64,000 nucleotides of DNA, taken from Verrucomicrobiales bacterium (GTDB lineage: Bacteria; Verrucomicrobiota; Verrucomicrobiia; Verrucomicrobiales; DEV007). Position 1 is the first letter of the stretch. Every line of letters starts with the position of its first letter. The DNA lies in NCBI GenBank assembly GCA_012960505.1, contig DUBC01000002.1, positions 1-64,000 of the forward strand, in the 5' to 3' direction. Shown one piece after another: positions 1-64,000 of the stretch. The translations under genes were made by a program, and so were the position numbers. Under the pieces are notes generated by a model, which was given only the letters and a program-made list of their open reading frames with translations, made no database searches and was not told the DNA's origin.

Positions 1-824
1 TTGATGAAGTTTCTAAGGAGATTTCGAACGTTCAATTTCTTAATGATTACGATTCTCTTTTGAGTTCAGATATTGATGCCGTTGCGATAGCTACACCCAC
101 TATTACTCATTATGAAATCGCTCTAAATTTTTTAAAAATTGGAAAAGATGTCTTCATCGAAAAGCCAATGACGATATCAACTAAAGAGGCAGAAGAACTT
201 GTTAGGGTTGCTGAAGCTAATCAACGAATCCTTATGATTGGGCATATTTTATTATATCAACCAGCTATTGATTTTATTAAATCATATATAGATCAAGAAC
301 ACCTTGGAAAAATATACCATTTGCACCAAGAGCGGCTCAAATTGGGACGGGTCAGGACTGTAGAAAATGTGGTATGGAGTTTAGGAATTCATGATATTGC
401 TGTTCTTCTTTACTTGGTAGGATCTTCACCCAAAAAAGTAGATTTCACCGGGCACTGCGGCGTCCAAAAGCAAATTGAGGATGATGCTTATGTTCACATG
501 ACTTTTGATGATGGTACCATGGCTCATCTGCACAGCTCATGGATTTGGCCAGAAAACAAAAGATCCTTAAAGATAATAGGAGAAAAAGGGATGTTAGTTT
601 ATAATGAAATAGAACAGACTGTCGTTCTTCATAAAAAAAGAATCGGCAGTGATCTCGAGAACATTGATCAAGGCAAAGAGCAACTGTTTGAGGGATCTGA
701 TCAGCCTCTAAGACTTGAAATGGAACATTTTATTCAATGTATCAAATCACGAGAAGAGCCTATATCTAATGGGCGGAGCGGAGCAGAAGTTATTCGAGTC
801 CTTGAATCATTAAATGAGAGCTGA
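1..824 (+). CDS. Gfo/Idh/MocA family NAD(P)-dependent sugar oxidoreductase, 5' truncated
   Basis: The reading frame is open from base 3 to the stop at 824, so the gene begins before the window; the TTG at 60 is only the first start-like codon inside it. The visible protein has the end of the Rossmann domain (VAIATPT, then HYEIAL), the family hallmark EKP (FIEKPM) that positions the nicotinamide and catalytic lysine, and the C-terminal alpha/beta substrate domain. The glycine-rich dinucleotide loop lies outside the window. Such enzymes oxidise a hydroxyl of nucleotide sugars or inositols; the NDP-sugar role is inferred from the neighbours (formyltransferase, ugd, uxs). It overlaps the next gene by 11 bp, which suggests co-translation. 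Confidence 0.85.
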   Translation, partial: DEVSKEISNVQFLNDYDSLLSSDIDAVAIATPTITHYEIALNFLKIGKDVFIEKPMTISTKEAEELVRVAEANQRILMIGHILLYQPAIDFIKSYIDQEHLGKIYHLHQERLKLGRVRTVENVVWSLGIHDIAVLLYLVGSSPKKVDFTGHCGVQKQIEDDAYVHMTFDDGTMAHLHSSWIWPENKRSLKIIGEKGMLVYNEIEQTVVLHKKRIGSDLENIDQGKEQLFEGSDQPLRLEMEHFIQCIKSREEPISNGRSGAEVIRVLESLNES

Positions 825-1536
825 GCAAATTGGTTTGATGAACGGATTAGTTGTATTTGCTTATAATTTTCCTCACCGGAAAACGCAGGACTTTCTTTTT
901 CATCTTTTTGCGAGCGGAATTGAGGTGAATCATGTCTTTGCAGCGGATGCCGTTAAGCTTGATATTGCTCCTTCAGAAGTCAGAACAAAGATTCGTCATT
1001 GCACCCCGTTGCATCCTTCTGATGTGGCCAAATCTATAGGGGCTCAATACCATCAGGTTCCACATCGAGGGGCTCAGATTAATTCGTTAATTAAGGAAAT
1101 TAATCCAGAGATCGGAATCATTGCGGGAGCACGTATACTTCAAGATGATGTGATCAGTGGCTTTAGTAATGGGATCATTAATTTTCATCCAGGGCTCATC
1201 CCCGAGGCCCGTGGCTTGGATGCCTTGCTCTGGTCCATTCGAAACGATATTCCTCTAGGTGTGACGTCTCATCTCATTGATGAGAGAGTGGACGCGGGAA
1301 AAATTCTTGAACGACGTACCATTGATTTGCATGAGGATGATACAATCTTTGATCTCTCGGAAAGGTTGTATGAAATTCAGTTGGAAATGTTGCCTCTTGC
1401 CATTGATCGCGCACAGAAGTCGATGACTGAAGAAGTTGATTTTAAGTCTGGTACTTATAACTGCAAGATGAATGGCGACATGGAAAGAGAAACCGTTGCT
1501 ATGTTGCCTAAGTATCTAGAACGAAAGCTTTCTTAA
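814..1536 (+). CDS. Formyltransferase family protein (probable sugar N-formyltransferase)
   Basis: The 240-residue protein has the folate-dependent formyltransferase fold. The sequence [10 protein letters not shown] supplies the catalytic Asn123 and His125, and [10 protein letters not shown] supplies the Asp near residue 160, matching the Asn-His-Asp set of the GART/PurN family. Length and context differ from PurN: no purine genes are near, and it overlaps the end of a sugar oxidoreductase and faces ugd/uxs. I therefore infer that it transfers formyl from 10-formyl-tetrahydrofolate to an amino sugar of a surface polysaccharide. An alternative start is the ATG at 838, which begins directly before the first beta strand. 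The stop overlaps the convergent ugd stop by 4 bp. Confidence 0.75.
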
Positions 1537-2915
1537 GCTTCATTTGGCTTCCCTATGGATCGTACTTTGAATCCAATTCCAGTTAATTTCTTGTGATCAA
1601 GAACGTTACGGCCATCAAAGATCCATGCCGGTTTCTGCATGGCCTGATGGGCGGCTTCATAATCAATATCTTTGAATTCATCCCATTCAGTGAGTACGAC
1701 AATTGCCTGAGCCTTTTCAAAGGTTTGATTGGGATCCGAGCAAATAACGACATTGGAATTTTCTTCGTCTGTTTCTAAAGCATCATAAATTTTAGTCGGT
1801 TCGACTTTTGGATCATAGATTAACAGCGTTGCTTTTTCTTCGAGGAGACGCTTGCAAACATCAATGGCTGGCGATTTGCGTGTATCATTGGTGTCTTTTT
1901 TAAAAGCAAAACCGAGAATTGAAATGACTTTATCGGTGATCGTGTTAAAAAATGAATCAACGATTTGATCTGCGAATCGCTGTTTTTGCCAATCGTTCAT
2001 CTGCAATACAGATTCCCAGTACTGGGCAGCTTCGGGCAGTCCGAAGTGTTCGCATAGATAAACGAGATTCAATATATCTTTTTCAAAGCATGATCCCCCA
2101 AACCCTATGGATGCATTCAAAAATTTAGGGCCGATTCTGGAATCTGCCCCAATGGCCTTCGCCACTTCATCCACGTCCGCTCCTGTCTTTTCACAAAGAG
2201 CTGAGATGCTATTAATCGAAGATACTCTCTGAGCCAAGAAAGCGTTTGCTACAAGTTTTGATAGCTCGGATGACCAGAGATTTGTTTTGATGATTCTTTC
2301 TTCAGGGATCCAGCGATTATAAATGTCAGCTAATTGATTGATTGCTTCTAGGCCGCCCGGGGTCTGCTCTCCTCCTATCAGGATCCTGTCCGGACTTTCG
2401 AGGTCTGAAATGGCGGTCCCTTCTGCCAAGAATTCCGGGTTCGATAAAACTTCGTGGTGATGTTGGGTTTCACTTGCATCGAAGACTGCTCTGATTGCTT
2501 CAGCAGTGCGCACAGGAATTGTGCTCTTCTCAACGACGATTTTAGGCTCTTCGGCATTCTCTGCAATGGTCCTTGAGACTGATTCAACATAACGCAAATC
2601 CGCGGCCCGGTGAGCTCCCTGACCATAAGTCTTGGTTGGTGTGTTCACCGAAATAAAGATAATGTCTGCTTCTCTGATGGCCCTTTCTGTTTCAGTGGAA
2701 AAGAAAAGATTGCGTCCCCTCGCCTCGGCTACCAGATCCGAAAGCCCAGGTTCGTAGATAGGCAATATTTCTGAGTTCCATTCAGCGATTCTCTTTTCAT
2801 TGATATCAACCACATCGATTCGGATGTCTGGGCACTTATTGGCAATCATTGCCATGGTTGGGCCGCCGACGTAACCGGCTCCAACGCAACATATTTTATG
2901 TATTTTAGATGCCAT
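1533..2915 (-). CDS. ugd: UDP-glucose 6-dehydrogenase, long eukaryote-like form
   Basis: Oxidises UDP-glucose to UDP-glucuronate with two NAD+. The 460-residue chain starts with a Rossmann motif ([10 protein letters not shown], about residues 11-20), carries the NTPTKTYG segment, and has the active-site motif GFGGSCF with the nucleophile at Cys276, the same number as in human UGDH. The [11 protein letters not shown] segment belongs to the C-terminal UDP-binding domain. Throughout, the sequence resembles the animal/plant-type enzyme more than the short bacterial Ugd/TuaD type, as judged from memory of those families. It lies downstream of uxs on the same strand with a 65-bp gap, so the two probably make UDP-xylose in sequence. 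Confidence 0.95.
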
Positions 2916-2980
2916 TCCTTTAATGAAAATGGGTAAATTGATTTGATTATATGATTAATTACAAGCGGATTGAATGATTC

Positions 2981-3916
2981 TCAATGTGAATTGAGCTCTT
3001 CTTTAAAGTAATTGATTGTTTTCTGTAAACCTTCGTCAAGTTCGATCGTTGGTTCCCAGTCCAGCGCTTTTTTCGCCAATGCAATATCAGGCTGCCTCTG
3101 AAGCGGATCGTCCCCAGGAAGTGGATGAAAGGTGACCTTGGATTTACTCTGTGTTTTTTTCAGTACTTGTTCAGCTAGTTCAAGGATAGTGAATTCTCCC
3201 GGGTTACCTATATTAATGGGGCCTGTCTGATCGGTTTGATTCATGAGCCTGATGAGCCCTTCGACTAAATCATCGACGTAGCAGAAGGAACGGGTCTGTT
3301 CTCCGTTTCCATAGATGGTTATATTTTCTTCTTTTAGGGCCTGCACAATAAAATTAGAAACGACTCTACCATCATCCGGAAGCATTCGGGGGCCATAGGT
3401 GTTAAAGATCCTGGCTATCCGAATGTCGACTTTGTTTTCCCGGTAATAGTCAAAGAATAACGTTTCTGCGCATCGTTTTCCTTCATCATAGCAGGCCCGG
3501 ATCCCGATAGGATTGACGCTTCCTTTATAAGTTTCGGGTTGAGGATGAATTTCAGGATCACCATAAACTTCTGATGTGGAAGCTTGCAAGACCCTAGCAT
3601 TGACTCTTTTTGCCAGTCCCAGAGAGTTCATGGCTCCCATGATGGAGGTTTTAATGGTCCTTATCGGATTGAATTGATAATGAGGCGGTGAGGCGGGGCA
3701 GGCCAGATTATAGATCTGATCGACTTCAAATTCGAAAGGTTCGATCACATCATGCTCGATTAATTCAAATTTGGGATTTGGTACAAGATGGGCGATATTT
3801 TCCTTTCTGCCGGTAAAGAAATTATCCACGCAAATGACATCATCGCCATTGTCGATGAGTCGGTCGCAGAGATGTGAGCCTAAGAAACCGGCTCCTCCAG
3901 TGACAAGTATGCGCAT
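2981..3916 (-). CDS. uxs: UDP-glucuronate decarboxylase (UDP-xylose synthase)
   Basis: An extended short-chain dehydrogenase of 311 residues that converts UDP-glucuronate to UDP-xylose and CO2. It begins with the NAD-binding motif GGAGFLGSH and carries [20 protein letters not shown] and RACYDEGKR (the YxxxK catalytic pair), signatures that separate UXS from UDP-glucose epimerases. The soluble form has no membrane anchor, unlike animal UXS1. Together with ugd directly downstream it forms a two-step pathway, so UDP-xylose is probably a donor for a surface polysaccharide whose other genes may lie left of the window. The divergent promoter region with the ATP synthase operon begins at its start. 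Confidence 0.95.
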
Positions 3917-4348
3917 GGGTAAAGGTTTGAGGTGCTTATTGTAGTCCTTTATTGAAAGGTTGGTAGGAGAAATAATCGGACAAAAAATCAGGATTTTCCT
4001 CTGAAAATTCTGAGTAATTAATGGCCTTAATGCATGATATGTCCATATTTGAGCGTCGAATTGTCATTACAATTTAAGGGATGAGCATGATTTGTGATTT
4101 TCCTTAAGATTTCTCTGCATTTCACATTCCCTAAAAAGAGTAAAAAATTATGTAAATTGGCTTTGAAAAAAAATTGATAAGTGATTTAATGCGACCGCAT
4201 CCGTGGTTTGGATATGGCTTGCCATTTCATTTATAAGGCAAAAGTCCTGTGCTGGACCATAGATGTACGCAATCAAATGATTAAAGTTGTGCCAGACTCA
4301 TCTAGCCTATTCGATCCAAGCTCATTTTCCCTGCTTGGAGAAGTTTCG
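3917..4348. other. Intergenic region between uxs and the ATP synthase operon
   Basis: This AT-rich divergent region holds promoters for uxs (minus) and the atp operon (plus). I see no RNA gene and no atpI or atpZ reading frame, which commonly precede atpB. In its right part the atpB frame stays open leftwards to a TTG at 4208, so some of this stretch may be coding if an upstream start is used. Confidence 0.6.
4163..4190 (+). promoter_or_regulatory. Putative sigma-70 promoter of the atp operon
   Basis: A -35-like TTGAAA (4163-4168) is followed after 16 bases by a -10-like TTTAAT (4185-4190). Each matches five of six consensus positions. It would place transcription start near 4197, leaving a leader of about 150 bases before the ATG at 4349. 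Confidence 0.4.
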
Positions 4349-5140
4349 ATGACGGCAGAGTCTTTCTTGCCTTTCTTGCCTTTTATAACCAATTCACTCT
4401 TTGTGGCCACTATTGTCGTGTTACTTGTGCTGTGGGCAGCTCGCAAGGCAACAAAAAAAGTGGAGCGGGTCCCATCCGGATTTCAGAATTTTTTTGAGTT
4501 CATTGTCGAGTTCCTTTATGATCAGGTCGAGCAGATCGTTGGTCCTAAAGTGGCTCCTAAGTGCTTTGGTCTATTAGCGACTATCTTTATTTACGTCTTA
4601 GTTGCGAACTGGTTTGGTTTGTTACCTGGCGTTGGAACGATAGGGTTCGAGGACTCTTCAGGACATTTTAAACCGATTCTTCGTCCGGCCACGGCCGATG
4701 TGAATCAAACTTTGGGAATGGCTATCTGTTTCATGCTTCTGTGGTTTTACCTTACCATTAAAGAGACTGGAGTCTGGGGATTCATCAAACACACGTTCGC
4801 GGCGCCTAGTGATGTGATTGGGGCAATGCGCTATGTTCTGGCTCCAATATTTATGTTTGTTGGAGCGATTGAAATAGTTTCAATTTGTTTGAGACCGGTA
4901 TCACTTTCTTTGAGGCTCTTTGGTAATGTTTTTGCAGGTGAGAACCTGCTCCATTTGATGGGTTCTATGGGAGAAAAATTTGGAATGGGTCCTGTCGTTG
5001 AGTTTATTTGTGCCATCATCTTACCTTTACCGTTTTATTTTATGGAACTTCTGGTAGGTATCTTGCAGGCCATGGTCTTTGCACTTCTTTGTGCTGTTTA
5101 TATTCAACTTTCAACCAGTCATGGGGAGGAAGATCACTAA
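4349..5140 (+). CDS. atpB: F-type ATP synthase subunit a
   Basis: Membrane stator subunit forming the proton half-channels next to the c-ring. It has several hydrophobic helices and the near-invariant LSLRLFGN motif, whose Arg is the essential residue facing the c-subunit carboxylate. I chose the ATG at 4349 because GGAG at 4337-4340 lies 8 bases upstream, giving 263 residues, close to the usual length (about 270 in E. coli). The frame is open back to starts at 4277, 4214 and 4208 (up to 310 residues), so a longer N-terminus is possible. It is the first gene of an eight-gene operon. Confidence 0.93.
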   Translation: MTAESFLPFLPFITNSLFVATIVVLLVLWAARKATKKVERVPSGFQNFFEFIVEFLYDQVEQIVGPKVAPKCFGLLATIFIYVLVANWFGLLPGVGTIGFEDSSGHFKPILRPATADVNQTLGMAICFMLLWFYLTIKETGVWGFIKHTFAAPSDVIGAMRYVLAPIFMFVGAIEIVSICLRPVSLSLRLFGNVFAGENLLHLMGSMGEKFGMGPVVEFICAIILPLPFYFMELLVGILQAMVFALLCAVYIQLSTSHGEEDH

Positions 5141-5225
5141 ATTGTAAATCGATTTTGGCGTTGTGACCATGCGTGTCAGTGGGTAGCGTTCAAAAATAAT
5201 AAAAATAAGTAACAAATAATAAAAA

Positions 5226-5456
5226 ATGACAATGGAACTATTACCACTATTAGCAGAGCTGACAGGCTCAGTGAGTTTGGGTTTAGCAGGAACGGGTGCC
5301 GGAATTGGTGTTGGTCTTGTGGGGCTCGGTGCAGCGCAAGCGGTAGGACGTAATCCAGGTGCATTCGGTAAGATTTTAACCATTTCAATTGTTGGAATGG
5401 CTCTTGCGGAAGCGATTGCGATTTACGGTTTGATCCTTGCTTTCCAAGGCAATTAA
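5226..5456 (+). CDS. atpE: F-type ATP synthase subunit c
   Basis: A 76-residue two-helix proteolipid. Helix 1 carries the packed glycine series (GTGAGIGVGLVGLG), the loop has RNPGA, and helix 2 has the ion-binding Glu in ALAEAIAIYG. The residues that make Na+-type rings (Gln in helix 1, Ser/Thr after the Glu) are replaced here by Val and Ala/Ile, so a proton-coupled ring is the better inference. No clear Shine-Dalgarno precedes the ATG; the leader is A-rich, and a second ATG lies two codons in. A strong hairpin sits just downstream, between atpE and atpF. Confidence 0.95.
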   Translation: MTMELLPLLAELTGSVSLGLAGTGAGIGVGLVGLGAAQAVGRNPGAFGKILTISIVGMALAEAIAIYGLILAFQGN

Positions 5457-5473
5457 AATCTGTATTTTAATTA

Positions 5474-5503
5474 GGTCCGCTGCGCTTTAAAGTGCGGCGG
5501 ACC
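5474..5503 (+). promoter_or_regulatory. Intercistronic hairpin between atpE and atpF
   Basis: Bases 5474-5485 pair with 5492-5503 to give a 12-bp stem with two G-U wobbles and the loop TTTAAA. No T-run follows, so it is not a typical terminator. Its place directly after atpE suggests an mRNA processing or stability element that could raise c-subunit yield; that role is inference. Confidence 0.55.
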
Positions 5504-5548
5504 GGATACAAGAACTAAGGAAATTAAAACTATTAACCTGACCTTGCG

Positions 5549-6109
5549 ATGAACTTTATTAATCAGTCCATAGTAATGCTCGCTTCTGCCGAAGGATCGG
5601 AAGAAGGTTCTGGGAGTATTCTGGAAACTTTAGGTGTGCATTGGACGAAATTATTTGCCCAGGTCATTCTTTTTCTAATTGTCTTTTCCGTTCTGAGAAA
5701 ATTTGCCTTTGGCCCTGTTCGTCAGATCCTAGATGAGCGCAAAGCACGGATCGCGGAGGGTGAGGAGAATCTGAAGAAAATTTCTAAGGACCTTGAAGAC
5801 GCTGAGGTGAAAAAAGGAGAAGTCATTTCCGAGGCAAATTCCAAGGCTGAGCTCTTGATTGGTGAGGCCAGAGAAAGTGCTGAGGTCTTAGCTGAAAAGA
5901 AAAGAGAAGAAGCCACTAAGGAAGCTTCCGCCATCGTTGCCAAGGCTCATGAGGCAGGCGCCTTGGAACAACAGCAATTGCGAGCTGAATTAAAGCGTGA
6001 CGTGGGTAGGCTCATCATTGATACGACTACCAAGGTCACAGGAAAGATCCTTAATGATGATGATCAGGCGAAAATTAACGAAGAAACATCTTCGCAGATT
6101 TCATTATAA
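5549..6109 (+). CDS. atpF: F-type ATP synthase subunit b
   Basis: Peripheral-stalk subunit of 186 residues. One N-terminal membrane helix (about residues 35-55, around FAQVILFLIVFSVL) is followed by the typical RKFAFGPVRQILDERKARI stretch and a long charged, Ala/Glu/Lys-rich coiled coil that dimerises and binds delta. About 30 residues precede the membrane helix, somewhat more than in E. coli; an internal Met at residue 10 is an alternative start. Only one b gene is present, so the stalk is probably a homodimer. Confidence 0.93.
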   Translation: MNFINQSIVMLASAEGSEEGSGSILETLGVHWTKLFAQVILFLIVFSVLRKFAFGPVRQILDERKARIAEGEENLKKISKDLEDAEVKKGEVISEANSKAELLIGEARESAEVLAEKKREEATKEASAIVAKAHEAGALEQQQLRAELKRDVGRLIIDTTTKVTGKILNDDDQAKINEETSSQISL

Positions 6110-6140
6110 AACATTTATTATCTATTTTAATTACTAAGCA

Positions 6141-6533
6141 ATGAAGGTCACCAAAGATGCAGCTCGCTCCGCGCGACAGCTTCTCCGTCTCAGCCACAAG
6201 GACGGAATCTTGGATTATGATCGGATCAAAGAAATTACTACTAAGGTTTCTGAGGCAAAGCCCCGCGGCTATCTTGCCATTCTTCAAGAATTTGGTAGGC
6301 TCGTTCGTCTGGACGTCGAACGGCGTCAGGCCGTTATTGAAACTGCGACTGAACTCGGAGCGCAGGCAGGCAATACCGTGGTAGAAGATTTACGCCGCAA
6401 GTATGGCAGTACGTTAACTGCTGAGTTCAAGGTCAATCCGGACCTCCTCGGTGGAATGAGAGTCAAGGTCGGGAGTGATGTCTGGGACGGTAGTGTCAAG
6501 GCTCGGCTCACGGAACTTAAAAATAAACTTTAA
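6141..6533 (+). CDS. atpH: F-type ATP synthase subunit delta, unusually short
   Basis: Connects the b stalk to the top of F1. At 130 residues it is much shorter than the usual 175-185. The C-terminal signature is intact ([10 protein letters not shown], then WDGSVKARL, comparable to the E. coli IDGSVRGRL). By eye the shortening lies mainly in the N-terminal helical bundle, where about 30 residues are missing between the first helix (ARSARQLL) and the helix ending EFGRL. The reading frame has no earlier start after the atpF stop, so this is not a mis-called start. Position between atpF and atpA supports the assignment. Confidence 0.88.
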
Positions 6534-6568
6534 CTAATTCAAAAGAACTAAACAAAGAGGAAACTCAA

Positions 6569-8104
6569 ATGAGCAATATCCTACAGGAACTCGAAACACA
6601 AATTGCCGAACTTAAAACGGCAGTCACTAAATCAAATGTCGGAGTCGTGCGCCAAATCGGTGACGGGGTCGCCAAAGTCGAAGGGCTCAGTGATGTCATG
6701 CTCAATGAGATGATTGAATTTCCCGGCGGTCTTTATGGTCTGGCTCTGAACCTGGAGGAAACTGAAGTCGGTTGTATTCTCATCGGTGAGGGTCTTGACA
6801 TTAAGGAAGGCGATGAGGTAAAGACCACAGGGAAACTCTTGCAGGTTCCTGTAGGTAAGGAGCTATTGGGTCGTGTCGTGGATGCTTTGGGTCAGCCCAT
6901 AGACGGTAAAGGAGACATTGCATCCAAGGAAAATTACCCAGTGGAGAAGATTGCTCCTGGAATCATTCCCCGTAAATCAGTCAGTCAGCCACTACAGACA
7001 GGAATTGCGGCTATTGATGCGATGATTCCGATAGGCAGAGGTCAGAGAGAGCTTATCATTGGGGACCGTCAGACAGGCAAGACAACCATTGCGATCGATA
7101 CGATCATTTCTCAGGCCAAACAGAACAAAGCTGCCGAAGAAAACAATACGAAGGACTTTCGTCCGGTTTACTCAATCTATGTAGCCATTGGTCAGAAGCG
7201 GTCCAGTGTTGCTCGTATCATTTCTACATTAGAAGCTGCCGGAGCTCTTGAATATACAATAATCGTTGTAGCATCTGCATCTGATTCAGCAACGAACCAG
7301 TTTCTTTCTGCATATGCCGGAGCTTCCATGGGTGAGTGGTTTATGGACAACGGGATGGACGCTCTCATTGTTTTTGATGATCTTTCCAAACACGCTGTGG
7401 CATATCGACAAGTTTCTCTCGTCTTGCGTCGCCCGTCCGGACGTGAAGCCTATCCTGGTGACGTGTTTTATTTGCATAGTCGTCTACTTGAGCGTTCTGC
7501 TCGACTCAATGAGAAGAACGGCGACGGGTCACTGACAGCATTGCCAATCATTGAGACTCAGGCCGGTGACGTTTCTGCCTATATTCCGACGAACGTTATT
7601 TCCATTACGGATGGCCAGATTTTCCTTGAGACGGACCTCTTCCTTCAGGGAATACGGCCAGCCATTTCTGTTGGCTTGTCCGTGTCCAGGGTCGGTTCTG
7701 CAGCGCAGACAAAGGCCATGAAAAAAGTTTCCGGAACTATTAAACTTGATTTGGCTCAGTTCCGGGAAAAGCAGGCATTCGCTCAGTTCGGTTCGGATCT
7801 TGATGAACAGACAAAGACACTCCTTGACCGCGGTAACAGAATCGTGGAGCTCTTCAAGCAGAAGCTCTCTGCACCTCAATCCCTTGAAGCTCAGGTCGCG
7901 ACGCTCTTTGCTATGCAAAATGGTTACATTGATGATATCCCAGTGGATAAGGCCAAAGACTTTCAGACGAAGATGGAGGAATATCTGACGACTCGTAAGG
8001 AATCTGTAATGACGAAGATCCGTGAGGAGCAGGTACTTACAGATGAAATCGTTGATGAACTCAAGTCCGCCATCGAAGACTTTAAAACCACATACAGCCC
8101 ATAA
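6569..8104 (+). CDS. atpA: F-type ATP synthase subunit alpha
   Basis: Non-catalytic nucleotide-binding subunit of the alpha3beta3 hexamer, 511 residues (normal length). It shows the N-terminal beta-barrel, the Walker A motif GDRQTGKT (about residue 170), the [13 protein letters not shown] segment and the C-terminal helical domain. A Shine-Dalgarno (AGAGGAAA) lies upstream of the ATG. The last codons and the stop fall in a perfect 19-bp tandem duplication, so the extreme C-terminus may have been altered recently. Confidence 0.98.
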
Positions 8105-8128
8105 AACCACATACAGCCCATAAAACCA
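8083..8128 (+). repeat. 19-bp tandem duplication spanning the atpA stop codon
   Basis: The unit TAAAACCACATACAGCCCA occurs exactly at 8083-8101 and 8102-8120, followed by the first 8 bases of a third copy. The TAA at the start of the second copy is the atpA stop. Slippage would only shift non-coding sequence or the last few residues, so it is probably tolerated. Confidence 0.95.
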
Positions 8129-8144
8129 ATTGAACCTTTAAATT

Positions 8145-9044
8145 GTGGCCAATACCCGTGACATCCGCCGACGCATTAAGTCGGTAAAAAGCACTGCTCA
8201 AATCACCAAGGCGATGGAATTGGTGGCTTCTTCCAAAATGAAGAAGGCACAGAATCAGGCTCTATCCGGGAGACGTTATGCTGAGGAGTTGAACAAGATC
8301 TTGATTCACTTGGCACAGGATGAGGGAGAACTGGATGCCAGTCCTTTAATGAATGTTCGCAAAGTTAATCGTGAACTATTCATTGTGATTTCTACCGACA
8401 AGGGTCTGTGCGGAGGATTAAATACGAACCTCATGAGGCTCGTAATGGAAGAAGAATCAGAGATCACTTCTTATGTAACTATTGGTAATAAGGGTAAGGG
8501 AACCTTGGCCCGTTCGAAAAAGGATCTGCTGGCCGATTTTACAGTCAGTGATCCAGTCATTTTCAAGGAAGTCAAAGCAGTATCCAACTTTGTTATCAGG
8601 AAGTTCGAATCGGGCGAAGTGGATCGGGTCAAAGTTGCCTTTACGAATTTCATTAATACGATCAGTCAGAAGCCTTGGGTGAAGACATTATTACCAGTCG
8701 ATCCTTCGAGTATCACGGAGAAGCAGAACTATGAAGGAATGGGCGGGGGTGATGATTTAACTGATGTGTACGATCAGGTCCCTGAAGCAGGGTACATCTT
8801 TGAGCCGAGTGCGGAAAAAGTTTTTAGCATGATATTACCGCATTATCTCAATTATCAATTATACCAAATGGTCCTTGAAGCCCGCGCTTCGGAGCACTCT
8901 TCAAGAATGGTTGCTATGAAAAGCGCAACCGATAATGCAAAGGAAATGATTGATGATTTGACTCTTCTTTATAACAAAGTTCGCCAAGCTGCGATCACAA
9001 GTGAACTGCTTGAAATTACCACAGCGCAGATGGCCCTTGAATAA
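8145..9044 (+). CDS. atpG: F-type ATP synthase subunit gamma
   Basis: Central rotor shaft of F1, 299 residues. The N-terminal helix carries the conserved DIRRRIKSVKSTAQITKAME pattern and the C-terminal helix ends in SELLEITTAQMALE, the two coiled-coil strands that insert into alpha3beta3. The middle Rossmann-like part contains the STDKGLCGGLN motif. The start is GTG at 8145, without an obvious Shine-Dalgarno, 40 bases after atpA. Confidence 0.96.
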   Translation: MANTRDIRRRIKSVKSTAQITKAMELVASSKMKKAQNQALSGRRYAEELNKILIHLAQDEGELDASPLMNVRKVNRELFIVISTDKGLCGGLNTNLMRLVMEEESEITSYVTIGNKGKGTLARSKKDLLADFTVSDPVIFKEVKAVSNFVIRKFESGEVDRVKVAFTNFINTISQKPWVKTLLPVDPSSITEKQNYEGMGGGDDLTDVYDQVPEAGYIFEPSAEKVFSMILPHYLNYQLYQMVLEARASEHSSRMVAMKSATDNAKEMIDDLTLLYNKVRQAAITSELLEITTAQMALE

Positions 9045-10499
<1,455 letters not shown>

Positions 10500-10529
10500 G
10501 CTGATCATCGAATATAAAAACTCATTTTC

Positions 10530-10952
10530 ATGAAACTTGAAATAATTACTCCAGAGAAGGAATACTTTTCCGGTGAAGTGGAATATGTTGACATTCCAGG
10601 AGACCAAGGACATATGGGGCCTTTGCCGGGACATGCTCCTCTGGTCACAATGATTAAGGATGAGTGGGATGATGATCTGATATATAGAGTTGATAAGAAC
10701 AGCAAGTCGATTGAATTGGCCCTCGGTCCAGGATATGTGGAAATTGCTCAGGATAAGATTTCTGTTCTTACTGATTGGATCGTTTCTGAGGAGGATGATA
10801 TTGACGTGGACGCAGCTGAGGAAGCGATGCAACGTGCTAAGGATGCACTTGAAAATGTTACTGAAGAGGATGGGCAATATGATGCTCTTCAGGCTGTAGT
10901 AGCTAGATCCTTAGCGCAGATTAGCGTTAAGACCCGCCGGAAGAATCTCTAA
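10530..10952 (+). CDS. atpC: F-type ATP synthase subunit epsilon
   Basis: Rotor foot and regulatory subunit, 140 residues. The N-terminal beta-sandwich shows the family pattern ITPEKEYFSGEVEYVDIPG followed by MGPLPGHAPL. The C-terminal part is an acidic helical hairpin (VDAAEEAMQRAKDALE and following), the segment that can inhibit rotation. It closes the atp operon. I see no strong terminator in the 84 bases after it; a weak TTGTAAA/TTTACAA inverted repeat is present near 10980-11008. Confidence 0.93.
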   Translation: MKLEIITPEKEYFSGEVEYVDIPGDQGHMGPLPGHAPLVTMIKDEWDDDLIYRVDKNSKSIELALGPGYVEIAQDKISVLTDWIVSEEDDIDVDAAEEAMQRAKDALENVTEEDGQYDALQAVVARSLAQISVKTRRKNL

Positions 10953-11036
10953 TTCGTTCTATAGTTCCCTTTTTTATTGATTGTAAAGTAAGCTCTTTTC
11001 AATTTACAAGCTCGTAGCTTTCAGGAACTTTAAGTA

Positions 11037-11999
11037 ATGCGTTCATTAAAGTTAGTTGATATTAAAAAATCATTTCAGCTCTTATTGTTTTTAAGCTTTT
11101 CAATTCTTTGTGCTTCCATAGCACATTCAGCTGAAACGACCAGCTTGTGGAAAGTGACTGGGGATGATTCTGGCTCATCCATTTATATTGCAGGTTCCAT
11201 ACACATACTGAGTGAAGATGACCATCCGTTGCATCCTGCCTTTGAGGCTGCTTATAGGGCCTCAGATGATCTGGTATTGGAAATAGCGACGAATGAGGAT
11301 CCTGGATCGGACACCTTAGCTCTCGAGAAGGGCATGTACGGGAAAGATAGAAAGATCAGCGACGATTTATCCCCTGAGATGTATGCAGAACTTGGAAAGT
11401 ATCTCAAGGGCGCAGGGTTACCACCTACCGCGATGGATGGGTTCAGACCCTGGATGGCTGGTATGACAATATCAATCACAGAAATTATGAAAATGGGTGG
11501 AAGACCAGAACTGGGAGTTGATACTTTTTTTGAAGAGCGCGCAATGAAGGATGGGAAGACTGTGAGAGGTTTGGAAACGACCGAGTTCCAGATCGGTCTT
11601 TTTGCCAAGCTTAACAAGGAAGAGCAGGAAAAAATGCTGGGCTCTACATTGAAAGATATGGCCACAGTTGAAACGGATTTTCCAAAGATGGTGAAAGCTT
11701 GGAGGGAAGGTGATGATGCGATCGTTGAAAAGATGATTGATGATTCAATGTCAGATTCACCCCAGTTTCGCAAGGAATTGCTGGATAATCGAAATGAGAA
11801 TTGGGCTAAGAAGATTAACGAGTATCTGAAAGGAGACAAAGACATTATGGTCATCGTTGGTGCCGCTCACTTGGTGGGCGAGAAGGGTCTCATTAAACTT
11901 TTGAAAGGATCGGGGCTACGTGTTGAACGCTGGAGTGCAGAGAAAAAAAATAAGAAAAAGAAACCTTCCAAGAAAAAATCTAGATTCATACCAGTTTAA
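11037..11999 (+). CDS. TraB/GumN family exported protein
   Basis: A 320-residue protein with an N-terminal signal peptide (hydrophobic core about 15-28, ending in AHSA) and the TraB/GumN signatures: GSIHILSEDDHPL near the start of the mature chain, ELGVDTFF in the middle, and the near-terminal VGAAHLVGEKGL. The conserved His/Glu residues of this family resemble a metalloprotease (Tiki/TraB) site, but the biochemical role in bacteria is largely unestablished. The last 20 residues are a Lys-rich tail (KKNKKKKPSKKKS) that could contact nucleic acid, phospholipid or polyanions. It lies 84 bases after the atp operon. Confidence 0.85.
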   Translation: MRSLKLVDIKKSFQLLLFLSFSILCASIAHSAETTSLWKVTGDDSGSSIYIAGSIHILSEDDHPLHPAFEAAYRASDDLVLEIATNEDPGSDTLALEKGMYGKDRKISDDLSPEMYAELGKYLKGAGLPPTAMDGFRPWMAGMTISITEIMKMGGRPELGVDTFFEERAMKDGKTVRGLETTEFQIGLFAKLNKEEQEKMLGSTLKDMATVETDFPKMVKAWREGDDAIVEKMIDDSMSDSPQFRKELLDNRNENWAKKINEYLKGDKDIMVIVGAAHLVGEKGLIKLLKGSGLRVERWSAEKKNKKKKPSKKKSRFIPV

Positions 12000-12019
12000 A
12001 TCTGAGTAGGATTCATTTT

Positions 12020-13042
12020 TTGACTCATGTGAAATTACTGATTACAGGGGGTTCAGGATTTATAGGATCAGCTCTGGTCCGAAACGCGATTGGTTTGCGT
12101 CATTCTGTCATCAATGTTGATGCTATGACATATGCAGGGAATCCGGATAATCTTTCCGGCATATCTGATAATCCTTTATACTTCTTTGAAAGGGCTGACA
12201 TTAGGGACGGAGAAAGATTATGCGAGATATTAGAAACGCATCAGCCTGACGTCGTCATTCATTTGGCGGCAGAGACTCACGTTGACCGATCCATTAAATT
12301 CCCGAGTGAATTTATTACGACGAACGTGAATGGAACGTATTCGCTTTTAGAGTCAGTGCTTCATTATTGGGAAAAGAGAGGAAATGATGAGAAATTTAGG
12401 TTCCTTCACGTTTCCACTGATGAAGTGTATGGTCAGCTTGATGATACGGGATCCTTTAGTGAGGATTCACCTTACAGGCCAAGTAGTCCTTATTCTGCAT
12501 CAAAAGCAGCCAGTGATCACTTGGTGAATGCTTGGCATATAACTTATGGGCTCCCGGCCCTGACGACAAACTGTTCCAATGTATATGGGGAGTACCAATT
12601 CCCTGAAAAACTTATTCCAAAAGCGATTATTAATGGAGCGAGAAAAAAAATGATTCCTATTTACGGGAACGGACAGAACATCCGCGAATGGCTTCACATT
12701 AATGATTTAGTTGATGCTTTGATGAGAGTCTTGTCTGATGGCGAAGTTGGCCACGCTTATAACATTGGCAGCGGACAAGAAATTGCGAATCTTCCTCTAG
12801 TTCAGATGATATGTGAAATATTGGATTCTAAGTTTCCTGACCGCTCTACACATTCCGAACAAATTCAATTTGTTAATGACAGAGCCGGTCATGATTTTCG
12901 CTACAGTTTAAATTCATCAAAGATTCGCAACGAACTTGGTTGGAATCCTTCTATTGATCTAGATGAGGGCTTAACCGAAACGGTGAACTGGTACTTGGCG
13001 AATAATAATTGGTGGAAACCCTTATGTGAAAATTCTCAATGA
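12020..13042 (+). CDS. rfbB: dTDP-glucose 4,6-dehydratase
   Basis: An extended SDR of 340 residues. The NAD motif is GGSGFIGS; the catalytic set includes STDEVYG (about 132-138) and YSASK (Tyr158/Lys162), with the LNVDAMTYAGNPDNL-like N-terminal region and NCSNVYGEYQFPEKLIP typical of RmlB/RfbB. It makes dTDP-4-keto-6-deoxyglucose, the branch point for rhamnose and many deoxyamino sugars. The start is a TTG at 12020 with GTAGG about 9 bases upstream; the GTG at 12029 is an alternative. No rmlA, rmlC or rmlD is beside it, so the pathway must be completed elsewhere. Confidence 0.92.
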   Translation: MTHVKLLITGGSGFIGSALVRNAIGLRHSVINVDAMTYAGNPDNLSGISDNPLYFFERADIRDGERLCEILETHQPDVVIHLAAETHVDRSIKFPSEFITTNVNGTYSLLESVLHYWEKRGNDEKFRFLHVSTDEVYGQLDDTGSFSEDSPYRPSSPYSASKAASDHLVNAWHITYGLPALTTNCSNVYGEYQFPEKLIPKAIINGARKKMIPIYGNGQNIREWLHINDLVDALMRVLSDGEVGHAYNIGSGQEIANLPLVQMICEILDSKFPDRSTHSEQIQFVNDRAGHDFRYSLNSSKIRNELGWNPSIDLDEGLTETVNWYLANNNWWKPLCENSQ

Positions 13043-13055
13043 TATAAACAAGAGA

Positions 13056-13463
13056 CTAATCTGTCAGTTCACCTCCAGATTTTTTCCATGCTAAAATTCC
13101 ACCATCAAGATGGTAAACTTCTTTGAATCCTAACTCTTGCATTTTTTTGAGAGCTCCTCTGCTCCTGCCTCCAGACTGACAATGCAGAAGATAGGCTTTA
13201 TTCTTATCGAGTTCCTTGAGCTTCTTTTCGAAATTGGGTCCGAAGAAGTTGATTAACTTGGCTTTTGGAAAGTGTTCTTTATCGTATTCTTCCTTCGTTC
13301 GAACATCTATGATGAGAAGGGTTTTCTTTTCTTTTGTAAATTTGGCAATAATCGCCTTGGTCTTGACGGCATCTAAGTTTCTATAAACAGCTTTAGGTTC
13401 ATCTGCCAGACAGGTAACTAATGATTGGATGGAATAGATTAGAACGAGTGAAAATAATTTCAT
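13056..13463 (-). CDS. Exported single-domain rhodanese-like protein
   Basis: A 135-residue protein with an N-terminal signal peptide (residues 1-20, ending TCLA) and one rhodanese domain. It has the IDVRTKEEY motif and the active-site loop HCQSGGRS with Cys95, followed by the LDGGILAWK end motif. It probably handles sulfane sulfur in the periplasm, but small periplasmic rhodaneses are poorly characterised. It is convergent with rfbB. Confidence 0.88.
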   Translation of the reverse strand: MKLFSLVLIYSIQSLVTCLADEPKAVYRNLDAVKTKAIIAKFTKEKKTLLIIDVRTKEEYDKEHFPKAKLINFFGPNFEKKLKELDKNKAYLLHCQSGGRSRGALKKMQELGFKEVYHLDGGILAWKKSGGELTD

Positions 13464-13610
13464 TTAGATAGAATAGAGATTGATGAGATAGAGCATATTT
13501 TGCCATCTCAATACATCCTTTTCTTTCATGAAACAAAAGTAATTAGTTTTTTTAGGTGTTTGCGAATTAGAGATTAAAGTAGATATACAGAATCTTTTTC
13601 CTATCAACTG

Positions 13611-16600
13611 ATGTTTAAGAGACTTGAAATCAGATTTTTTTTACCTTCAAAGGCATTGGGGATCCTTTACGTTTTTGGAATGGGGTCGATCTGTTCATGG
13701 TCAGCTCAAGTTAAGGATACGAAGTTTAGCGTGGATAGGGGATTCTTTGTAGAACCTTTTGTTTTGAATATTTCCTCGACTACTCCTCGAGCCCAAATTC
13801 GTTATACGACAGATGGGAGTCATCCAAGTCCAGTTAATGGAAAAGATTATACGGGCCCTTTGATATTGAAAAAGACGACGGTCATTCGTGCTGCGGCTTT
13901 TAAGGATGGCTATGATCCGACAGATGTGGATACCCATACCTACATTTTTCTTGAAGATGTAATTCGTCAGACTGGAAAAGGTATGCCGTTAAGCTGGGGT
14001 CCATTCGGACGTTTTGATACTGTTCCTGGAGATTTAAAGCTCGGACCCTATGCTGGTGATTATGGAATGGATCAGGACGTTGTGAATGATCCAAGGTATG
14101 TGAATACCATAAAAGAGGACATGCGATCCATTCCTACTCTTGCAGTTTCCTTGAATCCTGAAGATTTATTTTCTTCAACACCAGTTCAGATCGATGCTGA
14201 TAATAATGTGATCCAGACCCGTGGCATATATCCTATTGGTAAGGGGTTTGAGAGGGCCGCGTCTGCTGAATTGATTCTTCCTAACGGATCAACGGGATTT
14301 CAAATTGATTGTTCCCTGGAAATTCAGGGGGCGACGAGTACGGACCGATGGAAAACAGACAAGCTTTCCATGAGGCTAAAATTTAAACCTCCTTATGGCC
14401 CCCCTCAGTTGGATTATTCTCTCTTTGGTGATGAGGCAACTGATAATATTAATACCGTCATTCTTGATGCAACTAACCAGCAGTCTTGGACTCATCCTAA
14501 TCCTGATCAGCAATTGCGTGCACAATACATTCGTGATCAGCTTGTTGGTGACCTTCAGAATGCTGCAGGAGGAATTGCACCAAGAGGTAATTATGCTCAT
14601 CTTTACCTCAACGGATTGTATTGGGGAATGTATTGGTTGCATGAATTTGTAGATGAGGAATTTGTGGTTGCCTATCGTGGTGGAAAGAAAAGTCACTATG
14701 ACATTTTGAGGCACCGATCTAATAATGTTGTTGCTGGTAACAACAAGAGTTATGAGGATCTTCTCAATGCCATTGGCACTGACCTCAGCATTGAAAATAA
14801 TTATAAGGCTGTTCTCAGATTACTCGATCTTGATCAGTTCATTGATTATATGCTCATTAATTTTTATGCTGGCAATGCGGACTGGGCTTACCAGAACTGG
14901 AACGCTAGTTATAATCGCGACGATCCGGAAAAGTCATGGATCTTTCATAACTGGGATGCAGAAAAGACATTTCAGCAGGTCACTGATGATGTGACTGGTG
15001 CAAATGATCAAGGATCACCGACACAGATTCATCAGCGGCTCCGAGCAAATAGCGAATATCGTCTTAAGTTTGCCGATAGAGCCCATTATTTGATGTTTAA
15101 TGATGGGGTCCTTACTCCTGAAGTGGCTTCTTCTATTTATGAATTGCGCTACATGGAAATTGATCGAGCCATTGTTGCCGAGTCAGCCCGTTGGGGAGAT
15201 AACCGTAATCCTGATAAGATCCCATACACTCGCTTGACATGGATCATGGAAAGGGATCGGTTGTTAACGGATTTTTTTCCCGGACGGACCGGGATCCTTC
15301 TTTCCCAATTGAAACGTGAGAGCCTTTATCCAACGATTGAGGTTCCTGTCTTTTCACAATATGGAGGAAATGTTGAATCTGGTTTCATTTTAACATTCAG
15401 TGAACCCTCTGGCATTGGTCGGATTTTTTATACTGATGACGGGACTGATCCAAGAGTAGTGGGAGGAGGAGTTTCAGTGAATGCGATGGAAGACAATCAA
15501 CGTAAGATTACTAGTAGTGTGAATATTAAGGCCAGAGTCTTCAATGAGATAGATGATGTTTGGAGTGCTTTAACGGACGCAGTTTTCTCTGTAGAGGATG
15601 GGGCTGAGGATCTCCGTATCACCGAAATGATGTATCATCCATATTTATTATCTGTGGATGAAAAACGTGAAGGTTATGAAGATAGAGATGTTTTTGAGTA
15701 TATTGAATTGACCAATGTAGGGCCCAATGATGTTAAATTGAGTGGTGTCAAATTTACAAAAGGGATTCAATTCACTTTTGAATCTGAAGTTCTGAATCCA
15801 GGTAAATCTCTCATCATTGTCAATGATCTTGAAGCCTTCGGTATACGTTATGGATCTGATGGTATCAACGTTGCTGGTCAGTACAATGGAACTCTCAGTA
15901 ATTCAGGAGAGACGATTATCTTGTCTGGTCAGTATGGAAATATAATACAAGAATTTGAGTATGACGATTCATGGCATCCTCCTACTGATGGTAAAGGGAG
16001 ATCACTTGTTGCGGTCGATTATGATGCTCCACTACTGGACTGGAGTCTTTCTGAAGGTTGGCGTTCCAGTAAATTGTCAGGAGGTTCTCCTGGATATTTT
16101 GAGACGCCATTGCCTCTCTTAAGAATTTCAGAAATCCATTTTAACCCAAATGAACCGACTGAAAATGAACGGCTCGAAGGATTTAATAATAATGATTCTT
16201 TTGAGTTCATTGAGTTTCAAAATGTGGGCCAGTTACCGATTCAATTAGAGGGATATCGTGTTTCTGATGCCATTGAGTTTATCTTTGGTCAGCATTTATT
16301 AGGTTCAGGTGAATATGCGGTAGTGGCTGCTGATTCAAGGGCATTTACTTTGCGCTATGGAGAAGAATTGGGTTTAACTGGTCTTTTTGAAAGCGGTAAG
16401 CTCGATGATTCTGGTGAGAGGATTCGATTATATAGTAACGAAGAAGAGCTCATTCATGACTTTCGATATTCTTCAGATTGGTTCCCTGAATCAGACGGGA
16501 TAGGGTCATCCATTGAAACAACGAATAACTTTGAACAATTGTTTCGATGGCGGCAGTCCTCACATTGGAAACCAAGCCCTGAACGGGGTGGGTCTCCTGG

Positions 16601-17528
16601 AAGAGTAGGTCGCTCATTGCCGATTTCACCAATTCGTATTAGTGAATTGATGTTTAATCCTGGGCCTCCAACAGAAGAAGAAAAGGCTGCTGGATTTATT
16701 GAGAATGATGATTTTGAATTTATCGAACTCCTTAATATATCCTCAGAGGTTCACAATCTTTCTAATTACGAATTGTTGGGTGCTGTACGGATCCGATTTA
16801 ATAATTTTTCCATTCAGCCAGGACAGAGTGTTGTTGTTGTAAAAAGAATACGCGCTTTCAGGGCCCGGTATGGCGATTCTGTTCAAGTCATTGGAGAATA
16901 CAGTGGCAATCTCAATAATAACTATGAAGAATTAATCTTAAGAGATTCTTCTGATCAGACGATTTTAGATTTTAACTATTTTGGCAATTGGTATGAATCG
17001 ACAGACGGTAAAGGTCATTCCCTTAACATTGTGGATACGAATAGAGGTCCTGTATTTTGGAGCGCAAAAGATGGCTGGAGACCCAGTAAGAGTATTCATG
17101 GTTCCCCTGGTAAAAATTCAGACCCATACTTCAGTTGGGTATGGGATAATTTTTCTGATTCTGCAGCGATTGATTCTAGTATTTCTGGAGAATTGGAGGA
17201 TCCGGACAATGACAATTTAGCTAACATTGCCGAATATGCTCTTGGCACTGATCCAACATCTCATGATCAGGGATACTTTCATTCGGTAGCTGATGAGGAT
17301 GATAAAAAATTTATGGTCTTAACCCATACAATGAACGGCTCGGCCACTGATGTGGAAATGGTATTAGAGAGGAGTTCTGATCTTAAGACCTGGAATACTG
17401 TCGATCCTTTGTCTGAGAATTATATATATACAGAATTAAAGAATGGGACTCAGCAAAGGACGACCATTGATAATATTCCTATTTCATTAGGAGTCCGTCG
17501 ATTCTATCGATTAGTGGTTCGGCGATAA
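13611..17528 (+). CDS. Large exported CotH-kinase / lamin-tail-domain protein
   Basis: A 1305-residue protein with a signal peptide (about 1-32). Domains in order: a chitobiase-type Ig-like domain (about 40-112; IRYTTDGSHPS); a CotH region (about 205-560) with DATNQQSW, LYLNGLYWGMYWLHE and FHNWDAEKTF, matching the spore-coat CotH kinase core; a second chitobiase-like domain (about 575-665; IFYTDDGTDP); three lamin-tail (LTD) domains starting near 667, 835 and 1006, each beginning with a RI(T/S)E motif and ending GGSPG or similar; and a C-terminal tail from about 1173 with a DPDNDNLANIAEYALGTDP-like motif. Such proteins are common, repeated and secreted in Verrucomicrobia; whether the CotH part phosphorylates anything here is unknown. 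Confidence 0.88.
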   Translation: MFKRLEIRFFLPSKALGILYVFGMGSICSWSAQVKDTKFSVDRGFFVEPFVLNISSTTPRAQIRYTTDGSHPSPVNGKDYTGPLILKKTTVIRAAAFKDGYDPTDVDTHTYIFLEDVIRQTGKGMPLSWGPFGRFDTVPGDLKLGPYAGDYGMDQDVVNDPRYVNTIKEDMRSIPTLAVSLNPEDLFSSTPVQIDADNNVIQTRGIYPIGKGFERAASAELILPNGSTGFQIDCSLEIQGATSTDRWKTDKLSMRLKFKPPYGPPQLDYSLFGDEATDNINTVILDATNQQSWTHPNPDQQLRAQYIRDQLVGDLQNAAGGIAPRGNYAHLYLNGLYWGMYWLHEFVDEEFVVAYRGGKKSHYDILRHRSNNVVAGNNKSYEDLLNAIGTDLSIENNYKAVLRLLDLDQFIDYMLINFYAGNADWAYQNWNASYNRDDPEKSWIFHNWDAEKTFQQVTDDVTGANDQGSPTQIHQRLRANSEYRLKFADRAHYLMFNDGVLTPEVASSIYELRYMEIDRAIVAESARWGDNRNPDKIPYTRLTWIMERDRLLTDFFPGRTGILLSQLKRESLYPTIEVPVFSQYGGNVESGFILTFSEPSGIGRIFYTDDGTDPRVVGGGVSVNAMEDNQRKITSSVNIKARVFNEIDDVWSALTDAVFSVEDGAEDLRITEMMYHPYLLSVDEKREGYEDRDVFEYIELTNVGPNDVKLSGVKFTKGIQFTFESEVLNPGKSLIIVNDLEAFGIRYGSDGINVAGQYNGTLSNSGETIILSGQYGNIIQEFEYDDSWHPPTDGKGRSLVAVDYDAPLLDWSLSEGWRSSKLSGGSPGYFETPLPLLRISEIHFNPNEPTENERLEGFNNNDSFEFIEFQNVGQLPIQLEGYRVSDAIEFIFGQHLLGSGEYAVVAADSRAFTLRYGEELGLTGLFESGKLDDSGERIRLYSNEEELIHDFRYSSDWFPESDGIGSSIETTNNFEQLFRWRQSSHWKPSPERGGSPGRVGRSLPISPIRISELMFNPGPPTEEEKAAGFIENDDFEFIELLNISSEVHNLSNYELLGAVRIRFNNFSIQPGQSVVVVKRIRAFRARYGDSVQVIGEYSGNLNNNYEELILRDSSDQTILDFNYFGNWYESTDGKGHSLNIVDTNRGPVFWSAKDGWRPSKSIHGSPGKNSDPYFSWVWDNFSDSAAIDSSISGELEDPDNDNLANIAEYALGTDPTSHDQGYFHSVADEDDKKFMVLTHTMNGSATDVEMVLERSSDLKTWNTVDPLSENYIYTELKNGTQQRTTIDNIPISLGVRRFYRLVVRR

Positions 17529-17569
17529 GAGCGGTTTTTCTTATTTCCCAGAAAATTTCAGATTAACCC

Positions 17570-18061
17570 TTAATTTTTAAGTTCAATTAGTTTGGATTTA
17601 ATGCCTTCAAAGTCTGGGACTTTGGCCGGATCATCGCTGCTCTCCGCGTACTGAATGGTGCCATTCGCATCAATCACAAATGCTGATCTTTTGGGAACTC
17701 CTCCCATCGTCAGATTTTTTTCAGGAAGAAAACTTTCGTATGCGATACCGTATTCTTTGGCGACATTATGTTCGTAGTCACTGGCAAGTGTAAGTTTAAT
17801 ACCTTCTTTTTCTGCCCATGCTGCTTGAGCAAAAGGACTGTCACCACTGATGGCAATGATTTTGGCATCGAGGCTCTCGTATTCTGATATTTCCTCTGTC
17901 ACGCTACATAGTTCTTTGGTGCATACGCTCGTAAATGCCATAGGGACAAAGAGAAGGACCGTAGGTTGCCCAAGATTTTCAGATAAAGTGATGTGTTTGG
18001 GCCCTTCTTCTCCTAAAGTAGTAAGTTTGAAATCGGGTGCGGTTTCTCCAACTGTGAGCAT
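17570..18061 (-). CDS. Peroxiredoxin (BCP/AhpE-like)
   Basis: A thioredoxin-fold peroxidase of 163 residues. The peroxidatic Cys47 lies in FVPMAFTSVC, where the usual Pro/Thr environment is conserved, and a second cysteine, Cys52 (CTKELC), has the CxxxxC spacing typical of BCP-type atypical two-Cys enzymes. It reduces H2O2 and organic peroxides in the cytoplasm. There is no signal peptide. It is divergent from the nitroreductase gene, with 69 bases between their starts. Confidence 0.9.
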   Translation of the reverse strand: MLTVGETAPDFKLTTLGEEGPKHITLSENLGQPTVLLFVPMAFTSVCTKELCSVTEEISEYESLDAKIIAISGDSPFAQAAWAEKEGIKLTLASDYEHNVAKEYGIAYESFLPEKNLTMGGVPKRSAFVIDANGTIQYAESSDDPAKVPDFEGIKSKLIELKN

Positions 18062-18130
18062 TTTTATTTTTTTGGTTGTGGTTGTTAAATCGGTTAATTA
18101 TATGAAGTTAAATTTATATTTAATTTTAAA

Positions 18131-18730
18131 ATGATATCCAAGACTTTTCCTATTACTGAAATTATTCGACACCGTCGTACAGTCAAGCCGGCCATGATGG
18201 ATTCTGATCTTGATATCCCAATGGAGCTGATTGACGAACTCCTAGAGAATGCAAATTGGGCACCTACGCATGGTTTTACAGAGCCTTGGAGATTTAAGAT
18301 TTTTTCTGGTAATTCCCGAAAATCTCTTGGGAAAAAATTACAGGATCTGTATTCTGCCCATACTCCTGATGATCAGTTCCGACAGGACAAGCTGAATAAG
18401 TTAGGTAAAAATCCGATTCTTGCCCCAATCGTTATGGCTATATGTATGGAACGTGGTGATAACCCAAAGATTCCTGAACTTGAGGAAATTGAGGCCGTGG
18501 CTTGTGCAATACAAAATATGCATCTGACTGCGGCCGCAGCGGGCCTCGGTGCTTTCTGGTCCTCTCCACCCATATTAGGTACTGATGGGATGCGTGAATT
18601 CTTAAGTTTGCGTGAGATTGATCGGTGTCTTGGCCTATTTTATCTTGGTTGGTTAAAAGAAGGTGAGAATTGGCCAAAAAGTAGTCGTGGGCCGGTATCT
18701 AATAAAATCGAATGGGTCGATAAGTCATAA
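18131..18730 (+). CDS. Nitroreductase family flavoprotein
   Basis: A 199-residue FMN-dependent nitroreductase-fold protein. It shows the N-terminal RHRRTVKP motif (FMN phosphate contact), NANWAPTHGFTEPWRF, and the central helix AVACAIQNMHLTAAAAGLG. The sequence resembles the YdjA-like small nitroreductases that use NAD(P)H; the natural substrate cannot be told from sequence. Its divergent neighbour is a peroxiredoxin, which hints at a redox-stress role. Confidence 0.88.
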   Translation: MISKTFPITEIIRHRRTVKPAMMDSDLDIPMELIDELLENANWAPTHGFTEPWRFKIFSGNSRKSLGKKLQDLYSAHTPDDQFRQDKLNKLGKNPILAPIVMAICMERGDNPKIPELEEIEAVACAIQNMHLTAAAAGLGAFWSSPPILGTDGMREFLSLREIDRCLGLFYLGWLKEGENWPKSSRGPVSNKIEWVDKS

Positions 18731-18740
18731 GAATGATTAT

Positions 18741-18768
18741 TTGAACATTGATTAAGATCCACGATAAT
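18741..18768 (+). promoter_or_regulatory. Sigma-70 promoter of the RNase P RNA gene
   Basis: TTGAAC (18741-18746), a 16-base spacer, and GATAAT (18763-18768) lie 7 bases before the G at 18776 that begins the P1 helix of RNase P RNA. The good fit between predicted start and RNA end supports it. Confidence 0.7.
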
Positions 18769-18775
18769 ATCTACT

Positions 18776-19189
18776 GAAGTGCCTGAGACAGTCGCTCACT
18801 GATTAACTCATTGAGAGGAAAGTCCGGACACCTTAAGGCAGTGCCGCCGCACGAAAGTGCGGGAAGCTGATAGCGAAAGCTCCAGCTTACGGAAAGTGTC
18901 ACAGAAAATATACCGCCTGAACGAGTTTTACTTGGTTAGGTAAGGGTGAAATGGCGAGTTAAGAGCTCACCGCCCCGAGGGTAACTGAGGGGGCATGACA
19001 AACCCCGTGCGGTGCAAGACAGAACAGGGAAAACGGGTAGCCTGCCCGGCCTCTTCGGAGATGATCCTGGGTAATAGTCGCAGCATGGTTCGCCCAGCTC
19101 CTGTCATATGACAGGAAGATAAATGGCTGTCACCTGTCTCGCTTCGGTGAGACAGGACACAGAATCCGGCTTATGAGGGTACTTCCCAC
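18776..19189 (+). ncRNA. rnpB: RNase P RNA (bacterial class A)
   Basis: Catalytic RNA that matures tRNA 5' ends. All universal blocks are visible: GAGGAAAGTCCGGACA near the 5' side (CR-I), ACAGAAAATATACCGCC, the GTGAAATGGCGAGTTAAGAG/CTCACCGC region, AAACCCCGTGCGGTGCAAGA, and ACAGAATCCGGCTTAT near the 3' end (CR-V). The ends pair as helix P1: GAAGTGCC (18776-18783) with GGTACTTC (19178-19185). The length of about 414 bases is slightly above the E. coli 377. It stands between a nitroreductase gene and fabV, on the same strand. Confidence 0.97.
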
Positions 19190-19197
19190 TAAAAAAT

Positions 19198-19226
19198 GTC
19201 CTGGTCGCGTGAATCGCGACCAGGAC
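19198..19226. terminator. Perfect 12-bp hairpin after rnpB
   Basis: GTCCTGGTCGCG (19198-19209) and CGCGACCAGGAC (19215-19226) pair perfectly around the loop TGAAT. On the plus strand only a loose T-rich stretch follows, but an A6 run precedes the stem, so it is a canonical T-tailed terminator when read on the minus strand. It probably ends rnpB transcription and may act in both directions. Confidence 0.7.
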
Positions 19227-19301
19227 AAACCTTCTTTAACAAAAACTTGGAACGTATTCCTAATTGTTCTACTGGTGAACTAAGTTTATCTATATAGGAT
19301 C

Positions 19302-20489
19302 ATGATTATTTCTCCGAAAATCCGCGGATTTATTTGTACAACGGCTCATCCCGAAGGCTGTGAGGCTCATGTCCGGGATCAAATCGATTATGTGCGTTCG
19401 CAACCGCCCATAGAAAATTGTCCGAAGAAAGTTTTAGTCATAGGTTCATCGACAGGTTATGGGCTCGCTTCGCGGATCGTTCCTGCCTTTGCGGGTAAGG
19501 CAGACACTTTGGGTATTTTTTTTGAGAGACCCCCTTCAGAGAATAAGTCTGCTAGTGCTGGTTGGTATAATAGTGTTGCATTTGAATCAGCGGCCAAGGC
19601 TGAAGGGTTATATGCCAGGAGCATTAACGGGGACGCATACTCAGATGGAATAAAGGCTCTGACTGTGAATGAAATAAAGGCTTCGATGGGGCAGGTGGAT
19701 TGTGTCGTTTACTCTTTAGCTTCGCCGCGGAGAGTCGACCCGGAGAATGGTCAGGTATATAAGTCCTGCTTAAAACCAATACATACCACTTATTCGCAAA
19801 AGACAGTCAATACTGATAAAGCTGAAGTCGAAGAGGTTGTCATAGAGCCGGCGACTGAAGATGAAATTACTCAAACAGTCAAGGTCATGGGAGGAGAGGA
19901 CTGGGAACGTTGGATAGATGCACTTTCAAGCGGAGGTGTCCTTGCCCCATCCGCCATTACGACTGCATATTCCTATATTGGTCCGGAGTTGACATGGTCC
20001 GTATATAAGGATGGCACTATTGGTCAGGCAAAGATTCATTTGCAGGAAACATGTGAACGTATCCATGAAAAGATTTCGCCATCTGGTGGAAGGGCATACA
20101 TATCAGTCAATAAGGCCGTAGTGACTCAGGCCAGTTCTGCGATTCCGGTCGTTCCACTATACATCAGTGTTTTATTTAAGAAGATGAAAGAGGAAGGAAT
20201 TCACGAGGATTGTATCGAACAGATCAGAAGGCTCTTCGGTGATCACTTCATGGGCGTACCATCTTTGGACGAATCTAGACGCATTAGGATCGATGACTGG
20301 GAGATGAGAGATGATATTCAGGATCATGTGGCAGAGGTATGGAAACAGATAGGCACTGATAATTTGAAGGATTTATCTGATTTTGAAGGTTACCAGAAAG
20401 ATTTCATGAAGCTCTTTGGCTTCGGTCTTCAAGGGGTTGATTATGAAGCGGAGACAGACCCTGTCCGGTCAATTGATCTTGTGGAGTGA
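19302..20489 (+). CDS. fabV: Trans-2-enoyl-ACP/CoA reductase, FabV type
   Basis: Catalyses the last reduction of the fatty-acid elongation cycle with NAD(P)H. The 395 residues match the FabV family length. Visible signatures are IGSSTGYGLASRI (dinucleotide loop), SLASPRRVDP, and AYSYIGPELTWSVY...GTIGQAK with the catalytic pair Tyr235 and Lys244 at Y-x8-K spacing, diagnostic for FabV rather than FabI (Y-x6-K). FabV enzymes are typically insensitive to triclosan. No fab cluster surrounds it. The ATG at 19302 is the only good start before the conserved IISPKIRGFIC N-terminus. Confidence 0.96.
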   Translation: MIISPKIRGFICTTAHPEGCEAHVRDQIDYVRSQPPIENCPKKVLVIGSSTGYGLASRIVPAFAGKADTLGIFFERPPSENKSASAGWYNSVAFESAAKAEGLYARSINGDAYSDGIKALTVNEIKASMGQVDCVVYSLASPRRVDPENGQVYKSCLKPIHTTYSQKTVNTDKAEVEEVVIEPATEDEITQTVKVMGGEDWERWIDALSSGGVLAPSAITTAYSYIGPELTWSVYKDGTIGQAKIHLQETCERIHEKISPSGGRAYISVNKAVVTQASSAIPVVPLYISVLFKKMKEEGIHEDCIEQIRRLFGDHFMGVPSLDESRRIRIDDWEMRDDIQDHVAEVWKQIGTDNLKDLSDFEGYQKDFMKLFGFGLQGVDYEAETDPVRSIDLVE

Positions 20490-20534
20490 ATTTCATAAGC
20501 ATGCCGAAGGGATGCAAAAAGATAATAGCGATTC

Positions 20535-20888
20535 ATGAGATCATTTTACTATGCATTTAGGGGTCTCTTACTCCTTTTCCGTTCACAGAAAAATGCACGG
20601 ATTCATCTGTTCTTTTTTTTCTTAGCCATATGCAGTGGTTTTCTTTTTAAGATCACTGCTCTCGAGTGGAGTTTGATTTTAATCTGTTCGGGGCTCGTCA
20701 TAGCAGCAGAAGCTGTTAATACAGCCTTAGAGCGATTCGCTGATACGGTTCATCCAAACCATCATGCCGGAATCGGTGAGTTCAAGGACATTGCGGCTTC
20801 AGCCGTATTAATTACTGCGATTGCAGCATTTTCAGTAGGACTTATAATATTTATTCCTAAGTTTGTTTCATGGACCATCCCCAATTAG
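20535..20888 (+). CDS. dgkA: Diacylglycerol kinase / undecaprenol kinase (DgkA family)
   Basis: A small integral-membrane kinase, 117 residues, with three membrane helices (about 25-42, 46-62, 90-110). The catalytic surface motif is EAVNTALERFADTVHP, followed by EFKDIAASAVL. It phosphorylates diacylglycerol or undecaprenol with ATP; sequence alone does not decide which. The last 19 bases overlap the start of the next gene. Confidence 0.92.
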   Translation: MRSFYYAFRGLLLLFRSQKNARIHLFFFFLAICSGFLFKITALEWSLILICSGLVIAAEAVNTALERFADTVHPNHHAGIGEFKDIAASAVLITAIAAFSVGLIIFIPKFVSWTIPN

Positions 20889-22246
20889 TAGAATCACTCA
20901 TAGCCTTGGTTGGTGCCGATAAGGTTTCAAATAAGGAATCAGATATTGAGGAGCATAGCATTGATAAATGGTTAGTAGGACACTCGCCTGATGTGGTCGT
21001 TTTTGCTGAATCGACCGAAGACGTTGTGGCTGTCATGAAATTTTCCGATCAGGAAGGGGTTCCGGTCACGACGCGAGGTTCTGGGGTCGGGTACGTTGGA
21101 GGAGCAGTGCCTGTTCAGGGTGGCATTGTTTTATCAGTGGCACGCATGAATGATATTAAGGAGATTAATGTAGAGGACGGCGTTGCAGTCGTTGAGTCAG
21201 GTCTTATTACAGGCACCCTTCAAGATGCTGTGCGTGACCTTGGATGGTTTTATCCTCCTGACCCTGCCAGTCTAAAAGAGTGTAGCATAGGTGGGAACGT
21301 TGCCACGAATGCTGGCGGGCCCCGTTGCCTTAAGTATGGGGTTACCCGTAATTATGTTCTTGGATTGGAGGTGGTCCTTGCTGATGGGACAGTAGCTAGA
21401 TTGGGCGGACGCTGTCACAAAAATAAGACAGGATTTGATTTGATAGGAATGTTTGTTGGGTCAGAAGGTCTTTTGGGTGTTGTTACCGAGGTGACTTGCC
21501 GCTTAATTCCTTACCCCCCAGCCAGGGCAATGGTTTCGGCGACCTTTGAAAGCTTTGCTGATGCTGCTCTAGCGGTTCAGAAAATTTTGAGTGCTGGTTT
21601 TCTTCCTGCCGCTCTTGAAATTGCAGACAAGTTCACCCTTTCTGCTGCTCGAGATCATGTCGGCTCAGAGATGATTCCACAAGGCGAAGCCTTTTTACTG
21701 GTTGAACTTGATGGTCAGAAAGGATCCGTGTCACAGGAAACAGAGTCAGTTTCGAGCTTGATAAGTGAACAGAAGGCTTTGACCATTGAAACGGCAGCGG
21801 ACGAATCGGGATGTGAGGATATTTGGGAGATCCGCAGAGCTTTCAGCTATAGTTTACGTGCGACCGGTCTCACTAAGCTCAATGAGGACATCGTCGTTCC
21901 GCGTGGTAAGCTCGTTGAATTGGTCGATTTTTGCGAAGGATTGCAGCAAGAATGTGGCATGCCTATCGCCTGTTTTGGCCATGCGGGGGACGGTAACATA
22001 CATGTAAACATTATGGTCGAAGACATTGAAATTGAAGAGAATCGAAAACGTTCAGATGAAGCTTTGGACCAGCTTTTTAAGAAAGTTTTGAGCATGGGCG
22101 GTGTAGTGAGTGGAGAACACGGTATCGGCATTGCCAAGAAAAGATGGTTTGAAGATGCTCTGGATGAGGGTTCATTGGATTTACACAAGAGACTCAAATC
22201 AGCACTGGATCCGGAATCTAATCTTAACCCAGGGAAGTTCGTTTAG
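20870..22246 (+). CDS. FAD-linked oxidase, glycolate oxidase subunit GlcD / D-lactate dehydrogenase type
   Basis: A 458-residue flavoprotein of the PCMH/VAO family. The N-terminal FAD-binding domain shows GSGVGYVGGAVP, LKECSIGGNVATNAGGPRC and the following LKYGVTRNYVLGLEVV. The C-terminal GlcD domain has CFGHAGDGNIHVN and GVVSGEHGIGIAKK, carrying metal/substrate His residues. It oxidises a 2-hydroxy acid such as glycolate or D-lactate. No glcE or glcF (Fe-S subunit) lies next to it, so the electron acceptor is unclear. It overlaps dgkA by 19 bp. Confidence 0.9.
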   Translation: MDHPQLVESLIALVGADKVSNKESDIEEHSIDKWLVGHSPDVVVFAESTEDVVAVMKFSDQEGVPVTTRGSGVGYVGGAVPVQGGIVLSVARMNDIKEINVEDGVAVVESGLITGTLQDAVRDLGWFYPPDPASLKECSIGGNVATNAGGPRCLKYGVTRNYVLGLEVVLADGTVARLGGRCHKNKTGFDLIGMFVGSEGLLGVVTEVTCRLIPYPPARAMVSATFESFADAALAVQKILSAGFLPAALEIADKFTLSAARDHVGSEMIPQGEAFLLVELDGQKGSVSQETESVSSLISEQKALTIETAADESGCEDIWEIRRAFSYSLRATGLTKLNEDIVVPRGKLVELVDFCEGLQQECGMPIACFGHAGDGNIHVNIMVEDIEIEENRKRSDEALDQLFKKVLSMGGVVSGEHGIGIAKKRWFEDALDEGSLDLHKRLKSALDPESNLNPGKFV

Positions 22247-22277
22247 TTTAATATTAATAAAATCACAGCATTTAATC

Positions 22278-23126
22278 ATGAGAAAAATATTAGTCCTTCT
22301 GATTCTTTTAGGAGTGAACGCGTTCGCTGATCCTATTGAAATTGATGCGCTCTCTTTCAATATCCGATATGATAATCCAAAGGACGGGGACAATGCCTGG
22401 CCGAAAAGGAAAGACATGGTGGGGAATTGGCTGAAGGCCCAATCCCTTGACGTCGTTGGTCTTCAAGAAGCAAAGCGTCATCAGATTGATGATATAAGAA
22501 AGAGAGCATCAATCTATGCAGAGTACGGGGTCGGTAGAGATGACGGCAAGAAGTTAGGTGAGCACTGCACTATATTATACTTAAAGAAAAGATTCGCTCT
22601 TGATAAGAAAGACTGCGGTACTTTCTGGTTAAGTGATACGCCAGAGAAGATTGCATCGAAGTCCTGGGGCAATGAGATCCCCAGAATTTGCACCTGGGCC
22701 AGACTCATAGAAAAGGATTCTGAACGGGCTTTTTATGTTTATAATGTTCACTGGGATCATCAGAGTCAGCCGAGCCGAGTCCGTGCTGCTCAATTAATCA
22801 TTCAAAGAATTGCGAAAAGAAAAAATCCTAAAGACCCGATCATTCTTATGGGAGACTTTAATGCTTCAGAAACGAACCCGGCAATTATAGCTTTTAAGGA
22901 GAAACCTTTAAAGTTGGTTGATACGTATAGGAAAGTGAAACCCAAAGAAGAATTGGTAAAAACTTTCCATGGTTTCCGGGGAGGATCATTTACCGGAGGA
23001 AAGATTGACCACGTTTTTGTTTTGCCCGGCCCGGCTTCTGTAAAATCTGCGGCTATTATTAGGTATAATGAAAAGGGCAGATACTTATCCGACCATTATC
23101 CAGTCCGTGCTAAAATTTCATTTTAG
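22278..23126 (+). CDS. Exported endonuclease/exonuclease/phosphatase family protein
   Basis: The chosen ATG at 22278 gives 282 residues with a clear signal peptide (MRKILVLLILLGVNAFA). The frame is open upstream to 22110 but that part overlaps the glcD coding region in another frame. The EEP (DNase I-like) fold is shown by LSFNIRYDNP, VVGLQEA (metal Glu), YVYNVHWDHQSQ (catalytic His), ILMGDFNAS (Asp/Asn) and the terminal YLSDHYPV. The substrate may be a phosphodiester or phosphate ester outside the cytoplasm; exact specificity is unknown. Confidence 0.9.
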   Translation: MRKILVLLILLGVNAFADPIEIDALSFNIRYDNPKDGDNAWPKRKDMVGNWLKAQSLDVVGLQEAKRHQIDDIRKRASIYAEYGVGRDDGKKLGEHCTILYLKKRFALDKKDCGTFWLSDTPEKIASKSWGNEIPRICTWARLIEKDSERAFYVYNVHWDHQSQPSRVRAAQLIIQRIAKRKNPKDPIILMGDFNASETNPAIIAFKEKPLKLVDTYRKVKPKEELVKTFHGFRGGSFTGGKIDHVFVLPGPASVKSAAIIRYNEKGRYLSDHYPVRAKISF

Positions 23127-23185
23127 ATTCCTTAAATTTCTAGGCTTAAGCAGCTCAATCCTTTTTTTTGTCAATAATCCAAAAG

Positions 23186-23202
23186 TTGGCATGGACATTG
23201 CT
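23186..23202 (+). promoter_or_regulatory. Sigma-54 (RpoN) promoter of amt
   Basis: TTGGCATGGACATTGCT fits the -24/-12 consensus TGGCAYG-N4-TTGCW exactly, with the invariant GG (23188-23189) and GC (23200-23201) at the required spacing. It lies 55 bases before the amt ATG, so amt is probably under nitrogen control through an NtrC-type activator. Confidence 0.85.
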
Positions 23203-23256
23203 ATTAAAAGGTATTGAGGCACAAAAGTGTCCTTCTCAACCTATAAAATACTGAAA

Positions 23257-24570
23257 ATGAATAAATTATTTAAGCCCCTATGGGCACTTTTGTTGTTGGC
23301 GCTTTCTGCGCCTTTAGCCGTCGCACAGGAAGCTGAAGCTGTCGCATCTAATATTGATTCGGGAGACACTGCCTGGATGCTCACGGCCACTGTCCTCGTC
23401 CTATTAATGACGATTCCCGGCCTGTCCCTCTTTTATGGAGGCTTAGTCAAATCAAAGAATATTCTGTCTGTGCTCATGCAGTGTTTTTTCATCACAGCGG
23501 TGATGTCGATCCTATGGGTTATTTGCGGATATAGCCTTGCTGCAGGAACGGGTAATAATTATTGGGGTGATTTAAAAAATACTTTTCTGCAGCTTTTGAG
23601 TGCTGATTCGGAAAGTGGCACGATTCCAGAAAGTGTGTTTGTTACTTTCCAGATGACCTTCATCATCATTACTCCGGCCCTGATCGTCGGTGCTTTCGCG
23701 GAGCGGATGAAGTTTTCCGCGGTTCTTATTTTTACAACCTTGTGGGCAATTCTTTCCTATTGTCCGATCTGGCACATGGCTTGGGGCGGAGGACTTTTCA
23801 GTGGTGGAGATGAAGGTAATTGGCTCATGGCGGCAGGCACAGGTGCAATTGATTTTGCCGGCGGAACGGTCGTCCATATTAATGCCGGTGTTGCTGGTTT
23901 GGTTGCATGCATCATGCTCCGCAAGCGTAAGGGCTATCCTAATACTTTAAGTCCTCCAAGCAGTGTGCCGTTCACCATTATTGGTGCGGCTCTTCTCTGG
24001 GTCGGTTGGTTCGGATTTAATGCTGGTAGCGCTGTGAGTGCTGGAGCGGATGCAGGATACGCTATGCTGACCACACAAATTGCTACCGCTGCCGCAGTCA
24101 TTGGATGGGTCGCAATTGAGACTTTTAGTACTGGCAAGCCGACTGCGGTTGGTGCTGCTACCGGTGCCGTTGCAGGACTCGTTGCGATCACTCCTGCTTC
24201 CGGAAGTTCCACAGTGGTGGGCGCAATAATCATTGGTCTCGCTTCAGGAATCATCTGTTTCTATGGAGCGACTAAGCTCAAGCAGGCCTTCGGATACGAT
24301 GATAGTCTGGACGTCTTTGGAGTGCATGGTATTGGAGGTATTGTTGGTGCGTTATTGACCGGAGTCTTTATCCGTGAAGGAGCAGGTGAAGCCGGTATGA
24401 CTCAGGTCATCATTCAGGCAAAGGCGGTTGGGGTTACGATTGTATGGAGTGGGGTTGCCTCAGTCATTGCACTGACAGTGGCCAAATTTACGGTCGGTCT
24501 TCGCGTGGATGAAGAGGAGGAGGAAACTGGCCTGGACCAAAGTTCTCATGGAGAGAGTGCTTATAGCTAA
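23257..24570 (+). CDS. amt: Ammonium transporter
   Basis: The Amt/MEP/Rh channel, 437 residues from the ATG at 23257 (a GTG ten codons upstream is less likely). An N-terminal signal peptide (ending AVAQ) precedes 11 membrane helices, as in E. coli AmtB. The twin pore histidines lie in TVVHINAGVAGL and FGVHGIGG; the family signatures FYGGLVKSKN and FQMTFIIITPALIVGAFAER are present. The short acidic C-terminus (DEEEEETGLDQ) is where a GlnK partner would bind, but no glnK gene adjoins. A sigma-54 promoter precedes it and a strong terminator follows. Confidence 0.96.
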   Translation: MNKLFKPLWALLLLALSAPLAVAQEAEAVASNIDSGDTAWMLTATVLVLLMTIPGLSLFYGGLVKSKNILSVLMQCFFITAVMSILWVICGYSLAAGTGNNYWGDLKNTFLQLLSADSESGTIPESVFVTFQMTFIIITPALIVGAFAERMKFSAVLIFTTLWAILSYCPIWHMAWGGGLFSGGDEGNWLMAAGTGAIDFAGGTVVHINAGVAGLVACIMLRKRKGYPNTLSPPSSVPFTIIGAALLWVGWFGFNAGSAVSAGADAGYAMLTTQIATAAAVIGWVAIETFSTGKPTAVGAATGAVAGLVAITPASGSSTVVGAIIIGLASGIICFYGATKLKQAFGYDDSLDVFGVHGIGGIVGALLTGVFIREGAGEAGMTQVIIQAKAVGVTIVWSGVASVIALTVAKFTVGLRVDEEEEETGLDQSSHGESAYS

Positions 24571-24609
24571 TTAATAATCTTAAATAATAGTTTATATTAT
24601 TTTATCAAG

Positions 24610-24645
24610 GAGCCTCAGTGGATTCACCACTGAGGCTCTTTTTTG
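24610..24645 (+). terminator. Rho-independent terminator after amt
   Basis: GAGCCTCAGTGG (24610-24621) pairs perfectly with CCACTGAGGCTC (24627-24638) around the loop ATTCA and is followed by a T6 run. It ends the amt transcript. Confidence 0.95.
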
Positions 24646-24769
24646 TTTAATCCTGTTAATTTGAATTGAACAAAAAATCTCTGTATTTATAAAATAAAAC
24701 GTACAAGAGTGTCTTGGTCTTTTTAACTCTATAACCCTATTTCTCCAAGAGGTACTATTAAGGTTCTTT

Positions 24770-25498
24770 ATGAGCACAGTGAAGGAAATGAAAGACGCGG
24801 CGAAGGAACTAAGTTCCTCCGTCTCAGGGCTCGAATTTTCCTTACCCGTTTCATGTGTTTATAATCCTCTGGAATATGCTTGGGACTCGCATGAACAATA
24901 CTTGGAAAGGTTTTCCTTTTCCAAGAAAAAGGTTCTATTCCTTGGAATGAATCCTGGTCCCTGGGGAATGGCACAGACCGGCATCCCGTTCGGAGAAATA
25001 CCCGCTGTCCGTGACTGGATGCGCATTGATTGTGAAGTGAAGAGGCCCGAACCTGAGCATCCAAAGCGGCCAGTTGAGGGGTTCAACTGTTCTCGGTCCG
25101 AAGTAAGTGGCCGCCGTTTATGGGGTTTATTTGCCGAAAGGTTTGGAACAGCGGAAGATTTTTTTGAAGACCATTTCGTTGCTAATTATTGTCCTCTAGT
25201 TTTCATGGAGGAGTCAGGAAAGAACCGGACCCCTGACAAGTTACCGCCTAATGAAAAGAAGAAACTGGATGCGGTCTGTGATGATCACCTTGAGAAGATA
25301 CTGAATATCTTGAAACCTGAGTGGGCCGTTGGTGTTGGAGCTTTTGCAGAGTCTAAGATTTCTACTGTTTCAGAAAAATTAAGTTTTCCTATGAATGTGT
25401 CTAGGGTATTGCATCCGAGCCCAGCCAGTCCGGCGGCGAACCGGGACTGGAGCGGGACTGCTCAAAAGCAATTAAAAGAGTCTGGGATTTGGAGATGA
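24770..25498 (+). CDS. SMUG1-like single-strand-selective uracil-DNA glycosylase
   Basis: A 242-residue base-excision-repair enzyme of the UDG superfamily. Motif 1, GMNPGPWGMAQTGIPFG (about residues 59-75, catalytic-water Asn61), and motif 2, HPSPASPAANRDW (around residue 215), match the SMUG1 family, known from animals and a limited set of bacteria, rather than Ung. It removes uracil and oxidised pyrimidines such as 5-hydroxymethyluracil. It stands alone after the amt terminator with no other repair gene nearby. Confidence 0.93.
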   Translation: MSTVKEMKDAAKELSSSVSGLEFSLPVSCVYNPLEYAWDSHEQYLERFSFSKKKVLFLGMNPGPWGMAQTGIPFGEIPAVRDWMRIDCEVKRPEPEHPKRPVEGFNCSRSEVSGRRLWGLFAERFGTAEDFFEDHFVANYCPLVFMEESGKNRTPDKLPPNEKKKLDAVCDDHLEKILNILKPEWAVGVGAFAESKISTVSEKLSFPMNVSRVLHPSPASPAANRDWSGTAQKQLKESGIWR

Positions 25499-25513
25499 AC
25501 TTTTTTGTTTTTC

Positions 25514-26596
25514 CTAGAATGCGAATTGCCAGCCTGCAATGACCGTATAATCGCGATCCATGCCGACTCCGTTCGTGTCCTGATCGAGAGGAAAGATTCC
25601 TTCAATTGAGAATCTGTGCCCCTTGAGTGCACCTTTCTTGAATTGCCAGTTTAAGCCAATTCCACCTTCCAGAAAGTTTCCTCCATAATTAGCCTGTAGG
25701 AATGTGGGTGAATTATGATTGTGCGCGTTGTGAAAGAGTCCTTCGATAGGATCCGACTTTGTATAGCTGAGCCGTAGAGAAGCACTGAGTTCATTCGTCA
25801 ATTGTTGGGCCAGCCATGCAGTTGTATCGAGACGGTCTCCGAGCGCGTAACCGGCTTCATTTTCATCCTCGAGTCGGATCGTTGCCATGACCTGTGCTCC
25901 ATAACTGAACGAACCTGATTGTCCTAGCCAAGTGATTCCAGGCTTAAGATCCCAGGTCCCGGAACCGAGTTGCATTCCGTAAGGTAATAGCATTCCATGT
26001 TCACTTTCCTCTACCCCAGCAGTTGGAAGGATCACGCTAAGATTCAAGTGTGCACGTTGATTTTTTTTATCATAGAACTTGTATAAGCCACCAATTGATA
26101 TGTCTCCAATTCCTGATGATCTGTGGCTCATTTTTTCGCCATGATGATGCATGTCCATACCGTCTCCCATGTCCATGCCGCCACCCATGCGCATTTCACC
26201 TGGCTTGTGCAACATATTCATGGAATTTTCGACAACATTAATCATGCCCATCAATGTGATTTCATCAGAAGGGGCATGCATGAATCCGAACATGTGCATG
26301 TTCATGCTCATGTCCAAAGCCGCGATGTCATAGTCTAAGTCGAACACGTCTGCTGATGAGAGTGAATGACTGCCTTGCCTGTGCCCGTTCATCTCCATTG
26401 ACATGAAACGGTAAGAGAGCATGTATTCATTGGCTCCGTGAGTGTGTTCACCCATAACTCCTATAGGAGCATGGCTGTCTGGACGTCCGGGATTCCATTT
26501 GGATTTGTCTGATGAATGAGATTCGTCCGCGAATGTAATTGAAGAATTGAGAGTGAGGCCACAGAGGATTGTGACAATAAGCATAAAGTTTTTCAT
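25514..26596 (-). CDS. Met/His-rich outer-membrane beta-barrel protein, possibly copper related
   Basis: A 360-residue exported protein with a signal peptide (about 1-23). The mature N-terminus has DSHAPIGVMGEH, and a stretch around residues 125-165 is dense in Met and His (MRMGGGMDMGDGMDMHHHGE), with further Met/His clusters earlier (SMNMHMFGFMH). The rest alternates polar and hydrophobic residues as beta strands and ends in Phe (GWQFAF), as outer-membrane barrels do. Met/His-rich segments commonly bind Cu(I)/Cu(II). I infer a role in copper handling; a general porin-like role is possible. The small CxxC exported protein upstream on the same strand may be functionally linked. Confidence 0.72.
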   Translation of the reverse strand: MKNFMLIVTILCGLTLNSSITFADESHSSDKSKWNPGRPDSHAPIGVMGEHTHGANEYMLSYRFMSMEMNGHRQGSHSLSSADVFDLDYDIAALDMSMNMHMFGFMHAPSDEITLMGMINVVENSMNMLHKPGEMRMGGGMDMGDGMDMHHHGEKMSHRSSGIGDISIGGLYKFYDKKNQRAHLNLSVILPTAGVEESEHGMLLPYGMQLGSGTWDLKPGITWLGQSGSFSYGAQVMATIRLEDENEAGYALGDRLDTTAWLAQQLTNELSASLRLSYTKSDPIEGLFHNAHNHNSPTFLQANYGGNFLEGGIGLNWQFKKGALKGHRFSIEGIFPLDQDTNGVGMDRDYTVIAGWQFAF

Positions 26597-26689
26597 TTTG
26601 ATGTTTATAGTTAAAAGAGTGGTAAAAAATGTTAGTAATTAATTTTTCAAGTCCCCTTTAATTATTTTATTTAGAGGAACAGGAAAATT

Positions 26690-26729
26690 TGTCTCGTGCA
26701 TGAAAGTCCAGTACTGGAATCCCGAGACA
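26690..26729. repeat. Nested inverted repeat between the 26748 and 26596 genes
   Basis: TGTCTCG (26690-26696) and CGAGACA (26723-26729) flank a perfect 12-bp palindrome TCCAGTACTGGA (26707-26718). It lies just after the stop of the minus-strand CxxC protein gene, so it may be a terminator or an operator controlling the Met/His-rich protein. No long T-run supports a terminator. Confidence 0.55.
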
Positions 26730-26747
26730 TTTTGAAAGCTGATTGGA

Positions 26748-27125
26748 TTAGCAGTTTCGAGGAGGCCCCGTCGAGGGTTCTGAACTGATACCTCTAAGTG
26801 AAGTAGATTGATGCTCTATCAATGCAATGATTTGAGGATAATAGATTAAATTGATTTCGAACACGGTTTCGGGAACCATTTGATTTTTAACGTTGGCTGA
26901 AGATTGAGGGTCCTTCTTTTCTTTGCCGTGTTCTTCTGAGATCTTAATGCAGAGCTCGCAGGAGTCTGAAAACATCGCTCCAATGAAGCTAATATTATTT
27001 CCCTGACTGGCCATTTCAGACCAAGCGATCACCTGCATCATTCCCCAATGGCCTCCGGCCACAGTGAAAATAAATATGCAGATAAGCAAAGTTTTGATTT
27101 TATTCAGCACGAAGCAATGATGCAA
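26748..27125 (-). CDS. Small exported CxxC protein (DUF2946-like)
   Basis: A 125-residue protein with an N-terminal hydrophobic signal or anchor (TLLICIFIFTVAGG). The following WGMMQVIAWSEM and the CELCIKISEE motif recall small proteins I know from copper-associated loci in PVC bacteria, where a CxLC pair follows a tryptophan-containing helix; this family link is weak and by eye. The two cysteines could bind a metal or form a disulfide. The gene precedes the Met/His-rich outer-membrane protein on the same strand. Confidence 0.6.
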   Translation of the reverse strand: MHHCFVLNKIKTLLICIFIFTVAGGHWGMMQVIAWSEMASQGNNISFIGAMFSDSCELCIKISEEHGKEKKDPQSSANVKNQMVPETVFEINLIYYPQIIALIEHQSTSLRGISSEPSTGPPRNC

Positions 27126-27277
27126 TTGTAAGAAAAAAAATCAATCATAAATCGACGAATAATAAACTGTTAGTAATTTTCTTATTTAGACGTCCTTGAA
27201 ATGAATTGAACTAATTTGAATAACTCATCTATAGATTTATTGAGGATTTCCACAAATCTGTGATTATAGTAATCAGT

Positions 27278-28219
27278 ATGCATATGAGCCCTTTAAGGAT
27301 CATCTACTTAGGAGCCTTGCTCCTGATGTCAGTGTCTTCTTTCGGACAAGATGCGACGTTAACTGCAAAGTGGAAAAGTTTTGATGGGGCTCATTTTCCA
27401 TATTCTAAATGGATTGCTAAGAATGGGGACACTCCTCGTGCTGTAATAATTGGGGTCCATGGTATCAGTGGTGCCGCTTCTGATTTCAACAACTTAGGAT
27501 CAGAACTCTCGCAAAAAGGAATATCAGTGTACGCGTATGAATTGCGTGGTCAGGGCAATGATCCTGATCCTGAGAGGATAGGTGATTTAAAAGATGTTCA
27601 GTTGTGGTTTTCTGATTTGAATTCATTCATCAGCTCAGTGCGTAAAGAAATTGGCACTGTCCCTATATTTTTGTATGGGGAGAGTATCGGGTCACTTATA
27701 CTGATGCATGGGTTCTCAGCAATTTCCAAAGAGAATAAGGAGCAAGTCGAGGGAATTATTTATTCTTCTCCCTTGATTGCGTTGCCAGGAAAGTTGCCGC
27801 CGATCAAAAATTTATTAGTGCGTACGGCAATGTTTTTGTGGCCTAGTTACAGGGTTTCCTTGCGCAGTTTGTCTGGGGGCGGTGAAGCTAAGGTTTCCGA
27901 GGGTGAGAATCACTGGGAGCAAATGGCCAAGACTAAACACTATGTCCCCAAGTTTACTTTGAGGATTCTTGGAACCATTGAGCGCATGGTGTTTAGCAGT
28001 TCAGAGGCTGCATCGAAGATCAAGAAACCGACACTAGTCCTTCACCCAGGAAAAGATATTTTCACAAAGCCACACGAGGTCGATCAATTTTTCAATTCCT
28101 TAGAGGCCAAGGATAAATCAAAGAAGCTCTTTAAGGAAAGTCATCATCTTCTTGCTTTCGACAAAGAAAGAGATGAGCTATTTAAAATTGTCCTCGAATG
28201 GATCAAGGATCGATCGTAG
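27278..28219 (+). CDS. Exported alpha/beta hydrolase (monoacylglycerol lipase-like)
   Basis: The ATG at 27278 gives 313 residues with a signal peptide (core IIYLGALLLMSVSSFG); a GTG at 27260 and an ATG at 27284 are alternatives. The alpha/beta-hydrolase fold is shown by the oxyanion strand VHGISGAAS, the AYELRGQG segment, the nucleophile elbow YGESIGS (Ser), the acid in LVLHPGKDIFT and the terminal His in ESHHLLAFD. It resembles lysophospholipases or monoacylglycerol lipases; the substrate is not determined. Confidence 0.85.
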   Translation: MHMSPLRIIYLGALLLMSVSSFGQDATLTAKWKSFDGAHFPYSKWIAKNGDTPRAVIIGVHGISGAASDFNNLGSELSQKGISVYAYELRGQGNDPDPERIGDLKDVQLWFSDLNSFISSVRKEIGTVPIFLYGESIGSLILMHGFSAISKENKEQVEGIIYSSPLIALPGKLPPIKNLLVRTAMFLWPSYRVSLRSLSGGGEAKVSEGENHWEQMAKTKHYVPKFTLRILGTIERMVFSSSEAASKIKKPTLVLHPGKDIFTKPHEVDQFFNSLEAKDKSKKLFKESHHLLAFDKERDELFKIVLEWIKDRS

Positions 28220-28239
28220 ACCATCTTGAGTTATTTAAA

Positions 28240-29385
28240 TCAGCAACAATTACTCTCACCGCAGCAGTCTGAACCCGAACCGGTGACTTTGTAATCCATG
28301 CCTTTCGTTTCCTTTGGATTCCTGAGTCGTGTGATGCTACAATCAAATATCTTAGCTTCATTTATTGAGATCTCCTCTATCGGATCTATCAGCTCAAAGC
28401 AATCACTGTAGGGTTCATTTTTGTATATGTTATATACCTTATCACAGACAGCATAGCGTTTACCTCTTTCCATTGCGTTCCCATCATCATCAAGGACTTG
28501 CTTGAATGGGCCTTTATATATGACCGCTTGATTCCTTTCAAGGCATGTTCCTTCCTTACCCTTGAAGGCTTCAATCGTCATGCTTCGGAATTCTATTCCT
28601 TCGACCGTTTGCCATGGTTTTGTATCAAGTTTTAGCACGCGGACGCCATAGAATCCCGCCTCTTCGAATGCGGATAGGAATTCCTCTTCAAGGAAAGCGC
28701 CCGATATGCACCCGCTCCACAGTTCGTCATCATCTTGCATTTCTTGGGGGACAGGTTCATCCGAAACGATATCGGATATTACGGCCCTTCCTCCTCGTTT
28801 AAGGACACGGTAAATTTCATTGAACAGTTGTTTCTTTGAATTGTTATCTACTAAATTCAAGACACAGTTTGATACCACGACGTCAACAGATTCATTCGAG
28901 ATCATTGGCTTTTCAGATCGTATCTGGGAGGCTAATTGCTCCGCCTTCAGGTAAGCCTCAGAACTATTTTCCTTCCCCTGAGCAAGTCCTTGGTCAAGCA
29001 GTTCTAGATCAAGAGCGAGATCCTGAATGCGTCCTTTACGGAACTCGACGTTCGCGTATCCGATCCTATCGGCAATAATTGGAGCGTTCCGACGTGCCAC
29101 TTCAAGCATGTCATCAGTCATGTCGACACCAATGACTTTGCCTTTGGCCCCTACGACCTGACTCGCAATGAAACAGATTTTACCGGTCCCGCTCCCAAGA
29201 TCTAATACTGTTTCTCCTTCCTTGAGGTACTGGCTCGGGTCACCGCAACCATAATCTTTTTCAATGACTTCCTCTGGTATAATATCCAAATATTTTGGAT
29301 CATATTCGACAGGGCAGCAGAGCGCCTCTTCCTGGATATCTGCTCCGGCAGCGTATCTTTCTTTTACAGCGGATTCTTTATTCAT
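28240..29385 (-). CDS. arsM: Arsenite S-adenosylmethionine methyltransferase (ArsM), long form
   Basis: A 381-residue SAM-dependent methyltransferase. The SAM loop is VLDLGSGTGKICF. The arsenic-binding cysteines of the ArsM family are visible: Cys47 in YGCGDP, Cys174 in SNCVLNLV and Cys226 in WSGCISGAF, with an extra Cys23-Cys24 pair near the start. Residues about 118-162 form an insertion before SNCV that I associate with a long ArsM subfamily, and the C-terminus ends in a Cys-rich tail (CCGESNCC). It would convert As(III) to methylated arsenic. No arsR, arsB, arsC or radical-SAM arsS is beside it. Confidence 0.88.
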   Translation of the reverse strand: MNKESAVKERYAAGADIQEEALCCPVEYDPKYLDIIPEEVIEKDYGCGDPSQYLKEGETVLDLGSGTGKICFIASQVVGAKGKVIGVDMTDDMLEVARRNAPIIADRIGYANVEFRKGRIQDLALDLELLDQGLAQGKENSSEAYLKAEQLASQIRSEKPMISNESVDVVVSNCVLNLVDNNSKKQLFNEIYRVLKRGGRAVISDIVSDEPVPQEMQDDDELWSGCISGAFLEEEFLSAFEEAGFYGVRVLKLDTKPWQTVEGIEFRSMTIEAFKGKEGTCLERNQAVIYKGPFKQVLDDDGNAMERGKRYAVCDKVYNIYKNEPYSDCFELIDPIEEISINEAKIFDCSITRLRNPKETKGMDYKVTGSGSDCCGESNCC

Positions 29386-29494
29386 TGTAGATTCTTCGGG
29401 TTTTATAACTCTTCGAGGATTTTGTCAAAGCCCAGATTGTGATAAAAAAGAATATTTTTCTGGATGCTTGGCAATATCTCAGTCACTTATCCGA

Positions 29495-31567
29495 ATGGAA
29501 CATCCATTTCTTGAAGGTGAATTTAAAATCCGCTGGTCTCAACTGAAGCCGGAAAATGTGGTATTTGATATTTCCGAAGCTATAAAAAGGGCCGAGGATA
29601 AGATTAGTACCTTATCTGGTGATGATTTTCCGGAAAGTGAACTAACCTTTGAAAATACATTATTGGCACTTGAGAGCGCTTATGAAACATTGAGTCGTCC
29701 TTGGGGATTGGTGGGTCATTTGGATTCTGTTTGTAACTCGGATCCTTTGCGTGAAGCGCAAAACACGATGCTGCCAAAGGTATCTGAATTTTTTGCTAAG
29801 ATTCCGTTGAATGCTGGTCTTTGGAACCGAGTCAAATCCTACAGTGAGACCGATGAGGCTAATTCACTATCTTCGACAAAGAGAAGGTTCCTTGATGAGA
29901 CAATTACTGATTTCCGGAACAGTGGGGCCGAGTTGTCCGACGAGAAGAAAGGAAGGCTCATGGAGTTGGAATCCGAACTTGCTCAGAAGACCCAAAAATA
30001 CTCAGAGAATGTTCTCGATTCAACTAATGCCTGGGAAATGGTAATAGAGGAAGAGGATCATTTAGTGGGTTTGCCAGGCCTTGCCAAGTCGGCTGCTCTT
30101 GAAAGTGCAAAGTCCAAAGGCATTGCGACTGATGATGAGCCTAAGTGGAGATTTACTTTGCAGGCACCATCTTTTTTCCCTGTCCTTGAGCATGTTGAAT
30201 CAGATTCGATACGTAAGCAGGTCTGGGAGGGGACATGTGCTATAGGAGCTAGCGGAGATTATGATAATACGGATCTCGTTTGGACAATACTGAGCCTTCG
30301 TCAGGAGAAGTCCGAAATTTTGGGAGAGAAGAACTTTGCTGATCAAGTTCTCCAGCGCCGAATGGCCAAGGATGGTAAAAGAGCATTAGGATTTGTTGAA
30401 GATTTACATAACAGGACAAAACCATTCTTTGATGTTGAAACGAAGGAACTCGAAGATTACAAGGCCCAGTCAGAAGGAAATCAAGGGGGTCCCTTAGAGC
30501 CATGGGCAATTGCTTATTGGGCAGAGAAGAGACGAAAAGAGGAATATGATTTTGATGATGAGGAATTGCGGCCGTATTTTTCAATAGGGAGCGTGATTGG
30601 AGGGATGTTTTCTATCGTAACGGAAATCTTTGGAGTGAAAATCACTGAACCTAATGAAAGGCCTGATGTCTGGCACGAATCGGTTAAATTTTATGAGATT
30701 CATGATGCAGAAAAGGGCAATCATCTCGGTTCCTTTTATGCCGATTGGTTTCCCCGTGAGTCCAAACGTAGCGGGGCATGGATGAATTATCTTATTACTG
30801 GAGAGCCTCAAGATACTGGAGAGAGGACTCCTCACCTTGGACTGATGTGCGGCAATATGACTCCTCCGGTTGGTAATCAACCAGCTCTTCTGAAGCATGA
30901 TGAAGTGGAGACTGTATTTCATGAATTTGGGCATCTCTTACATCACCTCCTAGGTGAAGTGGACATCAAGTCACTCAATGGAGTCAACGTGGCTTGGGAC
31001 TTTGTTGAATTGCCATCTCAAATTATGGAGAACTTTTGTTGGGCAAGAGAATCACTGAATCGTGTTGCTCGGCATTATGAAACGGGCGAGTTGATTCCAG
31101 ATGATCTTTTTAACAAGATGTTAGCTGCACGCAATTATCGTTCGGCCACTGCTATGATGCGTCAGCTTAGCCTTGGTAAGCTTGATCTCGAACTGCACAT
31201 TACTGAGGCTTCAAAAGCGGAGCCTGGGCGCGACCTCGATGCACTGACTGAAGAGCTTCTTGCTGAATATACTATTCCGACCCTGACCAAAGCTTCGACG
31301 ATGGCTCGTCGTTTTGGCCATCTTTTTGCGAGTCCTACAGGATACGCTGCTGCTTATTATTCCTATAAGTGGGCAGAGGTCCTCGACGCAGATGCATTTA
31401 CCCGGTTCCTTGAAGAAGGGATCATGAATCCTAAGGTTGGCCTCGAATTTCGTTCTAAGATTCTGAGTAAAGGCAATTCGGAAGATCCACAGAAACTTTT
31501 CCATGATTTCATGGGACGAGATCCTGATCCGGAAGCGTTACTGAAGAGGAGTGGTCTGTTTAGTTGA
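29495..31567 (+). CDS. M3 family oligopeptidase (oligopeptidase A-like)
   Basis: A cytoplasmic zinc oligopeptidase of 690 residues from the ATG at 29495. The frame is open upstream to 29264, but those codons are antisense to arsM and do not look like M3 sequence, while MEHPFLEGEFKIRW fits the usual N-terminus. The zinc motif HEFGHLLHH is at about residue 476, with the family GNM.PPVG block before it and the SYKWAEVLDADAF end block. It degrades short peptides. It is divergent from arsM and convergent with the gluconokinase gene, which ends 6 bp away. Confidence 0.93.
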   Translation: MEHPFLEGEFKIRWSQLKPENVVFDISEAIKRAEDKISTLSGDDFPESELTFENTLLALESAYETLSRPWGLVGHLDSVCNSDPLREAQNTMLPKVSEFFAKIPLNAGLWNRVKSYSETDEANSLSSTKRRFLDETITDFRNSGAELSDEKKGRLMELESELAQKTQKYSENVLDSTNAWEMVIEEEDHLVGLPGLAKSAALESAKSKGIATDDEPKWRFTLQAPSFFPVLEHVESDSIRKQVWEGTCAIGASGDYDNTDLVWTILSLRQEKSEILGEKNFADQVLQRRMAKDGKRALGFVEDLHNRTKPFFDVETKELEDYKAQSEGNQGGPLEPWAIAYWAEKRRKEEYDFDDEELRPYFSIGSVIGGMFSIVTEIFGVKITEPNERPDVWHESVKFYEIHDAEKGNHLGSFYADWFPRESKRSGAWMNYLITGEPQDTGERTPHLGLMCGNMTPPVGNQPALLKHDEVETVFHEFGHLLHHLLGEVDIKSLNGVNVAWDFVELPSQIMENFCWARESLNRVARHYETGELIPDDLFNKMLAARNYRSATAMMRQLSLGKLDLELHITEASKAEPGRDLDALTEELLAEYTIPTLTKASTMARRFGHLFASPTGYAAAYYSYKWAEVLDADAFTRFLEEGIMNPKVGLEFRSKILSKGNSEDPQKLFHDFMGRDPDPEALLKRSGLFS

Positions 31568-31572
31568 GTTCC

Positions 31573-32139
31573 TCAAATACGGGCAATAATTTCTGTGCAG
31601 ATCTGCTCTGGATTATTATTGATTAAAACGCTAAATCCTTTTTCTCCTTCTTCGAGATCTTCGAGATCTTCAAATTGAGATTCTACCATCCGGGATTTCA
31701 TAAAGTGTCTTTCTCTCTTTTGCATTCGTTCACTGATAAGCTCACGGTTTCCTTTCAGATGAATGAAATGGACATGACTTCCCTTGATCTCAGAATTTAA
31801 TAGTTCCCTGTATTGACGTTTGAGTGCTGAGCAGCCGAAAAATAATGGCCAGGCACCAGTATGTGAGGTGATCGATTCGCTTATCGCGTTGAGCCAATCT
31901 TCTCTGTCCTTGTCATTCAGAGATGTTCCTGAGCTCATCTTTTGGACGTTTTTTTTTGGATGAAAAATATCACCGTCCTTAAAAATCCCTTGTGTTTTTT
32001 CAGCCAAAAGTGCGCCTATGGTGCTTTTTCCGCATCCACAGACCCCCATCAGAATGTAGGTGTTTTTATTCAAGGTAAAATAAGATGAACGTGGCGTTTG
32101 CTTATGATCGCAAGTTGAGTTCCTTTCTTTTTTGTTCAT
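31573..32139 (-). CDS. gntK: Gluconokinase
   Basis: A P-loop kinase of the GntK family that phosphorylates D-gluconate to 6-phosphogluconate. It carries LMGVCGCGKST (Walker A), GDIFHPKKN (substrate motif, normally GD..H...N), LNDKDREDWL and FFGCSALKRQYRE. From the ATG at 32139 (with GGAAG about 9 bases upstream) it has 188 residues; a TTG at 32073 would give 166, nearer the usual 165-175, so the start is uncertain. The frame is open further to 32265 inside alaS, which is unlikely. A 9-bp tandem repeat at about 31650-31669 encodes the doubled EDLEDL. Confidence 0.9.
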   Translation of the reverse strand: MNKKERNSTCDHKQTPRSSYFTLNKNTYILMGVCGCGKSTIGALLAEKTQGIFKDGDIFHPKKNVQKMSSGTSLNDKDREDWLNAISESITSHTGAWPLFFGCSALKRQYRELLNSEIKGSHVHFIHLKGNRELISERMQKRERHFMKSRMVESQFEDLEDLEEGEKGFSVLINNNPEQICTEIIARI

Positions 32140-32143
32140 ATCA

Positions 32144-34915
32144 ATGACTTCCAAAGAGATTCGACGGTCCTTTTTAGATTTCTTTAAAGAGAAGGAACAT
32201 AGTATCGTTCCGTCCTCATCATTATTACCTGAATCTCCTGGGCTCCTTTTCACTAATGCTGGCATGAATCAGTTCGTGCCTTTCTTTCTAGGAACGCAAA
32301 AGGCACCCTATGAACCTCCGAGGGCAGCTGATACGCAGAAGTGCATCAGGGCAGGAGGCAAGCATAATGACCTTGAAGATGTTGGATTTGATACATATCA
32401 TCAGACGCTCTTCGAGATGCTGGGGAACTGGTCATTCGGTGATTACTTCAAAAAAGAGGCCATCGAATGGGCCTGGGAGCTTCTTGTTGATCGTTGGGGA
32501 TTTCCTTCCTCTCGCCTCTTTGTAACTGTCTATATGCCGGGAGAAGGGGACCCGGCCGAGTTTGATGAGGAAGCTTATAAGCATTGGCATTTGGTTTTTG
32601 AGCGTGCCGGCCTTGATCCAGATGTGCACATAGTGCATGGGAACAAGAAAGATAATTTCTGGATGATGGGAGACACTGGTCCTTGCGGACCATGTTCTGA
32701 AATTCATGTGGATCTGACTCCTGAAGGAGATACTAAAGGAGAATTAGTAAATGCTGATGATGCGCGCTGCATTGAGCTTTGGAATCTTGTTTTCATCCAA
32801 TACAATGCTGAGCCTGACGGAACCTTTAAGCCTCTTCCAGCCTGTCATGTTGATACGGGAATGGGTTTCGAGCGTGCCTGCTCTATGATTCAGGGAACGG
32901 CAGGATTCACTGATTTTTCAAAACCAATTTCTAATTATGAAACTGATGTTTTCAGGCCAATATTTGATGCCTTAGAAGAGGTAAGCGCTCAAACTTATGG
33001 GTGCACGCTTCCAATAAAGAAGGAAGGTCTAACGGACCAGGAGCAGACTGACATTGCGTTCCGGGTCATAGCAGACCATATACGTACCTTGAGTTTTGCT
33101 ATTGCTGACGGGATCAGGCCAGGTAATGCGGGTCGCAATTACGTATTGAGAAGGATTTTGAGAAGAGCAGTCAAGTTTGGACGTTCATTGGGGTTAGGCA
33201 AGGATGGTCCATTTCTTAGTTCTTTAATTCCAACGTTGGTTTCTGAATTTGGTGATATTTTTCCTGAAATAAGAGCAAAAAAAGAGACAATCATTGAGTT
33301 GCTTAATAATGAGGAATTGCTTTTTGGGCAAACCATTGATCGTGGGATGAAACTCTTCGAAATGGAACAGAAAAGGACAGGCGGCGATATATTTTCAGGG
33401 AAGACGGCTTTTGATCTGGAATCGACTTATGGATTTCCCATTGATCTTACAGAACTGATGGCTTCTGAATGTGGGTTACGCGTGGATATGAAGGATTACT
33501 CCAATTGTTTCGAGGAGCATCAAAAAATCAGTAAAGGTAACGCACAATCTGAAGTCATTGCTGCTTTGGACTTTAAGTCCGAAGTTGAGACAGAATTTAC
33601 CGGATTTGATGAGGATGAATCGGCGGCTCGTGTCATCGAATATCTTGAGCGTGATGGTGAGTATTACGCGATTGTGGATAGGTGTCCTCTATATGCTGAG
33701 AAGGGCGGTCAAGTCAGTGACCATGGTCAATTAGTGGTTGGTGATGAAAACTTTTTGATATTGGATGTGACTCAGGTCGGTGCAGCTTTTTGCCTTCACA
33801 TTGATGAGCGGATCAGTTCGTGGGAAGGGAGCCCCATCGATGTGACATTGAAGGTCGATTCTGAACGTAGAAGAATGATTGAAACGCACCATACTGCGAC
33901 TCATTTAATGCACTGGGCGTTGCATGAGGTCGTTGGTTCTGAGGTGGCTCAGCAGGGATCCTTAGTGGATAACGGAAGACTCCGTTTTGATTTTAACAGT
34001 GAGGCTTTGCAACCTGATCAGGTGTCTGCGGTAGAAAAATTAGTAAATGAAAAGGTCTCGGACAATGATCCAGTTTATTGGGGTGAGGTGGAACATTCAA
34101 ATATTAGGGAGAGAAAGGACATCATGCAGTTCTTTGGTGATAAGTATGGTGACATGGTCAGGGTCGTTCAGATAGGTGGCTCCGAATCGGATTTGAACGG
34201 TTATTCAATGGAACTGTGCGGTGGAACGCATCTCAGCAATACGGGCGACATCGGATTATTTAAGATTAAAAGTGAGGGGGCCATTTCTGCTGGTGTCCGA
34301 CGCATTGAGGCGGTCTGTGGTATCGCGGCTCAGCATTTTGTTGAGGAAAGAATTTCTGCTCTCAAAGAGGAATCCCATGGATTACAGAAGAAGCTTGAAT
34401 CGGCTCTCCAATCTCTCGGTGATGATAGTCAAGGCATGCCTGCGATGACGGGTAACGATTCCGAGATTGAAACTTGGATACTATTCAGGGATTCTCTTAG
34501 GGATGCCTTAGTTAATGCGGATAAGACTCTCAAGAAAAGACAATCAGCAAATGCAGCAGCGGAGGCAGATTCAATGCTCTCTAGTTTAATTTCAGATGCT
34601 CAGGGCGAGGTGCCTCTCATAGTTCATAGTTTTGAAGGAACGCCCGCACTATTGCAGGAACTTTTAAACGGACTGAAGAAAAAACAATTTTCGGGTGTCG
34701 GAGTCTTAACTATTATCGATTCAGATAAAGTTCACCTCGGAGTCTCAGTCTCTTCCGAATTTACAGATCGGTTTCATGCTGGAGACCTCATTTCGAAGTT
34801 GGCTCCGATCATTGGAGGAAAGGGCGGAGGAAAGCCTGAAATGGCTAGAGGCGCAGGCAATGATGCAGCGGCCGTCGAATCCATGATGACAGAGGCAAAG
34901 ACAATTATAAAATAG
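32144..34915 (+). CDS. alaS: Alanyl-tRNA synthetase
   Basis: Charges tRNA-Ala and edits mischarged Ser/Gly. From the ATG at 32144 it has 923 residues, slightly longer than the E. coli 876; the TTG at 32132 would add four. The class II catalytic domain shows FTNAGMNQFVPFFLG and the GNWSFGDYFK motif; the editing domain carries HHTATHLMHWAL and CGGTHLSNTGDIG (the zinc-ligand HxxxH and CxxxH), and the C-terminal C-Ala/DHHA1 domain ends GGGKPEMARGAG. Its start lies only 4 bases from the divergent gntK ATG. Confidence 0.98.
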   Translation: MTSKEIRRSFLDFFKEKEHSIVPSSSLLPESPGLLFTNAGMNQFVPFFLGTQKAPYEPPRAADTQKCIRAGGKHNDLEDVGFDTYHQTLFEMLGNWSFGDYFKKEAIEWAWELLVDRWGFPSSRLFVTVYMPGEGDPAEFDEEAYKHWHLVFERAGLDPDVHIVHGNKKDNFWMMGDTGPCGPCSEIHVDLTPEGDTKGELVNADDARCIELWNLVFIQYNAEPDGTFKPLPACHVDTGMGFERACSMIQGTAGFTDFSKPISNYETDVFRPIFDALEEVSAQTYGCTLPIKKEGLTDQEQTDIAFRVIADHIRTLSFAIADGIRPGNAGRNYVLRRILRRAVKFGRSLGLGKDGPFLSSLIPTLVSEFGDIFPEIRAKKETIIELLNNEELLFGQTIDRGMKLFEMEQKRTGGDIFSGKTAFDLESTYGFPIDLTELMASECGLRVDMKDYSNCFEEHQKISKGNAQSEVIAALDFKSEVETEFTGFDEDESAARVIEYLERDGEYYAIVDRCPLYAEKGGQVSDHGQLVVGDENFLILDVTQVGAAFCLHIDERISSWEGSPIDVTLKVDSERRRMIETHHTATHLMHWALHEVVGSEVAQQGSLVDNGRLRFDFNSEALQPDQVSAVEKLVNEKVSDNDPVYWGEVEHSNIRERKDIMQFFGDKYGDMVRVVQIGGSESDLNGYSMELCGGTHLSNTGDIGLFKIKSEGAISAGVRRIEAVCGIAAQHFVEERISALKEESHGLQKKLESALQSLGDDSQGMPAMTGNDSEIETWILFRDSLRDALVNADKTLKKRQSANAAAEADSMLSSLISDAQGEVPLIVHSFEGTPALLQELLNGLKKKQFSGVGVLTIIDSDKVHLGVSVSSEFTDRFHAGDLISKLAPIIGGKGGGKPEMARGAGNDAAAVESMMTEAKTIIK

Positions 34916-34995
34916 GTGTGATATCTAGATTGCCTTCCCAAGGCATCTATTTTCCTCTGTTGCAATTTTCTTAGAATTAGTGTCAAAATTGCTTA

Positions 34996-35949
34996 ATGAA
35001 ACGATTCTTACGGTCATATCCCACTTTTATTAGCCTTTTTATTTGGGTTACTATTTTAAATTCTTCTTATTGTTTGTCAGCTGATAAGCAGTCCAGCCGC
35101 ATTTGGATGGATGCGGACAAAGCAGCCGCAGAGGATCCTGACTATTTATTGCAAGGGGAATATGTTTCTAAGGGTGTTGGTGTGCAGGCAGCGGCACTGG
35201 GAAAGGGAACATTTTATGTGAGTAAGTTTGAGGGTGGTCTTCCTGGACAAGGATGGAACAAGTCGAACCCTCATGTTGAGTTGATTAATGCCGAGTCTTT
35301 GAAGAAAAGAATTAATGGCATGAAAAGGACGGAACGTGTCAGCCCGACTCTCGGAGCAAAGGCACCCGAAGGAGCAACCATTTTATTTGATGGAAAGAAA
35401 ACTAAACATATTAATGGTCAAATTAAAGATGGCTTGCTCATGGCTGGAGCACAAACAACAGGCAATTATGGCGATTTTACGCTTCACTTGGAGTTCAGGC
35501 TTCCATACAAACCGGACTCACCACTAAGCAGTCAGGACCGTGGCAATAGTGGTATCTATTTACAGAACCGTTATGAGACTCAGATCCTTGATAGCTTTGG
35601 CTTGGTTTATGATAGGGATCAGGTGAAGGTTCCTCTCAAATCCGACCCTAAGCAGTGGTGTGGATGTTTCTATAAATTTAAAGCTGCAGATATTCCGATG
35701 TGCTTCCCTCCGCTCCGTTGGCAAACTTATGACATTGATTTTATTGCTCCAAAGTTTGACGGTGGGAAAAAAATTAGTGATGCCACTATCACAGTGAAAC
35801 ACAATGGCGTTATTATACATGATAAGGCCAAGTTACCTAAAGGAACAGGCGCTGGTGGCGGCCGTAAGGAAGTGTCCGAAGGGCCTATCATTTTCCAAGG
35901 GCACGGTAATCCCGTAACTTTTAAAAACGTTTGGATATTACCCCGTTAA
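34996..35949 (+). CDS. Exported DUF1080 (3-keto-disaccharide hydrolase-like) protein
   Basis: A 317-residue protein with a signal peptide (about 1-29). The DUF1080 jelly-roll (about 120-316) starts with ILFDGKK and shows FTLHLEFRLPY, DRGNSGIYLQNRYETQILDS and the terminal VTFKNVWILPR. The family includes 3-keto-glycoside hydrolases/lyases and is plentiful in PVC bacteria that degrade polysaccharides. The first 90 mature residues are a less conserved extension. It sits 51 bp before a sulfatase on the same strand, so the two may be co-expressed. Confidence 0.85.
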   Translation: MKRFLRSYPTFISLFIWVTILNSSYCLSADKQSSRIWMDADKAAAEDPDYLLQGEYVSKGVGVQAAALGKGTFYVSKFEGGLPGQGWNKSNPHVELINAESLKKRINGMKRTERVSPTLGAKAPEGATILFDGKKTKHINGQIKDGLLMAGAQTTGNYGDFTLHLEFRLPYKPDSPLSSQDRGNSGIYLQNRYETQILDSFGLVYDRDQVKVPLKSDPKQWCGCFYKFKAADIPMCFPPLRWQTYDIDFIAPKFDGGKKISDATITVKHNGVIIHDKAKLPKGTGAGGGRKEVSEGPIIFQGHGNPVTFKNVWILPR

Positions 35950-36000
35950 TTAGATTTCAGATAACGTTCATATAATCCTAACCTCATAATCTCAATTCCC

Positions 36001-37605
36001 ATGACAAGAATAAGTCCATTCATACTGCTCCTATTTTTTTCGGCATTGAATTTTTCAACTAATCAATCCAATGCTGCAGAGAGACCAAATATTGTTTTTA
36101 TTTTTTCAGACGATCATGCTCCGCATGCTATCGGTTCATACAATGGTTGGTTGAAGTCCATTGATCCGACTCCGAGGATAGATCAATTAGCTGCGCAGGG
36201 AATGCTCTTTGAGAACAGCTTCTGCACTAATTCGATTTGCGGCCCTAGCCGCGCTGTAATAATGACTGGAAAGCACAGTCACAAGAACGGTTTCATGAAT
36301 AATGGAAATTCCTTCAATTGGAACCAGCAAACCTTTCCCAAAATTCTCAGGAAGGCCGGATACACAACTGCTCTGTATGGGAAATCGCATCTGAAGGGTA
36401 AGCCCCAAGGCTTTGATGACTGGAAAGTACTACCTGGACAGGGACTTTATTATAATCCTGATCTGATTACTCCAAAGGGCCGTGTCCGCATTGATGGACA
36501 TTGTACTGATATCGTTACTGACCTTGCCGTGGACTGGATTAAAGAAGAGCGTGACAAGTCGAAGCCGTTCATGATTATGGTTCAGCATAAGGCGCCTCAC
36601 CGTAATTGGATGCCGGCACTGAGGCACTTGCCTCTTTACAAGGATGTGACAATACCTGAACCGAAGACACTCTTTGATAAGTGGGAGGACAACGCACCTC
36701 CTGCAAGGCATCAGGAACTTGAGATCGATCGGCACATGGATATTAACTATGACTTGTTCGTTGACCTGACGGCGGATTATGAAGGGACCCCCTCACAGAA
36801 GCGGCAAGACAGATCGGCTTGGTGGAACATGAAGCGAATGAGTAAAGAGCAGCTCAAGTCATGGAGAGAATATTATGCCCCTCTGGATAAAAAATTTCAT
36901 GAATCCAAGCTCTCTGGGAAGGACCTTGTCCGTTGGAAGTTTCAGCGATATGCAAAGAATTATCTGCGTTGCGTTCGTGGAGTAGATGATAGTGTGGGTA
37001 AGATTCAGGATGTCCTCAAGGAGTTAAAATTGGATAAGAATACGGTCGTAATTTATTCTTCAGATCAGGGATTTTATATTGGTGATCATGGATGGTATGA
37101 CAAGCGATGGATGTATGAGGAATCACTTAAGATGCCGCTCATTGTTAAGTGGCCTGGGGTCACGAAGCCGGGTTCTAGGATAACTCAGATGGTTCAGAAC
37201 CTTGACTATGCTGAGACTTTTATTGAAATGGCTGGGGCAAAGATACCTCAAAATATGCAGGGAATGTCCTTGGTTCCAATCTTAAAGAATGGAAGAGCTG
37301 AGAACTGGAGAAAGAGTATTTATTACCATTACTATGAGTTTCCGAGCGTGCACATGATTCCACGCCATTATGGGATACGGACCGAGAGATATAAGTTGAT
37401 GCATTTTTATCAGTTCGGCAATGAGTGGGAAATGTATGATCTTCAAGAGGATCCTGATGAGTTGCAGAATATTTACGGGAAAACCGGTAAAGAAAAATTA
37501 CAAGAGGACATGAAAAAGCAACTCGTCGCGATACGTAAATATTACGACGATAATACGGATGTTGCTGAAAAGCCTGCCGATTGGAAGAAGAAGATGCGCC
37601 TGTAG
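36001..37605 (+). CDS. Exported Cys-type sulfatase
   Basis: A type I sulfatase of 534 residues with a signal peptide (about 1-26). The formylglycine site is CGPSR (Cys80-Arg84, followed by AVIMTGKHSHKNG), and metal-site residues appear in FIFSDDHAPH and SSDQGFYIGDHG. Hydrolysis of a sulfate ester from an extracellular polysaccharide is the family activity; the exact subfamily is not clear to me. It needs a maturase to form formylglycine, which is not in the window. It is convergent with the DUF1501 gene 7 bp away. Confidence 0.93.
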   Translation: MTRISPFILLLFFSALNFSTNQSNAAERPNIVFIFSDDHAPHAIGSYNGWLKSIDPTPRIDQLAAQGMLFENSFCTNSICGPSRAVIMTGKHSHKNGFMNNGNSFNWNQQTFPKILRKAGYTTALYGKSHLKGKPQGFDDWKVLPGQGLYYNPDLITPKGRVRIDGHCTDIVTDLAVDWIKEERDKSKPFMIMVQHKAPHRNWMPALRHLPLYKDVTIPEPKTLFDKWEDNAPPARHQELEIDRHMDINYDLFVDLTADYEGTPSQKRQDRSAWWNMKRMSKEQLKSWREYYAPLDKKFHESKLSGKDLVRWKFQRYAKNYLRCVRGVDDSVGKIQDVLKELKLDKNTVVIYSSDQGFYIGDHGWYDKRWMYEESLKMPLIVKWPGVTKPGSRITQMVQNLDYAETFIEMAGAKIPQNMQGMSLVPILKNGRAENWRKSIYYHYYEFPSVHMIPRHYGIRTERYKLMHFYQFGNEWEMYDLQEDPDELQNIYGKTGKEKLQEDMKKQLVAIRKYYDDNTDVAEKPADWKKKMRL

Positions 37606-37611
37606 AGGATA

Positions 37612-39072
37612 TCAGGAAAGGATTCCACGGACGATCTTTCCGTGGACATCGGTGAGGCGGTAATCGCGTCCTTGGAACCGGTAGGTGAGCTGCTCGTGAT
37701 CAATTCCAAGGCAGTGCAGTATGGTGGCGTGGAAGTCATGCACGTGCACCGGATCCACTTCTACATTGTAACAATAATCATCGGTTTGCCCATAAGCGAT
37801 GCCTGGTTTGATGCCGCCGCCGGCCATCCAGATGGAAAAGCACCTCGGATGGTGATCACGGCCAAAGGAATTGGGATTACCCTGGGCATAAACAGTGCGA
37901 CCAAACTCACCTCCCCAGATGACGAGTGTCTCGTCGAGCATGTCCCGTCTTTTTAGATCTGCAATTAGGGCTGCTGATCCCTGGTCGGTTTCCCGAGCAA
38001 GGGTTGGCAAGTAGCGCTGAACGTTGCTGTGATGATCCCAGCCACGGTGGAATAGCTGGATAAATCTTACACCTCGTTCAGCTAGTCGTCGTGCTAATAG
38101 GCAATTGGCAGCATGGGAGCCAGGCTCTTTTGCCTCTTGCCCATAGAGTTTGAAGGTGCTTTCCGGCTCGTCTGAAATATCTGCTAGTCCTGGAACCGAT
38201 GCCTGCATGCGGTAGGCCATCTCATATTGCGCAATTCTGGTAGTGATTTCCGGGTCACCTATTTCTTTTTCGCGTATTTGGTTGAGTTTGGCAAGGCGAT
38301 CAAGCATTGCTCGTCTGCTTTTTGCTCCGCTACTGGCGGGATCGTTTAGATAGAGGACGGGATCACCTTGACTACGGAACTTTACTCCCTGATATTTTGA
38401 AGGAAGAAAGCCACTGCCCCAGAGGCGGTCATAGAGTGGCTGAGCCTGATGGAAGGTGTTCTTGCTAAGCAGCACGACAAAAGACGGCAGGTTTTCCGTT
38501 TCGCTGCCTAGGCCATAGCTCAGCCAGGATCCGATACTTGGCCTGCCGGGCTGCTGATGACCGGACTGGAAGAAAGTGACAGCGGGATCGTGGTTGATGG
38601 CTTCCGTATGCATTGAGCGGACAACACAGATGTCATCGACTACCTCTGCCATGTGTGGCAGCAGGTCGCTGAGCCAGGTTCCGGATTTGCCGTGCTGCCT
38701 GAACTTCCATGGCGACTTAATCACGGGAAAACTTTTTTGTCCCGCCGTCATACCCGTTAGCCGCTGCCCATCACGGATTTCCTCGGGCAGTTGCTGCATG
38801 TGTAGTTTCTCAAGTGAGGGTTTGTAGTCGAGCAGATCGACCTGCGATGGGGCTCCTGATTGAAGTAGATAGATGACTCTCTTGGCTTTAGGCGCAAAAT
38901 GAGGGATACCCTTGAGACCGCCGAAGCGGGCGCCGTCATTGGTCCGTTTTCTCGCGCAGAGTTCACCACTCAACAGTGATGAGAGTGCCGCGACCCCGAT
39001 GCCAGCACTGGATTGCCCGAAGAACTGTCGACGGTTCTGGATTAGACTGGATTCAAGGAGAAGGTCATGCAT
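37612..39072 (-). CDS. DUF1501 family Tat-exported protein (pair 1)
   Basis: A 486-residue sulfatase-fold protein of the DUF1501 family. The N-terminus carries a Tat-like signal (NRRQFFGQSSAGIGVAAL) and the chain shows RVIYLLQSGAPSQVDLLDYKP, SVHTEAINHDP-like MHTEAINHDPA, WGGEFGRTVYAQG and GRDHHPRCFSIWMAGGG, then a C-terminal HDFHATILHCLGIDH. These residues mirror alkaline-phosphatase-superfamily metal sites, but the activity is unknown. It follows the PSD1 gene by 5 bp on the same strand and almost certainly works with it. Confidence 0.93.
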   Translation of the reverse strand: MHDLLLESSLIQNRRQFFGQSSAGIGVAALSSLLSGELCARKRTNDGARFGGLKGIPHFAPKAKRVIYLLQSGAPSQVDLLDYKPSLEKLHMQQLPEEIRDGQRLTGMTAGQKSFPVIKSPWKFRQHGKSGTWLSDLLPHMAEVVDDICVVRSMHTEAINHDPAVTFFQSGHQQPGRPSIGSWLSYGLGSETENLPSFVVLLSKNTFHQAQPLYDRLWGSGFLPSKYQGVKFRSQGDPVLYLNDPASSGAKSRRAMLDRLAKLNQIREKEIGDPEITTRIAQYEMAYRMQASVPGLADISDEPESTFKLYGQEAKEPGSHAANCLLARRLAERGVRFIQLFHRGWDHHSNVQRYLPTLARETDQGSAALIADLKRRDMLDETLVIWGGEFGRTVYAQGNPNSFGRDHHPRCFSIWMAGGGIKPGIAYGQTDDYCYNVEVDPVHVHDFHATILHCLGIDHEQLTYRFQGRDYRLTDVHGKIVRGILS

Positions 39073-39077
39073 ATAAG

Positions 39078-42000
39078 TTATCCTTTCGTGATTGTTTCAT
39101 TAAGGTTGAAGAGCAGACGGGCAACGCTGGTCATTGCCGCCAGTTTAGAGATGTTCAAGCTTGTATTATAAGGTGAATCGCCAACCTGCAGCAGTTTATG
39201 GGCTGCCGATTTGTCTGCTCCGAAGAGCTGCAGGTTTTCCGTATAGGAGGAACGCAGCAATGCAAGTTCGGATTGCACGGGGACCCGAGCTGTCACAAGA
39301 CGGAAGCCATAGGTGATACGTTCGTTTAATGTCTCCCCCCCCTCGCTTAACATGCGTTCTGCTAGGTGTCGTGCAGCTTCGACGAACTGCGGTCCATTCA
39401 GCAGCGCTAGTGCCTGCATAGGGGTGTTGGTTCGTGAGCGCCTAGTGGTGCAGAACTCGCGTTCCGGGGCATCAAATGTCTTGAGCATTGGAGAAGGGAC
39501 CGTTCGTTTCCAGAAAATGTAAATGCTGCGGCGGTAAAGGTCATTGCCCTTGCCTTGCTGGTATTCTTTTGAGTAACCGGGCCGGTTATTGAGTTCCATC
39601 CAGAGTCCCTTTGGTTGGTAGGGATAGACGCTCCTGCCACCGAGCTTTTTAACCAGCAGGCCGCTGCTAGCAAGACAGGAATCACGAATTTCCTCGGCAT
39701 CCAGCCGCATTCGTGGACCGCGGGTAAGAAACCTGTTTTCCGGATCGTTCCGATAGGCAGCCGCTCCGGCATGAGAAGTTTGCCGATAAGTCGCCGAATT
39801 GAGTAATAGGCTGTACATATGTTTGGTATCCCAACCGCTTCGGATAAACTCAAGGGCGAGCCAGTCGAGTAGCTTAGGGTGAGAGGGTAATTCTCCCTGA
39901 ATACCGAAGTCCTCAGCGGTTTTTACCAACCCGATACCGAAGAGTTGCTGCCAATACCTGTTTACTGCGACCCGAGCGGTCAGTGGATGGTCTGGATCCA
40001 TTAACCATTGTGCAAAACCAAGACGGTTCGACTGGTTCTCCTTCATTGCCGGAAAAATGGTGGGCACACCTGCGGATACTATTTCCCCGGGTTCATTGTA
40101 TTGTCCCCGGTGAAGCACGTGCGTTGCTCTTGGCTTTGCCCTGTCCTGCATTATCATCGTTTCGGGGAAAGAGGCTGTCTGTTGTTTTTCAATTGCCGCG
40201 ATACGTTTCTTAAGCTTCTTGTTCGGGTTGTGATGCGTCAGGAAATATTTCTTCAGGCGATCGGATTGAGACTTTGTTCTTTTTTGAGTAATGATGGCAG
40301 CAATTTCGCGGATGCCGGCGGGGATGCCCTGTAGTTGCAGGGAACTAGCCGGATCGGCAGTGACCGAGAGTCTCGGACGGCCCATGCCATGTGCGGCGAA
40401 ATCGGCTTCATGCCGAAGCCGGAAACGCAGTAACGTGCCACCCTCATAACCGAAAGGTAATGCGGCAATGAAAATGGCTGTGGCAGGTTCTTTGCGGGTA
40501 GGCCCATCAACTGCCCAGCCGTTGGAATTGGCTGTAGTGCCGTCGATGGCCCTAGAGACTTCATACCCTGCCTGTGAATAGTCGGCAATGGCACTTGCGA
40601 ATTTGACGGCTTGGCTTTGTGAGGGTTTTTTAATGGAGATCGCAGTCAATTCAAATTCACTGAGGACAAAGTTCGAATTGCTGTGTCGTCCGGGTCCGCC
40701 GCCGGGGAGCGTTTTGTGTGTCAGGGCTTCGAGCCTGATCGCGGTCATTTTCCCCGCTGTCGTCTTAGCGGTGAACTCATAAATCTCCTTTTGCGAGTTT
40801 GCGCCTCCAGCGAGTATGCTGTTGTCAGCGAGCTTGCTTAACGTGGCGCCTCCCGTGGATTTCATTGTTTCGGGGGAAAGGATTGCCCATCCCTCTTTTG
40901 GCTGCAGAGCGATCTGTGAGGCCCATTGATCCAGAAGAGCATCTAGATTTACAGGTTTTTCCAGTTCTTTCATTAACTGTGCCAATTTCTTCTCATTTTC
41001 CGCCTTCTTGGCGGCTGCGAGAGGGGATGCAAGGCGCTGTTTCGGCGCGAACCCGTTGGCGCCGCGTTCCGGAACCTGATTAAAAAAGTGGAAAACCTGA
41101 TAGAACTCCTTCTGAGAGATGGCATCAAATTTGTGATCATGACACCGCGCACAACCCATGGTCAATGCCATCCATACCTGACTAGTTGTTACTACCCGGT
41201 CCATAACATATTCAGTGCGGTATTCCTCGTCAATGATTCCCCCCTCGATGGTGATGCCGTGGTTCCGGTTGAAGCCCGTGGCAAGTCGTTGATGCTCGGT
41301 GGCCTGGGGCAGTAGATCACCAGCCAGTTGCTCAATGGTGAATTCATTGAACGGCTTGTTACTGTTGTAAGCATTAATCACCCAGTCACGCCACACCCAC
41401 TGCTGCCGCTCAGTATCATACTGGTAGCCGTTGGAGTCGGCATAGCGGGCAAGGTCCAGCCAATGTCTGGCCATGTGTTCACCGTATGCCGGTGAATTGA
41501 GGTAACGAGTGACCATGTCGTTGTAAGCGCCCGGTGCTTTGTCAGCAAGGAACGTGTCGATTTCCTCGAGTGTTGGCGGTAGGCCAGTAAGGCTGAAACT
41601 TACCCTGCGGATCAACGTTTCGCGTCTTGCTTCGGCGGCAGGTTCCAATTCTTCAAGCTTTAGGCGGGTCAGAACGAAGCGGTCGATATTGTTTTTAACT
41701 CTAGGTCCATTGGCGATTTCTGGAATCTCTGGTTTTTCGGGCCTGACAAAGGCCCAATGATCCCGATAATCGGCACCTGAGATAATCCATTTACGCAGGA
41801 CCTCTTTTTGTTCGTGAGTCAGGTGTTTTTTTGTTTTGGGTGGAGGCATGATTTCCTCAGGATCATCGGAGAGGATGCGCTTCATTAGTTCGCTCTCAGT
41901 GGGTTGACCCGGGGACACTGCGCGGTATCCCCCAAGGTCCCTAGTGGCACCTTCCTTTTGATCCAGTCTAAGCTTTGCCTTGCGGGCTTTTACATCTGGG

Positions 42001-42182
42001 CCATGGCACTGGAAACAATTATCTGCGAGGATAGGCCTCACATCGCGATTAAACTCAATTTTTTCAGCAGCCTTTGATGCGGTCACCAAAATTACTCCCG
42101 CAGCTATGAGTAGGGGGCATAAATTATTTTGGGCGAGGTGCCGAATTGGATTAGTGATTAGCATATGACGCTTCTGAATCAA
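39078..42182 (-). CDS. PSD1 / DUF1549 / DUF1553 cytochrome-like exported protein (pair 1)
   Basis: A 1034-residue exported protein. An N-terminal PSCyt1 domain has the haem c motif CFQCH (about residue 56), DUF1549/PSCyt2 contains a second CxxCH (CARCHDHKFD, about residue 340), and the C-terminal DUF1553/PSD1 domain ends with the SRTNTPMQALALLNGP motif. Residues about 430-615 form an inserted module (LPGGGPGRHSN, NFVLSEFEL, then ISRAIDGT-like VSRAIDGT) resembling a carbohydrate-binding or discoidin-type insert, absent from pairs 2 and 3. The gene looks more GC-rich than the flanking sequence. It is translated into the DUF1501 gene downstream with a 5-bp gap. Confidence 0.93.
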   Translation of the reverse strand: MIQKRHMLITNPIRHLAQNNLCPLLIAAGVILVTASKAAEKIEFNRDVRPILADNCFQCHGPDVKARKAKLRLDQKEGATRDLGGYRAVSPGQPTESELMKRILSDDPEEIMPPPKTKKHLTHEQKEVLRKWIISGADYRDHWAFVRPEKPEIPEIANGPRVKNNIDRFVLTRLKLEELEPAAEARRETLIRRVSFSLTGLPPTLEEIDTFLADKAPGAYNDMVTRYLNSPAYGEHMARHWLDLARYADSNGYQYDTERQQWVWRDWVINAYNSNKPFNEFTIEQLAGDLLPQATEHQRLATGFNRNHGITIEGGIIDEEYRTEYVMDRVVTTSQVWMALTMGCARCHDHKFDAISQKEFYQVFHFFNQVPERGANGFAPKQRLASPLAAAKKAENEKKLAQLMKELEKPVNLDALLDQWASQIALQPKEGWAILSPETMKSTGGATLSKLADNSILAGGANSQKEIYEFTAKTTAGKMTAIRLEALTHKTLPGGGPGRHSNSNFVLSEFELTAISIKKPSQSQAVKFASAIADYSQAGYEVSRAIDGTTANSNGWAVDGPTRKEPATAIFIAALPFGYEGGTLLRFRLRHEADFAAHGMGRPRLSVTADPASSLQLQGIPAGIREIAAIITQKRTKSQSDRLKKYFLTHHNPNKKLKKRIAAIEKQQTASFPETMIMQDRAKPRATHVLHRGQYNEPGEIVSAGVPTIFPAMKENQSNRLGFAQWLMDPDHPLTARVAVNRYWQQLFGIGLVKTAEDFGIQGELPSHPKLLDWLALEFIRSGWDTKHMYSLLLNSATYRQTSHAGAAAYRNDPENRFLTRGPRMRLDAEEIRDSCLASSGLLVKKLGGRSVYPYQPKGLWMELNNRPGYSKEYQQGKGNDLYRRSIYIFWKRTVPSPMLKTFDAPEREFCTTRRSRTNTPMQALALLNGPQFVEAARHLAERMLSEGGETLNERITYGFRLVTARVPVQSELALLRSSYTENLQLFGADKSAAHKLLQVGDSPYNTSLNISKLAAMTSVARLLFNLNETITKG

Positions 42183-42527
42183 TGTTGAATTATTATTTTT
42201 ATTTTATTGTTAGCCAAGCCTTGATTGCTTTAAAATCATCAGCAACTGCTGAGGGTTATATTATTTTATTTTAATATGCCAATGGAACTGATTACTTCGC
42301 GCCAATGGAACTGATTATTTCGCGCCAATTGAGTCTGTCGGAAATTGGGGAAATGAACATCATATTAACGGTAAGAACTCTAAAATTGTTTAATAATTAT
42401 AAGAGTGAATAAAAGGTGTTTTTTTTAAGTTTGCTCAATGCTTAGACTTCTAGCACTCTATAGTGTAATAAATATGAATTTTGGGTAGTTATTAAGAGAT
42501 TCAGTAATTTATTTTAATTTTATTTTT
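42183..42527. other. AT-rich intergenic region with a short tandem repeat
   Basis: This 345-bp divergent region separates the PSD1 gene (minus) from the TPR gene (plus). Apart from the tandem repeat at 42278-42323 I see no gene, RNA or clear terminator. It lies at the right edge of a more GC-rich block, so it may mark an old insertion boundary. Confidence 0.5.
42278..42323 (+). repeat. 23-bp tandem repeat, two copies plus a partial third
   Basis: A 23-bp unit beginning GCCAATGGAACTGATTA and ending TTCGC occurs at 42278-42300 and 42301-42323 with one mismatch (C/T). A third, degenerate start (GCCAATTGAGT) follows at 42324. Direct repeats like these could be operator half-sites or a remnant of an insertion event; the sequence does not decide. 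Confidence 0.9.
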
Positions 42528-45500
42528 ATGATCAGAACCATGATGAACCCTTTTCGGTTTTTTCCATTTAGTTTCATTTTTTATCTTTCTTTGATCGTTC
42601 CGGTTGCCGTCGCGCAAGAACCAAAGGAATTATCAGTTCCCAAAAAAGAATCAACGACCAAGAAAGATCCTGCCCTTGACCAATACTATGTGGCGAATGC
42701 GGCCTTTAATAGAAAGCTTTATCCTGTTGCAGTGAGTCAGTTTGAGGCTTTCCTCGAGAAAAATCCTGATCACTCCAAAGCTGACCTTGCTGGGCAGGGA
42801 CTTGCTCTTAGTCTTTATGCTCTCAAACAGTATGAAAAGGCGATGACTCACCTCGATGCTCTTCTTAAGAAAGAGAAACTTGATCCTAAAGTGAGCCGGG
42901 AGCGGCTCGTCATGCTTCATGGTCAGTGCCTGATGATTTCAGGAAAGCGAGTCGATGCGAAGGTATTGTTTCTTGCCGAAATTAAAGAGCTAACGGATAA
43001 ATCCTATCGTGGCGCTGCACTGGCTGCGATCTGTGATGTTAGCTTCAGTGAGAAGAAATGGCTAGATGTGGAAAAGTGGGCTGTTGGCCTCATCGCTTCT
43101 AAGCCGGGACCTGAAGGACTTGCTCGGGTCCTCTATCAGCAGGGCTACGCTAAATATCAACTCAAAAAACCTCAGGAGGCCGTCCAGTCATTGGTTGGTA
43201 TTGCCGCATTGGAGGCAAATAAACTTTGGTCAACGAGGGCAAATTATATTCTTGGAGAGTGCTATAATTTACTCAAGGAGTATGGCAAAGCAGAGCAGTC
43301 TTTCTTAGCTGCATTGCCTAGTCTTGGGCCTCCCGAATCTACTGAATGTCATTACAGGTTGGGCATCACTCGATTCACTTTAAAGAAGTATTCGGATAGC
43401 ATTGAGGATCTTGGAAAATACATTAAAGATGCGCCTGAGGGTAAGCACATAGCAGAAGCCACCTTTTATATTGCAAGAGCGCACCTTGAAGAAAAAAACT
43501 TTGAGGAGGCAGGCGCTGCCTTCGCTTCTCTGGGTGCTGGAAAAGGAGCAATAGCGGCGAGAGCAAGTCTATGGAATGCACGAGTCTTTGCCCGTAACGG
43601 TAAGGATTATGATAAGGCTTCAGAGATTCTGGAGGATGCAACTGTTCGTTTCGCAGAATTAAAAATCATCACCGATCTTCGTTTCGATTATGCGAATGCG
43701 TTAATGGGAAAAAAAGCACCTGACTGGAAGTCAGCACTTGCTCTACTTGGCGAAGTTCAAAAAGATGAAAAATTCGCGCAGCTAGCAGATCTATTGATCC
43801 AGAAATCCGTGTGCCAACAGAATCTTGCCGATTATGAAAATAGTCTTAGCTCTATTGATGAATTTATTTCTTCATTTCCTGAACACCCACTGAGAGGGAT
43901 CGCTCTGTTTTCGAAAGCGGAAAATTTATTTTTACTTAATAAAATTACGGAAGCGGCTCCTGCATATGCTAATTTCATGAGCAATTTTCCAGAGCATCCG
44001 AACCAATTAATTGCTCAGTTTCGAGTCGTACAGATTAATCATGGACAAGGTCAGTGGGAAGAATGCCTGGAAGCCTCAGCATCTCTCCTCAAAAAGGACC
44101 TTAAAGGGCCGCTATTTGCTCAATTATATTTTATCATTGGCGACTGTTCTTTCCGTTTAGAGAAATGGGAAGATGCTATTACGCATTTGGAAAACTTTTC
44201 AGCTTCGAATACTTCAGAAGGCAAGGTAACTGCGATTAAAAATTTAGATACTGCCCTGATGCAGTTAGCAGTGGCGCATTCTCGTCAGGGAGATGATGCT
44301 AAGTCCTTATCGAAACTCAAGGCCCTCGTCGACTCTTATTCTGGATCCACTCCTCACCTTCCACTAGCCTTAGCGGAACAGGGTCGCATTGCTTTTGAGT
44401 TAGGCGATTTTAAAGCTGCTCGTACTGCGTTAGAAGGGTTCCTTGAGGAGGACAAGAAAATGTTGAAGCCGTTTTCAGATGGCGCTGAAGGTCAGCGGCC
44501 CAGAGTAATGTATTATCTTGGTTGGGTCGATTCCTCCGAAGCTAAATATGAGTCCGCTGCTGTAAATTTTGGAAAAGTTTTGGACCTTGATGCAAAGCAC
44601 CCGCTCGCTTCTGATGCTGCGTTGCAACGAGGTGTTTCTTTGGTCAATGTCGGAGATTTCAAGTCCTCCAGTAAGCACTTATTAGATGTAATCGAAAATT
44701 ATCCAAAACATGCCAAGCTTTCCAGAGTCATTTATTATGCTGGAATTTCTTTTGCCAGGCAAAGTCAGTGGGATTCAGCCGCGGTGCAGTTCAGCTCCTT
44801 GATTGAAAATTATCCTAGTTCTGATTTTACTGACCGGGCCCTTTATGAATTGGCTTGGTGTAATCGAAGTTCCGAGAAGATTGAGGAAGCGGTGGAACTT
44901 TATCAGAAACTCTTAAAGGAACATCCTAAAAGTTCACTCGCAGCTAAAGTCCAGAGTGAATTGGCAGAGATGAATTTAAAAGGAGGTAATATTGAGGAAG
45001 TCATCGCTCAGCTAACCGATGCTCTTGAAGGTGTAAAGAATGAGAAGCTTCGCGCTGATATCCGTTACCAGTTAGCAAGCGCTCATCTCAAGGCAGCTAA
45101 TTATAAAATTGCGGCAGTCCAATTCGAAGGGATGCTTAAGGATTATCCTGAATCAAAGTTAATGGATCGTATCTTGTTTAATGCTGGTGAGTGTCGGCTA
45201 AAACTTGGTGAGATGGAATCTGCAAGCATACATTTTACTGCTGCAGCTGGAGTCGAAGGGAGTCCGGAGGCGCTTTCTGAATCAGTCATGATGCGGCTCG
45301 GTGAAACTCAGGCTGCTACAGGAAAACATAGCGAAGCTAAAATTACATATGCAGCTTTTCTTGAGCGCTTTAAGGAGAGTCGTTGGAGAAGGAATGCTTC
45401 TTTCGGACTAGCATATGCAACTGACCTTAGCGGGAACTCTGCCGAGGCAATTCCTCTTTACAAGGCATTAGTTTCTTTTGATAACGTTGATCTGTGGACT

Positions 45501-45767
45501 GTGCGTTCCCGGTATCAGGTTGGGCTATGTTATTTTAATTTAAAGAAATACGAAGAAGCTCTTGTCGAATTTGTGAACCTCGAGATCAATTATCCGCAAT
45601 ACCCTAACTGGCAGGCGAAGTCAGTGCTGGGCGTGGGTCGTATTCTTTTGGAACAGAAGAAAACTGATCAGGCTATCGAACAGTTCAAGGAAGTCTTGAG
45701 CCGATACAAGGATGAGGAGGCCATTGGTCTTGCTCGAAATTATCTAGAAAAAATTGAGTCAGAATAG
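42528..45767 (+). CDS. Large exported tetratricopeptide-repeat protein
   Basis: A 1079-residue protein with a signal peptide (core FFPFSFIFYLSLIVPVAVAQ). The remainder is a nearly continuous array of TPR-like helical pairs, with recurring Y-x-x-A and G-x-x-x-x-A positions (for example FNRKLYPVAVSQFEAFLEKNPDH and KYEEALVEFVNLE... near the end). It lacks catalytic motifs and probably acts as a periplasmic or surface scaffold, with some resemblance to CpoB/YbgF-type TPR proteins. It is followed after only 18 bp by the 1116-residue membrane protein and then a sulfatase, so it probably forms part of one envelope complex. Confidence 0.88.
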   Translation: MIRTMMNPFRFFPFSFIFYLSLIVPVAVAQEPKELSVPKKESTTKKDPALDQYYVANAAFNRKLYPVAVSQFEAFLEKNPDHSKADLAGQGLALSLYALKQYEKAMTHLDALLKKEKLDPKVSRERLVMLHGQCLMISGKRVDAKVLFLAEIKELTDKSYRGAALAAICDVSFSEKKWLDVEKWAVGLIASKPGPEGLARVLYQQGYAKYQLKKPQEAVQSLVGIAALEANKLWSTRANYILGECYNLLKEYGKAEQSFLAALPSLGPPESTECHYRLGITRFTLKKYSDSIEDLGKYIKDAPEGKHIAEATFYIARAHLEEKNFEEAGAAFASLGAGKGAIAARASLWNARVFARNGKDYDKASEILEDATVRFAELKIITDLRFDYANALMGKKAPDWKSALALLGEVQKDEKFAQLADLLIQKSVCQQNLADYENSLSSIDEFISSFPEHPLRGIALFSKAENLFLLNKITEAAPAYANFMSNFPEHPNQLIAQFRVVQINHGQGQWEECLEASASLLKKDLKGPLFAQLYFIIGDCSFRLEKWEDAITHLENFSASNTSEGKVTAIKNLDTALMQLAVAHSRQGDDAKSLSKLKALVDSYSGSTPHLPLALAEQGRIAFELGDFKAARTALEGFLEEDKKMLKPFSDGAEGQRPRVMYYLGWVDSSEAKYESAAVNFGKVLDLDAKHPLASDAALQRGVSLVNVGDFKSSSKHLLDVIENYPKHAKLSRVIYYAGISFARQSQWDSAAVQFSSLIENYPSSDFTDRALYELAWCNRSSEKIEEAVELYQKLLKEHPKSSLAAKVQSELAEMNLKGGNIEEVIAQLTDALEGVKNEKLRADIRYQLASAHLKAANYKIAAVQFEGMLKDYPESKLMDRILFNAGECRLKLGEMESASIHFTAAAGVEGSPEALSESVMMRLGETQAATGKHSEAKITYAAFLERFKESRWRRNASFGLAYATDLSGNSAEAIPLYKALVSFDNVDLWTVRSRYQVGLCYFNLKKYEEALVEFVNLEINYPQYPNWQAKSVLGVGRILLEQKKTDQAIEQFKEVLSRYKDEEAIGLARNYLEKIESE

Positions 45768-45785
45768 ACTCTGAGGAAGCTCAAA

Positions 45786-48700
45786 ATGAGCTATTATAAC
45801 AGGCTTGCTAAACTCATCTCGGCAATGCGGATACCGCGTTGTTCTTGGCGCTCTATCTTACGAGCTGTTAAGAGTTTGAAGTGGTCAGATATCAAGCGAT
45901 GGTCAGGCCCGGCAGTAGCATTGTTGGTTGTGTTGATCATTCTGTGGAATCTTGGAGGTAAGGCGCGAAGAGAAGTCTGGGCTTACTATACTGACGGAGA
46001 GGATATTCGTATCAGTGCTCAGGAAAACAAAGCCCGTTCTGTTTTGTGGGAACCCCCTTCTCCGACCATTTTATCCAAAGGAGAAGAAAAGGAAAAATTG
46101 AAGGAGGGTCCGTCCGGAAATTTTGAAGCTGCGTTTTCTGCAGATGGTAGGCAAATGGCCCTAGTCCTTGAACGAGAGAAAGGCTCTGATATTTTCATTT
46201 CATCTTGGGACGGTAGGGTCTGGTCAGCGCCTGAACTCATTACCAATATCAATACAGATTCTAATGAGAGAGGGCCTGCATTTTCGGCTTCCGGTAATTA
46301 TTTGTATTTTAGCTCTGACCGGAAAGGTGGACACGGAGGTTATGATATTTATGCGGCTCTTTGGAATGGAACCGAATGGGCTAGCGTAAAGGGTCTAGGT
46401 TCAAGCATTAATGGACCAGATAATGAAACGGGACCTGCTCCTTCATCGGATGATTCGATATTATATTTTTCATCGGATCGGAACGGTATCGAGGACCAGG
46501 ACATTTATGCAGCCGTACAGACGGCAGAATCAGCCCCACTCCAGTTCGCGGACTCTATTCCGGTGAAGGACCTTAATTCTCGATCCAATGATATTCAGGC
46601 AGCACTCACTAAGAAAGGGTCTCATGTATTTCTTTCTTCGGACCGTGAAGATGATTCAGTTTTTGGTGTTTATATGAGTCGCGTAATTGGCGATGAAGTT
46701 CAATCTCCTGAACGTGTAGACCTTTACATCAAAGAAGATAATGTTACGGATCCGGCAGTGCGAATGGATGGATTTGATCTGCTCTTTAGCACAGATTATG
46801 GTTCTTCTGCGGGCGATGAAAAAAGTAATTATCGATTATATAAGTCAACTACACGCGAAGTCTTTGGCTATCGAGATTCTAGCCGATGGGAAGAATATAA
46901 AAATGCTTTAGGAAAATTAAAGTGGTGGTTAATCGCGGCACTGTTAGCTCTCCTCGCTCTTATCTATTTATTAGAAACGTGGCAGGACATTACGAGTCTA
47001 TTACATAAGTGCATAGCTGCATCGATGGCCTTGCACTTGCTGCTTTTATTGCTAGCGACGGCCTGGTTCATTACTCAGGAATTTGAACAGCAGAGCGAAA
47101 ATTTATCGAGTGAAATTGCTATCAGTTTAGATGCCCTTTCGCAGGAAGAATTGGCTATGGAAAGTGCTCCTGAAGAGGCAGAGATATCTGATCCTAGTAT
47201 CCAGATATCGATCGAGAAGGCCGAGAGTGATTTCAATATCCCGGAACTAAAGCCACAAGAATTAGTTGAGAATGTACCTGAGGTGGAAGCACAATTTCAG
47301 GAATCTATGGATATTGAAATTAAGACTTCACAGGCGGAGGTCCAAGAAGATTCAATGGCTCAGAAAGTGAATGAATCGAGCCTCATAGCTGAGCTCTCTG
47401 AACCTGTTTTGCCTGAGATTGAGGAAGCTTTGTTGGAGGAGGATCGGAACCGAACGACTCAGGACAAAAAAATGGCTGAATCGAATAATGTTTTTGAGCC
47501 TGAGATTGAAAGTACTGAATTATCAAAGGCAGAGATGGATGCGGTTTCTGACAGTGCCGTTGAGAGTGAGACTGGAAGTGAGTCCGTAGCGTCCGGGAGT
47601 CTGGTAGCTGAGGCGACGCAGGCCGAGAGTCAATTAACTGAGTCGGGAGGAGCTTCTCAGGAAGCGGCCCAAACACCAGAGCTTGCATCGGGCAGCTTAC
47701 CTGAGCTTGCGCTTGTAGAGCCTGGAGCTCCTAAGCTTGAGGAAGTGACTGGTGATTCTGGAGCCCAGCAGGCCGATCCATCGAAGGATACCTTTGAACC
47801 TGGCGGAGGAGTGGCGAGTTTGGAAACAGTTCAGGAGGAAGGAGGCGCTGGTTCTGACAGTGCCGTTGAGAGTGAGACTGGAAGTGAGTCCGTAGCGTCC
47901 GGGAGTCTGGTAGCTGAGGCGACGCAGGCCGAGAGTCAATTAACTGAGTCGGGAGGAGCTTCTCAGGAAGCGGCCCAAACACCAGAGCTTGCATCGGGAA
48001 ATCTTCCTGTCTATGCGATCAGTGCCCCATTATTACCTGACTCATTGGAATCGAATCGTAAAGAATTGGATGGTGGAAGCCTAACTGACCTTATTAAAAA
48101 GCATCGTGGTAAGCCATCAATCGATACAATTAAGCAAATGGGAGGTTCGGATGCGACCGAGAAGGCAATCGTTGCTGCCATTGAATGGTTATCTAAAAAT
48201 CAGGAAAAGGATGGGAGATGGGATACGAAACAATTCAACGCTGAAGCAAACTATGATGTTGGAGGAACGAGCCTAGCTTTGCTCTGTTATTATGGCTGGG
48301 GAGTCAGACATGATCGGCAAGGAAAGTATCAGAATAATGTGAAGAAGGCCCTTTCATGGCTCATTAATCAGCAGAATAAAGATGGTAATTTAGCGGTATC
48401 TGGAAAGATGTATTCTCATGCAATTGGAACCATTGCTCTTTGTGAAGCGTATGGGATAACGAAGGATTCCAATATCAAAATTGCGGCACAGAAAGCAATC
48501 AGTTACACTATAAGTTCACAACATCCTCAGCGAGGAGGTTGGCGATATAGACCTGGTCAGGACTCCGATACATCAGTGACCGGTTGGCAGTTCATGGCTT
48601 TACATAGTGCCAGGATGGCAGGGATAAATGTTCCAGAAGAGCCATTTGAGTTGGCCCGTCGATGGTTGGATTTTGCTGGTGGTGGTGAGCATGGTGGTCT

Positions 48701-49136
48701 TTATGGCTATAAGGGGCCTAGCGAAATATCGAGAGCGATGGTAGCAACCGGAATGTTTTGTAGGCAACTTGATCTGGTTCCCCCCACGGATCCTCGTATG
48801 ATTGAAAGTGCGCAACTCTTAAAGAATAATCCTCTGAGACCAGTTAATCCGGATCTGTATTATATTTATTATGCGACCCTTGCATTATATCAGCATCAGG
48901 GGCCTATTTGGCAGGACTGGAACAATAAGTTAAAGGAAACACTTCCTAAGATTCAGAACAAGACAGGTAAGAACGCAGGTAGTTGGGATCTGAGTCGACT
49001 CATGACCAAGGGCGGGGGTCGCGTGGCCAGTACGACCTTAGCGATTCTTAGTTTGGAGGTATATTATAGGATACTCCCAATGTATGGTTTCCGTGGCACT
49101 GATGTTCCTGAAATTAAGCTGAAAGAAGGCGAATAA
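45786..49136 (+). CDS. Multi-domain membrane protein: PD40 propeller, TM hairpin, acidic linker, squalene-cyclase-like toroid
   Basis: A 1116-residue protein with GAGGA upstream of its ATG. A basic N-terminus precedes TM1 (about 41-58). Residues about 105-365 are PD40/TolB-like propeller repeats (FSASGNYLYFSSDR, DDSILYFSSDRNG, KKGSHVFLSSDRED). TM2 (about 381-396) and TM3 (about 408-427) follow, then a Glu/Ser/Ala-rich disordered segment (about 430-760) containing a 49-residue exact duplication. The C-terminal part (about 775-1100) is an alpha/alpha toroid of the prenyltransferase/squalene-oxidase repeat type (AAIEWLSKNQEKDGRWD, GGWRYRPGQ, VTGWQFMAL). With an inside N-terminus, propeller and toroid would both be periplasmic. 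Function unknown; the toroid in PVC proteins is not expected to cyclise terpenes. Confidence 0.8.
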   Translation: MSYYNRLAKLISAMRIPRCSWRSILRAVKSLKWSDIKRWSGPAVALLVVLIILWNLGGKARREVWAYYTDGEDIRISAQENKARSVLWEPPSPTILSKGEEKEKLKEGPSGNFEAAFSADGRQMALVLEREKGSDIFISSWDGRVWSAPELITNINTDSNERGPAFSASGNYLYFSSDRKGGHGGYDIYAALWNGTEWASVKGLGSSINGPDNETGPAPSSDDSILYFSSDRNGIEDQDIYAAVQTAESAPLQFADSIPVKDLNSRSNDIQAALTKKGSHVFLSSDREDDSVFGVYMSRVIGDEVQSPERVDLYIKEDNVTDPAVRMDGFDLLFSTDYGSSAGDEKSNYRLYKSTTREVFGYRDSSRWEEYKNALGKLKWWLIAALLALLALIYLLETWQDITSLLHKCIAASMALHLLLLLLATAWFITQEFEQQSENLSSEIAISLDALSQEELAMESAPEEAEISDPSIQISIEKAESDFNIPELKPQELVENVPEVEAQFQESMDIEIKTSQAEVQEDSMAQKVNESSLIAELSEPVLPEIEEALLEEDRNRTTQDKKMAESNNVFEPEIESTELSKAEMDAVSDSAVESETGSESVASGSLVAEATQAESQLTESGGASQEAAQTPELASGSLPELALVEPGAPKLEEVTGDSGAQQADPSKDTFEPGGGVASLETVQEEGGAGSDSAVESETGSESVASGSLVAEATQAESQLTESGGASQEAAQTPELASGNLPVYAISAPLLPDSLESNRKELDGGSLTDLIKKHRGKPSIDTIKQMGGSDATEKAIVAAIEWLSKNQEKDGRWDTKQFNAEANYDVGGTSLALLCYYGWGVRHDRQGKYQNNVKKALSWLINQQNKDGNLAVSGKMYSHAIGTIALCEAYGITKDSNIKIAAQKAISYTISSQHPQRGGWRYRPGQDSDTSVTGWQFMALHSARMAGINVPEEPFELARRWLDFAGGGEHGGLYGYKGPSEISRAMVATGMFCRQLDLVPPTDPRMIESAQLLKNNPLRPVNPDLYYIYYATLALYQHQGPIWQDWNNKLKETLPKIQNKTGKNAGSWDLSRLMTKGGGRVASTTLAILSLEVYYRILPMYGFRGTDVPEIKLKEGE
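47546..47692 (+). repeat. 147-bp exact direct repeat, copy 1
   Basis: The first copy of a 147-bp sequence inside the linker of the 1116-residue protein; identical to 47852-47998, with start-to-start distance 306 bp (102 codons), so the frame is kept. It encodes 49 acidic, Ser/Ala-rich residues beginning SDSAVESETGSESV. Confidence 0.97.
47852..47998 (+). repeat. 147-bp exact direct repeat, copy 2
   Basis: The second copy, identical at every base to 47546-47692. The segments after each copy (GSLPELALVEPGAP and GNLPVYAISAPLLP) are also similar, so the duplicated unit was longer and only this core remains exact. Recent duplication or gene conversion is likely. Confidence 0.97.
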
Positions 49137-49137
49137 A

Positions 49138-50538
49138 ATGAAAAGGATTCGAGTGTGCTTTTTAAGTGTTACCTTCTTATTGGTTCTCTCAGGTATAGCG
49201 CAATCAAAGGTCAGAAATGTGCTTTTTTTGATTTCAGATGATCTTAAGGCAAGTGTTCTTGGATGCTACGGCAATGAGGTATGCAAGACTTCAAATATAG
49301 ATAAACTAGCGAGTCGGTCTCTTGTCTTTGAAAGGGCCTACTGTCAGGGCACGTCTTGTAATCCTTCTAGAACTTCTCTGATGCACAGTCGGTACATGGG
49401 CAAGTCCGATATGAACCTGGGTAAGTTATTTAGAGATAATTCTTATTATTCTGCGCGGGTAGGGAAGATCTATCATATGCGTGTTCCCGGAGACATCATT
49501 GCTGGTACTGATGGTTTGGATATTCCTTCTTCGTGGACCGAGAGATTTAATTCTAAAGGGCTTGAGGCGCATACTCCTGGTGATTATGCCTGCCTTAACC
49601 TGAATATTTTCACTAAAGAACTTGAGGGAAGGCAATCGACAAAGATGCCTCATAGAATGTTTGTGACGGTCAGTTATGATGGTGACGGTTCTGACCAGCC
49701 GGATCATAAGACTTCGACTAAGATAATCGATTTACTAAGAAAGCATAAGGATGAGCCGTTCTTTTTGGCTGCTGGATTTGTGCGGCCTCATTATCCGATG
49801 GTTCAACCTAAAAAGTATTTTGATCAATATCCTTATGAAAAAATGAAGTTGCCTTTACAGGCTCCTAATGATCTCCAAGATATCCCTAAATCAGGGTTGG
49901 CTTCGACCAGGTCCGGAACAAACAGTATAGGTAAGTATCCTGAGAATCAGAAACGGATGTGGTCAGGATACTATGCTTCGACCCAGTTCATGGATGAGCA
50001 GGTAGGCAGGATATTGGATGAACTGGATAGGCTTGGTCTAAGGGATAGTACTGCAATTGTTTTCACCAGTGATCATGGGTATCATCTCGGAGAACATACT
50101 TTCTGGCAAAAAAGTAATTTACACGAAGAAGTTCTCCGGGTGCCTCTGATGATTTCTGTTCCCGGCATGAAGTCGGGGCGGACCCAATCAATAGTGGAGT
50201 TAGTTGATTTGATGCCTACCTTAGCAGAAATTTGTGACATCAATGTCCCTTCTACAGTTCAAGGGAAGAGTCTTTTGCCTGTTCTCAAGAATCATTCGGT
50301 TTCCGTGAAGGAGGGTGCCCTTTCCTTTCATAGAGGAGGAATTTCATATAGAGTCAATGGATGGTCATATACTCGATATAAAGGAGGGGCGGAGGAGTTT
50401 TATGATATGAAGAAAGATCCTGAGCAATTTCTCAATCTGGCATCGCAAGATGATAATAAATACATATCTCAGCTGAAAAAAATGCGATCCAATTTTGACA
50501 AAAGACTTAAGATTCTTGATCCAAAAGCTAAAAAATAG
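49138..50538 (+). CDS. Exported Cys-type sulfatase (iduronate-2-sulfatase-like)
   Basis: A type I sulfatase of 466 residues with a signal peptide (about 1-23). The formylglycine site is CNPSR (Cys74-Arg78), the metal-site strands are FLISDDLKASVLGCYG and FTSDHGYHLGEH, and the VRPHYPMVQPKKYF segment is typical of iduronate-2-sulfatase-like members. The ATG is one base after the TAA of the preceding 1116-residue gene, so translation is probably coupled. It would desulfate a polysaccharide in the periplasm or outside the cell. Confidence 0.92.
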   Translation: MKRIRVCFLSVTFLLVLSGIAQSKVRNVLFLISDDLKASVLGCYGNEVCKTSNIDKLASRSLVFERAYCQGTSCNPSRTSLMHSRYMGKSDMNLGKLFRDNSYYSARVGKIYHMRVPGDIIAGTDGLDIPSSWTERFNSKGLEAHTPGDYACLNLNIFTKELEGRQSTKMPHRMFVTVSYDGDGSDQPDHKTSTKIIDLLRKHKDEPFFLAAGFVRPHYPMVQPKKYFDQYPYEKMKLPLQAPNDLQDIPKSGLASTRSGTNSIGKYPENQKRMWSGYYASTQFMDEQVGRILDELDRLGLRDSTAIVFTSDHGYHLGEHTFWQKSNLHEEVLRVPLMISVPGMKSGRTQSIVELVDLMPTLAEICDINVPSTVQGKSLLPVLKNHSVSVKEGALSFHRGGISYRVNGWSYTRYKGGAEEFYDMKKDPEQFLNLASQDDNKYISQLKKMRSNFDKRLKILDPKAKK

Positions 50539-50672
50539 GACAAAAATAAGTCCTAAATTGATTATTTAAATCATTATGACAAAGAGTCTCAAAGCTTTTA
50601 AAGAAAGTTCATAATATTTTAGGAAAGTTCATCGTATATCTGTAGTATTATTCTTATTATCCGTTGCCAATC

Positions 50673-53099
50673 ATGAGTTTATTTTTTCGTTGGAATCTGG
50701 TTCCGTTGATCATTGTATCTAAGATTTTGATCATATCTCAAGTTCATTCAGCCCAAGGTGAACCCGTTAATTTTGCCCGAAAGATTTTGCCGATCCTTTC
50801 TAATAAATGTTTCGCATGTCATGGTCCGGACTCCAAGAAGCCTTCGCAGCTACGACTAGATTCCTTTGCAGCGGCCACTGCGGACAGGGATGGGGTCAGA
50901 GCAATCAATACTGATAAACTCAAGGAAAGTGAGATCCTTTTTAGGATCCATGACAAAGAAGATCCGATGCCTCCTGATGATGCTGAAAAACAGTTAACTG
51001 AAGGTGAGCGCACATTGTTGAGTCAGTGGATCAAAGGCGGAGGTCAGTACGCTGAGCATTGGGCCTTTGTTCTCCCTAAAAAAGAAAAGGGGAAAGAAGG
51101 CATTGATGACTTTGTTTCTGAAAGTCTAAAGAAAGAAAATATTAATTTTGCGCCAGAAGCAGAAAGGTCTGTCCTCGCTAGGAGAGTGGCCCTCGTCTTG
51201 ACGGGCCTGCCGCCAGAACCTTCTCAGCTGTCCAAGTTTCTGGCTGATAATAGTCCTGAATCCTACGAACACTTAGTTGATTCATTGATTTCGAATTCTC
51301 GTTACGGAGAGCATCAGGCCCGTTACTGGCTGGACGCTGTCCGGTATGGTGACACGCATGGACTTCATTTGGACAATAAGAGAGGGATTTATCCATACAG
51401 GGACTGGGTAGTTAAAGCGTTCAATGATAATTTACCTTTTGATAAGTTCATTACTTGGCAACTCGCTGGTGACTTACTTCCGAACCCGACCCTTGAGCAA
51501 AGAGTGGCTACTGGTTTTGTACGCATGAATCCAACCACTGCAGAGGGAGGTGCAATACCAAAAGAATTTCAAGCTAAGAACAATTTTGACCGGACCGAAA
51601 CATTGGGAACTGTGCTCCTCGGAGCGACGATGACTTGCGCCCGTTGTCATACTCACAAATATGACCCCATAGAGCAGGTCGAGTACTATAAACTTTTCGC
51701 TTTTTTTAACAGTACTTCGGAAGGCTCAATGGATGGGAACCGTTATGAATATGCTCCAGTACTTAGGGCCCCGGCTAGTGGTCAGGATTGGGAAGCATGG
51801 AGTGTTCTTGAATCTGAGCGGGTCGCGATTCTAGAAGAGTCGAACAAGCTTGTAGGATCCGTCAAAGGGCTAGATCAGAAGGCTTGGGAAGGGTCGGATA
51901 ATAGTGCCCGTTTTGCAATGATTGCAGATCCGAACGGTTCCTGGAAAGGGCAGAGCCTCCAGTCACGGGCCATTGATTTAAATAAAAAGACTGGAGAATT
52001 ACAAAAGAGATTTACTACGACTTTAGTGACTGAAGATTTGAAAAAACCGCGCGAAACAAAAATACTTCAGCGTGGAGAATATAATCTTCCTACCGGTGAT
52101 TCACTTGAACCTGGCGTTCCTGCTGTGATGGGATCCTTGCCTAAAGAGGCACCAAAGAACCGGCTAGGTCTTGCTCAGTGGTTGATTTCCAGCGATCAGC
52201 CACTCGTCTCTAGAGTCCTCATTAATCGGGTTTGGCAACGTATTTTTGGTCATGGTCTGGTGCGGACCCCTGAGGACTTTGGTTTGCAGGGAGAGCAGCC
52301 AACGCATCCGGCCCTACTTGATTGGTTAGCCGTTGAATTTCAGGAAAGTGGATGGGACTTACAGCATATGTTGCACTTGATGGTGAGTAGTAGGACTTTT
52401 AAGCAGGATTCTAAATGGCGTAAAGAAGTTCAGGACCCTGACAATCGACTCTTTGCGAGGGGTCAGAGTTATCGGCTAGATGCTGAGGTCATTAGAGACA
52501 TAGGACTTTGGGCAAGTAATTTACTTGATACTACTATGGGAGGTGAAGGAGTGAAGCCTTATCAGCCGGCGGGCATGTGGTTAGCGCTAATGCACCCTGC
52601 AAGTAATACTAAGAAATATGTGAGAGATAAGGGTGAGCGCCTCTACCGAAGGAGTATTTATGTGTATTGGAAACGGACCAGCCCGCACCCGATGATGACT
52701 CTTTTTGATGCTCCTGTGCGGGAGTCTAGTTGTGTCATGCGCTCGCGGAGTAACACAGCATTGCAGTCACTTGGCCTTCTCAATGAGACACAAAGGATTG
52801 AAATGTCACGCAAGCTTGCAGAGCGTTTGATTGTAAGTTCCAAAGATGATAGCCGCCGCTTGGATTTCCTTTTCGGGCTCCTCGCTTCACGTAAGCCGAC
52901 CGATCCTGAGAGGAAGGTGTGCGAGACGCTGTTGAATAATATGAGGAGTAGGTACGAATCATCACAAGAAGATGCGACTGCCCTAATATCCCAAGGAGAT
53001 GCTCCCCGTGATGCAAAGATTCCTCCGACTGATCTTGCTGCCTGGACGCAACTCACAACAATTGTTTTGGCCAGTGATGTGGCCATTCTAATGTATTAA
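50673..53099 (+). CDS. PSD1 / DUF1549 / DUF1553 cytochrome-like exported protein (pair 2)
   Basis: From the ATG at 50673 it has 808 residues with a signal peptide (LVPLIIVSKILIISQVHSAQ); a TTG at 50664 is an alternative. The PSCyt1 domain has the haem motif CFACHGPDS, DUF1549 has CARCHTHKYDP, and DUF1553 shows SRTFKQ, YRLDAEVIRDIGL and RSNTALQSLGLLNE. It lacks the long insert of pair 1. It begins 134 bases after the sulfatase and is followed by its DUF1501 partner after 20 bp, so it may extend the operon of the TPR/propeller/sulfatase trio. Confidence 0.93.
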   Translation: MSLFFRWNLVPLIIVSKILIISQVHSAQGEPVNFARKILPILSNKCFACHGPDSKKPSQLRLDSFAAATADRDGVRAINTDKLKESEILFRIHDKEDPMPPDDAEKQLTEGERTLLSQWIKGGGQYAEHWAFVLPKKEKGKEGIDDFVSESLKKENINFAPEAERSVLARRVALVLTGLPPEPSQLSKFLADNSPESYEHLVDSLISNSRYGEHQARYWLDAVRYGDTHGLHLDNKRGIYPYRDWVVKAFNDNLPFDKFITWQLAGDLLPNPTLEQRVATGFVRMNPTTAEGGAIPKEFQAKNNFDRTETLGTVLLGATMTCARCHTHKYDPIEQVEYYKLFAFFNSTSEGSMDGNRYEYAPVLRAPASGQDWEAWSVLESERVAILEESNKLVGSVKGLDQKAWEGSDNSARFAMIADPNGSWKGQSLQSRAIDLNKKTGELQKRFTTTLVTEDLKKPRETKILQRGEYNLPTGDSLEPGVPAVMGSLPKEAPKNRLGLAQWLISSDQPLVSRVLINRVWQRIFGHGLVRTPEDFGLQGEQPTHPALLDWLAVEFQESGWDLQHMLHLMVSSRTFKQDSKWRKEVQDPDNRLFARGQSYRLDAEVIRDIGLWASNLLDTTMGGEGVKPYQPAGMWLALMHPASNTKKYVRDKGERLYRRSIYVYWKRTSPHPMMTLFDAPVRESSCVMRSRSNTALQSLGLLNETQRIEMSRKLAERLIVSSKDDSRRLDFLFGLLASRKPTDPERKVCETLLNNMRSRYESSQEDATALISQGDAPRDAKIPPTDLAAWTQLTTIVLASDVAILMY

Positions 53100-53119
53100 T
53101 TATTCAAATATATAGTTCG

Positions 53120-54631
53120 ATGCAAACACCTGATCCTCTTCGCGAATTTGATCTTAACTTAACTCGACGACAACTCTTTGGGCGTTCAGCTCTTGGCCTA
53201 GGTACTGCGGCCATGGCTCAACTTTTCAATGATCAATCCTTCGGTTTGGATAAGACTTCACCGACATCTCATGGGGGTCTTCATCACGCGCCTAAGGCCA
53301 AACGCGTCATATATCTCTTTATGAGTGGTGGACCGAGTCATCATGATTTATGGGATTATAAGCCTAAAATGCAGGAGATGTATGGGCAGAATCTACCGGA
53401 CCATATCAGGGACGGTCAACGCATTACTGGAATGACAGCCGGGCAGAAGACACACCCTGTCTGCCCAAGCAAATACAAATTCACGAAGCATGAAAATAAT
53501 GATGAAGGGTTATGGGTCAGTGAGCTTTTGCCCCATACGGCGACAGTGGCCAAAGATCTTTGTGTTGTGCACAGTACATATACCGAGGCCATTAACCATG
53601 ACCCTGCCATAACCTATATCCAGACAGGGAGTCAAATACCTGGGCGTCCAAGCCTTGGATCATGGCTAAGTTATGGTCTTGGTACCATGAATGAGAATTT
53701 ACCAGGGTACGTTGTCATGCATGCGAAGACCAAATTTGCAGAGCAGAGTCTATTTGGGCGGTTATGGGGAAATGGATTCATGCCTTCGGAGCATCAGGGA
53801 ACCTTGATAAGAAGTCAGGGCGATCCTGTCCTCTTTCTTAGTAATCCTAAAGGGGTCAGTAGTAAGGATCGGAGAGCTCAGCTTGACGCTTTGGCTCTTC
53901 TTAATCAGGAACAATATTCTAGGTTCGCTGATCCTGAGATTTTATCGCGGATAAAACAGCACGAGATGGCGTACCGAATGCAGTCCTCAGTGCCTGAACT
54001 GATGGATCTTTCCAAAGAGGATGACAAGACCTTTGATCTTTATGGTGAAGAAGCCCGTGACCCTGGCAGTTTTGCCGCTTGTTGTCTCAATGCAAGGCGA
54101 CTGGCACAGAGAGGGGTTCGAAATATACAGATCTTTCATAGGGGATGGGACGCTCATGGAAACCTTCCTCGCGAACACGAATCTCAGTGCAAAGACATTG
54201 ATAGAGGAAGCGCTGCATTGATTAAAGATTTGAAGCGTTTGGGAATGTTGGATGAGACACTAATAGTTTGGGGTGGAGAATTTGGACGAACTGCCTACTG
54301 TCAGGGAGGACTTAATAAGGACAATTATGGACGAGACCATCATCCTCGATGCTTCTCAGTCTGGATGGCCGGTGGTGGCATTAAGTCGGGAATAACGTAC
54401 GGTAAAACGGATGATTATGGATATAACATTGCCCATCCCGACGGAACGCCAATGCGTCCAAAACCAGGTAAGGAGAAGTGGACTCCAGACACAATGCACA
54501 TTCATGACCTGAATGCCACGATTCTGCATTTGCTTGGCATAGACCACCGCAAACTTACTTATCGATACCAGGGAAGGGACTTCAGATTGACTGACATTCA
54601 CGGGCATGTGGTTAAGGATATACTGGCCTAG
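53120..54631 (+). CDS. DUF1501 family Tat-exported protein (pair 2)
   Basis: A 503-residue DUF1501 protein with a Tat-like signal (TRRQLFGRSALGLGTAAM), the VIYLFMSGGPSHHDLWDYKP motif, TYTEAINHDPAITY, WGGEFGRTAYCQGG, GRDHHPRCFSVWMAGGG and the C-terminal HDLNATILHLLGIDH. It has an additional loop around TPMRPKPGKEKWTPD before the last motif, which pairs 1 and 3 lack. It follows its PSD1 partner directly. Confidence 0.93.
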   Translation: MQTPDPLREFDLNLTRRQLFGRSALGLGTAAMAQLFNDQSFGLDKTSPTSHGGLHHAPKAKRVIYLFMSGGPSHHDLWDYKPKMQEMYGQNLPDHIRDGQRITGMTAGQKTHPVCPSKYKFTKHENNDEGLWVSELLPHTATVAKDLCVVHSTYTEAINHDPAITYIQTGSQIPGRPSLGSWLSYGLGTMNENLPGYVVMHAKTKFAEQSLFGRLWGNGFMPSEHQGTLIRSQGDPVLFLSNPKGVSSKDRRAQLDALALLNQEQYSRFADPEILSRIKQHEMAYRMQSSVPELMDLSKEDDKTFDLYGEEARDPGSFAACCLNARRLAQRGVRNIQIFHRGWDAHGNLPREHESQCKDIDRGSAALIKDLKRLGMLDETLIVWGGEFGRTAYCQGGLNKDNYGRDHHPRCFSVWMAGGGIKSGITYGKTDDYGYNIAHPDGTPMRPKPGKEKWTPDTMHIHDLNATILHLLGIDHRKLTYRYQGRDFRLTDIHGHVVKDILA

Positions 54632-54676
54632 TCACTCTATCGCTCAGTAATGCGAAGTTAAAATATTATCTAAGTG

Positions 54677-55753
54677 ATGAAGATACTCATTGCCATATTT
54701 CTTCTGGTACCTGCTACTGCTTTTGCTCAAGACAAAGTCCAATGGTATGACGTTACTCAGTGGGGGATAGAAGGACGAGGGTGGGGGAATCAGGAACGGT
54801 CCAAGTGGTTTGACCGTTTCCCGGCCAAGGCAGAGAAAACTGTGACCAAGTCGGTTTGGGATTTGAGTCGTCATAGTGCGGGCATGATGGTGCACTTTAA
54901 GACTGATGCTAATGCCGTCCACGCCAAGTGGAAGGTTGCCTCTTCGCGGTTGGGCATGCCCCATATGCCGCCTAGTGGCGTGAGTGGACTGGATTTATAT
55001 GCGCGCGATGCTAAGGGCAAATGGCGCTGGGCAGCAGCTACTCTTCCAGCCAAGCAGGAAATGCAGGTCACGCTTTTGCGGGGAATTAAACCGGAACTGC
55101 GCGAGTATGCACTGTATCTGCCGCTTTATAATGGAACTGAGTCTTTGGCTGTTGGTGTGCCGGCAGGTTCAAATTTTCAGGGACTTGCGCCTCGCAAAGC
55201 CAGACCACTGATTTTTTATGGAACCTCTATTACTCAGGGTGCCTGCGCGTCGCGACCCGGAATGGCGTACCCGGCGATTCTCGGCCGGTGGCTTAATATG
55301 CCGGTCATCAATATCGGATTTTCGGGCAATGGCAAAATGCATGAAGAAGTAGGGGATCTCATGATCGAAATGGATGCGGCTGCTTACATCATTGATTGTC
55401 TGCCTAACATGAACGGAGCGATGGTGACTGAACGCTGTGTTCCTCTGGTGAAACAGTTGCGCAAGGCTCGAGCCGATACTCCGATTGTGCTTGTGGAAGA
55501 TAGACGCTTTCCCAATTCCTGGTTGGTGCCGGATAAATCAAAATTCCACGACGATAACCATGCGGCATTAAGTAAGGCGTATCAGGAGTTAAAAGCTGCA
55601 GGAGTGAAAAACCTTCACTATCTCGGCGGCGACGCACTGCTTGGTGATGACGCCGAGGGTACCACCGATGGCTCGCATCCTAACGATCTCGGTTTCCTAC
55701 GTCAGGCTGAAGTTTTTGCGCCCGTATTACGCAAGGCACTGGGCTTGAAATAA
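54677..55753 (+). CDS. Exported SGNH/GDSL-type hydrolase (probable carbohydrate esterase)
   Basis: A 358-residue protein from the ATG at 54677 (a GTG lies one codon upstream), with a signal peptide (MKILIAIFLLVPATAFAQ). An N-terminal beta domain (about 25-170) precedes the SGNH hydrolase domain: the nucleophile block FYGTSITQGACA, NIGFSGNGKMHEE (Gly/Asn oxyanion residues) and the acid/base block TDGSHPNDLG. Family members with this N-terminal part deacetylate polysaccharides. It lies in a sulfatase/PSD1 neighbourhood and looks more GC-rich than the genes before it. Confidence 0.88.
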   Translation: MKILIAIFLLVPATAFAQDKVQWYDVTQWGIEGRGWGNQERSKWFDRFPAKAEKTVTKSVWDLSRHSAGMMVHFKTDANAVHAKWKVASSRLGMPHMPPSGVSGLDLYARDAKGKWRWAAATLPAKQEMQVTLLRGIKPELREYALYLPLYNGTESLAVGVPAGSNFQGLAPRKARPLIFYGTSITQGACASRPGMAYPAILGRWLNMPVINIGFSGNGKMHEEVGDLMIEMDAAAYIIDCLPNMNGAMVTERCVPLVKQLRKARADTPIVLVEDRRFPNSWLVPDKSKFHDDNHAALSKAYQELKAAGVKNLHYLGGDALLGDDAEGTTDGSHPNDLGFLRQAEVFAPVLRKALGLK

Positions 55754-55760
55754 GCTTTTT

Positions 55761-57158
55761 CTAAGAAAGAATATCTTTTGCAACGGCGCCGTGAACATCT
55801 GTTAGCCTAAAATTACGGCCCGCGTGGTTGTACGTGAGCTTTTCGTGATCGAGGCCCAAAATATGCAGAATCGTTGCGTGCCAGTCATGGATGTGCATCT
55901 TTCCTTCAACGGCCTCGTATCCATGTTCATCTGTGGCCCCGTATCCTAGCCCCCCTTTTACTCCTCCGCCTGCCATCCAGGTGGTGTATCCTTTGTTATT
56001 GTGATCGCGTCCGTCTTCGCCTTGTCCGTGAGGGGTACGTCCGAATTCGCCGGCCCAGACTATCAGTGTTTCCTTCAACATGTCACGACGTTTGAGGTCA
56101 GTGAGAAGTCCGGAGATGGGTTTATCTATTTCATTGCAACGTGCTGAGAGGTCATTTGTTAAGTTCCGGTGATGGTCCCAGTTACCGTGGCTGAGTTCGA
56201 CGAAACGGACTCCGGCCTCAGCAAAACGACGGGCCAACAGGCATTGCTTGCCGAAGGAATCATTGCCGCCGGAGCCGATACCGTAAAGTTCCAGAGTTTC
56301 TTTGGATTCGCCCGTGGTATCCATCAGTTCAGGCAAGGTGTCCTGCATACGGAAACCAAGCTCGAGAGATTCAATGACGCCCTCGACACCGGGAGCATGC
56401 TTTTCGCGGGCAAGTTTAGCTTTGTTTAAACTTTGTACGTAGTCTAGCTGTGCCCGTTGCAATTCGCGGTCAAGTTTGGGGTTGGCGATGTTAGGAATTT
56501 TAGGTTTCTGTTCGCGGCGTGCAAATCGGTTATTACCTCCGGGCCGGCGAGAGTCACCGCTGAACCGTGCGCCCTGGAATATAGCAGGCAAGAAACTGCT
56601 GCCGAAATGATTAGCATTACCGTTTGGTGCACCGAGAGCAACGAATCCGGGCAGATCAGCATTGTTGGTGCCTAACCCATATAGCGTCCAGGCTCCAATC
56701 GATGGCCTGACGAACTGGGAACTTCCAGTATGCATCATGGTCTGTGCTTGTGGATGGTTTGGTAGATCAGTATGCATACCATGAAGCATGCATATATCGT
56801 CAGCGTGCGTTGCGATTTCAGGCAATAGTTCAGAGATCCATAGGCCACTCTTACCGTGTTGCTTGAATTTCCAGGGTGAACCTAAAAGCTTACCGCCGCG
56901 GCCACGACCATACTTTCCAGGCTTTCCATTATCTTTAATCAGTTGTGGTTTGTAGTCGAACATATCGACGTGCGATGGAGCGCCTCGCATGGAGAGAAAA
57001 ATGACGCGCTTTGCCCTTGGCTCGAAGTGCGGTTTTTTTGGGAAGAGCGGGCCATCAGCTTTTGACTCAGCTAGGGCCTGCTCGTGAGCGAGTGCAGCAA
57101 AGGCGAGATATCCGACTCCGGAAGAAGCGGATTTTAGAAGATCGCGGCGATTAAGCAT
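55761..57158 (-). CDS. DUF1501 family exported protein (pair 3)
   Basis: A 465-residue DUF1501 protein. The N-terminus (NRRDLLKSASSGVGYLAFAAL) is a Tat-like signal; then come RVIFLSMRGAPSHVDMFDYKP, MHTDLPNHPQAQ, WAGEFGRTPHGQG, GRDHNNKGYTTWMAGGGVKGG and HDWHATILHILGLDH. It differs from pairs 1 and 2 by HTDLPNHP in place of HTEAINHDP, so it belongs to a separate subfamily. It is the third gene of a minus-strand operon after the EF-hand and PSD1 genes. Confidence 0.93.
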   Translation of the reverse strand: MLNRRDLLKSASSGVGYLAFAALAHEQALAESKADGPLFPKKPHFEPRAKRVIFLSMRGAPSHVDMFDYKPQLIKDNGKPGKYGRGRGGKLLGSPWKFKQHGKSGLWISELLPEIATHADDICMLHGMHTDLPNHPQAQTMMHTGSSQFVRPSIGAWTLYGLGTNNADLPGFVALGAPNGNANHFGSSFLPAIFQGARFSGDSRRPGGNNRFARREQKPKIPNIANPKLDRELQRAQLDYVQSLNKAKLAREKHAPGVEGVIESLELGFRMQDTLPELMDTTGESKETLELYGIGSGGNDSFGKQCLLARRFAEAGVRFVELSHGNWDHHRNLTNDLSARCNEIDKPISGLLTDLKRRDMLKETLIVWAGEFGRTPHGQGEDGRDHNNKGYTTWMAGGGVKGGLGYGATDEHGYEAVEGKMHIHDWHATILHILGLDHEKLTYNHAGRNFRLTDVHGAVAKDILS

Positions 57159-57177
57159 GTCAGTTATGAATTATTGT

Positions 57178-59667
57178 TTAGTTTAGGTATCTGAATTCGG
57201 CGGAAATGAGCAGAGACTGACAGAAAGTATTAAGGGCAAGTCTTTCGATCTTTTGACGGTTCTGACTGTCAGTACCAGCCCTGATGATAAAATTACTCAG
57301 ATAGGCCAGAGCATTATCAATTTCTTCATTCGTCGCAGGCCGAGCAAATGCGATAGCAAAAGCCCGAGATATGCGATTGCGATTCGTTTCTGCACTTTTG
57401 TAAACACGCAGCGCCATGGCCTCGGCCTGTTCAATAACAAACGCGTTATTCATCAGGTAAAGGGCCTGGTCGGGAACATTAGTTTCTTCGCGCTTTCCGG
57501 TCACAATATTTGGGTCAGCAGGATCGAATAAGGCAAGTGATTCAGGTAAATTATCTCGGGCCGCAGGTAGGTAAGCTGAACGGTAATTGTTCGGGCGATC
57601 GCGATCGTTTCCGCCCCGTGGTCGGCGGAAACCACCAACTCTGTTATCTCCGTCCCAAGCGATGTCTGAACCGATCGGACGCTTCGTGTCCAAACGTCCA
57701 CTAACGATGAGCATAGAGTCGCGTAAGGCCTCGGCATCAATTTTCTTTGGGCTATGACGCCATTGCAGGAAGTTTTCTGGGTCTTTTACAAAGGCTGCAT
57801 GATTAAAATTGGAACTCATACGGTAGCTCCGAGTCAGAACCAGATCTCGAATTAGCGATTTTACTGACCATTTTCCTTCCATGAATTTTACGGCTAGGTG
57901 GTCAAGTAAATCGGGATGACTGGGTGCTTGGCCAGTTGTTCCAAAATTGTTCTGCGAGGTGACGATACTGTTACCGAATAGGTGTCCCCAGACTCGGTTG
58001 ACCATGACTCGTGCAGTGAGTGGATTTTCTTTCGAAACTAACCACTCGGCGAATTCACGGCGCCCACTAGTGTTCAATGATAATTTGACTGGTTCGTTGC
58101 AAAGCACCTGAGGAAATCCGCGATCAACTTTTTGAGCAGGCTTATCGAGTTCGCCTCGGATCAGAACGACTGATTGGATGAATTTTTCTCTGTCCTGCAC
58201 GCCCATGGCACGCGTTAATGAGATGCCATCCTCATCAACGCTATTTAACCGTGCTCGCATCTGTGAGATTTGAGAACGGAGCCTCTGCGCTTGTTGCTGA
58301 GCGTTACTGGACCTGCCCGCTGACCGGTCCTCTCTTGCCTGACGGGTCAGCTCATTGAAGCGTTGCTCGGAATCTCCAAGACGATTTTTAATAATTGAGA
58401 TCCCATTCGTGCCCAAAGGATCGATCGGTTCTTTGTCCGCTATGGGAAGCTCTAAAAGATTCGTGCCGCGACGATTCTGAATTACGTTCACTGTACCGAA
58501 GTAGGTCTTGGTGTTCAAAAAGATTCCCGCTAGCGAGTAGTAATCTGTTGTGGGTATGGGATCAAACTTATGATCATGGCATCTAGCACATGAGACCGTG
58601 AGTCCGAGGATAGCTTGGGTAGTGGTGTCGATCTGTTCATCGGCCAGATCCAGAGCGAACTGGCGCGGGTCCCGTTCGTTCAGATTCTTTGGTCCGATAG
58701 CAAGAAAACCGGTAGCAATTAGATTTTCTTGCCAGTCGGCATCGTTTTTAATCGGCAACAGGTCCCCAGCGATTTGCTCTGTAATAAATTCGTCGTATGG
58801 CTTATCGGCGTTGATGGAATCAATGACGTAGTCTCGGTACCGCCATGCGTGCGGGAAGGTCATGTTAATATCCTTACCGGTTGACTCAGCGAAGCGGGCA
58901 ATGTCCAACCAGTGCCTTCCCCAGCGCTCACCAAAGCGCTCGCTCGCGAGCAGTTTATTGACTTCCAGCCGATAAGCATTCTTCGGATCCTTTTTCCATG
59001 CAGTCGCATATGCTTTAATTTCTTTTGGTGAAGGTGGGAGTCCTATTAAATCGAAGTATATCCTTCTTAAAAGAGTTTCAGGTTTCGCATCCATTGCCGG
59101 CTTGAGTCCATTGGAATCTAGCTTTGCCAGTACAAAGTGATCAATGTCTGATGCTGGCCATTTCTGGTCGCTTACGGTAGGCGGCTCTTTTTTGAGCGGC
59201 TTCTTGAATGACCAGAATTTCTTACCCTCTTCAATATTAATCTGGGTTTTGACTATCGCTTTCTCGGCTACTCGTGGGTCCGGGGCCCCCATTTCTATCC
59301 ATTCCTTGAAGTCGGCAACGATACTTGCCGGGAGCCTTTTCTTGGGCGGCATTTCATAATCCTCTTCGGCCCAGTTGATTGCAGTCCACAACAGACTTCC
59401 ACGCAGATCTCCAGGCACTACAGCAGGACCGGAATCGCCACCGTGACGGATCCCTTCCCGGCTATCAATGCTCAGACCACCCTTGATCTTTTCCTCGGAC
59501 GAATGACAACGATAACATTGTTCGACCAGTACTGGCCTGATCTTTGATTCAAAGAATTTGAGTTCCTCATCTTTCAATGAAGATTCTGACTTACCCTTTT
59601 CAGAGCAAACGGCAACACAAAGACAAGTAATTAAAGTGATTCGCGTCATGAGACTTCTCACAGTCAT
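57178..59667 (-). CDS. PSD1 / DUF1549 / DUF1553 cytochrome-like exported protein (pair 3)
   Basis: An 829-residue exported protein (Met7 is an alternative start). PSCyt1 carries CYRCHSSEEK, followed by the GGLSIDSREG block and MPPKKRLP; DUF1549 carries CARCHDHKFDP; DUF1553 carries SRTYRM-like SRSYRM and ALRDSMLIVSGRLD. A coiled, Arg/Gln-rich segment near residues 440-475 (QAREDRSAG and following) interrupts the middle region. It lies 19 bp upstream of its DUF1501 partner and 21 bp after the EF-hand gene. Confidence 0.93.
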   Translation of the reverse strand: MTVRSLMTRITLITCLCVAVCSEKGKSESSLKDEELKFFESKIRPVLVEQCYRCHSSEEKIKGGLSIDSREGIRHGGDSGPAVVPGDLRGSLLWTAINWAEEDYEMPPKKRLPASIVADFKEWIEMGAPDPRVAEKAIVKTQINIEEGKKFWSFKKPLKKEPPTVSDQKWPASDIDHFVLAKLDSNGLKPAMDAKPETLLRRIYFDLIGLPPSPKEIKAYATAWKKDPKNAYRLEVNKLLASERFGERWGRHWLDIARFAESTGKDINMTFPHAWRYRDYVIDSINADKPYDEFITEQIAGDLLPIKNDADWQENLIATGFLAIGPKNLNERDPRQFALDLADEQIDTTTQAILGLTVSCARCHDHKFDPIPTTDYYSLAGIFLNTKTYFGTVNVIQNRRGTNLLELPIADKEPIDPLGTNGISIIKNRLGDSEQRFNELTRQAREDRSAGRSSNAQQQAQRLRSQISQMRARLNSVDEDGISLTRAMGVQDREKFIQSVVLIRGELDKPAQKVDRGFPQVLCNEPVKLSLNTSGRREFAEWLVSKENPLTARVMVNRVWGHLFGNSIVTSQNNFGTTGQAPSHPDLLDHLAVKFMEGKWSVKSLIRDLVLTRSYRMSSNFNHAAFVKDPENFLQWRHSPKKIDAEALRDSMLIVSGRLDTKRPIGSDIAWDGDNRVGGFRRPRGGNDRDRPNNYRSAYLPAARDNLPESLALFDPADPNIVTGKREETNVPDQALYLMNNAFVIEQAEAMALRVYKSAETNRNRISRAFAIAFARPATNEEIDNALAYLSNFIIRAGTDSQNRQKIERLALNTFCQSLLISAEFRYLN

Positions 59668-59688
59668 CGGAGAATTACTTAGATCCTT

Positions 59689-60348
59689 CTATTCTTTTTC
59701 CACGGGCGGGCGTCTTGGTCTTTCTGTACGTCCCTGGCCAGCGTTTGGATCAGGTCTGTTTGGATTGGATCGGTTCTGTCTTTCCTGTCCTTGCTGGAAT
59801 CGTCTCCTGAATGCTTCAAACATTGCGGTCTGTTCTTCTTTATCAATGAATCCATCACTGTTCTTGTCGACTTCATCGAACCGGTCCTTGAGCCGATCAG
59901 GGGCTTCTTCTTTACTGATTTTTCCGTCTTCGTCCTTATCAAAGGTTTCAAGTGAAGGTCGTCTGGATGTGCGGTTTTGGTTTGGGTTCTGCTGATCAGG
60001 ACGTCTTTGATTAGAGTTTTCGGATCGGCGCGGCAGAGATTTTATTTCATTCTGGCTCACGTCTCCATCCTTGTTTTGGTCCATCCGACGCAAAATCACT
60101 ACCGCCATATCGATTTCATTTTGTTGCAATTTACCATCACGGTTCCGGTCAAGTACCTGGAACAATGAGTTTGCTTGAGGTTGGCCAGGAGATTCTGAGC
60201 GAGGAGGTCTTTGCTCGGATCCTCTGCGTGGCTTTTCCTCAGGTCCACCACGGGATCTTTCTTTTTCTTCTTGAGCGTTGGATGTGCTTCCCAGACTTAT
60301 TACTAGTCCGGCGATGGCGATGAAAGTTTTGAAATGTTTAATTTTCAT
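59689..60348 (-). CDS. Exported EF-hand calcium-binding protein
   Basis: A 219-residue protein with a signal peptide (about 1-25, ending in SNAQ). Four EF-hand loops are visible: DRNRDGKLQQNE, DQNKDGDVSQNE, DKDEDGKISKEE and DKNSDGFIDKEE, separated by Arg/Gln/Pro-rich linkers. It probably binds Ca2+ in the periplasm and could act as a scaffold or sensor for the PSD1/DUF1501 products encoded after it. It is the first gene of the minus-strand operon 60348-55761. Confidence 0.9.
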   Translation of the reverse strand: MKIKHFKTFIAIAGLVISLGSTSNAQEEKERSRGGPEEKPRRGSEQRPPRSESPGQPQANSLFQVLDRNRDGKLQQNEIDMAVVILRRMDQNKDGDVSQNEIKSLPRRSENSNQRRPDQQNPNQNRTSRRPSLETFDKDEDGKISKEEAPDRLKDRFDEVDKNSDGFIDKEEQTAMFEAFRRRFQQGQERQNRSNPNRPDPNAGQGRTERPRRPPVEKE

Positions 60349-60548
60349 AATGTTAGTGGTTGGAATAATAAATTTACTTTAACGTAAAATAACTCTTTCT
60401 AGATTACCTCAACGTGATGTTATGACTGGTAATTTTAACTGAAAATTCAATAGAAATTGATAATTCTTATTAATATTACTAATAAAAGAGCGACAATAAG
60501 GACTGATTATTGTTTTCGTTTTAATTGTGATGTGATAGGGATTTCACT

Positions 60549-61223
60549 ATGAAACTTTTCATTTTTTCCTCGATCAGTCTTTTTTCTTTTGTTCTTCCTT
60601 CATTCGCAGAGGACGGATTCGCTTCAATTTTTAATGGGAAAGAAGGGCCCAAGGTTAAGAAGGAAGGAAGCTGGACCACGTTCACGGGAAATGGAATGTC
60701 CGTAAAGACTGAAGGGAACTGGAAAGTTCAAAGTGACGGTTCGCTCTACCTTGAACCTCGTCCAGGCGAGAAAGGTTGGACCCGTTACGGTTCTTACTTG
60801 TGGTTAACCGAAGACTATGAGGACTTTGTTTTTGAATTTGAGTATCAGCATGGCAAGGGCGGAAATTCTGGTCTTTATTTCCGCATCTATGATGAGTCTG
60901 ATGCAACGGCACATGGGTTTGAGGTTCAGATTCTGGACTGTTACGGTAAGAAGAAGCTTGGGCAACATGATCTGGGCGGTATCATCCAGACGTCCGGGCC
61001 TTTAACCAATGCTTCGAAGCCTGCAGGTGAATGGAACCTCATGCAGTTGACGATGAGTAAAGGGAAGGTGTCCGTTGTACTGAACGGCAAAAAGGTCCAG
61101 GACAATTTGGATCTTGCCGCCAAGAAGCCAAAAGGTAAAAAACTTGCCGGAGCAGGTAAGATTGCCATTCAGGACCACGGTCTTAAATTTTCTGTTCGTA
61201 ACCTCAGGGTCAAGAAGTTGTAA
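60549..61223 (+). CDS. Exported DUF1080 (3-keto-disaccharide hydrolase-like) protein
   Basis: A 224-residue single-domain DUF1080 protein with a signal peptide (about 1-20, ending SFAE). It shows the family strands YGSYLWLTEDYEDFVFEFEY, GGNSGLYFRIYDES, FEVQILDCYG, the GGIIQTSGP segment and the terminal LKFSVRNLRVKKL. Unlike the 34996 gene it has no N-terminal extension. A 200-bp AT-rich region separates it from the divergent EF-hand gene; I see no clear promoter there. Confidence 0.87.
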   Translation: MKLFIFSSISLFSFVLPSFAEDGFASIFNGKEGPKVKKEGSWTTFTGNGMSVKTEGNWKVQSDGSLYLEPRPGEKGWTRYGSYLWLTEDYEDFVFEFEYQHGKGGNSGLYFRIYDESDATAHGFEVQILDCYGKKKLGQHDLGGIIQTSGPLTNASKPAGEWNLMQLTMSKGKVSVVLNGKKVQDNLDLAAKKPKGKKLAGAGKIAIQDHGLKFSVRNLRVKKL

Positions 61224-61269
61224 TTTATTACAAAAGAACCTTAGCGCAATTTGCACGGATTGCATTAAT

Positions 61270-62661
61270 CTAGGGGCCAGTTTTAAAATCGCCACCCAAG
61301 GAAAGGTGCAGGTCTATCCTGTTCTGAAGCCTTTGGTTTTTTAGGAAGATCATTGCTCTTCTTGAGGCGACGGCCCTTCTCTGAGCCTCGAGGACTGAAA
61401 TGATTCGGATTAATCCTTCTGAGTAATCCCTTCCTGCCTGTCTCTCTGCCAGTTCGGCCTGACGTAATTCGATTGTTAGGAATTTTGCTTGTTCGGCAAG
61501 TGAGATTTCTGTTGAAAGTGCAGATTCAACTTCACGCAGAGCCCTCAGCATTTGGCTGGAGAAACGTCTAATTGTCCGTTCATTTTGCTGCAGAGCGATT
61601 CTTGCACTCGCAGTCTTAGCCCCGGACCTGAAAAGGGTCTGTGCCACTGAAGTTGCAGTGCTCCAGGCTATGGCTTCAGGATCTAAAATTAATTGATCAA
61701 GCTTAGAACTTGATGTGGATCCTCTCCCTGTTAGTGAAAATGAAGGGAAGAGATCTTTTCTGGATGCGTTTGCTCGTTCTGCGGATGCCCGAATGGCTGC
61801 TGAGGCAGACACAAGGTCAGGTCTTCGAAGTAACATTTCTGAAGGTATCCCGGCAGGTATTTTTCCTTTAAGTGTTGGCAGGATATTGCCACTTTGGAGT
61901 TCACCGTTTGGATACCTTCCAAGTAAAAGCTCGACTGTTCTCGCTGCTTCCTTTCTGGCAAGTTTTTGATTGATCAGGTTTCTTTCTGCTGAGGCGACCT
62001 GATTCCTAGCGAACTGCACGGCGAGCGGGCTTGCTGTCACGTCACCTGCTTTGTAATTACGTTCAGTGATTCGATAATTGGCATCGTAACTTTTCTTTGT
62101 CTTTTCTGCGAGTTCTAGAAGTTGTTGCGCAGTGATAAGGTTAAACCAGGACTTTGCTGTGTTGGCTGCGAGTGATAGTCTGGCCGCTTCATAATCAGCT
62201 CTGGCTGCTACCAGGTCTTCATATTGGGCTCGGTCCAGATTCCTTAACCTTCCCCATAGATCAATTTCCCAAGAAGCGGCCAACGTTAGACCGTAGTTCG
62301 AAGAGTAATTAGGTGGTTCTTGATTGCTTCTTGATCTGGAACTTGATCCTCCGAGATTAATGGAGGGAAAACGAGCCGCTCTTCCTATGATGGTTCCTTC
62401 TTTTGCTGATTGGAGTAAGAGTGCGGACACTCTAAGGTCATGATTGTTATTGAGGACTTCTTCAGTGATTTTAATCAATTGAGAATCACCCAGATTCTTC
62501 AACCACCCTCTTTTAATCTTTCCTTTGTTGGCTTTGGAGGCGCTGATCCATGATTCGGGGGTCATGAGAGAAGCTTCTCGCTGAGGTCTATGGATTCCCC
62601 TAAACTGACACCCTGAGAAGAGTATGGCCGAAGTAATTAAGATAGGGAAAAAGCGGATCAT
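61270..62661 (-). CDS. TolC-type outer-membrane efflux lipoprotein (NodT/OMF family)
   Basis: A 463-residue outer-membrane factor. The signal has a lipobox (ILFSGC, Cys18), followed by the paired OEP repeats: a first helical block (NNNHDLRVSALLLQSAKEGT), TLAASWEIDLWGRLR and ANTAKSWFNLITAQQLLELAE, then the second block with PSEMLLRRPDLVSASAAIRAS, ASRKDLFPSFSLTG and ALREVESALSTEI. It would form the exit duct of an RND or MFS tripartite pump, but no pump or adaptor gene follows, so its partners lie elsewhere. Confidence 0.93.
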   Translation of the reverse strand: MIRFFPILITSAILFSGCQFRGIHRPQREASLMTPESWISASKANKGKIKRGWLKNLGDSQLIKITEEVLNNNHDLRVSALLLQSAKEGTIIGRAARFPSINLGGSSSRSRSNQEPPNYSSNYGLTLAASWEIDLWGRLRNLDRAQYEDLVAARADYEAARLSLAANTAKSWFNLITAQQLLELAEKTKKSYDANYRITERNYKAGDVTASPLAVQFARNQVASAERNLINQKLARKEAARTVELLLGRYPNGELQSGNILPTLKGKIPAGIPSEMLLRRPDLVSASAAIRASAERANASRKDLFPSFSLTGRGSTSSSKLDQLILDPEAIAWSTATSVAQTLFRSGAKTASARIALQQNERTIRRFSSQMLRALREVESALSTEISLAEQAKFLTIELRQAELAERQAGRDYSEGLIRIISVLEAQRRAVASRRAMIFLKNQRLQNRIDLHLSLGGDFKTGP

Positions 62662-62781
62662 TCCGCAGGCTTCTTATCAGAGTGTGAGGCTAATGTCCAT
62701 TTCAGGATAAGGAATTCTTTTTTTCAAAGATAATAACTTTTACGCTTAACACTTGGCCTGACATCTCATACTCTATTTTTT

Positions 62782-64000
62782 ATGTTGTTTTTCCGTTATT
62801 TGATATTGTTCTCTATTAGTACCTTCATGACTCAATTGGATCTGGCTATCGGCTCAGAACCTAAATTTGAGAGACAAGTGATCGATGCTAAAATTTCAAT
62901 CGGTTATGGTTTATCCATTGGTGACGTGGACGGTGACAAGAAGCTAGACATTCTACTGGCAGATAAGTCGCAGATTGTCTGGTACCGGAACGGGGACTGG
63001 AAACGTTTCGTCATGGCAGAGAATCTGAACCCACGTGTAGGCACTCGTTTCCTTGACAATGTTTGCATCGCTTCGAGGGACATTGATGGTGATGGTAAGG
63101 TTGAAGTTGCTGTAGGCGCTAACTGGAATCCTGGTGAAACAACGGACGCGGAGAAATCAGGGTCAGTTCATTATTTGATTCGGCCGGAAGATCCGACTGG
63201 TCTCTGGGGATCAGTCAAGATGAGCGCTCATGAACCTACCGTGCACCGAATGCACTGGATGAAGGTTGGTGAAAATGAACTAAGTGATCACACTGATTCT
63301 ACTGGAGATTACCGACTCCTCGTACTTCCCCTTCATGGAAGAGGAAATAAGGGAGGTCAAGGCGATCCTGTGCGTCTATTGGCTTATGTTCCTGGAGAAA
63401 AGCCTGAGGAAGGAAATTGGGGCAGCGAACTTGTCGATGCGAGCTTTCACATCACACACAATTTTGATTTGATCACGTTCAGCAAAAAGACGGGAGAAGA
63501 GGTAATTATTCTCGGTGGTAAGGAAGGGATAAAAGGTATCCGTTATTCTGGTAAGGGCACTGGAGAGAGTCCTTGGAAATCGATTCACATGGTCAAGAAT
63601 CCGCTCTCAAAGGGTGTTGGTGAGGTCAGGGCCTATCGCGGAAATGTAAGCGATGGTCTAATCACTGCCATTGAGCCATTTCATGGTAACGAGCTTGTGG
63701 TATATGCTTCACCAGCCTCTTCGGACGAGGAACCGACTAGGATCGTTCTTGATGATTCTTTGAATCAGGGGCACGCTCTCGGGTTAGCTGATGTTCTTGG
63801 TACAGGTAAGCTTCAAGTTGTTGTGGGCTGGAGAGGTCCTAACAAGGATGGTAAAGTTGGAATCCGGATATATGAAGAGGCGGATAAGGGCTGGAAGTCC
63901 CATACCCTTGATGATAATGGAATCGCCTGCGAAGACCTTAAGTTGAGTGATCTGAACGGCGATGGGAAAATCGATGTGATCGCGGCTGGAAGAGCGACTA
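62782..64000 (+). CDS. Exported FG-GAP/VCBS-repeat protein, 3' truncated
   Basis: The reading frame from the ATG at 62782 stays open to the window end (406 codons), so the gene is incomplete. A signal peptide (about 1-24) precedes an FG-GAP/VCBS beta-propeller. Calcium-type repeats are visible: IGDVDGDKKLDILLAD, SRDIDGDGKVEVAVGA, and LSDLNGDGKIDVIAAG at the right edge, with a weaker ADVLGTGKLQVVVG. Such proteins bind ligands or act as surface propellers; a verrucomicrobial secreted role is inferred. Confidence 0.88.
   Translation, partial: MLFFRYLILFSISTFMTQLDLAIGSEPKFERQVIDAKISIGYGLSIGDVDGDKKLDILLADKSQIVWYRNGDWKRFVMAENLNPRVGTRFLDNVCIASRDIDGDGKVEVAVGANWNPGETTDAEKSGSVHYLIRPEDPTGLWGSVKMSAHEPTVHRMHWMKVGENELSDHTDSTGDYRLLVLPLHGRGNKGGQGDPVRLLAYVPGEKPEEGNWGSELVDASFHITHNFDLITFSKKTGEEVIILGGKEGIKGIRYSGKGTGESPWKSIHMVKNPLSKGVGEVRAYRGNVSDGLITAIEPFHGNELVVYASPASSDEEPTRIVLDDSLNQGHALGLADVLGTGKLQVVVGWRGPNKDGKVGIRIYEEADKGWKSHTLDDNGIACEDLKLSDLNGDGKIDVIAAGRAT

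Follow-up and report, generated by a model that had tools for sequence, protein, structure and literature searches.

A propeller and toroid fusion protein, probably a TonB/TolA-like transducer, encoded beside a sulfatase gene in a Verrucomicrobiales bacterium

Genes of the window locus and domains of the fusion protein

The DNA analysed here, called the window, comprises positions 1 to 64,000 (forward strand) of contig DUBC01000002.1 from a Verrucomicrobiales bacterium (assembly GCA_012960505.1), whose genome is 94% complete. The three large genes that the initial annotation had placed 18 bp and 1 bp apart were recovered exactly and on the same strand. Together with the genes behind them they form locus B, in the order TPR gene, fusion gene, sulfatase, PSD1 and DUF1501 (Table 1). 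ExbB and ExbD are absent from the window locus, a point that the initial annotation had missed.

The TPR protein begins with a signal-like segment (residues 11-29, ...VPVAVAQ) and matches the Pfam TPR repeats with an E value of 4e-53, as well as the CpoB/YbgF-like profile TIGR02795 (E 5e-68 as the sum of 10 repeats). The sulfatase belongs to PF00884 (Sulfatase, E 4e-39), and its closest solved structures are arylsulfatase 6hhm and iduronate-2-sulfatases. In type I sulfatases, the cysteine of the C-x-P-x-R motif is converted to formylglycine. Genes for sulfatases, PSD1 and DUF1501 proteins are numerous in PVC bacteria. In a 24-kb part of the window (36001-59667), a further sulfatase (36001-37605) and three apparent PSD1/DUF1501 pairs were seen, with one member of the third pair (57178-59667) assigned by position only.

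Promoter-like sites in the window occurred at chance level (16 versus 15.4 in shuffled sequences), and 13 terminator-like sites were found versus 7.5 in shuffles. One inverted repeat, at 50536-50555, directly follows the sulfatase gene, but its oligo-T tail lies chiefly on the minus strand. Given these counts and the position of the tail, the scans yielded nothing decisive for operon prediction.

Table 1 Features of the window locus and of the proteins encoded there
Feature	Position (nt)	Strand	Basis or remark
TPR protein, 1079 aa	42528..45767	+	ORF, Pfam, hydropathy; ~49% identity to the TPR protein of paralogous locus A
Force-transducer-like fusion protein, 1116 aa	45786..49136	+	TM1/PD40 propeller/TM2/TM3/acidic linker/toroid
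TM1, residues 40-58	45903..45959	+	Hydropathy; helix 33-65 in AlphaFold model
PD40 (TolB-like) propeller, ~residues 113-360	46122..46865	+	Pfam, AlphaFold, Foldseek
TM2, residues 378-396	46917..46973	+	Hydropathy
TM3, residues 410-428, with S413-x3-H417	47013..47069	+	Hydropathy, alignment with E. coli TonB/TolA
Motor-box-like segment, residues 442-456, SEIAISLDALSQEEL	47109..47153	+	Side-by-side sequences; putative function
Linker, residues 461-785, 325 aa	47166..48140	+	Composition; low model confidence, predicted disordered
Direct repeat copy 1, 163 nt	47541..47703	+	Within linker coding region
Direct repeat copy 2, 163 nt	47847..48009	+	96% identical, spacing 306 nt; within linker coding region
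Alpha/alpha toroid head, ~residues 786-1105	48141..49100	+	No DXDD; Pfam (sub-threshold), AlphaFold, Foldseek
S1-type sulfatase, 466 aa	49138..50538	+	ORF, Pfam; signal-like N-terminus
Sulfatase Cys74 of CNPSR (C-x-P-x-R active-site motif)	49357..49359	+	Sequence
PSCyt1/PSCyt2/PSD1 protein	50664..53099	+	Downstream of sulfatase in orthologous B loci too
DUF1501 protein	53120..54631	+	Linkage seen in orthologous B loci
SGNH/GDSL hydrolase	54674..55753	+	Next in line also in two close relatives, L045 and L046

The middle gene had been described as joining a PD40 propeller, three transmembrane segments (TMs), an acidic linker and a toroid in one chain, and this architecture was confirmed by Pfam, hydropathy and AlphaFold/Foldseek. 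PD40 was matched with an E value of 5e-21, and the squalene-cyclase/prenyltransferase matches to the toroid (E 1e-5 to 2e-4) lay under the curated cut-offs. In an AlphaFold model built with 32 homologues, the toroid helices (780-1100) are confident, the propeller strands mostly so over 113-250 and not over 262-368, and the stretch 459-774, which is linker, is of low confidence. Because of the linker, the mean pLDDT of the full-length model is only 55 (pTM 0.39), so no relative placement of domains and no docking was drawn from it. When the model was searched against the PDB with Foldseek, the propeller end matched TolB and the C-terminal end matched GH76, SHC and AprG toroids, with a TM-score to target of about 0.6 for the squalene-hopene cyclases and GH76. 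By Pfam, neither a TonB_C nor a TolA C-terminal domain is present in the fusion, whose C-terminus is the toroid, and no vWA match was obtained in the fusion or its relatives. The chain would start inside the cell, cross outwards at TM1, form a periplasmic propeller, return through TM2, leave again through TM3 and continue as the linker to a periplasmic toroid.

A paralogous locus with ExbB and ExbD, and the third transmembrane segment

A second locus of the window genome, locus A (contig C52, L009), encodes in order a TPR protein, ExbB, ExbD, a propeller/toroid protein and a paralogue of the fusion. The two TPR proteins are 49% identical, and the fusion paralogue (1034 aa) is 43% identical to the window fusion. 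The motor genes are clear members of their families (ExbB: PF01618, E 1e-29; ExbD: PF02472, E 2e-25); locus A has one ExbD and no sulfatase in its operon. Compared with locus A, the window locus lacks ExbB, ExbD and the propeller-toroid gene. Given that ExbB and ExbD lie between the TPR gene and the fusion paralogue, the Tol/TonB-like reading, first proposed from the sequence of the window, gains evidence from homology, and it is now well supported by this locus and by a Ser-x3-His motif in TM3 of the fusion.

The propeller/toroid protein of locus A (L009:8824-11196, with orthologues) has about 790 residues, carries its toroid inserted inside the PD40 propeller and ends in a C-terminal TM, and is thus a second, permuted use of the two domains of the fusion. 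A model of its L103 copy (mean pLDDT 76) matches SHC/AprG toroids and TolB.

In TM3, S413 and H417 align with S16/H20 of E. coli TonB and S18/H22 of TolA (MG1655 sequences) without gaps in the TM. The SHLS motif, and above all its His, has been described as a motor contact (PMC12204202). Among relatives the TM3 consensus is HKC(I/L/M)A(A/G)SxxxH, and Ser-x3-His is kept in all 47 relatives whose sequence covers TM3 (46 found by pattern plus L072, an HQC variant; L105, without a match, is a fragment too short to judge). In three distant relatives the Ser is replaced by Ala. Neither the Leu nor the second Ser of SHLS is retained, position +11 being A, M or G and +15 mostly F or L. The fusion also has three TMs, whereas TonB and TolA have a single motor-docking TM. 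A motor-box-like segment begins about 30 residues past S413, the equivalent distances being about +29 in TonB and about +32 in TolA; the stretch after TM3 is conserved as an EIAISxDALxQEEL type, and the AlphaFold model shows no strand there.

In sampled loci of the window genome, S-x3-H was found in 7 of 189 TM-like segments, belonging to six proteins, four of these being the fusion, its locus-A paralogue and two further proteins whose genes adjoin other ExbBD pairs. These last two (L116:5455-6210 and L117:7339-8853 (minus); 251 and 504 aa) have a single S-x3-H TM each and no Pfam match, and are probably further unrecognised transducers of this genome.

Distribution, conserved linkage and the candidate motor

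A scan of GTDB species genomes for the system returned 50 loci, nearly all from Verrucomicrobiota (the exceptions being one from Kiritimatiellia, one from Planctomycetota and one without a named label). Most loci with enough flanking sequence are of form A, which spans Verrucomicrobiota and is commoner than B. Eight are B loci (L056, L057, L058, L059, L062, L063, L067 and L075). Where the contig extends past the fusion gene (L057, L059 and L062), a sulfatase (68-73%) and then PSD1 (68-74%) follow in all three, and DUF1501 (84%) also follows in L057 and L062. In L065 and L091 the TPR gene immediately precedes the fusion gene, and no sulfatase match was found. The gap between TPR and fusion genes is 18 nt in close relatives and 12 nt in a second subclade, and that between fusion and sulfatase is 1-3 nt across the B loci where it is measurable. 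The order TPR-fusion-sulfatase-PSD1-DUF1501 is kept even where the fusions are only about 47-56% identical. The suspected linkage to the sulfatase and to the second PSD1/DUF1501 pair is thus conserved in orthologous loci, and the contrary case raised in the initial annotation, that related genomes would show no such linkage, fails.

Locus B forms one clade in both the TPR tree (SH-aLRT 100) and the transducer tree (SH-aLRT 99), which were made by a quick method with SH-aLRT support, without bootstrap, and with midpoint roots; given such roots, we infer the direction of change between A and B from distant relatives with ExbBD. Values of dN/dS between 0.07 and 0.12 for the TPR, fusion and sulfatase genes against close relatives indicate purifying selection, and together with the orthologous operons elsewhere they argue that the arrangement did not arise by chance. 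That the window locus might be a decaying, functionless duplicate of locus A is suggested by its missing ExbB, ExbD and propeller-toroid genes, yet the same low dN/dS, three intact genes and a synteny conserved through the whole B clade make this highly improbable.

Presence of the system is patchy: it occurs in 14 of the 75 genomes of the family and, at E 1e-30, in 6 of the 388 sampled across the phylum. In distant relatives from three further families the transducer gene again adjoins ExbBD, in L126 and L129 also together with a TPR gene. Four of five of these distant transducers have about 740-750 residues, the arrangement TM-propeller-TM-TM plus linker and a conserved TM3 His, and lack a toroid. 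Since such toroid-less proteins stand beside ExbBD, the propeller and three TMs with a motor form the core of the system, to which the toroid was added as a modular head. The other contrary case raised in the initial annotation, that the two halves of the fusion would be separate genes elsewhere, is largely not borne out: the fused form occurs throughout, although the distant relatives do without the toroid.

These relatives also bear on whether the fusion is instead a membrane-anchored toroid enzyme, either a terpene cyclase or a glycan-active protein, with the TMs and propeller as a scaffold and no motor. Its toroid does resemble squalene-hopene cyclases, GH76 mannanases and the sugar enzyme AprG, and a glycan-active toroid would make sense next to a sulfatase. 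DXDD is the catalytic motif of class II terpene (squalene-hopene) cyclases. It is missing from all 34 toroids checked, on which ground the terpene-cyclase reading was rejected; the Pfam and NCBIfam cyclase matches stay below cut-off, and the retention of TMs, propeller and ExbBD linkage without a toroid in distant relatives indicates that the toroid is not the core. We therefore regard an enzyme of this kind as an improbable explanation.

The linker of the fusion is acidic (22% D+E and 6% K+R over 325 aa). The pair of 163-nt repeats in the DNA that encodes it has the appearance of a recent duplication, by which the linker was apparently lengthened, at least in part; protein self-BLAST of the linker returned no repeats, despite the clear repeat in the DNA. 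In 27 of 29 A-group transducers the linker has 238-239 aa, although the sequences diverge (exceptions: L070, 338 aa; L095, 648 aa). It has 325-440 aa in the B transducers and 833 aa in L091, giving 325-833 aa for motor-less relatives overall. This contrast between near-constant A-group linkers and longer motor-less ones gives an easy starting point for working out how such levers operate. At L039:12924-17134 one relative has its transducer divided within the linker, with two ORFs that overlap (863 + 540 aa), through either a frameshift or a genuine splitting of the gene.

Seven ExbB-like matches were found in the window genome and no ExbBD lies in the window locus itself, so the fusion may use a motor other than that of locus A, or no motor at all. 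The ExbB of locus A is the obvious first choice, since the transducer native to that locus is the fusion's paralogue. Of the 10 B or B-like genomes searched, 6 have this ExbB (62-73% identical), as do the window genome and G008. It was not found in the other four, which are incomplete or small assemblies (G002, G004 and G009, 59, 58 and 71% complete; AG-439-D21, 3.2 Mb, completeness unstated), but it may also be truly absent there. Most likely, the window fusion is driven by the locus-A motor. Precedent for such sharing comes from H. pylori, where TonB1 is encoded away from exbBD and still co-purifies with ExbB3/ExbD3 (PMC13367063). A TonB_C protein is also encoded separately in the window genome, where its locus includes a TonB-dependent receptor. 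Two more ExbB/ExbD loci (L115:2683-7593 and L114:7193-11006) encode large TPR proteins and no visible transducer, and L115 has an ExbD gene pair, as do published vWA loci.

Proposed mechanism and comparison with known systems

Levers of the TonB/TolA type normally pass energy from the inner membrane on towards the outer one. We consider the 1116-aa fusion to be, on balance, a TonB/TolA-like transducer of new architecture that arose as a locus-A duplicate, shares an ExbBD motor and has a probable role with sulfated glycans. An ancestral locus of form A (TPR, ExbB, ExbD, propeller-toroid protein and transducer) would have been duplicated, the window copy keeping the TPR and transducer genes only and then joining a secreted sulfatase gene, followed by PSD1 and DUF1501. 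TM3 of the fusion would dock onto the proton-driven ExbB-ExbD motor through Ser413/His417 and be pulled or rotated by it. Held by TM1 and TM2, the TolB-like propeller would sit close to the motor in the periplasm, and it is probably there that the secreted TPR protein binds. The linker would then cross the periplasm and transmit force to the toroid head, which would engage a partner close to the outer membrane. The TPR, fusion and sulfatase proteins may form one complex. Judged by gene linkage, with a secreted sulfatase, PSD1 and DUF1501 encoded downstream, the handling of sulfated glycans is the most economical task to suggest, and the fusion would probably energise an outer-membrane or surface step in it.

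Alternatively, the fusion could be a TonB/TolA-like transducer that performs the same general envelope role as locus A, such as Tol-like outer-membrane stabilisation or division, and the sulfatase merely a co-transcribed neighbour. Locus A, the more widespread form, has no operon sulfatase; the TolB-like propeller and CpoB/YbgF-like TPR profile recall Tol-Pal; and TolB_N (PF04052) was not found in the window genome (94% complete), which leaves room for a Tol substitute. However, sulfatase, PSD1 and DUF1501 are kept directly downstream across divergent B genomes, which, with fusion-sulfatase gaps of 1-3 nt, suggests a shared task, and a system found in so few genomes of the family is unlike an essential Tol function. 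A general envelope role is thus rather unlikely, and we keep to a transducer with a sulfated-glycan role. More tentatively, and with somewhat less than even confidence, we suggest a new family of pmf transducers with a built-in TolB-like propeller and an exchangeable head (toroid or none), in which an orphan, motor-sharing branch was captured by a sulfatase operon and would power the handling of sulfated glycans at the outer membrane.

Tol-Pal consists of TolQRA, TolB, Pal and CpoB. The present system has a motor, a transducer, a TolB-like propeller and a TPR protein as comparable parts, and Ser-x3-His in the motor-binding TM, but its propeller is fused to the transducer, its head is a toroid and the TolA C-terminal domain is missing. 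With TonB-ExbB-ExbD it shares the Ser-x3-His TM, the motor-box-like segment and a disordered spacer, but not the TonB_C domain. The toroid fold is common to the fusion head, squalene-hopene cyclases and GH76 mannanases; unlike these enzymes, the head has no DXDD, falls below the family cut-offs and is membrane-anchored on a linker. Profiles of the T9SS were matched as well, PorE by the propeller (E 7.5e-23) and PorW/SprE by the TPR protein (E 7e-30). T9SS membership was rejected on the scores, which are 80.6 bits against a cut-off of 600 for PorE (NF052230) and 104 against 250 for PorW (SprE).

To our knowledge, the ExbBD/TolQR-driven transducers described are TonB, TolA and vWA proteins. The initial view that no described system has this architecture holds for a propeller/toroid/ExbB system, none of which was found in the literature searched (open-licence papers), but needs qualifying, because TPR-TolQ-TolR-vWA transducers of PVC bacteria have been known since 2025 (PMC12204202). 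Such vWA force transducers, which also occur outside PVC bacteria, are encoded in PVC loci in the order TPR, tolQ-like, tolR-like and transducer (Williams-Jones et al. 2025, PMC12204202). They resemble the fusion in having a transmembrane helix with an SHLS-type motif, of which the fusion keeps the first Ser and the His, a disordered linker and a globular head unrelated to TonB/TolA, and resemble locus A in having a TPR gene and motor genes ahead of the transducer. Unlike them, the fusion has an alpha/alpha toroid as its head and an extra TM1-propeller-TM2 module ahead of the motor TM, locus A has a single ExbD instead of a pair, and the window form is motor-less and accompanied by a sulfatase. 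The propeller-toroid family thus differs from the vWA class in its head, its built-in propeller and its motor-less branch. With its own TPR protein and a branch without motor genes, the propeller-and-toroid type extends the range of ExbBD/TolQR-driven transducers, and in PVC bacteria it connects envelope energy with sulfated-glycan genes in a way that can be tested.
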